Source: Candidatus Latescibacterota bacterium (lineage in GTDB: Bacteria; JAAXHH01). From it: a stretch of 37,496 bases of DNA. The DNA lies in assembly GCA_022821085.1 (NCBI GenBank), contig JAJEEG010000001.1, forward strand, positions 1 to 37,496. The letters are read 5' to 3'. Under the pieces are notes generated by a model that worked only from the letters and a program-made list of their open reading frames with translations, was not told where the DNA came from and did no database searches. The translations under genes were made by a program, and so were the position numbers. This document shows positions 1 to 37,496 of the stretch, piece by piece (position 1 is the first letter of the stretch; each line of letters begins with the position of its first letter).

Positions 1-1
1 G

Positions 2-511
2 GATCCGGACGGGCGTTTCGTCTTCCCCGCACTCGCCGTCGCCACCGAGGTCGTCTCTACCGGGTACGATGCTTACAACCTTTACGAAACGATCAAGGAC
101 CCGAAATCGACTAAAACCGATGTTGGGATGGCAGTTGTCGGATTGGGGCTTGGTACGGCATTACCGGGACCTGGAAGTGCGTATGTCAATGTCCTGAAGC
201 AGACAATTAAGAAGGCAGGCGACTTTGTTAGAAGTGTAATTAAGCGTAGTAATGGGAAAGGTCTGATTACACCTAATGCGTACTTTAGCAATAAGACCCA
301 AAGCCAGGTAGAGCAAGCCCTAGAAAAAAGGTTTGGTCCGCCACGAAATTCCCCTGCACATCAGGCGGAAGGAAACAAATCGTTCTTCAATGTTGATTCA
401 GGAACTTCTTACAACGTGCATAACCAGTCGGGACATGGCCCTACTCACGTTGACATAAAGCGCAGAGGCGGTTCACACCAGGATAAGCGTAAAGTTTACC
501 TTAAGCAATAG
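2..511 (+). CDS. C-terminal tip of an RHS-type polymorphic toxin (5' end outside window)
   Basis: The reading frame is open from the left edge and ends at TAG 509-511, so only the last ~169 residues are seen. The first residues (DPDGRFVFPALAV) resemble the junction after an RHS core ('DPDG'), followed by a small hydrophobic Gly/Ala/Pro segment (GLGLGTALPGPG) typical of the linker before a variable toxin tip. The final ~85 residues are polar and basic and carry a His-x-Asp cluster (GHGPTHVDIKRRG) near the C-terminus, which suggests a nuclease-like active site, but I cannot assign a named toxin family. From about base 180 the DNA is clearly A+T-richer than the rest of the window, as expected for an exchangeable toxin cassette. 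A putative immunity gene starts 20 bp after the stop. The internal ATG at 128 is probably not a real start. RHS origin is inference from the short N-terminal remainder and from the RHS remnant downstream. Confidence 0.6.
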   Translation, partial: DPDGRFVFPALAVATEVVSTGYDAYNLYETIKDPKSTKTDVGMAVVGLGLGTALPGPGSAYVNVLKQTIKKAGDFVRSVIKRSNGKGLITPNAYFSNKTQSQVEQALEKRFGPPRNSPAHQAEGNKSFFNVDSGTSYNVHNQSGHGPTHVDIKRRGGSHQDKRKVYLKQ

Positions 512-530
512 CAAGATGGAGGAACCGGAA

Positions 531-887
531 ATGGATGTTTTTAATGACAAAGAAGGTTATGAAGAACTTCTAGAAGCACGGTTTTGCGTTATAAAAGGCC
601 TGGTTCTTCTAGAGAGCTTTCAGACAAAAAGAGATGGAAGTGGAATCATACGCCTTTTGCATTGTAGAACGGCCGAAGATGTTCAATGGCTAAATAACCA
701 TACTGACCTTTATTTCTATTGTGGAGAGGATATATCAAAGCAGAGAAAGTACGGAAAAAGACTGAAGGATTCTTGGGAGAAAAGGTTACCATTGGAGTTT
801 CCTGATATCCCTACCTACGTAGAAATCAAGGACAGTGGAGTTTCTGTGGTCGTTACTGTTCTCAATGAGTCCTTTCAGTCAGAGTAA
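531..887 (+). CDS. Small acidic protein in immunity-gene position
   Basis: A 118-residue soluble protein with no signal peptide or membrane segment and no family I recognise. I chose ATG 531 over the in-frame ATG 516 because GGAGG at 518-522 lies 8 bases before 531, whereas it lies inside the coding sequence if 516 is used. The gene follows the toxin tip by 20 bp, has the same A+T-rich composition, and is followed by an RHS remnant. This is the standard toxin-then-immunity order of polymorphic toxin loci, so it is probably the cognate immunity protein. It has many aromatic and charged residues and few Cys, consistent with a small globular binding protein. The function is inferred from position only. 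Confidence 0.6.
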   Translation: MDVFNDKEGYEELLEARFCVIKGLVLLESFQTKRDGSGIIRLLHCRTAEDVQWLNNHTDLYFYCGEDISKQRKYGKRLKDSWEKRLPLEFPDIPTYVEIKDSGVSVVVTVLNESFQSE

Positions 888-911
888 TCTCAGTATTGGC
901 AAACCACGTCA

Positions 912-972
912 CGAGGCACCTGCGGCATAACCGCTTCTCGTTGCTTATTTGGGATTAGGCTCAGGTGCCTCG
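912..972. repeat. 11-bp perfect inverted repeat in the 888-1127 spacer
   Basis: CGAGGCACCTG (912-922) is matched by its exact reverse complement CAGGTGCCTCG (962-972), separated by 39 bases. It follows the immunity gene by 24 bp. The loop is too long and there is no T-run, so it is not a classical intrinsic terminator; it could be a cassette boundary or a small mobile-element remnant. A 12-bp palindrome (TAGATCGATCTA, 1055-1066) lies further along. No gene is seen in the rest of 888-1127. Confidence 0.45.
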
Positions 973-1127
973 CAATTGAATACGCCAGAACACCCACTGG
1001 ATATCGAGGTGTCCTACACCGTCCCAGAACCCGGTTCGTCCGCAATAAAAACGATAGATCGATCTAGATACTTAGTAGACCGACACTGACCTGTACTGAG
1101 CAAACTTTCGCAGATTCAACTGATTCT

Positions 1128-1537
1128 TCACTATGCGAATCTTATGGCCTGGCGCGGCAGATACAGACCCGCGCGCGGGCTGGCGCGAACGACGTCGTCA
1201 CCCAGACGAACTACAACCGCGTAAACAAGCCCGATACGCTGCTCGGTCCGGTGTACCGGACGCCGTTACATGCCTACAGCGCCCTTACAGGCGCCGCCGC
1301 GGGCGACCGCGTTACCACGACCACCTACGACGACGACCCGCTGCTGCGGGTATCCCTCGTCGCCCCTCCCGGTCATACTACTACCACTTCCGTCGACACC
1401 CGCTACGGGCGGTGGAACTCCGAGCCCGGACAGAATCGATCGTTTCAAACCGTGGACGACGAAAAGGGGTGGCCACCACCAGGGTCTAAGACGCCTCCGG
1501 ACACATGCGCCACGTCATTGCCGACTCGGCGGGCACG
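1128..1537 (+). pseudogene. Broken RHS/YD-repeat fragment
   Basis: Two adjacent frames together give a recognisable YD-repeat string. One frame, from about 1143, reads YGLARQIQTRARAND, then VVTQTNYNRVNKPD and DRVTTTTYDDDPLLRVS, ending with FQTVDDEK near 1460. The reading then continues in another frame as GVATTRV, a stop (1487-1489), DASGHMRHVIADSAGT and a second stop (1538-1540). There is no start codon or ribosome site in a sensible place, so this is a decayed piece of an RHS gene with at least one frameshift and one internal stop. Its base composition is G+C-rich like the chromosome and unlike the toxin/immunity pair upstream. It is probably a leftover of a second RHS copy or of earlier recombination at this locus. 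Confidence 0.65.
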
Positions 1538-1568
1538 TAACCCTCGTGGGCAAGACCGGGGCCCTCGC

Positions 1569-2336
1569 TCAAATCCCCAGCTTTTTCCGCGCGACCGGCG
1601 CCCAGCCAAGAAGCTCACGGGCCTTGGCCATATTCATCTCCTCGCAGCCTTCATCCCCTGAAATGAAGAACACCTCGCAGCGGCCGCCGCCGGCCTGGTC
1701 GCCGCCAGACCGGTCGAGGAATCGTAGTCCCGCCAGGTAGGCCTCGGCCATGTCCTCCTCGTCGGTGTAGTAGAGTTTCGGCCCGCCGGGCGGGTTCTTG
1801 ATCCGGTCGATGAACATGGCCCGGTTACAGGGTCCGGTGATGCGGTACACGAGCAGGTTCATGTCGTACTCGCGGGCGAAGTACCGGCAGATCTCCTCCG
1901 TCAATCCCTTGGTCAGCCCGTAGACGTTGGGGCCGTCCAGGGGCACCTCCTCCTCGGAAGGATACCAGGTCCGGTGCCGGTTGTGGACGCTCATGGTGCC
2001 GGTGTAGATCCCCCGCGTGATCCCCATCTCGAAGGCGGTCAGCAGCACCACGTGATGTCCCAGGCAGTTGACGGTGTAGTTGTCGATGGCCTGCTCCATG
2101 GTATGATGCCGGTCGAATCCGCCCTGGCCGCCTTTCATCGCCATGGTGATGAAGCTGTCCATGCCGTCCAGGGCGCGGCGCACCGCTTTGGGGTCGGCGA
2201 TGGATCCTTCCACGTATTCGACGTCGTCGTGTTGGGGAGCGTTGAGGTCCAGCACACGCAGGGTGTGGTGTGGCTGGAGGTAGGGCGTGATGGCCGTCCC
2301 GACGAGACCGGAACCGCCGATCAGCAGCAGGTTCAT
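1569..2336 (-). CDS. NAD-dependent epimerase/dehydratase-like extended SDR
   Basis: A 255-residue extended short-chain dehydrogenase. The N-terminal Rossmann fold has the GxxGxxG motif (GGSGLVG, residues 7-13), and the catalytic pair is Y139/K143 in VYGLTK, preceded by a Thr/Ser-rich strand (YTGTMSVH, 111-118). These are the hallmarks of nucleotide-sugar epimerases/dehydratases, though the substrate cannot be read from sequence. The C-terminal part carries a hydrophilic DRSGGDQAGGGRCE stretch. The gene begins 14 bp after the stop of cysS on the same strand and has no clear ribosome site, so it is probably co-transcribed. The protein is shorter than typical GalE (~330 residues), closer to the short sugar-epimerase-like SDRs found near PhyH genes in such genomes. 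Confidence 0.85.
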   Translation of the reverse strand: MNLLLIGGSGLVGTAITPYLQPHHTLRVLDLNAPQHDDVEYVEGSIADPKAVRRALDGMDSFITMAMKGGQGGFDRHHTMEQAIDNYTVNCLGHHVVLLTAFEMGITRGIYTGTMSVHNRHRTWYPSEEEVPLDGPNVYGLTKGLTEEICRYFAREYDMNLLVYRITGPCNRAMFIDRIKNPPGGPKLYYTDEEDMAEAYLAGLRFLDRSGGDQAGGGRCEVFFISGDEGCEEMNMAKARELLGWAPVARKKLGI

Positions 2337-2350
2337 GGCAGAGGGTCTTG

Positions 2351-3751
2351 TCAGTTTGCCGCCTCGGTCGCGACGGCCCTGGGGGTGATTTCCGGTCCTT
2401 TAGGCGTGTCCTTGATATCGAAACCGGCGGCGATGATCTGGTCGCGCAGCGAATCAGCGTCGGCGTAGCGCTTTTCCGCGCGGGCCTGGCGCCTTTCCTC
2501 TGCGAGGGCCTTGACGTGGTCGGGCACGGCCGTCTCTTCGGGTACCCACTCGGCCAGGCTCAATCCCAGTATGTCGTCGAACCGCATGATCGTGGCCTTC
2601 TTCAGGCCGTCCGGCAGATCGCTGCGGACCAGGTCCCAGGTGACGGACATGGCACGGGGCATGTTCAGGTCGTTGTTCACGACCTCGGCGAAGCGCTGCA
2701 AGTAGGCCTCGTCCGGCTCCGCGGCGGGATCGCCCCAGCCATGGACGGCCAGCCGCAGCCGGTTCAGCTGCCGCGCGGCGCCTTCGATGCTTTCCCATTT
2801 GAAGTTGAGCTTGGACCGGTAACTCGCGCTCAGGCAGAACAACCGGTAGACGAGGGGGTCGTAACCCCGGTCGATCAGCGTCTGCACCCGCAGGAACCCG
2901 CCCGAGGATTTCGCCATCTTGGCGTCTCCCAGCTGCAGGAAATACCCGTGCATCCAGAAGTTGGCGAGCCGCGTGCCGTGACAGGCCTCGGTCTGGGCGA
3001 TCTCGTTTGAATGGTGCACGGAAATGTGGTCCTCGCCGCCCAGGTGGATATCGAAATAGGGGCCCAGATACCTGGCGGACATGGCCGAGCACTCGATGTG
3101 CCATCCCGGGAACCCGACGCCCCAGGGACTGTCCCATTCCATCTGCCGCTGCTCGTCCGGCGGGCTGAACTTCCATAACGCGAAGTCGGTGATGCTGCGC
3201 TTCTCCGCCATGTCGACCCGGGCGCCCGCCTCCAGACCCTCCACATCCAGACGGGCAAGGTAGCCGTAATCGGGCTGCTTGGAGGTGTCGAAATAGATCC
3301 CGTCGGAAGTGCGGTACGTGAATCCCTTCGCTTCGATGCACTGGATTTCCCGGATCTGCTCGTCGATATGGTCGGTCGCCCGGCACCAGGTGTCCGGCTC
3401 GAGGATGTTGAGCCGCCGCATGTCCTCCTTGAAGATCCCGGTGTAGAATTCGGCGATCTCCCAGGCCGTCTTCCCGGCGCGCCGCGCGCCCTCCTCCATC
3501 TTGTCCTCGCCGGTGTCCGCGTCGGACGTCAGGTGCCCCACGTCCGTGATGTTCATCACGTGCCGGACCTTGTACCCGTTGAACACCAGCGTGCGGCGAA
3601 GCAGGTCGCCGAACACGTAGGTGCGCATGTTGCCGATGTGGGGGAAATCGTAGACCGTGGGGCCGCAGGCGTATAGCCCCACCTCGTCCGGAGAAAGTGG
3701 TTCGAACTCGCGGAGACTGCGTGTGTATGTGTCGTACAGGGTGAGGCTCAT
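2351..3751 (-). CDS. cysS: Cysteinyl-tRNA synthetase
   Basis: Class I aminoacyl-tRNA synthetase charging tRNA-Cys. The HIGH-type motif is HIGN (38-41) and the KMSKS loop is KMAKS (278-282). Zinc ligands expected for CysRS are present: C29 (YACGPTVYD), C221 (HIECSAM), H246/E250 (HHSNE). The protein of 466 residues is normal for the family. I chose ATG 3751 (MSLTLYDTYT) because family members begin there; the frame extends upstream to 3808 but that part is Arg/Pro-rich and carries no conserved sequence. A two-copy 19-bp duplication lies just upstream (3782-3819). The gene is followed after 14 bp by the SDR gene. It is cytoplasmic and essential. Confidence 0.97.
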   Translation of the reverse strand: MSLTLYDTYTRSLREFEPLSPDEVGLYACGPTVYDFPHIGNMRTYVFGDLLRRTLVFNGYKVRHVMNITDVGHLTSDADTGEDKMEEGARRAGKTAWEIAEFYTGIFKEDMRRLNILEPDTWCRATDHIDEQIREIQCIEAKGFTYRTSDGIYFDTSKQPDYGYLARLDVEGLEAGARVDMAEKRSITDFALWKFSPPDEQRQMEWDSPWGVGFPGWHIECSAMSARYLGPYFDIHLGGEDHISVHHSNEIAQTEACHGTRLANFWMHGYFLQLGDAKMAKSSGGFLRVQTLIDRGYDPLVYRLFCLSASYRSKLNFKWESIEGAARQLNRLRLAVHGWGDPAAEPDEAYLQRFAEVVNNDLNMPRAMSVTWDLVRSDLPDGLKKATIMRFDDILGLSLAEWVPEETAVPDHVKALAEERRQARAEKRYADADSLRDQIIAAGFDIKDTPKGPEITPRAVATEAAN

Positions 3752-3781
3752 GGAATGTGGCTTTGTTCGATCTCTTACGGT

Positions 3782-3819
3782 CTGTCCAAGCCTGCCAGGC
3801 CTGTCCAAGCCTACCAGGC
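3782..3819. repeat. 19-bp tandem duplication upstream of cysS
   Basis: CTGTCCAAGCCTGCCAGGC (3782-3800) is followed directly by the same 19 bases with one G-to-A change (3801-3819). It lies 30 bp upstream of the cysS start codon, in what would be its leader or promoter region. It matches the general pattern of short tandem duplications seen elsewhere in this window. Confidence 0.85.
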
Positions 3820-3938
3820 CGCCGAAATTTGTTGCGAGGTTCGTTCCATTTTTTGCGTCAAATTTGCCAAGTACCAGATATGCAGGGGAAGGGTTGATGT
3901 CAAGCGGTAATTCGGGGGTTTGCTACGAACAACGGGAC

Positions 3939-3963
3939 TGGTTTGTTGTGTAACAACCAACCA
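3939..3963. promoter_or_regulatory. Imperfect palindrome between cysS and the XRE gene
   Basis: TGGTTTGTTG (3939-3948) pairs with CAACCAACCA (3954-3963) with one mismatch across a 5-base centre. A second, shorter palindrome TGATTT-N5-AAATCA lies at 3971-3987. Both are in the 345-bp divergent spacer 3752-4096, which contains no gene. They are candidate operators for the XRE regulator downstream; this is inference from position. Confidence 0.35.
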
Positions 3964-4015
3964 TTTCACATGATTTAGTCGAAATCACGTTCAAAGTTCA
4001 GGATTCCGAAAAAGA

Positions 4016-4044
4016 TTGTGCGAATATGGTGGTTCAACTATTAT
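4016..4044 (+). promoter_or_regulatory. Candidate sigma70 promoter of the XRE gene
   Basis: TTGTGC (4016-4021) and TATTAT (4039-4044) are separated by 17 bases. The -10 matches consensus at 5/6 positions, the -35 only at the three TTG positions. The start would lie about 45 bases before ATG 4097, which has a strong AGGAGGA ribosome site at 4084-4090. Confidence 0.4.
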
Positions 4045-4096
4045 TGAAATGACAACACAGATACTCAAACCTATCGAATAGAGAGGAGGAAGGCAG

Positions 4097-4423
4097 ATGA
4101 AGACCCAAAACATGAAGATTGAACGCGGCAGCGGAAACGTCTTTGCCGATCTGGGATTACCGGATGCCGATACTCATCTACTCAAGGCAGAATTGGTGAC
4201 GCGGATCGACAGGATCATTCGCCAACGTGGCCTTAAACAGGTTGAGGCAGCGAAACTAATGGGGCTGTCACAACCCGATGTGTCGCGACTGATGAGAGGA
4301 GATTTCCAGGAGTACTCATTGGAGCGGCTTCTTCGTCTTCTGACAAGACTGGGGCGCGACGTCGACATCACTATACGCAAAACCCAGACTGGGAGACCGG
4401 GACGGCTCAGCGTCGAAGCCTGA
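4097..4423 (+). CDS. XRE-family HTH protein, HigA/COG5606-type orphan antitoxin
   Basis: A 108-residue protein with a Cro/C1-type helix-turn-helix at about residues 44-80: QVEAAKLMGLSQPDVSRLMRG is the recognition segment, followed by YSLERLLRLLTRLG. The short N-terminal lead-in and the ending (LGRDVDITIRK) are typical of COG5606-type antitoxins that pair with Gp49/HigB-like toxins. Those toxins are normally encoded just upstream, but the 345-bp spacer upstream holds no toxin frame and none follows, so this copy appears to be an orphan regulator. ATG 4097 is well supported by AGGAGGA at 4084-4090. It probably represses its own promoter through the palindromes upstream. It is convergent with the solute-binding-protein gene. 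Confidence 0.85.
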   Translation: MKTQNMKIERGSGNVFADLGLPDADTHLLKAELVTRIDRIIRQRGLKQVEAAKLMGLSQPDVSRLMRGDFQEYSLERLLRLLTRLGRDVDITIRKTQTGRPGRLSVEA

Positions 4424-4461
4424 GTATATCAACAGCAGGTTCTAACCCGGATAATCATCTC

Positions 4462-4493
4462 CTCGGAAACACTTGATCCCGCCGATTTCCGAG
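4462..4493. terminator. Hairpin between convergent genes
   Basis: CTCGGAAA (4462-4469) pairs perfectly with TTTCCGAG (4486-4493) across a 16-base loop, in the 102-bp gap between the convergent XRE and solute-binding-protein genes. There is no clear T-run on either side, so termination is plausible but not shown. Confidence 0.35.
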
Positions 4494-4525
4494 CCGTTTG
4501 GACGACATATCCTGCCAGGTGCTTC

Positions 4526-5362
4526 CTACTGTTCCGGCGCCACGTCGTCCTCCCAGTCCAGTGTCTTGAACCAGTAGTCCCGCCGTTCCTTCAGCCATCC
4601 GTCCTCGGTCCGCAGCAGGATCCAGTTGTCGAAGAAATTCAGGGCGTCCGTTTCTCCCTGGCGGATCGCAATGGCCTCGGCGCCGCGGTCCAGGGGTTCT
4701 TCGAAGGGGATGAACAGCCGGTCGCTGTTGCGCAGGACCTCGTGTTCCGGTTTGGGCGAGGAAGCGATCACGGCTTCGGCGTTCCCGTTCAGCACCTCTT
4801 GGAAGGCGAGGATGTCGTCGTCGAACTGCTGGATGGTCGCGCTGGGGAAGTTCTTCCGCGCCGCCTGGACCGAGGTCGAGCCGCGGCGCACCGCGATGGT
4901 CACGTCGGCGCGATCGTAGTCCGCCCTGTCGACGAGATGGCCCGCCTTGTCCCTGCCGGCGGCCAACAGAAGTTCCGAATGGGAATAGGGCCGGGTGAAG
5001 TTCACGCTCAGGTTCCGCGCGGGGGTGATGGACATGCCGGCGATGATCACGTCGAACTTTCCGGCCAGGAGTCCGGGGATGATCCCGTCCCAGGCGGTGG
5101 GTATGAATTCGATTTCCAGGCCGGCGTCGGCCGCCAGGCGGCTGGCCACGTCGACCTCGAAGCCGACCAGTTCCCCCTGCTTGTTGCGCATGGCCCAGGG
5201 AACGAAGGTCGATACGCCGACGCGTATGGTTCCCCGCTGCTTGATCTGGTCAAGCAGGCTGGGGCGTGCCGTCTCTGAAGTTGACCCGCAGCCGGAAACG
5301 ATAATCGCGGCCATGACCACCGAGCAGACGGCGGCCAGGACTCGCTTGATTTTGAATATCAT
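4526..5362 (-). CDS. Amino-acid-type ABC solute-binding lipoprotein (SBP family 3)
   Basis: A 278-residue periplasmic binding protein. It has a basic N-terminus, a hydrophobic segment and a lipobox ending in Cys25 (IVSGC), so it should be a membrane-anchored lipoprotein. The mature domain starts with the family 3 pattern LLDQIKQRGTIRVGV, then GFEVDVASRLAADAGLEIEF and FDVIIAGMSITPAR, characteristic of polar amino-acid/opine-type binding proteins. No permease or ATPase gene lies next to it, so it is an orphan binding protein, or the partner components are elsewhere. It starts 37 bp after the PhyH stop on the same strand and may be the last gene of that transcript. The ligand is unknown; the neighbouring sarcosine oxidase makes an N-methylated amino acid or betaine worth considering. 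Confidence 0.9.
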   Translation of the reverse strand: MIFKIKRVLAAVCSVVMAAIIVSGCGSTSETARPSLLDQIKQRGTIRVGVSTFVPWAMRNKQGELVGFEVDVASRLAADAGLEIEFIPTAWDGIIPGLLAGKFDVIIAGMSITPARNLSVNFTRPYSHSELLLAAGRDKAGHLVDRADYDRADVTIAVRRGSTSVQAARKNFPSATIQQFDDDILAFQEVLNGNAEAVIASSPKPEHEVLRNSDRLFIPFEEPLDRGAEAIAIRQGETDALNFFDNWILLRTEDGWLKERRDYWFKTLDWEDDVAPEQ

Positions 5363-5399
5363 GTGGATGGATCCCCTCTCCGAGATGGTGAGTATCCGA

Positions 5400-6191
5400 C
5401 TACAGCGCCGGACTCAGCGCTCCCTTACCGAATATGACGGGGAAAGCGTTCCCCGCCCGTGACCGCGTCGCCGCGTCCATGAAGCATATGCTGAAGGCGC
5501 GCCGCGCCGTATCTGTACTGTTCGTCCCGGAACTGTGCAGCATCCAGTTGTGCATCAGCACGGTTTCGCCGCACGCCACTTCCATGTTGATGGGCTCGTT
5601 CTCGGCCACCGCGGCCTCCGCCTGCTCCTCCGTCAGAAAACCGGACCCGTGGCTCGGGTTGATGAGCCGGCGGTGCGAACCGGGTATGATCTTCACGCAG
5701 CCGTTCGCTTCCACGGCAGGGTCCAGCGCCGTCCAAAGCGTGACGAGGGGGTCGCGGTCCAGGTCGGTCCACCGGTCCTGGTGCCATACGAGGGGCGTGC
5801 CTTCGCCGCTGGGCTTGTTCATGAACATGGCCCGGAAGCAGGCTACCGGCGTATCGCAACCGTAGACCCGCTCGCAGATCTCCTCGAAGACCGGCTTCTG
5901 CATGAAGGACAGGTAAACCGGATCCAGTTCAAGGTCCTGGATCTTGCGGTAGCACAGGGTGGCGCCCTTGTGCCCCCTGGACTGCGGTCCGGGCCGGTCG
6001 CCCCCGCGCTCCGGGTCCCGGTCGAGCTGCATCATGACCCGGCCGTAGTCGATGTCTGCCCTGCCCAGCATGATGTCGTCGATGCGCTCCTGGAGCCGCT
6101 CGAGCTCGCCCGGTTCCATCACGCTGCCGAGTCGAAGGTAGCCCTGTCTTTCGAATACCGCCCACTGGTCTTCGGTGATCCGGGTATTCAT
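5400..6191 (-). CDS. Phytanoyl-CoA dioxygenase (PhyH) family oxygenase
   Basis: A 263-residue Fe(II)/2-oxoglutarate oxygenase-like protein. The metal triad is visible: H137-x-D139 in VWHQDRW and distal H219 in WMLHSSGTN, with R230 as probable 2-oxoglutarate ligand (ARRAFS). The phrase ANGCVKIIPGSHR is the usual PhyH signature. ATG 6191 is chosen because AGGAG lies 8 bases upstream; the longer frame to 6332 overlaps the sarcosine oxidase gene and lacks conserved sequence. It lies 43 bp after the sarcosine oxidase gene and 37 bp before the solute-binding-protein gene, on one strand. The substrate is unknown; PhyH relatives hydroxylate or demethylate many small molecules. It is one of three divergent PhyH genes in the window. 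Confidence 0.9.
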   Translation of the reverse strand: MNTRITEDQWAVFERQGYLRLGSVMEPGELERLQERIDDIMLGRADIDYGRVMMQLDRDPERGGDRPGPQSRGHKGATLCYRKIQDLELDPVYLSFMQKPVFEEICERVYGCDTPVACFRAMFMNKPSGEGTPLVWHQDRWTDLDRDPLVTLWTALDPAVEANGCVKIIPGSHRRLINPSHGSGFLTEEQAEAAVAENEPINMEVACGETVLMHNWMLHSSGTNSTDTARRAFSICFMDAATRSRAGNAFPVIFGKGALSPAL

Positions 6192-6234
6192 GGTGGTCGC
6201 TCCTGTTGGTCGGGAAAGGGGTCCTGGATGGGAT

Positions 6235-7371
6235 TCAGTTTGTGTTCGCAGCCCCGAGCAATCGCTCGAATCGGAAGGTCTCATTGGCGATCGTGTTGGG
6301 CTGCCCCAGCGCCGTTTCGGCCAGCCATTCACCGAAGGTGCAGGAGAACTTGAAGCCGCTCCCGCTGAAACCGCAGCCCACGGTCACGCGGTCATGGGCC
6401 GGATGCCGGTCGAGCACGGGCAGTTCGTCCGCCGTGCGGGTGTACATGCAGATCCGCATGGCCGTGAGCGGGCCGTTAGCATCGGGGATGTACCGCCGCA
6501 GGCACGCCCGTACCTCCTCCTCGTCTTCGGGACGGGCATCGCGGTCCAGATGCTCGGGATCGGACGTCTCCCCGAAAGTGTGCAGCGCCAGCTTGAACCC
6601 CGGATGGTCCGGCATCATGGGAAAGCCATAGTATTCGCCGTCGCAATCGGGCGCGGGGATCTGCCAGATCGGCAACGCGCCCACGTCGAAGGACGCCGCG
6701 TTCCGCGCGGGCCACACCCAGGCCAGGGGCTGGCGGGAGACGGTCAGGGTGATGCCCAGGCCGGCGATCAGCCTGTCGGTCCAGGACCCGCCGGTGAAGA
6801 CGACCTGGTCCGCGCTGTAGCGGGCATGCTCGGTCTCGACCTCCACGCACCGGGCCGTCTCGTTCCAACCGGTCACGGCTTCCCGGCCGTGGATCTCGGC
6901 GCCGCGCCTCAGCGCCTGGATGAGGTGGCTCGCGATGCCCAGTTCGGGCCGCAGGAGCCCGCCGACCGGATCGTACAGGCCGTGGTAGTCGGACTCGAGC
7001 GTGAACTGCGGATACCGGTAGGCCACTTCGTCGGCAGTCAGGACCTCGTGGCGGACCTTGCCCCGCAAGTGGTCCCACGTGCCGGTGTCCGCCATGCGCA
7101 GGTAGCCCGTCGTCACCAGGATCTGCTGGCCGGTCTCGCCCTCCAGCAGCCGCCAGAGCTCGAAGGACCGCTCGATGAAGGGTTCGAAAGGCGTGTCCAC
7201 GTACACCGCCGTCTTCGTGTGGCGGGAATACCCGTGAGAACTGCCCTGGGCGTGGGGCAGGTCGAAGCGTTCCAGCCCGAGGACCTTCGCCCCCCGGGAG
7301 GCCAGGTGGTAGCAGGTGGCCGAGCCCATGGCGCCCAGGCCCACCACGATGACGTCGTAGTGGTGCTTCAT
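6235..7371 (-). CDS. Monomeric sarcosine oxidase / N-methyl amino acid oxidase
   Basis: A 378-residue flavoprotein of the MSOX/MTOX (DAO superfamily) group, expected to oxidise sarcosine or another N-methyl amino acid to the amine, formaldehyde and H2O2. The dinucleotide-binding motif is GLGAMG (11-16). C308 in RICMYTRTADE matches the family cysteine that binds FAD covalently, K260 in GFKLALH matches the lysine used for O2 activation, and GSGFKFS (337-343) matches the C-terminal flavin loop, with Ser where MSOX often has His. The start codon overlaps the acpH stop as ATGA (7368-7371), implying translational coupling. The PhyH gene follows after 43 bp. Peroxide generated here might be handled by the OsmC-domain protein two genes upstream (inference). 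Confidence 0.93.
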   Translation of the reverse strand: MKHHYDVIVVGLGAMGSATCYHLASRGAKVLGLERFDLPHAQGSSHGYSRHTKTAVYVDTPFEPFIERSFELWRLLEGETGQQILVTTGYLRMADTGTWDHLRGKVRHEVLTADEVAYRYPQFTLESDYHGLYDPVGGLLRPELGIASHLIQALRRGAEIHGREAVTGWNETARCVEVETEHARYSADQVVFTGGSWTDRLIAGLGITLTVSRQPLAWVWPARNAASFDVGALPIWQIPAPDCDGEYYGFPMMPDHPGFKLALHTFGETSDPEHLDRDARPEDEEEVRACLRRYIPDANGPLTAMRICMYTRTADELPVLDRHPAHDRVTVGCGFSGSGFKFSCTFGEWLAETALGQPNTIANETFRFERLLGAANTN

Positions 7372-8120
7372 CGTCCCCCCGATCCCTCACGCGTGGCGCC
7401 GGCAGGTTTTATCTGTGCTCCCTCCTGCGTGGTGCCGGCCTGTGTTTGCCCCGCCTCCTCCTGCGTGGTGCCGGCCGGTTCCTGCCGCGCTTCCTCCTGC
7501 GTGGTGCCGGCCGGTCCCGGCCGCGTCCCGTCACGAGTCCGATCAGGTCCGGTCTCCATGTGGCGGACCAGGTCTGGGAAGAACCGCAGGAAGTGCCCTT
7601 CCATTTCGTCGTAGTTGGCCTCGAGTTCCTCCACGGAACCCGCCAGCGTATTGGGACGCCGTATGCGCATGGACAGGCCGTCCAGCACCCGGCCGATCCC
7701 CGCGACTTCCCGGTAACCGTGCAGCCAGTCGTGCTTCACCATGTGCCGGATCACCCTCGACAGGACCGGCGGCATATCGCCCCGGTAAGCGCTGAGGGAC
7801 CCGTAGGTCCGCTCGATGAACGCGGCAAGCGGCTCGGCCGAGAAGTCGGTCCAGTTCCGGGCCAGGTAATGGTCGTAGCAGATGTCGACGATGATCCCCG
7901 CGAACCGGCGGCGAGCGGGACTGATGAGTGCCTTGCTCTCGCGGACCACGTCGTGGCCGTCGGTATAGCGGTCCACGGCCACGTGGCTCCGCATGCCCTC
8001 CATGACGGCGCCGTTGTACGGTTGCCGATCCACGGGTCCCCGGACGAAATCCGCCATCAGGTTCCCCACGCGGGATTCGGGCGTGTCTTCAGCGAAGTAC
8101 AGGTGGGCGAGGTAGTTCAT
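7368..8120 (-). CDS. acpH: Acyl carrier protein phosphodiesterase (DUF479) with repeat tail
   Basis: The N-terminal ~190 residues match the AcpH/DUF479 family from the first residue (MNYLAHLYFA, then NLMADFVRG, VAVDRYTD and VDICYDHYLARNW). The family removes 4'-phosphopantetheine from ACP. E. coli AcpH is 193 residues; this protein is 250 because of a hydrophilic C-terminal tail of four 12-residue repeats (consensus AGTTQEEAxQxP), encoded by a 36-bp tandem repeat. The tail is probably disordered and is not part of the catalytic domain. Both ends overlap neighbours by 4 bp: the start with the hydrolase-OsmC gene (ATGA 8117-8120) and the stop with sarcosine oxidase (7368-7371). The gene therefore sits in a tightly coupled operon. 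Confidence 0.9.
   Translation of the reverse strand: MNYLAHLYFAEDTPESRVGNLMADFVRGPVDRQPYNGAVMEGMRSHVAVDRYTDGHDVVRESKALISPARRRFAGIIVDICYDHYLARNWTDFSAEPLAAFIERTYGSLSAYRGDMPPVLSRVIRHMVKHDWLHGYREVAGIGRVLDGLSMRIRRPNTLAGSVEELEANYDEMEGHFLRFFPDLVRHMETGPDRTRDGTRPGPAGTTQEEARQEPAGTTQEEAGQTQAGTTQEGAQIKPAGATREGSGGR
7386..7512. repeat. 36-bp tandem repeat in the acpH 3' end
   Basis: A 19-bp core CTCCTGCGTGGTGCCGGCC recurs at 7422, 7458 and 7494, with a more diverged copy at 7386. The period is exactly 36 bp (12 codons), so expansion keeps the frame. It encodes the AGTTQEEA-type repeats at the AcpH C-terminus. Confidence 0.92.
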
Positions 8121-9340
8121 GGGTCGTAAAGCCGGGTCTCCACCAGGATCTCGGAGTGTAGCGTCCGGTGCACGGGACAGCGGTCGGCGATTTCGAGCAG
8201 ACGCGCGCGCTGCTCACCGGACAGGTCGCCGATCAGTTCGATTTCGCGCTCGATGCGGTCCACCTTCCCCTCGGCGGTCTCGCAGGTCTCGCAGTGGCTG
8301 GCGTGGATCTTCGCGTGGCTGAGCCGGACGACGATCTCCTCCAGCGGCCAGGATTTCCGGTCGGCGTACATCCGCAGGGTAATGGACGTGCAGGATCCCA
8401 GTGCCCCGAGCAGCAGGTCGTAGGGCGTCCCGCCCCGGTCCGTGCCCCCCACCGATTCGGGCTCGTCCACGGTCAGGCGGTGGCCCGAAGCCACGACCTC
8501 GGTATAGTAGTGTTCCCGGCCCGTGCGCACCACCACCTGGCTTCCCGCTGCTTCGGGTCCGACGTCGTCCGGTTCGGGCGCGTCCAGGTACCGCGTCGCC
8601 CAGGCCGCGGCGGCCCGGCCCACGTAGAAGGCATCGGCCTCGCTTGAAAGCAGGTGATCCGCCTTGTCGAGGGAGAGGAAGCTTTTGGGATGCATGGCGG
8701 CCTGGAAGATCCGGGCGGCGTTCTCGATCCCGACCGTCTGGTCGATGGGCGAGTGGCACACCAGCAGGGCGCGGCGCAGTCCACGGATGGTCTCTTCCAT
8801 CCGCGTCTCTTCCAGGTCTTCCAGGAATTGCTTCTTGATCAGGAAGGAACGGCCGGCGAGCGTGACGGTTGCCTGGCCGGTCTGTTCGATGGCCTCCCGG
8901 GCGTCCCCGATCAGGTGGGCAACGTGCTTCGGATCGGCCGGCGCGCCGATGGTCACGACCGCCTTGCAGGAAGGGATGGACCCCGCCGCCTTGAGCACGG
9001 CCGCGCCGCCGAGAGAGTGCCCGATCAGGACCCGGGGCGCCTCGTGGTGGGACGCGAGATACCTCGCCGCGGCGACAAGGTCGTCCACGTTGGACGCGAA
9101 ACCGGTATCGGAGAAGTCCCCTTCGCTGTCGCCCAGGCCGGTAAAGTCGAACTGCAGCACGGCGATACCGTGGTCGGACATCTCCTGGCTGATGCGCCGT
9201 ACGGCGTTCAGGTTCCGGTTGCAGGTGAAACAGTGGGCGAAGAGGGCGTAGGCGACCGGCCTGCGGTCGGGCGGCAGGCTGAGCCGCCCGGCAAGCTGGT
9301 CGCCGTGGTCATTGGGAAACTCAAGCGTCTGAACGGGCAT
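8117..9340 (-). CDS. Bifunctional alpha/beta-hydrolase - OsmC fusion
   Basis: A 407-residue two-domain cytoplasmic protein. Residues 1-~255 form an alpha/beta hydrolase with nucleophile elbow GHSLGG (S109 at 107-112), acid candidate D200 (HSPIDQTVG) and H229 (KADHLL). Residues ~266-407 form an OsmC-type peroxidase-like domain with its two reactive cysteines, C317 (LGSCTSITLRMYA) and C388 (ADRCPVHRTL). An extra HCETC pair (C350/C353) lies between them. This fusion is a known family architecture; OsmC domains reduce organic hydroperoxides, and the hydrolase partner substrate is not established. AGGGA sits 5 bases before ATG 9340. It overlaps acpH by 4 bp and follows UPF0182 after 39 bp. Confidence 0.93.
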   Translation of the reverse strand: MPVQTLEFPNDHGDQLAGRLSLPPDRRPVAYALFAHCFTCNRNLNAVRRISQEMSDHGIAVLQFDFTGLGDSEGDFSDTGFASNVDDLVAAARYLASHHEAPRVLIGHSLGGAAVLKAAGSIPSCKAVVTIGAPADPKHVAHLIGDAREAIEQTGQATVTLAGRSFLIKKQFLEDLEETRMEETIRGLRRALLVCHSPIDQTVGIENAARIFQAAMHPKSFLSLDKADHLLSSEADAFYVGRAAAAWATRYLDAPEPDDVGPEAAGSQVVVRTGREHYYTEVVASGHRLTVDEPESVGGTDRGGTPYDLLLGALGSCTSITLRMYADRKSWPLEEIVVRLSHAKIHASHCETCETAEGKVDRIEREIELIGDLSGEQRARLLEIADRCPVHRTLHSEILVETRLYDP

Positions 9341-9379
9341 GGCTGTCCCTGGTCCGCCTGGTCCGCGTCCGACCCGTTC

Positions 9380-12232
9380 CTACTCCAGCTGGGCGGCCTC
9401 GTCCGACAGGCGCCGGAGTACGTTCTCCAGCTGCTGGAGCGAGGCCCCGTATTCGGTCCAGTCACCCGCCTGGAGGTGGCCCTGGGCCTCATCGAAGTGG
9501 GACACCGCCCGCCTGGCCAGGTCGTTCAGCGAGACCCGCCTCGGCTGCGGAACGATCTGCCCGTCGCTCGTCTGGGTCGTCTCCAGGGCGAGAGTCGCGC
9601 CGTCGAAGGCGAAAATGGCCGAAAGCGCCTGGTCGAGGGTCTCCCGCATGGCGATGCGGTTGCCATAGGCGACGATCACGCGCTTGAGTTCGGGCAGGCC
9701 GCCCCGGGTGGACCGCTGTCGCAGGTACAACGGCTCGATGTAAAGCAGCGATTCCTGGATCGGCACGACGATGATGTCGCCGCGGATCACCTGGGAGCCT
9801 TCCTGGTTCCAGAGGGTGAGCTCCTTCGCGATATCGGCGTCCTGGGTGATCCTCGCCTCGATCTGCATGGGGCCGTAGACCAGTTCCTGCTTCGGGAAGT
9901 TGTAGACCTTGATGCGGCCGTAGAGCGGCGCGTCGCAATGGGCGGCCATCCAGCCGATCATATTCTCCTTGTTGGCCGGCGTGAAGGGCAGCAGGAGGAG
10001 CATTTCCTCCCGCTCCATCAGGGCCGTCTTCATCACGGCGTAGTACGGGTACACCTGCTGTTCCTGCTCCGCGTACACCTGCTGGGGCACCGCCCAGAGG
10101 TCTTCCTTGTTGTAGAACACCTGGGGATTGCGCATGTGATAGATGCGGTACATGGCCGCCTGGATGGCGAAGAGGTCGCGGGGATACCGGATATGGTCTC
10201 GGATCGACTGCGGCATCTCGCTCAGCGGCCGGAACAGCGTCGGGAAGATCTTCTGGTACGTAAGCACCATCGGGTCCGTCTCGTCCACGAGGTAGAAGTC
10301 GGTCTCGCCGGTATAGGCGTCGATGACCACCTTCACCGAGTTGCGGATGTAGTTGATGTTCTGCAGCGTGGGCTGGTTCTGGACGAACCTGCGCTGCGGC
10401 GGCGGGTTCAGCCCGGGAATATCCGATTGCGGTCCGGTGCCCAGGTCGCCCGAGTCCGGCATCTGCAGCAGGCCGCTGAAGCGTTGCGAATAGGGATAGG
10501 AGCCCGTGGTCGTGTAGGCGTCGATCATCCAGTACAGTTTGCCGTCGGCGATGACCAGGTAGGGATCGTGGTCATAGTCCAGGAAGGGCGCGATGTTCTC
10601 CATCCGGCTCTGCAGCTGACGGTAGAACATCACCTGGCTCTCGTCGGTGATCAGCGGACTGATGACGAAATTGACCTCGCTGAAATACCGGGCGAAGGCC
10701 AGGCGGCGGAAATAGGAGCTGAGTTCCACCCCGCCGTCGTCCTGGTACCGGCTGAACTTGTTCTCGTCGCCCTCCGGATAGTCGAACTCCTCCTGCGTGG
10801 TCTTCACGACCGCGTAGGCGTCCATATTCTCGCCGAAGTACAGTTCCGGCCGCCGCACGACGAGGTCGTCGCTGATGGAAACGGGCGGGATGTCTTTGAC
10901 GAAAAGGTCCGGCAGTCCCTCGGGCGTGGCCGTATTCACCGGGCTCAGGCACAGCCCGTAACCGTGGGTGTAGAAGAGGTGCCGGTTCTGCCAGGTGGGC
11001 GAAGGAAGCTGGGCGTAGGACAACTCCCGGGCGGCCAGCATGACCTGGCGGTACTGTCCGTCGATCATGTACCGGTCCTCGTCCACGCTGGAGAAATCGT
11101 AATACGTCCGGATCTCCTGGAGCTGCTGGTACGTGCGCCTGAGCGGACGCTTGTCCTGGACCTTGAGGTTGTTGATGGTCGTGATGTTGTTCTGGATGTC
11201 CGCTGCCGACAGGTTCTCCTGGATCTGGAAGGGCACCTCGTCAACCTCTTCCAGGCCGTATGCCTGCAGCGTGTAATCGATGCTGTGCTGGATGAACGGC
11301 GCCTCCCGGTCGTACTCATTGGGCGCCACCACGAAGTACTGAACGAGCCCCGGATACACCGAACCGACGACCAGGGACGAGACAATCATGCCGCCGATGG
11401 CGATGAACGGCAGGTTGCGGCGCTGCGAGCGAAGCGTCATCAGGAACAGCCCGGCGCAGCCGATGGCCACGAAGAGCAGGATCCACAGCGCGTACATCCG
11501 GGCGTGCAGATCGGTGTACCCCGCGCCAAAGGCGAATCCCGCATCGGAAAACAGCAGGCGGTACATGTCGAGCCGGTAGCCCCAGGCCATGAGCAGGAAG
11601 ACGATGGCGCCCAGGACGCAGATGTGGTTGCGGGCGTACGACCTGATCTGTATGCCGCGCTCTTCGATGGTGACGGCGCCCCGGTAGAGATAGTAGAGGG
11701 TGACCGCGATAGCCGAGGCCACGACGAGGAGCAGCAGCCAGAACCGGACGAAATGCCAGATCGGCAGCGAGAAGACGAAGAACCCGATATCGAGATTGAA
11801 TATGGGATCGGTGGCGCCGAAGGCCTCCTGGTTGAAGAACCGGAGCATGCCGTCCCAGTTGGCCAGCCCGATCAGGCCCATGATGGCGACGATGACCAGG
11901 ATGCCGATGATCGTCACGACCTCGATCAGCCGGGAGTTGGAGAAAAGCTGTTCGAGTTCCGACATCTCCTCGTTGAACAGGTGCAGTTCGGTGAGACGCG
12001 TGGAGAAGTACCGCGCCAGGTAGACATTCGCCCCGAGGCCCACCAGCGCGACCAGTCCAAAGACCAGTCCCGTGAAGAACTTGGCGCCGATCGTCGTCCA
12101 GAACACGTCGTCGAAGCCCAGTTGGCCGAACCAGAGCGCTTCGACGAAGATGTTGGCCCAGAATCCGCTGAGAATCCACAGACCGATTGCGACGGCGGCC
12201 GCTATGAAGAGTAGTGATCTGAATCTGCCCAA
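9380..12232 (-). CDS. UPF0182 (COG1615) large integral membrane protein
   Basis: A 950-residue protein. The first ~325 residues hold about seven or eight hydrophobic helices (for example around residues 6-24, 50-75, 105-128, 150-185, 210-225, 250-270, 285-305). The rest is a large soluble region, probably extracytoplasmic. Motifs LWFGQLGF near residue 35 and ERNLPFIA-like/YDREAPFIQHSIDYT after the last helix match UPF0182. The function of the family is unknown. The start codon is TTG (12232-12230), supported by AAGGAG seven bases upstream; no ATG is placed as well. It is followed after 39 bp by the hydrolase-OsmC gene on the same strand, so it may lead that operon. 154 bp separate it from the phosphotransferase gene upstream; no convincing promoter or other feature was found there. 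Confidence 0.93.
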   Translation of the reverse strand: MGRFRSLLFIAAAVAIGLWILSGFWANIFVEALWFGQLGFDDVFWTTIGAKFFTGLVFGLVALVGLGANVYLARYFSTRLTELHLFNEEMSELEQLFSNSRLIEVVTIIGILVIVAIMGLIGLANWDGMLRFFNQEAFGATDPIFNLDIGFFVFSLPIWHFVRFWLLLLVVASAIAVTLYYLYRGAVTIEERGIQIRSYARNHICVLGAIVFLLMAWGYRLDMYRLLFSDAGFAFGAGYTDLHARMYALWILLFVAIGCAGLFLMTLRSQRRNLPFIAIGGMIVSSLVVGSVYPGLVQYFVVAPNEYDREAPFIQHSIDYTLQAYGLEEVDEVPFQIQENLSAADIQNNITTINNLKVQDKRPLRRTYQQLQEIRTYYDFSSVDEDRYMIDGQYRQVMLAARELSYAQLPSPTWQNRHLFYTHGYGLCLSPVNTATPEGLPDLFVKDIPPVSISDDLVVRRPELYFGENMDAYAVVKTTQEEFDYPEGDENKFSRYQDDGGVELSSYFRRLAFARYFSEVNFVISPLITDESQVMFYRQLQSRMENIAPFLDYDHDPYLVIADGKLYWMIDAYTTTGSYPYSQRFSGLLQMPDSGDLGTGPQSDIPGLNPPPQRRFVQNQPTLQNINYIRNSVKVVIDAYTGETDFYLVDETDPMVLTYQKIFPTLFRPLSEMPQSIRDHIRYPRDLFAIQAAMYRIYHMRNPQVFYNKEDLWAVPQQVYAEQEQQVYPYYAVMKTALMEREEMLLLLPFTPANKENMIGWMAAHCDAPLYGRIKVYNFPKQELVYGPMQIEARITQDADIAKELTLWNQEGSQVIRGDIIVVPIQESLLYIEPLYLRQRSTRGGLPELKRVIVAYGNRIAMRETLDQALSAIFAFDGATLALETTQTSDGQIVPQPRRVSLNDLARRAVSHFDEAQGHLQAGDWTEYGASLQQLENVLRRLSDEAAQLE

Positions 12233-12386
12233 GATATCGCTCCTTGCCCGTTGTGTTGGGGACGATCCGTTGAATCACAGAACCCGCGCCCCCGGAATGG
12301 TCCTGCTATGATCTATCTCAAGCCGTTCTGCGTACGTTTCTTCAGGTGCTTTTGGAATCCCTTGCTATCCTGAACGTCTTTCCTGT

Positions 12387-13370
12387 TCAAGCTTGTAATT
12401 GGCGCAATCCCGCCACCGATATGCCGTCATCCAGCATCATGGGACGGGCGGCCTGGCGTATGCGGGCCTTGACCCCGTCGTCGGTGATATACCGGACCTG
12501 GTTGATCCCGTCGATGCGGAACAGCATCTCGAGACCGGCCTGCCGAAGGGCCGTCGTTTCCGTTTCTCCAGGCAACCGGTCGCCCATGCCGCGGGCATAC
12601 GCGCTCCAGAGCCCTTCGACGGCATCGAAGATCCCGGCCGCGACCCGTGGGTTGTTGTACGCGTGCAGCAGGTAGTGGGCCATGATGAAGCCCGCGTCCT
12701 GGGCCGGGTGACCGTAGTTGACGAATTCCAGGTCGAAGGTATGGACCCGTTCCTCCGCGGCGATCACGCTGGCCGTCCAGAAGTCGCCGTGGAGCAGCGC
12801 CTGCTTCGTCTCCGTGAATGTCTCGGCCAGCCGGCGGGCGACGCGGTTCAACGCCGGATCTTCGACGAAGTAGAAACAGTACTTGTACCTCAGGCCCTGC
12901 ATGGCCTCGTTGTCGAATTGCTCACGCAGTTCCCGGTCGTCCCAGGTCTGCCGGTGCAGGGTCGAAAGGAACCCGCCGAGTTGCTCGGCCACGGCAGGAT
13001 CGACGCGTCCCCGCTCCAACTCGGTTTCCAGGGACGGGCGCTTTCCGAGATCCGACATGACCAGGATGCGATGCGCGTCGTCGAAGTGCAGGACGGCGGG
13101 AACGGTCCCCTCGGGGAACAGCCCGTTCAAAACCCGGAGGGCCCGCGTCTCGTATACGATCCGGTCGGTGGTGACTTTGAGGTCCGGGAACAGCCGCAAC
13201 GCGTCCAGGGCCTGTTTCACCACGACCGAACGGTCGTCGGCAGTGACCCGCAGCACGGTGTTCAGAAACCCGCCGCCCAGTTCTTCCACCGTGCAGGATC
13301 CCTCCGGCGGCGGGGCCAATAGATCTCTTGTGTGAACGTACTCCGCTACATTATCTTTATCGATGTTCAT
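12387..13370 (-). CDS. APH/5-methylthioribose-kinase-like phosphotransferase
   Basis: A 327-residue kinase-fold protein. The catalytic loop is LLHGDFWTASV (H194, D196) and the metal-binding Asp is D213 in TFDLEFVNYG. This spacing and wording (LLHGD...ASV, then FD-EF--YG) is closer to methylthioribose kinase MtnK than to aminoglycoside kinases. The N-lobe has EELGGGFLNTVLRV (nucleotide loop) and K52 (VVVKQAL). A small sugar or nucleoside-derived sugar is the likely phosphate acceptor, but no methionine-salvage genes lie nearby. ATG 13370 is the first in-frame start at family length; the frame continues to 13739 but that part is antisense to the next gene and not conserved. It is divergent from the TIGR04282 gene with only 60 bp between starts. 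Confidence 0.85.
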   Translation of the reverse strand: MNIDKDNVAEYVHTRDLLAPPPEGSCTVEELGGGFLNTVLRVTADDRSVVVKQALDALRLFPDLKVTTDRIVYETRALRVLNGLFPEGTVPAVLHFDDAHRILVMSDLGKRPSLETELERGRVDPAVAEQLGGFLSTLHRQTWDDRELREQFDNEAMQGLRYKYCFYFVEDPALNRVARRLAETFTETKQALLHGDFWTASVIAAEERVHTFDLEFVNYGHPAQDAGFIMAHYLLHAYNNPRVAAGIFDAVEGLWSAYARGMGDRLPGETETTALRQAGLEMLFRIDGINQVRYITDDGVKARIRQAARPMMLDDGISVAGLRQLQA

Positions 13371-13430
13371 GACCAAAGTGGCTTCATCGCGAGCGCGATT
13401 CCCATCGCGCCAAGCCATGCCTTCCGGCCA

Positions 13431-14180
13431 ATGATTCCGTATCCGCCCACCGCACTCGTCCTGCTCGCCAAGTATCCCGAACCCCGTAACGTCAAGACCC
13501 GGCTGGTCCATGGCACGGCGGAGAACGGTTACGCGGGGCTCAAGGACATCCGTGACCGATCGGGCGCGGCGCTCGGTCCGGACGAAGCCCATCGCCTGGC
13601 GGCCGGGATGTACCGCGCGTTCCTGGTGGACCGGTTCGCGGCGCACCGGGGACGGGACTACGATGTCCTGCTGGCCACGTCCCAGCCGGAATACGCGGAC
13701 GCCTTTCGCTCGATTACCGGGCCGGACGTCCCTTACCACGTAGTGTCCGGCGCGAATATGGGTGAGATGATGCTCGGCCTGTTCGAGGATCTGCTCGGTA
13801 GATACCCGTTCGTGCTGATCTCCGGGAGCGACATGCCCCGGCTGGAGGAATCGGTCATCGATCGAGCCCGCGAGTCCCTCTCATCCCACGATATTGTGCT
13901 TGTCCCGGCCCAGGACGGCGCGTACAATCTTATCGGCATGCGCAAGCCGCACCGCATATTCGATATCTCGCGCTGGAGTTCGGGATCGGAACTCGAGGAG
14001 ACCGTCGCCCTGCTTCGGCGGCGCCGGATCACCCACGAGGTGCTCGACGAATTCCGCCTGCTGGACATCGATACGATCGAAGACCTGGTGCAGTTGATGC
14101 GCGGTCCTGTAACCGTCGACGCACCGGAAACCAATACCTTTCTGACGGCGCTCGACGAACGACTGGACTTCGCGGATTGA
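13431..14180 (+). CDS. TIGR04282/DUF2064-family transferase
   Basis: A 249-residue protein with the family opening ALVLLAKYPEPRNVKTRLV, a nucleotidyl/glycosyl-transferase-like (GT-A) start, and a second motif ISGSDMPRLEESVI that resembles the metal-binding Asp motif of sugar nucleotidyltransferases. TIGR04282 proteins are named 'rSAM/selenodomain-associated transferase 1' or glycosyltransferase-like; the real reaction is not known. I chose ATG 13431; an earlier in-frame ATG at 13332 would overlap the divergent phosphotransferase gene. An extra segment (residues ~32-45, ENGYAGLKDIRDRSG) lengthens the loop after the first motif. murD starts 42 bp downstream on the same strand. Confidence 0.82.
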   Translation: MIPYPPTALVLLAKYPEPRNVKTRLVHGTAENGYAGLKDIRDRSGAALGPDEAHRLAAGMYRAFLVDRFAAHRGRDYDVLLATSQPEYADAFRSITGPDVPYHVVSGANMGEMMLGLFEDLLGRYPFVLISGSDMPRLEESVIDRARESLSSHDIVLVPAQDGAYNLIGMRKPHRIFDISRWSSGSELEETVALLRRRRITHEVLDEFRLLDIDTIEDLVQLMRGPVTVDAPETNTFLTALDERLDFAD

Positions 14181-14222
14181 ACCCGCGAATCAACGCCGTA
14201 TATTAAACCGGGCGGGCTTCGG

Positions 14223-15869
14223 GTGTCAAGGGATTTCAAAGGCAAACGGGTTACCGTACTGGGGCTCGGCGTGCTCTCCGGCGGCGTCGCGTCCGCGCGG
14301 TATTTCGCCGTGCGGGGAGCGGACGTTACCGTCACCGACCTGCTGCCCGCGGAAGCGCTCCGGAAGTCCATGGACGCGCTTGCGCAATGGCCGGTCCGCT
14401 ACGTGCTCGGGGAACACCGGGAGGAGGACATCACCGGCGCGGATCTCGTGGTGGTCGGGCCCGCCGTAAGGGACGACAGTCCCTTTCTCCGCCTGGCGCG
14501 GGACCGGGGCGTCCCGCTGACCACCGAGATGAACCTGGTCTTCGAGACCTGCCGCCGGCCGGTCATCGGCATCACGGGCAGCAACGGCAAGACCACGACG
14601 ACCCGCCTCATCGGCGCGCTGTACCAGGAGGTCGACCCCGAGACGCTGGTGGGCGGGAACATCGGCCGGGCCGTGCTCAACGAGCTTTCGGATCGGGGCG
14701 GAGGCGCAGGTCCCGGCGATGCGGCCGACGGCCAGGGCGATGCGGCCGATGGCTTGCCGGCCGAATCCGCGGAGGCAACGGTCGAATCCGCGGAGGCGAC
14801 GGTCGAATCCGCGGAGGCGACGGCCGAATCCGCGGAGGCGACGGGTGCCACGGAGGCACCGGGCGCCACGGAGGCACCTACCGCCGGCAGTCCCGTGATC
14901 CTCGAGCTGTCCAGCTTCCAGTTGCACCGGTTGGCCTGGATCCGGCGAAGCCCCGGGCTGGCCGTGGTGACGAACCTGTCTCCCAATCACCTGGATTGGC
15001 ACGGGACCTTCGACGCCTATGAGCAGGCCAAGCGGCACATCGTGCACTACCAGTCGCCGGAGGACGTGGTCGTCCTGAATGCCGACGATGAGCGGCTGCG
15101 CGAATGGGCGGCTTTCTGCCCGGGACGTGTCGCCTGGTTCAGCATGGAAGGCCCCGTCGAGACCGGATGTTACGTCCGGGACGGGCAGGTGGTCTTTCGC
15201 GACGGTGCCGGCGAAAGGGACGGTGCCGGCGAGCGCGGCGCATCGAAGGCAGGCGGTGCTGCGGACGACCGCGATCCGGCGGACGAGCGTATTGTGTGTC
15301 CCGTGGACGCCCTCCGGCTCCCGGGTCCGCATAATCGGGCCAACCTGCTGGCCGCGGTGACGGCCGCATGCCTGGGCGGCATCCCGGCTTCGGTCATCCG
15401 GTCGACGGTGGAGACTTTCCGCGGCGTGGAACACCGCCTGGAAGAGGTGGCCGAGATCAATGGCGTGCGCTACTATAACGATTCGGCCTGCACCACGCCG
15501 GCATCGACGGTCACGGCACTCCGGGCGTTCGACGCGCCGGTCGTCCTGATCGCGGGCGGGTACGACAAGGGGACGGCCTTCGACGGCATGGCTTCGGAAG
15601 CCGTGCGGCGCGCCCGGGCCGTTGTCCTGATCGGTGCCACGGCGGACGCGATCGAAACTGCAATACGCCAAAACGGGACGACGACCACGCCAGTTGTCTC
15701 CCGTGCCGACACGCTCGGTGACGCCGTCCGGCAAAGCGCCAGGCTGGGGCGGATCGGAGACGTGGTGGTGTTGTCGCCCGGTTGCGCCAGTTACGACATG
15801 TTCACCAATTTCGAGGAACGCGGGCAGCGATTCAAGGAAGCCGTGTCCGCATTGGAAAGAGATGGATGA
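14223..15869 (+). CDS. murD: UDP-N-acetylmuramoyl-alanine--D-glutamate ligase with two loop insertions
   Basis: Cytoplasmic peptidoglycan precursor ligase adding D-Glu to UDP-MurNAc-L-Ala. Domain 1 has GLGVLSGG (14-21); the ATP loop is GITGSNGKTTTT (116-127); GNIG (145-148), ELSSFQL (228-234), NHLDWHGTFDAYEQAK (K270 is the expected carbamylated lysine) and HRLEEV/NDSACTTPAST (about 404-429) follow the family order. At 548 residues it is about 100 longer than typical MurD. The excess is two low-complexity inserts, residues ~159-222 (repeats ESAEATV, GATEAP, GDAADG) and ~327-356 (DGAGER twice), in the central domain between conserved blocks. The start is GTG 14223. The gene stands apart from the usual division/cell-wall cluster and is followed after 13 bp by the hydroxyacyl-CoA dehydrogenase gene. 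Confidence 0.95.
   Translation: MSRDFKGKRVTVLGLGVLSGGVASARYFAVRGADVTVTDLLPAEALRKSMDALAQWPVRYVLGEHREEDITGADLVVVGPAVRDDSPFLRLARDRGVPLTTEMNLVFETCRRPVIGITGSNGKTTTTRLIGALYQEVDPETLVGGNIGRAVLNELSDRGGGAGPGDAADGQGDAADGLPAESAEATVESAEATVESAEATAESAEATGATEAPGATEAPTAGSPVILELSSFQLHRLAWIRRSPGLAVVTNLSPNHLDWHGTFDAYEQAKRHIVHYQSPEDVVVLNADDERLREWAAFCPGRVAWFSMEGPVETGCYVRDGQVVFRDGAGERDGAGERGASKAGGAADDRDPADERIVCPVDALRLPGPHNRANLLAAVTAACLGGIPASVIRSTVETFRGVEHRLEEVAEINGVRYYNDSACTTPASTVTALRAFDAPVVLIAGGYDKGTAFDGMASEAVRRARAVVLIGATADAIETAIRQNGTTTTPVVSRADTLGDAVRQSARLGRIGDVVVLSPGCASYDMFTNFEERGQRFKEAVSALERDG
14715..14879. repeat. 21-bp and 18-bp tandem repeats inside murD
   Basis: In order: two 21-bp units encoding GDAADGQ/GDAADGL (14715-14756); four near-identical 21-bp units starting GAATCCGCGGAGGC (14763, 14784, 14805, 14826) encoding ESAEATV; two 18-bp units encoding GATEAP (14844-14879). 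All periods are multiples of three, and the copies differ by only one or a few bases, so the expansion looks recent. Confidence 0.93.
15201..15236. repeat. 18-bp tandem duplication inside murD
   Basis: GACGGTGCCGGCGAAAGG (15201-15218) is followed by GACGGTGCCGGCGAGCGC (15219-15236), encoding DGAGER twice within the second MurD insert. Confidence 0.9.
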
Positions 15870-15882
15870 CGGAGGATCCGGC

Positions 15883-16734
15883 ATGGCCATTGAGACGGTG
15901 GGCGTCATTGGATGCGGATTGATGGGATCGGGCATCACGCAGGTGTGCGCCCAGGCGGGTTACCGGACGATCGTCCACGAGGCGTCCGACGAGCTGGTGA
16001 ACGGAGGTATCGGGCGAATCGACGGCCTCCTGTCGCGGAACGTCTCCAGGGGAAGGATGACGGACGAGGAAAAGGCGGCCGTGCTCGGACGCATCACGGG
16101 CACCACGGAATTTGGCGACCTCGACGAATGCGACCTGGTCATCGAGGCGGTGACCGAGCACCTGGAAACCAAGCAGGAGGTCTTCCGTCTCGTCGACGGC
16201 ATTGCACCGCCCTGCGCCATCCTGGCGAGCAACACCTCCTCCATTTCCATCACCGAACTGGCCGCGGCGACAAACCGGCCGGAGCAGGTGCTGGGCCTTC
16301 ATTTCTTCAATCCCGTGCCCGTGATGGGACTCATCGAAATGGTCGTCGGACTGCAGACCAGCGCGGAGACCGTGGAAGCCGCCCGGCAGTTCGGCGAATC
16401 GCTGGGCAAAAAGGTGATCCAGGTCAAGGACACGCCGGGCTTCATCGTCAACTACCTCCTCATCCCCTACCTGCTGGACGCGGTGCGCCTGGTCGAATCG
16501 GGCGTGGCCACGAAAGAGGACATCGACGCGGGCATGGTCCTGGGATGCAGCCACCCCCTCGGTCCGCTCAAGCTGCTCGATTTCATCGGCCTGGACACCG
16601 CGCTCTACATCGCGGAAGTGCTGCACGACGCCTTCCGCACCGACCGTTATGCCGCCCCGCCCCTGCTGCGCCAGATGGTCGCAGCCGGGATGAACGGGCG
16701 CAAGGCAGGGCAGGGGTTCTACACGTACGATTGA
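15883..16734 (+). CDS. 3-hydroxybutyryl-CoA (3-hydroxyacyl-CoA) dehydrogenase
   Basis: A 283-residue stand-alone Hbd/HCDH-type enzyme oxidising (S)-3-hydroxyacyl-CoA with NAD. The NAD motif is GCGLMG (10-15); the catalytic pair is H140 (LGLHFFNP) and E152 (LIEMVV), with S119 in ASNTSSISI and the PGFIVNYLL segment before the helical C-terminal domain. Length is normal. ATG 15883 has GGAGG at 15871-15875; an in-frame ATG at 15862 would overlap the murD stop and place that ribosome site inside the gene. It lies 13 bp after murD and 38 bp before the M24 peptidase gene, so these three may share a transcript, although their roles do not obviously connect. No thiolase or crotonase gene is nearby. 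Confidence 0.94.
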   Translation: MAIETVGVIGCGLMGSGITQVCAQAGYRTIVHEASDELVNGGIGRIDGLLSRNVSRGRMTDEEKAAVLGRITGTTEFGDLDECDLVIEAVTEHLETKQEVFRLVDGIAPPCAILASNTSSISITELAAATNRPEQVLGLHFFNPVPVMGLIEMVVGLQTSAETVEAARQFGESLGKKVIQVKDTPGFIVNYLLIPYLLDAVRLVESGVATKEDIDAGMVLGCSHPLGPLKLLDFIGLDTALYIAEVLHDAFRTDRYAAPPLLRQMVAAGMNGRKAGQGFYTYD

Positions 16735-16772
16735 CGCGAGAGATGATCAAAATCCAAACGTAAGGCAGCTGA

Positions 16773-17912
16773 ATGAGCGATTCACCCGCTAACGAGGCCG
16801 TCCTGCTCATCGCGGACAGCGAGCGCGACGCCGACATGCTGTACGCTTCGGGCATGTTCGTGCCGGACCCTTTCACGTTCCTCCAGGTGAACGGCCGGAC
16901 GACCATCATGATGAGCGACCTGGAAATCGATCGCGCGCGGGCGCAGTCGAAAGTCGATGAAGTGGTATCGCTCACGGACTATTCGGACCGCGCGAAAAAG
17001 AGCGGCAACGCGGATCCGGGACTCATGGACGCCGTGGTCGAACTGCTGCGGGAACGGGAAGTGAAGCGCGTCAGCGTACCGAACAGTTTCCCCCTGGGTT
17101 ATGCCGACAAGCTTCGGGATCGAGGATTCGCGGTAACGTCGAAGGAGGATCCCTTCTGGGACCGGCGCCCGGTGAAGACGGACGAAGAGGTCGCGGCCAT
17201 CTCGGACGCCTCCCGCCACACGGAAGACGCCCTGCGCATGGCCTTCGGCATGCTGGCCGAAGCTGCCGTGAAGGACGGGCTGCTCCACGGCCCGGAGGGG
17301 CCGCTGACTTCCGAATACATCCGGAAGCGTATCCATGTCTACCTGCTGGAACGGGACTGCATCGCCCAGCACACGATCATCGCCGGGGGCGTCCAGGGCT
17401 GCGACCCCCACAACGGGGGTTCCGGACCGTTGCGCGCCGGCGAGCCCATCATCTTCGACCTGTTTCCCAAGTCCACGAAGACCGGGTACTACGCGGACAT
17501 CACCCGCACCGTGGCGAAGGGTCCGGTCTCGGACACGTTCCGGCGGCTGTACGATACGGTGCTGGAAGGACAGGAAATTGCGCTGTCGCGGGTCCGGGCC
17601 GGAGTGGACGGCCGCGATATCCACGGGGAAGTGGAACGGCTGTTCGAAAGCAGGGATTACGAGACGGGCGCGAAGAACGGCCGAATGCAAGGCTTCTTCC
17701 ACGGCACGGGCCACGGCTTCGGCCTGGAGATCCACGAACCGCCCCGCATTTCGAAGGTGTCGCAGGTCCTCGTTGCCGGCCACGTCGTGACCGTGGAGCC
17801 GGGCCTGTACTACCCCGACCTCGGCGGCGGCGTTCGGATCGAAGACAACGTGGTCGTGACCGAAAGCGGATGCGACAACCTGACGCGGCTGGAGAAGGTG
17901 TTCGAGTTGTAG
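16773..17912 (+). CDS. M24-family metallopeptidase (Xaa-Pro dipeptidase/aminopeptidase type)
   Basis: A 379-residue cytoplasmic protein with an N-terminal creatinase-like domain (1-~135) and a pita-bread catalytic domain. The five metal ligands of the family are present: D229 (IIFDLFP), D242 (YYADITRT), H314 (GTGHGFGLEIHE), E342 (TVEPGLYYP) and E357 (VRIEDNV). It should cleave X-Pro dipeptides or related substrates using two Mn/Co ions. AAGG lies 8-12 bases before ATG 16773. It ends 41 bp from the convergent serine hydrolase gene; that gap shows no clear hairpin. Confidence 0.92.
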   Translation: MSDSPANEAVLLIADSERDADMLYASGMFVPDPFTFLQVNGRTTIMMSDLEIDRARAQSKVDEVVSLTDYSDRAKKSGNADPGLMDAVVELLREREVKRVSVPNSFPLGYADKLRDRGFAVTSKEDPFWDRRPVKTDEEVAAISDASRHTEDALRMAFGMLAEAAVKDGLLHGPEGPLTSEYIRKRIHVYLLERDCIAQHTIIAGGVQGCDPHNGGSGPLRAGEPIIFDLFPKSTKTGYYADITRTVAKGPVSDTFRRLYDTVLEGQEIALSRVRAGVDGRDIHGEVERLFESRDYETGAKNGRMQGFFHGTGHGFGLEIHEPPRISKVSQVLVAGHVVTVEPGLYYPDLGGGVRIEDNVVVTESGCDNLTRLEKVFEL

Positions 17913-17953
17913 ATCGAGGCAGATCCGTTCTCCCGGCGCACCCTACTTCCGCT

Positions 17954-19261
17954 TCAGTCCACCAGCGCCTGGTAGACGAGCGCCCGGACGCGCTGGTGGT
18001 CGTCGAGACCCTGGGCGGGAATGACCTGCGTCATGTACGAAACCACGAGTTCCTCCGCCGGATCGACCCAGTAGGTGGAGTGATAGGCCCCTCCCCAGGC
18101 ATAGGCGCCCGGAGAACCCGGCAGGCCGCTCCAGCCGATCTCCTCGGTAATGCCGAACCCAAGGCCGAACCCGCCGCCGTCTCCCTGCCACGCGTCGTGG
18201 ACATGATCAACGGTCATGAGCTCCACGGTCTTTGGCGACAGGATGCGTGCCCCGTCCAGCGTGCCTCCTCGCCGGAGCGCCTCGAGGAAGCGGGCGTAAT
18301 CTCCCACTGTGGAGACGAGCCCCGCGCCGCCCGAGAAGCTCTTGCGCGGACCTTCGAGATACATGCCCTGCCCGACCATGTGGCCCGGATCGGGCGCGCG
18401 CTCCATCCCCTTTTCATCTGTCACCGAGTACACGACCGTGAGCCGATCCGCCTTCTCCGGCGGCACGTAGAAATGCGTATCCACCATGCCCAGCGGCTCA
18501 AGGATCTCGACCCGCATGAATTCGTCCAGCGGCATGCCGGAAGCCCGCTCGATCACCACGCCCAGGATATCCGTGGCGTATCCGTATACAAACCTCTCGC
18601 CCGGCTGGGCATCCATGGGCAGATTCCCCATGCGCTCGATGGTATCGGCAATGGGTTCGTCGCGGTCCGCGAAATACCACCCCACGATGCCCGCCTCCTC
18701 CCAGGCCCTGGCGCCGGGACCCCAACCGTACCCGATGCCGGCGGTGTGGGTGAGCAGGTCGCGCACGGTGATTTCGCGGTCGGCGGGGACCACCTCGAAG
18801 CCCTCATCGTCGGTTTTCACGGCTACGGTCGTGCGGTCGAATTCGGGGATGAAGTCGCCCAGGTCCTGGTCGATCAGCAGGCGCCCCTGCTCCTGGAGCA
18901 TCATCACGCCCACCGAGATGACCGCCTTGGTCTGCGAAGCGATGCGGAACAGGTCCGTGATCTCGAGCGGTTCCCCCGCCTCGCGGTCCCGGTAGCCGAA
19001 GGCTTTTGCATAGACCACGTGCCCGCGCCGCCCGATCACGAGCGCGGCGCCCGGCAACCGTTCTTCCTCGACATAGGTTTCAAGCGCCGCATCGATGCGC
19101 GCCAGCCGTTCGGACGATACGCCGGCCTCCTCCGGATTGACCGGGACAAAAGACTGGGCGAAAGCCCGCGGCACGGCAAGCGCGGCGGTTATGCAGAGGA
19201 GTGACGCCGCGAACAGAGGTAGCAGCATGCGGTTACAATACATTGACCATACTGGCAACAT
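17954..19261 (-). CDS. Exported class C beta-lactamase-like serine hydrolase (S12)
   Basis: A 435-residue beta-lactamase/esterase-family protein. A Sec signal peptide spans about residues 8-36 (MYCNRMLLPLFAASLLCITA, then ...RAFAQ), with probable cleavage after AFA. The nucleophile motif is SQTK (S109-K112), and TAGIGYGWGP plus PGERFVYGYATDILG correspond to the regions holding the second and third active-site elements; the usual Y-x-N appears as a YGYAT-type variant. The C-terminal GGAYHSTYWVDPAEELVVSYMTQ is the usual closing strand. Members include esterases, D-aminopeptidases and PBP4*-type hydrolases, so antibiotic hydrolysis should not be assumed. AAGGAA lies 8 bases upstream of ATG 19261; ATG 19243 and 19228 are alternatives. 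It follows fic by 75 bp on the same strand. Confidence 0.9.
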   Translation of the reverse strand: MLPVWSMYCNRMLLPLFAASLLCITAALAVPRAFAQSFVPVNPEEAGVSSERLARIDAALETYVEEERLPGAALVIGRRGHVVYAKAFGYRDREAGEPLEITDLFRIASQTKAVISVGVMMLQEQGRLLIDQDLGDFIPEFDRTTVAVKTDDEGFEVVPADREITVRDLLTHTAGIGYGWGPGARAWEEAGIVGWYFADRDEPIADTIERMGNLPMDAQPGERFVYGYATDILGVVIERASGMPLDEFMRVEILEPLGMVDTHFYVPPEKADRLTVVYSVTDEKGMERAPDPGHMVGQGMYLEGPRKSFSGGAGLVSTVGDYARFLEALRRGGTLDGARILSPKTVELMTVDHVHDAWQGDGGGFGLGFGITEEIGWSGLPGSPGAYAWGGAYHSTYWVDPAEELVVSYMTQVIPAQGLDDHQRVRALVYQALVD

Positions 19262-19336
19262 GATTTCCGTTCCTTTTTGAGGTTGTTGTGGCGCGAGGCA
19301 CTGGACTCAGGACTTCGAGCGTTCGATGTGGTCTGT

Positions 19337-20224
19337 CTATTTCCGATGTTCGTATTCTCTTCCGATCTTCCATACTCCATTTTCGCGGAACGCGGGAATG
19401 GTTTGCCGCCGGGCGGCGTTGGTCAATGCCGGCGCCGACAGGTGGTTCTGGCTGATGTAGTCCGAAAGCCGGATGATCTCCTCGCTACTCAGGTAACTCA
19501 ACCGTTTATGTAACGACTCCAAAAGCCCGAGGTAAACAATGTTCTCCATGGTCCTGGTCGAGGCGCCGTCCTCATATTCCCTGAACGCCCGGTAGTAAAT
19601 CTCCTTTTCCGAATTGCGTATGATGATACGCGGCAGACCGAGTTGCAGGAGTTGGTAGTTCATAATGACCCGCCCCAGTCTGCCGTTTCCATCACAGAAT
19701 GGATGGATGTATTCGAAACCCAAATGAAAAACCGCGATCTTGTCCAGAAAATAGGATTCCAGATCACTGACGTAGTCGATCAGGAGGTTATCCATCATGC
19801 GTTCCACGTGCTCGGGCGCCGGTGCGATATGCGTCCCCACTCGAACATATTCACCCCGCTGTCGGAATCGTCCGGCGATGGTATCGTCGATTCCGCCCAT
19901 CAGCATCTGGTGAAACTGCAGCATCAACGTTTCGCTCAGTTCGGTATCCTTCGACCTGATTCGCTTGTATTCCATGACCCGCGCAAGGTTTTTAGCCTCG
20001 TAGACTTCACGAATGGACACATTGCGGGAGAGGATCTGTTCCATGAGGATCCGTTCCGTCTCCTCGAGAGACAGCGTCGAATTCTCGATGGCATTCGAGT
20101 TGTACACACTCTCGGCGGTCTCCACCTCGTCTATCATGGTCAAGAGCGCATCCTTGCCCTTGCGTAAGGAATCATATTCATGTTTCAACGAATGGATGCG
20201 GTGTCTCATGGGTTTGGTAATCAT
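19337..20224 (-). CDS. Fic-family AMP-transferase, class II, with DNA-binding-like C-terminus
   Basis: A 295-residue Fic protein expected to transfer AMP (or another nucleotide group) onto target proteins. The active motif HPFCDGNGRLGR (H174-R185) is complete. An inhibitory helix motif of the (S/T)xxxE(G/N) form, SNAIEN (S43-N48, with E47 blocking ATP), lies N-terminal, making it a class II self-inhibited enzyme. The last ~50 residues (LSSEEIIRLSDYISQN, then LTNAARRQTIPAFR...GVWKIG) resemble an excisionase/MerR-type DNA-binding fold; this is inference. No antitoxin gene is paired with it. ATG 20224 has no ribosome site, and the candidate -10 ends about 7 bases before it, so translation may be leaderless; ATG 20209 is an alternative. 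Twin palindromes lie just upstream and suggest autoregulation. Confidence 0.92.
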   Translation of the reverse strand: MITKPMRHRIHSLKHEYDSLRKGKDALLTMIDEVETAESVYNSNAIENSTLSLEETERILMEQILSRNVSIREVYEAKNLARVMEYKRIRSKDTELSETLMLQFHQMLMGGIDDTIAGRFRQRGEYVRVGTHIAPAPEHVERMMDNLLIDYVSDLESYFLDKIAVFHLGFEYIHPFCDGNGRLGRVIMNYQLLQLGLPRIIIRNSEKEIYYRAFREYEDGASTRTMENIVYLGLLESLHKRLSYLSSEEIIRLSDYISQNHLSAPALTNAARRQTIPAFRENGVWKIGREYEHRK

Positions 20225-20230
20225 GTGAGT

Positions 20231-20259
20231 AAGTTAATCCATTCACGTTATTTTGTCAA
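20231..20259 (-). promoter_or_regulatory. Candidate fic promoter
   Basis: On the minus strand TTGACA (20259-20254) is a perfect -35; 17 bases on is TAACTT (20236-20231), a weak -10. Transcription would begin at or beside the fic ATG (20224). The -35 and the spacer overlap the first palindrome, so a protein bound there would block RNA polymerase. Confidence 0.45.
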
Positions 20260-20271
20260 TTCAGCGTGAAT
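20241..20271. promoter_or_regulatory. Operator-like palindrome 1 upstream of fic
   Basis: ATTCACG (20241-20247), 17 bases, CGTGAAT (20265-20271). The left half continues TTATTTTG, nearly identical to palindrome 2. It covers the putative fic -35/spacer. Confidence 0.7.
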
Positions 20272-20292
20272 TGAATGGTGTTTATGTGTGCT

Positions 20293-20323
20293 ATTCACGT
20301 TATATTGCAGAAACACCGTGAAT
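20293..20323. promoter_or_regulatory. Operator-like palindrome 2 between fic and the GNAT gene
   Basis: ATTCACG (20293-20299), 17 bases, CGTGAAT (20317-20323), the same arms and spacing as palindrome 1. The left half shares 14 of 15 bases (ATTCACGTTATWTTG). Centres are 52 bp apart, about five helical turns, which would put two bound dimers on the same face of the DNA. Confidence 0.7.
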
Positions 20324-20378
20324 CGAAATCCGGTCAACACACCGGCACCCGCACCCATCACCCCGGGATCCATCCACC

Positions 20379-21383
20379 ATGAAAATCAAAACCCTCGAAA
20401 TCGGCCAGGCGTCGGTCCTGACGGACTTCTACAATGAACAGTTCTCCGGGATGCCGTACTGCTATCCGGTCACCGAGGATGAATTCGAGACCGGTGTGCA
20501 GTGGCATGAAGAGGAGGACAGGCCCTACGAAGACCTGTCAGAGGAATCGTTCATGGTGGTGGAAGACGAGGGCGGCGCCGTCGCGGGTTTCGCCCACGTG
20601 GCGGTCTGCCGCAGGGGCGAGGAGGAGGACCGCATCGGGCTCCATCCGCTCGAGGAGCTGCTGGCGGACCGCATCGGACTCATTCGCTTCTTTCACTACC
20701 GGGCCGGGGCCAGGCCGGCCGGACAGGCGCTGCTGGAGGCGGCGGAAGCGCGCTTGCGTAGCTTTGGTATCGGCCAGATTCGGGCCTTCAGCTATTTCGG
20801 TTACCGATTCTACCACTTCTGCCACGCGTTCCAATCAGACCGGATGGGCCATGTCGGCGCCCTGCTCAGTATGAACGACTACCGCATTACGCGGGGAATC
20901 ATTCTCCTCGAACTCCCGGATTTCGCCGTACCCGATCCGGTACTGCCGGACCCCGGCGTGACCACGCGGTTCGACGTCCAGCCCGGGCACGGCAGCCTGC
21001 CCAACATGGAGTTCCAACTCTTCCGGGGAGATCAGTGCATCGGCCAGGGATTCGCCCAGTCGCTGGGGGATTTCTGCCGGTCGCCCCTGGCGCAGGATAC
21101 CTTCTACATTCCCTGGTTTTCCATCGAAGGCAGCCCGGTAGGCGGACGGGTCAGCGAGGGGGAGCAGGGCAAGGGGTTCGGACGGTACATGATGGAAGTG
21201 CTGCTCGGGGAGATGCGCCGGCTCGGATACCGCCACGCGACCACCCAGGCGAACACGGGCAGTCCCCGGCCCATTCTCCTGTACACGAACATGGGGTACC
21301 GGGTCGTAGACACCAACTACCAGTATTTCAAGGACCTGGAGCGGGAGATACCGCTGGAGGTGTTCAAGGAGGTCGGGTTCTGA
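20379..21383 (+). CDS. GNAT-family N-acetyltransferase (probably two-domain)
   Basis: A 334-residue protein. The C-terminal half has the acetyl-CoA binding motif GEQGKGFGRYMMEVLL (Q/R-x-x-G-x-G/A form) followed by LGYRHATTQAN and LLYTNMGYRVVDTNYQY, a clear GNAT ending. The N-terminal half (residues ~1-170) has a GNAT-like plan (SFMVVEDEGGAVAGFAHV, then ARLRSFGIGQIRAF) with a degraded acetyl-CoA loop (AGARPAGQALLE). This suggests a tandem GNAT with one active site. The substrate is unknown. There is no good ribosome site before ATG 20379. It is divergent from fic, 154 bp apart, with the two palindromes in that spacer, so it could share regulation with fic. It is convergent with transketolase; that 60-bp gap shows no strong hairpin. 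Confidence 0.82.
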   Translation: MKIKTLEIGQASVLTDFYNEQFSGMPYCYPVTEDEFETGVQWHEEEDRPYEDLSEESFMVVEDEGGAVAGFAHVAVCRRGEEEDRIGLHPLEELLADRIGLIRFFHYRAGARPAGQALLEAAEARLRSFGIGQIRAFSYFGYRFYHFCHAFQSDRMGHVGALLSMNDYRITRGIILLELPDFAVPDPVLPDPGVTTRFDVQPGHGSLPNMEFQLFRGDQCIGQGFAQSLGDFCRSPLAQDTFYIPWFSIEGSPVGGRVSEGEQGKGFGRYMMEVLLGEMRRLGYRHATTQANTGSPRPILLYTNMGYRVVDTNYQYFKDLEREIPLEVFKEVGF

Positions 21384-21443
21384 TCAAACCAGGACCGCGC
21401 CCTGAGCATTACCTCGCCAAGACGGGCAACGCAACGCCTTCGG

Positions 21444-23522
21444 TCAGGCACTCGCCTCAACCAGCGACTTCGCCCTGGCGGCGATGTGCTCCGCGGTGAA
21501 GCCAAGGTGCTCGAACACGTCCTCGTAGGGCGCAGACGCGCCGAAGCGTTCGAGACCGATGACGTCGCCCCGCGGGCCCACGTACCGCTCCCAGCCCAGC
21601 GTGACGCCGGGTTCCACGGCCAGGCGTGCGGTGACCGACGCCGGAAGCACGGACTCCCGGTACTCCGCGCTTTGCGCTTCAAACAGTTCCCAGCTTGGCA
21701 TGCTGACCACGCGTGCGGCCACGCCTTCACTGGCCAGCTTTTCCCGGGCCTCGAGTGCCAGGTGGACCTCCGAACCGGAAGCAATGAGGATCACGTCCGG
21801 GTCGCCGGCCGCGTCGCCGGCCCCGTTGCCGTCCGCTTCGGCCAGCACATAGGCGCCCCGGTGCAGGCCGTCGGCGGGTGCCAGCCCCGAGGTCGACGCC
21901 AGGCCGTCGGCGGGTGCCGCGCCGTTCCCTTTCCGATCCAGCACAGGCAGTTTCTGCCGGGTCAGGGCCAGGGCGATCGGGCCGTCCGTGCGCCTTAGCG
22001 CCGCCACCCAGGCCTGCGCTGTTTCGGCGGCGTCGGCGGGGCGGATCAGGGTGAGGTTGGGGATGGCCCTCAGCGCCATGTAGTGTTCGATGGGCTGGTG
22101 AGTGGGGCCGTCCTCGCCCAGTCCCACGCTGTCGTGGGTGAAAACGTAGACTGGGGCAATGCCCATCAGGGCCGCCAGGCGTATGGCCGGCCGCATGTAG
22201 TCCGAGAACACGAGGAACGTGCCGGCGTAGGGGCGCAGGCCCCCGTGGAGCGCCATCCCGTTCAGCGCGGAGGCCATGGCGTGTTCGCGCACGCCGAAGT
22301 GCAGGTTGCGGCCCGCGTAGTTTCCGGCGGTGTAATTCGATTCGGCCTCCACCATGGTGTTGTTGGAACCGGCCAGGTCCGCCGAACCGCCCAGCAGGCC
22401 CGGGATGCGCTGGGACAACGCGTTGATGGTCACGCCGGACGCCTGACGCGTTGCCATGTCCCCCTGATCGGGCGAAAAGGTCGGCAGGTTTTCGTCCCAC
22501 CCGGCCGGCAGTTCGCCGTCCATGGCCTGCTTCCAGGTATCCGCCAGTTCCGGGAAAGCGTCCGCGTAGGCTAAGGCGGCCTGACGCCAGGCCAGTTCCC
22601 ATCCCTTTCCGTACGGGACCATCTGCTGGAACCAGTCACGTACGTCCTCCGGGACGAGGAACTTCGGTTCAAGCGGCCACCCGAGGTGCTGCTTGGTCAG
22701 TTCGACTTCCTCTTCGCCGAGGGGCTCGCCGTGGGCCTTGGACGTGCCGGCCTTGTTGGGGCTGCCGTAGCCGATGACCGTGCGGCACAGGATGATCGAG
22801 GGACGATCCGTCTCGGTGCGCGCCATTTCGACCGCGGCTTCGACCCGGGCGAGGTCGTTGCCGTCCAGGACGCGCTGCACGTGCCACCCGTAGGCGTCGA
22901 ACCGCAGGCCCGTGTTCTCCGAAAAGGCCAGGTCGGTGCCGCCGTCGATCGTGATGCTGTTGTCCAGGTAGAGGACGATCAGCTTGCCCAGGCCGAGGTG
23001 CCCCGCGAGGGAACAGGCCTCGGAGGCGACGCCTTCCATCATGTCGCCGTCGCTGGCGATGACATAGGTATAGTGGTCGACGATCTCGTGGCCGGCGCGG
23101 TTGTACCGGGCCGCCAGGTGCGCCTCGGCCATGGCCATGCCCACGGCGTTCGCGATGCCCTGGCCGAGCGGTCCCGTGGTGGTCTCCACGCCGGGCGTAT
23201 CGCCGTATTCGGGATGGCCGGGCGTCCGGCTCTCCCATTGCCGGAAATTCCTGATCTCGTCGAGGGGAAGGTCGTAGCCGGTGAGATGGAGCATGGCGTA
23301 GAGCAGCATGGACCCGTGCCCGCCGGAGAGCACGAAGCGGTCGCGGTTCGGCCATTCGGGGTTTTTCGGGTTGTACCGCATGAGGCGCGTCCACAGCACG
23401 TAGGCGATGGGCGCGGCTTCCATGGGAAGGCCCGGATGGCCGCTGTTGGCCTGCTGGACGGCGTCGACGGCCAGCATGCGGATGGTGTTGATGCATCGTT
23501 GCTCGAGATCGTGTTCTGACAC
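21444..23522 (-). CDS. tkt: Transketolase
   Basis: A 692-residue thiamin-diphosphate enzyme of the pentose phosphate/Calvin pathways. The N-terminal ThDP motif reads [13 protein letters not shown] with [10 protein letters not shown]; early motifs [13 protein letters not shown] and [14 protein letters not shown], and the pyrimidine-domain block [16 protein letters not shown] with FGVREHAMA, are all as in bacterial Tkt. A hydrophilic segment near residues 543-585 contains a duplicated ADGL unit and a [12 protein letters not shown] stretch before [13 protein letters not shown]. It lies at the linker between the middle and C-terminal domains and is longer than usual. The start is GTG 23522 with AAAGGA about 8 bases upstream. 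It follows the FGGY kinase on the same strand, 93 bp apart. Confidence 0.97.
21864..21918. repeat. Direct repeat, 36-bp period, in the tkt linker
   Basis: CAGGCCGTCGGCGGGTGCC occurs exactly at 21864-21882 and 21900-21918. The 36-bp period preserves the frame and encodes the repeated APADGL units of the transketolase linker. Confidence 0.88.
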
Positions 23523-23615
23523 GGTGCGCGTCCTTTTCGGTGCGGTTCGTTTGGCGGATCGTTAGCGCGGTTCGTCAGTGCAGTCGGAACGCCCGCTAAG
23601 ATACAACCCGGCCCT

Positions 23616-25223
23616 TCAACTGTCCATCATCATATCGTACAGATTCTGCTGCCGTTTCATCGCTTCCCGGTAGCGGTCCCGGTTCGCCGGATCCGGTTCA
23701 TAGGTCTTTCCCAGGGGGGCCGGCGCGGCGGCGAGGTCTTCCAGCTCGCCGGAGGCCTCCAGCGCCAGCAGCGCGGCGCCGCGACTCGAGGCCTCGGTCA
23801 CGGTCGAGGCGGTGATGGGCCGCTGCAGTACGTCGGCCAGCATCTGCATCCATACGGGCGACTGCAGCAGGCCGGCGCCCGAAGCGACGATCTCGCCGGT
23901 ATCACCCCAGATCGACCGCAACCGGTCATGGATGTTCGCGAAACAGTAGGCCGTGGCCTCCAGGCTGGCCCGCATGACGTCCAGCGGCGTGGTGTGCAGC
24001 GTCATGCCGGTAATGGCCGCCCGGGCGGCGTCGTGCCAGCCCGGGCTGCGCTCGCCCGCCCAGAAGGGCAGCACCGTGAGGCCGTGGCCGTCCGGCGTCA
24101 TCCCGCCCAGGTCCCGCTCGACCCTCTGCTCGTCGGCCAGGCGCAGCGTGTCGTGCATCCATCCGTAGACGTTCCCGCCGTTGCTCAAAGCGCCGCCCAT
24201 CAGGATCCTGCGGCGGTCCGACCGGTAACACCACAGCCCTTCGGGGATCGAGAACTCCGCGGCAGGCCTCATGACCCGCATGGCACCGGAAGTGCCCACC
24301 ATCAGGGCGATACGGTCCTCGTCCACGCAACCGCTGCCGATGTTGTTGCAGGCGCCGTCGCCGATGGCCGGATACCAGGATGCCCCGGCCAGGACGGGCC
24401 AGCGGGACGCGAATACGTCCTTCAGGCCCCGTACCGGTTCGTCCACGTCGGTCAGGGGCGTCAGGTGGTCCCGTTCAAGCGGCAGCGCGGCCAGCGTCTC
24501 GTCGTCCCAATCGCATCGGTTCGCGTTGAACAACCCGGTGCCGGAAGCCATGGACACGCTGCAGGCCGGCGCGCCGAACCACTTCAGGAAGAGGTACTCG
24601 CCGATGGACATCCAGCGTTCCACCCGGGCGAACGTATCGGGATCGCTCCGGGCGAACCAGAGGATCTTGGCAGGCAGATAGGACGCGTGGAGCACACAGC
24701 CCGTGCGCATGTGCGTCGCGCCGACGTCGAGGCGTTCCATCAGTTCGGGGATGACCGTCCCCGGCCGCGTGTCGGCCCAGCTGATCAACGGGGTCACGGC
24801 GCGGTCTCCCTCCACGCCCACGACGTTGTGCCAGAACGTGGTCATGGCCACGCCGTCGATCGCGGTGGATCCACTTGCGGTATGTCCGCCTGCAGCAGGT
24901 CCGTCCCGGTCGCGTCCGGCTGCGCCATGTCCGCCCGTCGCCGGGCCACCCCCGTTGTGCCCATCCCAGGCGCAGAAGTCGTCGAGTACCGAACTCACCA
25001 CCGCCACCATACGGTCCGCGTCGATATGGACACCGCCGTCCGGCGTGGTCGCCATGTCGTAGGTTTTTTGAAAGACGGGGGATGCGATCCGGGCCGTCCG
25101 GTCGAAGAGGATCGCCCGCACGGACGACGTGCCGATGTCGATGGCCAGAACGCAGGGCGGCTGTATCGTGTCGCAGGGCGGCTGACTCGTGTCACAGGGC
25201 GGCTGACTCGTGTCGTGGGGCAT
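23616..25223 (-). CDS. FGGY-family carbohydrate kinase, gluconokinase-like
   Basis: About 535 residues from ATG 25223 (558 if ATG 25292 is used). The ATP-binding opening VLAIDIGTSSVRAILFD, the substrate block FWHNVVGVEG...SWADTR, HMRTGCVLHASYLPAKILWF and the second phosphate loop GSGCVDEDRIALMVGTSGAMR match FGGY kinases, closest in wording to gluconokinases. It should phosphorylate a sugar or sugar acid with ATP in the cytoplasm. Two odd parts: an N-terminal run of DTSQPPC repeats directly before the first beta strand, and a Gly/Ala/His-rich insert (about residues 87-125 from ATG 25223) between DDFCAWDG and TAIDGVAMTTFWHN. Transketolase follows on the same strand, consistent with feeding the pentose phosphate pathway. 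A near-consensus promoter lies about 110 bp upstream. Confidence 0.88.
   Translation of the reverse strand: MPHDTSQPPCDTSQPPCDTIQPPCVLAIDIGTSSVRAILFDRTARIASPVFQKTYDMATTPDGGVHIDADRMVAVVSSVLDDFCAWDGHNGGGPATGGHGAAGRDRDGPAAGGHTASGSTAIDGVAMTTFWHNVVGVEGDRAVTPLISWADTRPGTVIPELMERLDVGATHMRTGCVLHASYLPAKILWFARSDPDTFARVERWMSIGEYLFLKWFGAPACSVSMASGTGLFNANRCDWDDETLAALPLERDHLTPLTDVDEPVRGLKDVFASRWPVLAGASWYPAIGDGACNNIGSGCVDEDRIALMVGTSGAMRVMRPAAEFSIPEGLWCYRSDRRRILMGGALSNGGNVYGWMHDTLRLADEQRVERDLGGMTPDGHGLTVLPFWAGERSPGWHDAARAAITGMTLHTTPLDVMRASLEATAYCFANIHDRLRSIWGDTGEIVASGAGLLQSPVWMQMLADVLQRPITASTVTEASSRGAALLALEASGELEDLAAAPAPLGKTYEPDPANRDRYREAMKRQQNLYDMMMDS
25152..25214. repeat. 21-bp tandem repeat at the 5' end of the FGGY kinase gene
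   Basis: Three 21-bp units (25152-25172, 25173-25193, 25194-25214) with core CAGGGCGGCTGACTCGTGT encode DTIQPPC, DTSQPPC and DTSQPPC on the minus strand, just before the kinase ATP-binding strand. Confidence 0.92.
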
Positions 25224-25331
25224 GGACGATGCCTGACATCCGGATCGATGGTAATACCGCGTCCCGGCGCCGTGCGGAACGGCCAGGATCATCGGACGCG
25301 GTCAGGGGAGCGGGAAACGGCTGCAGGCGGT

Positions 25332-25360
25332 ATTATATCGTCGGGCGGATCGTGTTACAA
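25332..25360 (-). promoter_or_regulatory. Sigma70-type promoter for the FGGY kinase/tkt genes
   Basis: On the minus strand TTGTAA (25360-25355) and a perfect TATAAT (25337-25332) are separated by 17 bases. Transcription would start near 25325, giving a leader of about 100 bases to ATG 25223 or about 33 to ATG 25292. It lies in the 263-bp divergent spacer 25224-25486. Confidence 0.6.
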
Positions 25361-25486
25361 GCCAAAAGCAACCGGCCAAGAAAGGATTGACAGACGGGCT
25401 TCGGACGCGTTTTTTACCGATCCACGGTTTCAGCATATGCTTAAGGCAAGAATGAAGTACACCGGTCGAGGAGCGACAGCAAAGAG

Positions 25487-26512
25487 ATGCCTTCCAAACT
25501 GAATGATGTAGCCCGTGCCATGGTCGCCCCGGACAAGGGAATCCTGGCCGCGGACGAAAGCAGCGGCACCATCAAGAGCCGGTTCAAGACCATCGGACTG
25601 CCGTCGACGAAGGAGAACCGCCGCGCCTACCGGCACATGCTGTTCACCACCGAAGGCATGGAGCAATTCATAAGCGGCGTCATCCTCTATGACGAGACCT
25701 TGCGCCAGAGTGCCCTGGACGAGGCGGAAACGCCATTTCCCCGACTGTTGTCCGACAAAGGCGTGATTCCGGGGATCAAGGTGGATACCGGCATCCATGA
25801 CCTGGCCGGTTTCCCGGGAGAGAAAGTCACCGAGGGGCTCGACGGCCTGCGCGCGCGCCTGAACAGGTACGGGAAACTGGGCGCGGCTTTCGCCAAGTGG
25901 CGGGCGGTCATTACCGTGGGGAACGGCATTCCCACGGACGTGTGCATTGACGCCAACGCCCATGCCCTGGCACGTTACGCCGCCCTGTGCCAGGAATGCG
26001 GCATCGTACCGATCGTCGAACCCGAGGTGCTGATGGAAGGCGACCACACCATTTACCGGTGCGACGAGGTAACCGGCGTCACGCTGCGGCACGTATTCGA
26101 GGCCCTGGCCGTACACGAGGTCAAGCTGGATGGGATCGTGCTGAAACCCAGTATGGTCATCTCGGGTACGGAATGTCCTGAACAGGCTTCCGTGGAGGAA
26201 GTCGCGCGCCGCACGGTGAACAATTTCCTGCGAAACGTCCCTCGGGAGGTGCCCGGCATCGCCTTCCTGTCGGGCGGGCAGTCCTCGGAAACCGCCACGG
26301 CGCACCTGAACGCCATGAACGGCATGTTCGGCGAGCTCCCGTGGGAACTCAGCTTCTCCTATGGCCGCGCCCTGCAGGCGGCACCGCTGCGGGCATGGGG
26401 CGGTGATCCCGCCAGATTCGAGTCGGGTCAGCAGGCGTTTTATCACCGTGCCATGTGCAACAGCGCCGCCCGGACCGGCACCTACAGCGCCGACATGGAG
26501 ACCGCGGCATAA
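25487..26512 (+). CDS. Fructose-bisphosphate aldolase, class I
   Basis: A 341-residue Schiff-base aldolase of the eukaryote-like class I family, cleaving fructose-1,6-bisphosphate. Active-site residues in family order: D23 (LAADESSGT), K98 (GIKVDTG), K137 (FAKWRAV), E178/E180 (IVEPEVL) and the Schiff-base lysine K220 (VLKPSMVISG); the phosphate-binding LSGGQSSE follows. The C-terminus (TGTYSADMETAA) differs from the Tyr-ended tail of animal enzymes. No strong ribosome site is seen before ATG 25487. TTGACA at 25387-25392 has no convincing -10 partner. It is divergent from the FGGY kinase and followed after 61 bp by an aminotransferase gene. Confidence 0.95.
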   Translation: MPSKLNDVARAMVAPDKGILAADESSGTIKSRFKTIGLPSTKENRRAYRHMLFTTEGMEQFISGVILYDETLRQSALDEAETPFPRLLSDKGVIPGIKVDTGIHDLAGFPGEKVTEGLDGLRARLNRYGKLGAAFAKWRAVITVGNGIPTDVCIDANAHALARYAALCQECGIVPIVEPEVLMEGDHTIYRCDEVTGVTLRHVFEALAVHEVKLDGIVLKPSMVISGTECPEQASVEEVARRTVNNFLRNVPREVPGIAFLSGGQSSETATAHLNAMNGMFGELPWELSFSYGRALQAAPLRAWGGDPARFESGQQAFYHRAMCNSAARTGTYSADMETAA

Positions 26513-26520
26513 CCTGACAA

Positions 26521-26558
26521 GCATAGCCCGGCCAGCATGGCATAGCCTGGCCAGCCTG
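26521..26558. repeat. 19-bp tandem duplication between aldolase and aminotransferase
   Basis: GCATAGCCCGGCCAGCATG (26521-26539) and GCATAGCCTGGCCAGCCTG (26540-26558) are adjacent near-copies with two differences; the aldolase 3' end (GCATAACCTGAC) looks like a third partial copy. Confidence 0.8.
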
Positions 26559-26573
26559 ACCGCGCCGGACCCG

Positions 26574-27692
26574 ATGTCCAGACCCCCTTACTCCGAAATC
26601 GTAGCGAACCTGCCTTCCGTGACCCCCTTCGTGGGTCCCGAGACCATCGAACGACAGCAGGGAAAACCATTCCGGGTGCGCATCGGCGCCAACGAAAGCG
26701 CCTTCGGCGTATCGCCCCGGGCCGCGGCGGCCATGAGCGAAGCCGCGCGAGGCGTCGCATGGTACTGCGACCCGGAAGGCTATGAACTGCGGGCCGAACT
26801 GGCCGCGATGCACGGCGTGGACATCGGGAACGTGACCCTCGGCGCGGGGATCGACGACCTGCTGGGGCTGATCGTCCGCATGTACATGGACCCGGGCGAC
26901 GCGGTCGCCGCGTCCCTCGGATGCTACCCCACCTTCGTCTATCACGTCGACGGTTTCGGCGGCAGGCTGGAAACGGTGCCCTACCGCAACGACCGCAACG
27001 ATTTGACGGCGCTGACGGATCTGGCCGAGCGCACGAAGGCCTGCATTCTTTACCTGGCCAATCCGGACAACCCCACAGGCTCCTATTACGGCAGCAACGC
27101 CATCTCCGATCTCCTGGACCGCCTTGACCGCCTGGAACGCGTGTCGCCGGGTTGCCTGTTCATTCTCGACGAGGCCTACCTGGACTTCGTGCCGCCGGAC
27201 ACCGTCCTCCCCATCGACGTGGACGACCCCCGGCTGGTCCGCGTGCGCACCTTCTCCAAAGCCCACGGTATGGCCGGCGCCCGGGTCGGTTACGCCATCG
27301 CCCATAAGGACATCATCCGGACCTTCGACAAGGTCCGTCTGCATTTCGGCGTGAGCCTGGTGGCGCAGGCCGGCGCGCTGGCCTCCCTGCGCGACCCGGA
27401 ATTCGTGGCGAGCGTGGTTAAAGCCGTGGATGCGGGGAGGGAAGACTACCGGGAACTGGCTGAGGACACGGGGATATCCTCCCTACCCTCCCAGACCAAT
27501 TTCGTCGCCTTCGATTTCGGCACGGGCGAACGGGCCGGCACGGTGATGAACACCCTCATCGAGCGGGGCGTGTTCCTGCGAAAACCCGCCGCGCCGGGCC
27601 TGGACCGCCTGGTCCGGGTCACGGTGGGCACGCCCGGTGACCGGGCCGTCTTCTCGGAGATGTTCCGGGAGGTCATGAACGAGGTGTCATGA
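26574..27692 (+). CDS. Class I/II PLP aminotransferase, histidinol-phosphate aminotransferase-like
   Basis: A 372-residue fold-type I aminotransferase. Family marks: ANES (39-42), NPDNPTGS (163-170), DEAYLDF (199-205), and the PLP lysine K229 in FSKAHGMAGARVGY. The wording is that of HisC-type enzymes, which also include threonine-phosphate decarboxylases and other alanine/aromatic aminotransferases, so HisC activity is not certain; no other his gene is near. ATG 26574 is taken as start because MSRPPYSEIVANLPSVTPF fits family N-termini; upstream frame extends into the aldolase gene and is not conserved. A weak ribosome site only. PhyH follows after 90 bp. Confidence 0.88.
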   Translation: MSRPPYSEIVANLPSVTPFVGPETIERQQGKPFRVRIGANESAFGVSPRAAAAMSEAARGVAWYCDPEGYELRAELAAMHGVDIGNVTLGAGIDDLLGLIVRMYMDPGDAVAASLGCYPTFVYHVDGFGGRLETVPYRNDRNDLTALTDLAERTKACILYLANPDNPTGSYYGSNAISDLLDRLDRLERVSPGCLFILDEAYLDFVPPDTVLPIDVDDPRLVRVRTFSKAHGMAGARVGYAIAHKDIIRTFDKVRLHFGVSLVAQAGALASLRDPEFVASVVKAVDAGREDYRELAEDTGISSLPSQTNFVAFDFGTGERAGTVMNTLIERGVFLRKPAAPGLDRLVRVTVGTPGDRAVFSEMFREVMNEVS

Positions 27693-27782
27693 ACAGGGCG
27701 TAGCCGCGAGCCGGGAGTTGCGCCGAAGAAGTCGGGACGGAGCAGGCAATCACGAGGCAGACCGGAGGAGGACGCGCCAACG

Positions 27783-28520
27783 GTGGTCGATCTCGATTTC
27801 TTCAAGCAAAACGGCTACGTTAACCTCGGACAACCTTTTACCTCGGAAGAGGTCGGCCGCTTCGTCGAATTGTACGACCGCGACCGGTCCGAGACGGGGT
27901 ACTTTTGGCGGCCCATCGCCTTCGACGGCCACCAGAGCGTGAACTGCGAGCCGCTCATCTCCTCCCCGGAATTCGACGGGCTGATCCGACACCCCGCGCT
28001 CATCGACGCGATCGAAACCGTCTTCGAAGGGCCCAGTTGCCTCGCGGAGGCCTGCCTGCGCCACATGGCGCCGCACGAGGGCGAACCGGTGGAGGCCTGG
28101 CACCGCGACCGGAGGCACATGACCGACCGGCCCTACCGATGCGGCTACCTCCACATGATGCTATACCTCTCCGACGTAAACGAGGACACCCACTGCTTTT
28201 CGATTTCGCCGGAACCCTGCGACGGTCCTATCCTGGACATCGAGGAGCAGGTCGAACAGCGGGGCGGGGTCCCCCTCCACGGTCCGGCCGGCACGGTCAT
28301 CCTCTTCAATCTGTCCGTGGTCCACGCCGCCACCGTACGTAATACCCCGCACGAACGCAAGTCCGTCCAGGTCTACTACGGCCATCGCGACGGCCCCGTC
28401 CTCAGCCAGTACACCACGATTCCCACCGGCCTCTGGCGCGACCATCCCGATCCTGAAGTGCGCGGGTTCTACAGCCTGCTCAACACGCGGTCGCGGAAGT
28501 TCGCCGAGGCGTTCGGGTGA
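27783..28520 (+). CDS. Phytanoyl-CoA dioxygenase (PhyH) family oxygenase
   Basis: A 245-residue Fe(II)/2-oxoglutarate oxygenase-like protein. The triad is H107-x-D109 (AWHRDRRHM) and H181 (SVVHAATVR), with R192 (HERKSVQVYYG) as likely 2-oxoglutarate ligand. It begins with GTG 27783, preceded by GGAGGAGG at 27764-27771. It differs strongly from the PhyH genes at 5400 and 31306, so it is not a recent duplicate. The ending QVYYGHRDGPVLSQYTTIP is conserved among small PhyH proteins of uncultured bacteria. It is 90 bp downstream of the aminotransferase on the same strand. The substrate is unknown. Confidence 0.88.
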   Translation: MVDLDFFKQNGYVNLGQPFTSEEVGRFVELYDRDRSETGYFWRPIAFDGHQSVNCEPLISSPEFDGLIRHPALIDAIETVFEGPSCLAEACLRHMAPHEGEPVEAWHRDRRHMTDRPYRCGYLHMMLYLSDVNEDTHCFSISPEPCDGPILDIEEQVEQRGGVPLHGPAGTVILFNLSVVHAATVRNTPHERKSVQVYYGHRDGPVLSQYTTIPTGLWRDHPDPEVRGFYSLLNTRSRKFAEAFG

Positions 28521-28543
28521 GAGGCAGTTCGTGCTGTGTTGTG

Positions 28544-28693
28544 AATTCCGTCGGCTGGCATCTCCCGCTTGCGCGACTTCCTCTCACACGTGCATTGCGT
28601 CCGCGCGCCGATCGGTGGCGGTCCGGTCACGTTCCAGCCCAAATCGTCCATGCTCTCGCGGATCAACTCGCCCAGGTGCGGCGGGTTCAGCAT
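28544..28693 (-). pseudogene. Degraded HigA-type antitoxin remnant
   Basis: The minus-strand frame from ATG 28693 reads MLNPPHLGELIRESMDDLG then WNVT, which is the recognisable N-terminus of HigA-type XRE antitoxins (NPPHPGE-x-L-x-E). The next residues (IGARTQCTCERKSRKRE...ADGI) line up loosely with the helix-turn-helix (LGxxRxxLSRLLNGxAGI), but the recognition-helix residues are replaced and the protein lacks the C-terminal half. No HigB toxin frame is beside it. The 225-bp gap 28521-28745 otherwise holds nothing I can identify. Confidence 0.5.
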
Positions 28694-28745
28694 CGGGCCG
28701 ACTCGATCGCTTGAAATATCGTTCATGGTGTATCACTCCCCTGGT

Positions 28746-29837
28746 TCAGTGATAGTCGATCAAGTCAACATCCACGACTTCGCCGGAAGGCGCCCACGGC
28801 ACATCAGACAACCACGAACCCAGCTTATCACCATACGCAAACAGGGCCGGCAGTCCGCCCGTATGGATGAACAGCACGCGGCTGCCGGCGGGGATGACGC
28901 CTGATTGTACGTGTTCAATCAGTCCCGCCATCGTCTTGCCCGTGTAGACCGGGTCGAGGAGCAGCCCTTCCTGGCGCGCCGCCAGGGCGATCGCCTCGCG
29001 CACTGCATCATTGAGCCGGCCGTAGCCGGGCGCCAGGACGCCGTCGAACGTCAAGACGTCGTCCCCGTCGAACACCTCCGGCCGTTCGATCATCGCGGCC
29101 AGTTGCTCCGCTACCTGACGTACCCGCGCCGCCTGGCTGCCGGCATCGCGCCGCACGCAGATGCCGTACACAGGTATCTCCACGCCCAGGGCGCTCAGGC
29201 CCACGAGGATCCCCGCGTGGGTCAGGGCGCTGCCCGTGGGACAGACCACGGCGTCGAATGCCAGGTCGAGTTCCCGGGCCTGCGCCAGGGTCTCCTCGGC
29301 CGCGAGCACGTATCCAAGCGCGCCGAGCGGCGGATGGGCGGGGGCGAGATGGATCACGTAGGGCCGGCGGCCTGCCTCCGCGAGCGATTGGGCAAGCAGG
29401 TCCAGCGACGCGTCCGCCGCTGGCTCGTCGTCGCCGACCGGGTAGGAATGCAGCGTCGCGCCGAAGAGCCGGTCGAGCAGCACGTTGCCGGATGACCGAT
29501 AGAGGGCGTCCACGTCGGGCACGCGCTCTTCCAGCTGTATGTGGGTTTCCATGCCGAGCCGGCGTCCGGCGGCAGCGGCCACGCGGACGTAGTTCGACTG
29601 GACCGCGCTGGTGATGAGCAGGGTGTCGGCATCCCCGGACTGCGCCTCGCCCAGGGGGAATTCGAGCTGGCGGACCTTGTTGCCGCCCATGGCCATTCCC
29701 GTGCAGTCGTCCCGCTTGATCCACAACTCGATGCCGAGGGCCGCTCCGAGGCGCGGGGCGGCGTCCAGCGGCGTGGGCGTGTGGCCGAGCCGGACCCGGG
29801 GAAACTTATGGATGGCTTTGGTGAGTGGAATGGGCAT
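28746..29837 (-). CDS. PLP enzyme of the D-cysteine desulfhydrase / ACC deaminase family
   Basis: A 363-residue fold-type II PLP enzyme. The opening LGHTPTPLDAAPRLGAALG and the PLP lysine K54 in GGNKVRQLEF, followed by TSAVQSNYVRVAAAAGRRLG, match DcyD/ACC-deaminase enzymes (1-aminocyclopropane-1-carboxylate deaminase/D-cysteine desulfhydrase). These release ammonia and an oxoacid from D-cysteine or ACC. The two activities differ by a few active-site residues that I cannot judge here; wording favours D-cysteine desulfhydrase. It starts 7 bp after the GH32 stop with no clear ribosome site, so it should be translated from the same transcript. It is the last gene of the right-hand minus-strand run. 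Confidence 0.88.
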   Translation of the reverse strand: MPIPLTKAIHKFPRVRLGHTPTPLDAAPRLGAALGIELWIKRDDCTGMAMGGNKVRQLEFPLGEAQSGDADTLLITSAVQSNYVRVAAAAGRRLGMETHIQLEERVPDVDALYRSSGNVLLDRLFGATLHSYPVGDDEPAADASLDLLAQSLAEAGRRPYVIHLAPAHPPLGALGYVLAAEETLAQARELDLAFDAVVCPTGSALTHAGILVGLSALGVEIPVYGICVRRDAGSQAARVRQVAEQLAAMIERPEVFDGDDVLTFDGVLAPGYGRLNDAVREAIALAARQEGLLLDPVYTGKTMAGLIEHVQSGVIPAGSRVLFIHTGGLPALFAYGDKLGSWLSDVPWAPSGEVVDVDLIDYH

Positions 29838-29844
29838 GATGGGA

Positions 29845-31305
29845 TCAACCCGTTTCCCACGCGGACCGGAGTTCGTGAACGACGAGTGATACGATGCGCA
29901 CGCCTACGTGCGCGCGCCCGCCGTCCGCTTTCAGGGCAAGCCGGTGATTGGCCGCAGCCGGCAGGAAGCAGCAGGACATGGACACCTCGCCACCATTGAC
30001 GAAGATCTCCAGCGAAGTGCGGTCGATCAGCAACTGGAGGCTGACGCGGCCGTCGATGGTTCTAAGTTCTGCGGTCTTTCCCAGGCAAGAAAGCGTTTGC
30101 CTATCCGCATCGAATTTCACCGAATGGCCCTGCACTTCGATGGTGAACCCACCACCATCGCCCACTTCGATCTCCATCCGGACGTCGAACAGGTCGCCCG
30201 CGTCTGCGAGGACGAGCCGGCTTTCGGCCTCACGCAGGTCCGTGACCGCGTAACTGCTGATGTCTCCCGATTCGAACCGCCGATGAAACTGAGTGGCCGC
30301 CATTTCCGCCAGGTCGCCGGCGGGCCAGTCCCGCGTCCCATCGTGAAGCAGCTCGATCTCTCTTACCGGTTCACGGCAGAGCCGGATCCCGTCCGGCAAA
30401 GTCCGGAGCGTCAGTTCCACGGGAAAAGACATCTGCTGGTTGAAGGGCATGGCCGGGTACCGGCCGCCCCGCATCCACGAGATCTGGATCCTCCGGCCGT
30501 CCTCCGCCGGGATGTCGCTCCAGGTCTGGGCGGCATAACCGTTTGCGCCCTGCTCCGCCTGCAGGACGTCCGTCTCGGGCTCGTAGGTCTGCCCGTCGAA
30601 ACGCCCGAGCAGGCAGCCGCCGCTCGCGCCCCAGAAGACCCACCGGGTGTCCGACGGATCTCCGTCCACCGGCAGCTCGAAGAAGTCGGGACACTCGGAC
30701 ACGCCGGGCAGGGTCAGGTTCTGCAGGTGCGTCCAGGACTTGAGATCCGGGGACGCGAACAGGGCGTAGTCGTTGCCGTCCATGAACAGGGTCATGATCC
30801 ATCGTGCGGTCGGTTCGTGCCAGACCACCTTCGGATCCCGGTTTTCCGCACGGATGTGGCCGATGACCGGATTACCCGCGTACTTCGTCCACGTCCGGCC
30901 CCGGTCGTTGCTGTGGGCTATACATTGTATACACCGCTTGCCGGGAAACACCCTTTCTCCGCCCGCCGTGTAGAAGGCGATCAGCGGCGGCGCGTCCCCT
31001 TCCTGGAAACCGCCGGTGTCATGATGATCCACCGCAGCGGACCCCGACCACATCCAACCCGTCTCGTCCACGTCCAGCGCGGCGGTATGGAGCTGTTTCC
31101 AGTGCACCAGGTCCGTGCTGACGGCATGGCCCCAGGTCGTGCGGCCGTGCACCATGCTGTCCGGCGTGTGCTGGAAGTAGAGGTGGTACTCCCTGTCGTG
31201 ATACACCAGTCCGTTGGGATCGTTGATCCAGTGTTTTTGCGCCGTGAAGTGGAACTGGGGGCGGAGGGTTTCCCGGTAGAAGGTGTCGTTGGTCATTGCG
31301 GCCAT
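29845..31305 (-). CDS. GH32 beta-fructosidase (invertase/levanase-type), cytoplasmic
   Basis: A 486-residue glycoside hydrolase family 32 protein splitting terminal beta-fructosyl bonds in sucrose, inulin- or levan-derived sugars. The nucleophile is D29 in WINDPNG, the transition-state Asp is D157 in RDPKV, and the acid/base is E204 in SECPDFFEL; a C-terminal beta-sandwich (from about 345; ending with SLEIFVNGGEVSMSCCFLP) follows the five-bladed propeller. There is no signal peptide, so the substrate must be imported. The start ATG 31305 directly abuts the PhyH stop (zero spacing); ATG 31296 is an alternative. The D-cysteine desulfhydrase-like gene follows after 7 bp. The two ABC genes upstream are exporter type, so they are not obvious sugar importers. 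Confidence 0.94.
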   Translation of the reverse strand: MAAMTNDTFYRETLRPQFHFTAQKHWINDPNGLVYHDREYHLYFQHTPDSMVHGRTTWGHAVSTDLVHWKQLHTAALDVDETGWMWSGSAAVDHHDTGGFQEGDAPPLIAFYTAGGERVFPGKRCIQCIAHSNDRGRTWTKYAGNPVIGHIRAENRDPKVVWHEPTARWIMTLFMDGNDYALFASPDLKSWTHLQNLTLPGVSECPDFFELPVDGDPSDTRWVFWGASGGCLLGRFDGQTYEPETDVLQAEQGANGYAAQTWSDIPAEDGRRIQISWMRGGRYPAMPFNQQMSFPVELTLRTLPDGIRLCREPVREIELLHDGTRDWPAGDLAEMAATQFHRRFESGDISSYAVTDLREAESRLVLADAGDLFDVRMEIEVGDGGGFTIEVQGHSVKFDADRQTLSCLGKTAELRTIDGRVSLQLLIDRTSLEIFVNGGEVSMSCCFLPAAANHRLALKADGGRAHVGVRIVSLVVHELRSAWETG

Positions 31306-32145
31306 CTACTTCAAGGCATGTCCGGGCACGCGGTTCCAGGCGATGGGTTCGGCCTCGCCATCGTACACCGCGGTCAGCGGCTTCAACTTGCCCCGGGTCG
31401 CGTCCATCCATGTATCCGGTCGGGGATGGCGGGCAAGGTAAGCCTGGATCCGGCCGGGCAACTGGTGGTACAGGGGGATATACCACAGGGTGATCACCGT
31501 GCGCCGCTGATCGCTCTTGTTCCCGTGGGCCGCGTGCAGCAGCCGGGAGTCCCCGATGACCACGTCGCCGGCCCGGACCGGCACGTCCATCTCTCCCGGA
31601 GCGGGCTGGTAGGCCGGATGGTCCGGGTCGGCCATGGCCCGCAGGTCGTCCGTATGCGCTTCCTCGACGTACCGGTGGAGGGGATGGCGGTTCAGGTGGG
31701 AACCGGCGATCACGCGGAGGCACCCGTTGTAACGATCGGTGTCGACCAGGTAGTACATCAGGAAGACCTGCTGCGGTGGCGGCTCGTAGCTGCAGAGATC
31801 GTCCCAACCCCACCAGTCCTGGTGCCAGAACAGGGCCGGGCTCCGGGGCGGCTTGCTGATGACGAACCCGGAAGACCAGGTGGGCCGGTCGAACCCGAGA
31901 TCGGCCAGGGCCGCGAGCGCCGGAGGATAGGAGACCAGTTCGGCGAAGAACACGTCGTCGAAGACGCTGATCATGCTGCCCGTGGACTTCTGCTGTTCGA
32001 AATGGGACGGATCCTGGGCGTCGAGGAGACGGTCGGAGACGGTTCGCACCCTGGCCAGCATTTCCGGCTTCAGTACCCCCTCGATAACGCAGAAGCCGTC
32101 TCTCAGGAGCTGGTCGTACTTGTCCCTCGCCGCCCTTGCCGCCAT
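31306..32145 (-). CDS. Phytanoyl-CoA dioxygenase (PhyH) family oxygenase
   Basis: A 279-residue Fe(II)/2-oxoglutarate oxygenase-like protein. H108-x-D110 (FWHQDWWGWDD) and H204 (RLLHAAHGNKS) give the metal triad, with R214 or R215 (QRRTVITLWY) as 2-oxoglutarate ligand; GCLRVIAGSHLNRH is the usual PhyH block. ATG 32145 is chosen because GGAGG lies 6 bases upstream. A GTG at 32229 overlaps the DUF1854 stop as GTGA and could give a coupled, Arg-rich 28-residue extension, which I think less likely. The gene abuts the GH32 gene. Its substrate is unknown; placement in the ABC-DUF1854 transcript is the main clue. Confidence 0.9.
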   Translation of the reverse strand: MAARAARDKYDQLLRDGFCVIEGVLKPEMLARVRTVSDRLLDAQDPSHFEQQKSTGSMISVFDDVFFAELVSYPPALAALADLGFDRPTWSSGFVISKPPRSPALFWHQDWWGWDDLCSYEPPPQQVFLMYYLVDTDRYNGCLRVIAGSHLNRHPLHRYVEEAHTDDLRAMADPDHPAYQPAPGEMDVPVRAGDVVIGDSRLLHAAHGNKSDQRRTVITLWYIPLYHQLPGRIQAYLARHPRPDTWMDATRGKLKPLTAVYDGEAEPIAWNRVPGHALK

Positions 32146-32225
32146 GAACTTCCTCCCGCGCCTGCCCGGGTTCACCGCCCCGCGACGGATTCCGACCACG
32201 GTCGTTTCGCGGCCGGTCCGTTTCG

Positions 32226-32792
32226 TCACACGTTGGTCTCGATCAACTGGATGCTGTGAGGATCCAGGCGGGTGTAATCCACGACCTCGAAACGGTTGCC
32301 GTCGACGTCGGTGAGCAAGAGCCGCGCATCCGACGCCCAGTGGGTGTTCTCGTGGCCGCGGATGACGAACTCGCGCTTGCCCCGGTCGGTCATGACGTCC
32401 CAGTAGGTGACGCCGTATTCCATCTGGATGGAGTTCACCCGTTCTATCGTCGCCCGCAGGTACCGGTGGGCAAGCTCTTCCTCGATGACCTGGCGCGACC
32501 CTTCGTCCAGGTCATTCAGGTCCTTGATGAAGGCCACTTCCTCGTTCTTGATGTCCAGGAGCGACACGTACCGGTCCGAGTGCGCCATGGGGGAGGCGTT
32601 GACCGGCCGGACGCGGATATAAGACCGCTCGTGGCGGACCGTCATGCGCACCGTGTTCTTCGGCGCCCGGAAGACACGAATCTCGTGGGCCTGGTAGGGT
32701 TCTACGGGAGCGTTTTCGATCCCCGTCTCGAATTCAAAAGTGTCCGGCGCGTCTACGCCAGGTTCATCCGGCATCTCGATCTCCCCGCTCAC
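32226..32792 (-). CDS. DUF1854 protein coupled to the ABC exporter pair
   Basis: A 188-residue soluble protein. From about residue 58 it follows the DUF1854 pattern: RVRPVNASPMAHSDRYVSLLD, then FIKDLNDLDEGSRQVIEEEL, TDRGKREFVIRGHENT and a final LDPHSIQLIE. The start codon is GTG (32792) overlapping the stop of the upstream ABC gene as GTGA, so translation is coupled. From memory, DUF1854 proteins in proteobacteria are found beside cyanophycin genes together with an ABC transporter, but no cyanophycin synthetase or cyanophycinase is in this window. I infer a partner or regulatory subunit of the two ABC proteins. The biochemical role is unknown. Confidence 0.85.
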   Translation of the reverse strand: MSGEIEMPDEPGVDAPDTFEFETGIENAPVEPYQAHEIRVFRAPKNTVRMTVRHERSYIRVRPVNASPMAHSDRYVSLLDIKNEEVAFIKDLNDLDEGSRQVIEEELAHRYLRATIERVNSIQMEYGVTYWDVMTDRGKREFVIRGHENTHWASDARLLLTDVDGNRFEVVDYTRLDPHSIQLIETNV

Positions 32793-35089
32793 GTTGTATG
32801 TCCGTTGGCGCCGCGGTTCGGGTCGGCCTTGCCCCCGCCCACGGCCATGACCGCGGTGCTTGCCCGCTGGGTTTCGACCATGCGGTAGAAGTAGCCCTTC
32901 ATATCCAGCAGTTCCTCATGGGTGCCCGTCTCCACGATCCGTCCCGCGTCCAGCACCACCAGCCGGTCCGCCCGGCGCAGGGTCGAAAGCCGGTGGGCGA
33001 TGGCGAAGGTCGTCCGGCCCTTCACGAGATTGGCGATGGCCTCCTGGATGAGCTTCTCCGTGTGGGTGTCCACCGAGGAGGTGGCCTCGTCCAGGACCAG
33101 GATGCGGGGATCGTGGATGATGGCCCGCGCGATGGCGATCCGCTGCTTTTCGCCGCCCGACAGTTCCTTGCCGTTCTCGCCGATCTGCGTGTCGTATCCG
33201 TCGGGCTTCGCGCAGATGAAATCGTGGGCGTTCGCCGTCCGCGCCGCCCGCATGATCTGCTCGAGCGAGGCATCCGGACTGCTGTACCGGATGTTCTCCG
33301 CGATGGACCCGCTGAAGAAATAGGAGTCCTGCAGCACGACGCCGATCTGCCTTCGCAGGTCCTCCAGGCCGATGTCCCGGATCGGCACGCCGTCGATCTC
33401 AAGGCCGCCTTCGTCGATGTCGTAGAACCGGCAGAGCAGGTTGGTCATCGTCGTCTTGCCCGAACCGGACTTGCCCACCAGCCCGATCATCTCGCCGGGT
33501 TGCACGTGAAGGCTGATGTCGTGGAGTACGGGCTTGCCCGCTTCGTAGGCGAAGGTCACGCCTTCGAACTCCACCTCGCCCTGCATGTCCTTCATCTCGA
33601 CCGGGACTTCCCGATCCTCGGTCTCCGCCGGGGTGTCGACGATTTCGAAGACCTTCTCCGCGCCGCTCATGGCCCGGCTCGACCAGGTGTTCAGCTCGCC
33701 GAACCACCGAAGGGGTTCGTACAGCATCCAGAGGTAGGCGATGAACATGATGAGGGCGCCGGTGGTGAAGGTGTCGTCGATTACGGCGGCTCCCCCGTAA
33801 TACCAGACCAGGATCATCCCGGACGACGTCAGCATGCTGACCGTGCTGAAGAAGACCGCCGCTTCCTTCTCGCTCTCGTAATCGCCCCGGAAGACCCCTT
33901 CGTTGCTGCTCCTGAACCGGCGCATCTCCCGCTTTTCCTGGACGAAGGTCTTGACGACGCGCACCGAGGAGAGCATCTCTCCCGCCATGCCCACCAGCTT
34001 GCCCCAGCGGTAGTATTTCGTCCGGAAAGCCCGGATCAGCCGGGTCCAGAAGTACCACCCGCCCGTGACGAGCAGGGGTATGGGAATGAGCACCATGAGC
34101 GTCAGTTGCCAGCTTGTCACGAAAAGCAGGACCAGGATGCCCACCAGGAGCAGGAGATTGGTCAGGATATAGGGCACGCCGTCGACCAGGAACCACATCA
34201 TGCTTTCCGTGTCGTTGGACACCCGCGAGATCAGGGATCCCACCTGGCGCTTGTTGTAGAACTTCATGTTCAGCCGGGAAAGGTTCTCGTACAAATCCTC
34301 GCGGACGGACACGATCACGCGGCCGCCGAGCCAGACGGAAAGCCGGTCCTTGAAGATCTCCAGGACGAAGGATACGAGGCGGATGACCGCATAGGCGCCG
34401 ACGAGCAGATAGAGGAACGAGAACGGGTCCCCGGACGCGCCGGCGGCCGAGGGGTCCAGCACGTCGTCGATGATGCGTCCCATGATGTAGGGCGGGCCGA
34501 GTTCGGCCAGGGTGAACAGGAGCGACAGGAAGACCATCAGCGCGAGTTTGCCCTTGAACGGCAGGGCGTACCTGGCGATCCGCCGCATCATCGCGAGCCG
34601 GTTGGTGCACGCCGAACAGATCCCGTTCGGTTCGGGCAGGAGTCGTGCGCACCGGTCGCACCGGGTTTTGTCCACCTCCCCCTGCATGTCGACCGGATCA
34701 TCCTTGATGAGCTGGTCGATGCCCCGGGCGATCCGCGCGAACTTGGCGCGCTGGGACGGGGTGTAGCGGATGACCTCGATGTCTTCATTCCCGATCACCA
34801 CGTTGATCCGGCCCGAGCCGACCAGTTCTTCCACGGCGGCGCTTTTGGCGTCGGACAACTCGATGAACGGTATGGACGCGTCCCCGTTTCCCGCGCCTGA
34901 CCCGTTCGAATCGAACCGCAACAGGCGCTGGTCCGTCACCAGGAGCCAGCGTTCCTCGAACCGCAGGTCTTCCGTCAGGTCGGTCGCCGCCGCGATGCGG
35001 ACGGTCTCCCCTTCCCGCAATGCCTCCCGGCAACGGTCGGCCAGCGCGTCGGGCATCCGCTCTTTGTAGGTGGTCGTGGTGTCGGTCAT
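32789..35089 (-). CDS. ABC exporter half-transporter with PH-like and zinc-ribbon N-terminus (second of pair)
   Basis: A 766-residue type IV (MsbA/MDR-like) half-transporter. Residues 1-~135 are soluble and beta-rich (RWLLVTDQRLLRFD resembles bacterial PH-like domains), then comes a four-cysteine zinc ribbon (C144, C147, C158, C161). Six membrane helices span ~180-455. The nucleotide domain has Walker A GKSGSGKTT (539-547), signature LSGGE (643-647), Walker B ILVLDE (663-668) and the H-loop H699. All catalytic residues are intact. ATG 35089 overlaps the stop of the preceding ABC gene (ATGA 35086-35089), and the GTG of DUF1854 overlaps this stop. It probably forms a heterodimer with its neighbour. 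The substrate is unknown; orientation is that of an exporter. Confidence 0.94.
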   Translation of the reverse strand: MTDTTTTYKERMPDALADRCREALREGETVRIAAATDLTEDLRFEERWLLVTDQRLLRFDSNGSGAGNGDASIPFIELSDAKSAAVEELVGSGRINVVIGNEDIEVIRYTPSQRAKFARIARGIDQLIKDDPVDMQGEVDKTRCDRCARLLPEPNGICSACTNRLAMMRRIARYALPFKGKLALMVFLSLLFTLAELGPPYIMGRIIDDVLDPSAAGASGDPFSFLYLLVGAYAVIRLVSFVLEIFKDRLSVWLGGRVIVSVREDLYENLSRLNMKFYNKRQVGSLISRVSNDTESMMWFLVDGVPYILTNLLLLVGILVLLFVTSWQLTLMVLIPIPLLVTGGWYFWTRLIRAFRTKYYRWGKLVGMAGEMLSSVRVVKTFVQEKREMRRFRSSNEGVFRGDYESEKEAAVFFSTVSMLTSSGMILVWYYGGAAVIDDTFTTGALIMFIAYLWMLYEPLRWFGELNTWSSRAMSGAEKVFEIVDTPAETEDREVPVEMKDMQGEVEFEGVTFAYEAGKPVLHDISLHVQPGEMIGLVGKSGSGKTTMTNLLCRFYDIDEGGLEIDGVPIRDIGLEDLRRQIGVVLQDSYFFSGSIAENIRYSSPDASLEQIMRAARTANAHDFICAKPDGYDTQIGENGKELSGGEKQRIAIARAIIHDPRILVLDEATSSVDTHTEKLIQEAIANLVKGRTTFAIAHRLSTLRRADRLVVLDAGRIVETGTHEELLDMKGYFYRMVETQRASTAVMAVGGGKADPNRGANGHTT

Positions 35090-37287
35090 GCCACCTCCAT
35101 GATCTCGGATGTGGCTTTCTGCAGCCGCACCAGGTGATGGAAATGACCGCGGTTCGCGATCAGTTCTTCGTGGGTGCCTTCCTCGACGACCCTGCCCTGC
35201 TCCAGCACCACCAGCCGGTCGGCGTCCCGCAGCGTGGACAGGCGGTGGGCGATGGCGATCGTCGTGCGCCCCTTGATCAACCGCGCGATGGCTTCCTGGA
35301 GCTGTTTCTCCGTCTCGGCGTCCACCGAGGAAGTCGCCTCGTCCAGGATCAGGATGCGGGGGTCGTGGAGGATCGCCCGGGCGATGGAGACGCGCTGCTT
35401 TTCGCCGCCCGACAGCCCCGTGCCCTTGTCCCCGAGAATCGTATCGTACCCGTCGGGTTTTGCGAGGATGAAGTTGTGGGCGTTGGCCGCCCGGGCCGCC
35501 GCCATGATGTCCTCAAAACTCGCGGCGGGCTTTCCGTAGGCGATGTTCTCCCGGATTGTCCCGTTGAAGAGGATCGGTTCCTGCAGGACGACGCCGATGT
35601 GGCCCCGCAGGTCCTCGAGCCGGATGTCCCGGAGGTCCACGCCGTCCAGCGTGATCGAACCGTAGTTCACGTCGTAGAACCGGCAGATGAGATTGATGGT
35701 CGTACTCTTCCCGGCGCCCGACTTCCCGACCAGCCCGATCATCTCGCCGGGCCGGATATGGAGATTGACGTCCCGCAGCACCGGCAGCGCGGCGTCGTAC
35801 CCGAACGTCACGTCCTGGAACCGTATCTCGCCCCGCGTTTGCAGCATCTGCTTCGCGTTCTTGTCCTCGTAATTCTCCGGTTCCATGTCGATGAGCTCGA
35901 AGACCCGCTCCGCGGCGCTCATGGCCCGGGTCATCCAGCTGTTGACCCGGCCGAGCCACCGCAGCGGTCCGTAGAACATCTGCAGGTAGAAATAGAACAG
36001 GATCAGTTCGCCCAGGGTCAGTTCCTGCCCGAGCACCTGCCCACCCCCCACCAGCCACACCACGATGAAGCCCAGGAAGTTCAGCAGGCCCATGGTGGAG
36101 AAGTAGTAGATCCACTGTTTCTCGGTCCAGTACTCCAGGGCGAACATGTCCCTCGCGTTGCGTCTGAACCGGTCGACCTCCCTGTTCTCCTGGGCGAAGG
36201 CCTTGACGATCCGGATGCCCGAAAGGGATTCCTGGATGTGGGTGAAGAACCCTTCCCACTGGCGCCACATCCGGGTGTAGTAGGTCCGCAGCCTCCGGTA
36301 AAGGACCCGGCCCCATATGATGATGAGCGGCACGGGGATGAGGATGTAGAGCGTGAGCACCCAGTTGGTGTAGAACAGTATGCCGATGATCCCGAGCGTC
36401 GTCATCCAGCGGAGGATGAGGAAGGGCAGGCCGTCCACCAGGAAGCTGCGGACGTTCCGGGTGTCCCGCGTCACGCGCGAAAGCAGGCCGCCCGTCTTCT
36501 GCTTGTCGTGGAATCCCAGCGAAAGGTATTCGACATGGTGGTACACCTGGGCCCTGATATCCGCCACCACGCGGGCGCCCACCCAGGCCGTCAGCCAGCC
36601 GTTCGCCATCTCGCCCAGCCAGCGGAGGACGAGCAGGCCGGCCATGGCCGCGACGAACCAGAACAGCAGCGCCTTGTCGCCGTTCTCGAAGGCGTCGTCG
36701 ATGATGAGCTGCGTAATCTTGGGCGGGAGGAGTTCCGCCACGCTGAGTACGGCGAACAGCGCCACCATGGTGATGGCCTTGGCCCGGTGCGCGCCCAGGT
36801 AGGAGCAGATCCGCTTGAGCATGCCCCACTTGCTGACGCAGGCGGGACACAGCCCGTCCCGGGTGGGCAGGCGCCTTCCGCAGGTCTCGCAGACCACCCG
36901 GGGGAATTCCGTCTTGACCTGGAACGGCTTTTCCTCGATGTGCTGTTCGATGCCGCGTTGCGCCTCATTGAACACGTCGACGCGGCTCTGGGAATAGCGG
37001 ATCAGCGGAATCGTGTCTTCGGCCGTGGAGACCTCAAGGCAGGAGCCGCCCACCAGGGGTTCCACCGCCACCTTTGTCAGGTCCTCCAGCGGCACGGCGA
37101 TGTCGTCGCCGGCGCCGTTGAGTTCCAGGGCCATGACACGTCGGTCTGTTACGATGAGCCAGGAGGGCTGGAACCGGCCTCTCGCATCCAGATCCGATTC
37201 CAGGGTGATGTGGATTTCTTCGTCGGTTTCCAGTACGGGGTAGAGCTTTTTCTGAATCTGATCCGGCAGGGGATCGGCCAGGCGCAT
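35086..37287 (-). CDS. ABC exporter half-transporter with PH-like and zinc-ribbon N-terminus (first of pair)
   Basis: A 733-residue paralogue of the downstream ABC protein with the same plan: soluble N-terminus with WLIVTDRRVMALEL, a zinc ribbon (C133, C136, C147, C150), six membrane helices (~170-435), then Walker A GKSGAGKST (521-529), signature LSGGE (625-629), Walker B ILILDE (645-650) and H681. ATG 37287 (MRLADPLPDQ) is preferred because AAAGGGAG lies about 4 bases upstream; ATG 37350 would add 21 residues but has no ribosome site. The gene stop overlaps the next ABC start as ATGA. It leads the right-hand minus-strand run of six genes and is divergent from a putative transposase gene. 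It is expected in the inner membrane, with both ATP sites of the heterodimer looking competent. Confidence 0.94.
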   Translation of the reverse strand: MRLADPLPDQIQKKLYPVLETDEEIHITLESDLDARGRFQPSWLIVTDRRVMALELNGAGDDIAVPLEDLTKVAVEPLVGGSCLEVSTAEDTIPLIRYSQSRVDVFNEAQRGIEQHIEEKPFQVKTEFPRVVCETCGRRLPTRDGLCPACVSKWGMLKRICSYLGAHRAKAITMVALFAVLSVAELLPPKITQLIIDDAFENGDKALLFWFVAAMAGLLVLRWLGEMANGWLTAWVGARVVADIRAQVYHHVEYLSLGFHDKQKTGGLLSRVTRDTRNVRSFLVDGLPFLILRWMTTLGIIGILFYTNWVLTLYILIPVPLIIIWGRVLYRRLRTYYTRMWRQWEGFFTHIQESLSGIRIVKAFAQENREVDRFRRNARDMFALEYWTEKQWIYYFSTMGLLNFLGFIVVWLVGGGQVLGQELTLGELILFYFYLQMFYGPLRWLGRVNSWMTRAMSAAERVFELIDMEPENYEDKNAKQMLQTRGEIRFQDVTFGYDAALPVLRDVNLHIRPGEMIGLVGKSGAGKSTTINLICRFYDVNYGSITLDGVDLRDIRLEDLRGHIGVVLQEPILFNGTIRENIAYGKPAASFEDIMAAARAANAHNFILAKPDGYDTILGDKGTGLSGGEKQRVSIARAILHDPRILILDEATSSVDAETEKQLQEAIARLIKGRTTIAIAHRLSTLRDADRLVVLEQGRVVEEGTHEELIANRGHFHHLVRLQKATSEIMEVA

Positions 37288-37377
37288 GTAACTCCCTTTG
37301 GCACCCTGCTGGGGGGATTGCCGTCGTGCGGGTTGAACGGGACCGGTCATATATCAACGGAATAAACAGTTATGGGC

Positions 37378-37406
37378 TTGACAAGTCGGATTGCATGTTG
37401 TATATT
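37378..37406 (+). promoter_or_regulatory. Near-consensus sigma70 promoter at the right end
   Basis: TTGACA (37378-37383) and TATATT (37401-37406) are 17 bases apart. It reads toward the frame starting at ATG 37459, which has GGAG at 37447-37450. Confidence 0.65.
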
Positions 37407-37458
37407 GAAGTGTAGATAAGGATAACAACAACGCAATCAACGACTTGGAGCCACTACA

Positions 37459-37496
37459 ATGAACCTCATCGAACTGTTTAGACGCTTCCCCGATCA
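37459..37496 (+). CDS. Start of a gene cut by the window edge, possibly an IS1595/ISXO2-like transposase
   Basis: Only 12 complete codons are visible: MNLIELFRRFPD. This opening resembles the N-terminus of IS1595/ISXO2-type transposases (MNLI-LF--FP followed by a zinc ribbon), but 12 residues are too few to be sure. GGAG sits 8 bases before the ATG and a strong promoter lies 50 bases further up. The next ~60 residues beyond the window would decide the matter. No terminal inverted repeat could be identified in 37351-37458. Confidence 0.45.
   Translation, partial: MNLIELFRRFPD

Follow-up and report, generated by a model that had tools for sequence, protein, structure and literature searches.

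Coding minisatellites in surface loops of MurD and other conserved enzymes in a Latescibacterota genus

Results

A murD gene with in-frame inserts

The window, that is, the entire 37,496-nucleotide stretch of DNA that was analysed, encodes a MurD with two low-complexity inserts as well as several other enzymes with species-variable segments. The relevant features are the following.

14223..15869, forward strand: murD (UDP-N-acetylmuramoyl-L-alanine--D-glutamate ligase), 548 aa, GTG start
14691..14885, forward strand: loop insert 1, residues ~157-221, predicted to be disordered (pLDDT <50 over 160-220), holding tandem arrays; delimited by alignment to congeners and outgroups
14715..14753, forward strand: older 21-bp-spaced duplication GDAADGQGDAADG (GDAADG-Q-GDAADG) preceding the arrays; direct repeat D2, 94% identical
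14758..14844, forward strand: 21-bp minisatellite, 4.1 copies, ESAEATV-type units (TRF, 95% matches; copies aligned in register)
14833..14885, forward strand: 18-bp repeat, 2-3 copies, GATEAP units (GATEAP x2; TRF)
15201..15292, forward strand: loop insert 2, ~24 extra residues after VVFRD (alignment; pLDDT <50 at residues 331-334 and 336-350)
15677..15693, forward strand: site 3, after residue 489, unexpanded in the window's species (alignment)
21444-23522, reverse strand: transketolase; two loop inserts that vary among species, of which the first is built from duplicated copies of the protein's GLAPADGL segment
23616-25292, reverse strand: FGGY-type kinase; DTSQPPC x3 array at the N terminus and a variable internal loop insert of 10-28 aa

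The original prediction of a real MurD with all motifs retained is borne out: the protein scores 376.9 bits against the TIGR01087 family profile, far above the curated cut-off of 211.95, and its P-loop, GNIG, ELSSFQL, HRLE, NDS and C-terminal motifs occupy invariant or nearly invariant columns in an alignment of 33 sequences. Its relatives include proteins with solved structures. A search of the same genome (3.75 Mb, 96% complete) detected no second murD at the TIGR01087 cut-off, the remaining matches being MurC/E/F-type ligases that all score below it; a second, normal-length copy, which was originally proposed to indicate that the present one is dispensable or decaying, was thus not found. 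The presence of insertions in a core enzyme could in itself suggest such decay, but this is the sole murD, its frame is intact, its catalytic motifs are kept and its core is 90% identical to those of G002 and G008, which makes a decaying or dispensable gene very improbable. Judging from these features, the protein appears to be an ordinary, apparently working MurD. The MurE/F/C-type ligases of this genome (G000) are grouped at C1:834840-839705, and murD lies on a separate contig (C7), away from this cluster.

Both of the originally reported in-frame low-complexity inserts are recovered, with ~61 extra residues between the GNIG and ELSSFQL motifs and 24 after VVFRD. The arrays in the first insert are coding minisatellites (tandem units of 10-60 bp, with a period divisible by 3, in frame), with a 21-bp unit in 4.1 copies and an 18-bp unit in 2-3 copies; the ESAEATV units comprise two exact copies together with ESAEATA and ESAEATG. 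The second insert starts with a direct repeat of 14 nt, free of mismatches and spaced at 18 bp (RDGAGE x2). The alignment additionally reveals a third variable loop site, after residue 489, that was absent from the original prediction and is short in the window's species.

Placement of the inserts in the predicted structure

An AlphaFold model of MurD built with 33 family sequences (mean pLDDT 84, pTM 0.83) adopts the three-domain Mur ligase fold, and its top Foldseek matches are solved MurD structures (E 3e-42; TM-score by target up to 0.86). The pLDDT falls below 50 at residues 160-220 and most of 331-350, and is mostly above 90 in the flanking helix, strands and active-site segments. As originally suggested, the inserts were mapped onto the model: insert 1 is predicted to lie between helix 152-158 and strand 225-228, and insert 2 between strands 322-327 and 354-360, that is, in surface loops between secondary-structure elements. 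Accordingly modelled, both inserts would be disordered loops on a standard MurD fold, with the core untouched. The growth of repeats inside a core enzyme had been considered unusual, and across bacteria this might hold; however, many genes in this genus carry repeats (see below), and those of MurD are located in surface loops.

Variation of the loop sites among congeners

We aligned the MurD sequences of 11 congeners (the window's included; core identity to the window's MurD at least 85%) and four outgroups from the same family or order, with one genome per species. The cores of the congeners are 85-90% identical to that of the window, and the inserts map to three loop sites that vary among the species of the genus but are short and constant in the outgroups. 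Site 1 (GGNIG to ELSSFQ) spans 84 aa in the window's MurD and 21-75 aa in the congeners, compared to 23 aa in all four outgroups (+61 in the window); site 2 (FRD to PGPHN) spans 42 aa in the window's and 18-66 aa in the congeners, compared to 18 aa in the outgroups (+24); and site 3 spans 45 aa in the window's, 45-89 aa in the congeners and 44-45 aa in the outgroups, being expanded by 15 to ~45 aa in G001, G002, G003, G008 and G010. Even between the sister species G003 and G006, there is a length difference of 5 aa at site 1 and of ~29 aa at site 3. Variation in repeat copy number, as originally suggested, is supported between species. The MurD tree within the genus is mostly unresolved, so that gains are not separable from losses. 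A literature search on inserts in MurD yielded nothing relevant.

The DNA of insert 1 is called a tandem repeat by TRF only in G000 and G006, and no longer in most congeners; the composition and position of the insert suggest that in most of these, too, it originated by a tandem route. The 21-bp unit of G000 and the 18-bp unit of G006 have a common GAATCCGsGGAGG core, which would fit independent amplification of the two arrays from a common seed. Metagenome assemblies are prone to error at tandem repeats, so an assembly or sequencing artefact has to be considered. However, independent MAGs from several projects carry differing in-frame inserts at the same sites, the frame is kept, and expansion is seen at many loci, leaving the artefact with a negligible probability, the lowest among the explanations weighed here.

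Repeats in other genes

Among the 15 genes of the window with at least one comparable relative, species-variable in-frame segments were identified in four, encoding MurD, transketolase, the FGGY-type kinase and an aminotransferase; the remaining genes of this set have no internal indel of at least 6 aa. In the transketolases of G004, G007 and G014, the loop lacks the insert and reads DR-xx-LAPADGL-xx-GAYVL, and those of G000, G008, G002 and G001 contain extra GLAPADGL-like units. The G000 gene includes a 19-bp perfect copy of its own flanking sequence, a segment that is single in the insert-free relatives. Because the unit duplicates native flanking sequence, its source is local tandem duplication rather than an invading element. 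MurD insert 2, with RDGAGE x2 at its start, points to a similar origin.

This observation bears on the possibility that a selfish element akin to the Rickettsia palindromic elements inserts in frame, which would explain why many unrelated genes carry in-frame inserts. Apart from the transketolase unit copying native sequence, there are no convincing dispersed copies of the insert DNA in the same genome (the best other match is 46 bits over 51 bases), the inverted arms are only 70-76% complementary and derive from the tandem unit itself, and the unit sequences vary from gene to gene. A selfish element is thus largely refuted and appears highly unlikely.

Elsewhere in the genome, arrays are present in the genes for MurE (N-terminal), the 2-oxo-acid dehydrogenase E2 subunit, a class I/II aminotransferase, an FAD oxidoreductase, an S41 peptidase, a UvrD/PcrA-like helicase and a transglutaminase-like protein; some of the locations, such as the E2 linker and protein tails, are places where linkers are normal. 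The MurE array (L106:9456-11075) is an N-terminal, in-frame 18-bp array, GRTDRTDQAGRADRAARAARA. Within the window, a small protein resembling ACP phosphodiesterase (7368-8120, reverse strand) has 36-bp repeats (PAGTTQEEA units) forming its C-terminal tail.

Genome-wide density of in-frame arrays

We surveyed in-frame arrays (period 9-120; minimum score 50) in genes predicted by a simple codon-usage caller. The samples are parts of genomes: G000 and G001 provide the two largest of the genus, and small ones represent G004, G007, G008 and the non-family controls. The density reaches 133, 247 and 128 arrays per Mb of coding sequence in G000, G001 and G002, respectively, compared to 17 in G012 and 6 in G013, which represent two other genera of the family. 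The 437-kb sample of G000 contains 51 in-frame arrays, in 13% of the predicted genes, and in the 220-kb sample of G001, 22% of the genes are affected, against 0.6% and 1.9% in the two other genera. Neither GC content nor composition alone accounts for this density, given that codon shuffling yields 7-16 arrays per Mb in G000, G001 and G002 against the 128-247 observed.

Within the genus, the excess is most pronounced in one part: in the small samples of G004 and G007, the density (49 and 29 per Mb, respectively) is near background. The difference between G000, G001, G002 and G008, with high densities, and G004 and G007, with low ones, offers a possible within-genus contrast for tracing the cause. 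Two unrelated high-GC genomes represented by small samples, G050 and G031, likewise show high densities, partly from acidic or Pro-rich linkers; a high density is hence not unique to this genus.

In G000, the period is divisible by 3 in 72 of the 87 coding arrays but only in 23 of the 57 non-coding or edge arrays (Fisher p 2.5e-7). Of the residues in the peptides encoded by the arrays, 12% are hydrophobic (34% in the proteome) and 77% small/polar, and the peptides are net acidic, whereas net basic ones would result from the five alternative frames of this DNA. These biases in period and peptide are consistent with DNA-level expansion and subsequent selection on the frame and on peptide character.

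The consistently small/polar, acidic composition across species and the repeated use of the same three loops could also indicate that the inserts are functional disordered regions, involved in partner binding, regulation or Mur/divisome assembly, and kept and diversified by selection. We consider this unlikely, though less so than decay, a selfish element or an artefact: an insert is entirely missing from close relatives, at site 1 in G002 and G008 and at site 2 in G003 and G006, there is no conserved motif, and similar inserts are present in unrelated enzymes.

Discussion

By far the most probable explanation is that this is a normal, functional MurD carrying coding minisatellites that expanded in situ, passed a filter for reading frame and loop tolerance, and belong to a genus-wide process. 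Replication slippage or unequal exchange would create tandem duplicates of short local DNA segments at loop positions, and these duplicates would later be amplified, diverge and sometimes be deleted. The alleles that survive would be those in which the frame is kept, the peptide is small/polar/acidic and disordered, and the site is a surface loop; the same expansion would act across the genome in this Latescibacterota genus. Slippage is the presumed molecular step, and the inserts are probably neutral, in the sense of having no dedicated function.

As to the rate of expansion, the genes for MutS, MutL, RecJ and XseA (ExoVII) are present across the genus, which excludes, at the level of gene presence, the loss of any of these as the cause of repeat growth. 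The mutS gene of G000 (C3:94935-97646) has an apparent ~50-aa insert near profile position 790, with a frame of 946 aa versus 865 in G014. Tentatively, a heritable trait in part of the genus, related to how the DNA is replicated or recombined or to weak selection under a host-associated lifestyle, might drive genome-wide birth of minisatellites, such that essential enzymes gain disordered loops on the time scale of species. An association of Latescibacterota with sponges has been described, with no mention of low complexity or insertions (PMC12993501), and such an association may extend to this particular genus.

Nothing new is implied for the function of MurD. The genus provides a natural experiment on the sites at which conserved enzymes accept disordered insertions and on the origin of new protein segments by local duplication; its closely related genomes hold many events that appear to be independent. 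Homology searches call for caution, too, as they split such enzymes: the MurD match breaks into two pieces.

Comparison with known systems

In its motifs, predicted fold and score above the cut-off, this protein resembles the rest of the MurD family (TIGR01087), from which the genus differs in having three loop sites with species-variable low-complexity inserts. Housekeeping enzymes of Plasmodium contain disordered, variable low-complexity inserts in surface loops, with Asn runs; here, in contrast, the host is a GC-rich bacterium and the inserts are made of small and acidic residues. Like the Rickettsia palindromic elements (PMC10969869), the inserts are in frame and interrupt unrelated conserved genes, but they have no common element sequence and no dispersed copies, the units are local duplications, and the arms are imperfect. 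Coding minisatellites, or VNTRs, and intragenic microdiversity in bacteria (for example, PMC2884548) likewise involve variable stretches of some tens of bases that stay in frame within genes; in the present case, the arrays occupy loops of core metabolic enzymes, at about ten times the density seen in other genera of the family. The mechanism itself is not new; what stands out is its genus-wide extent and the number of arrays in core enzymes.
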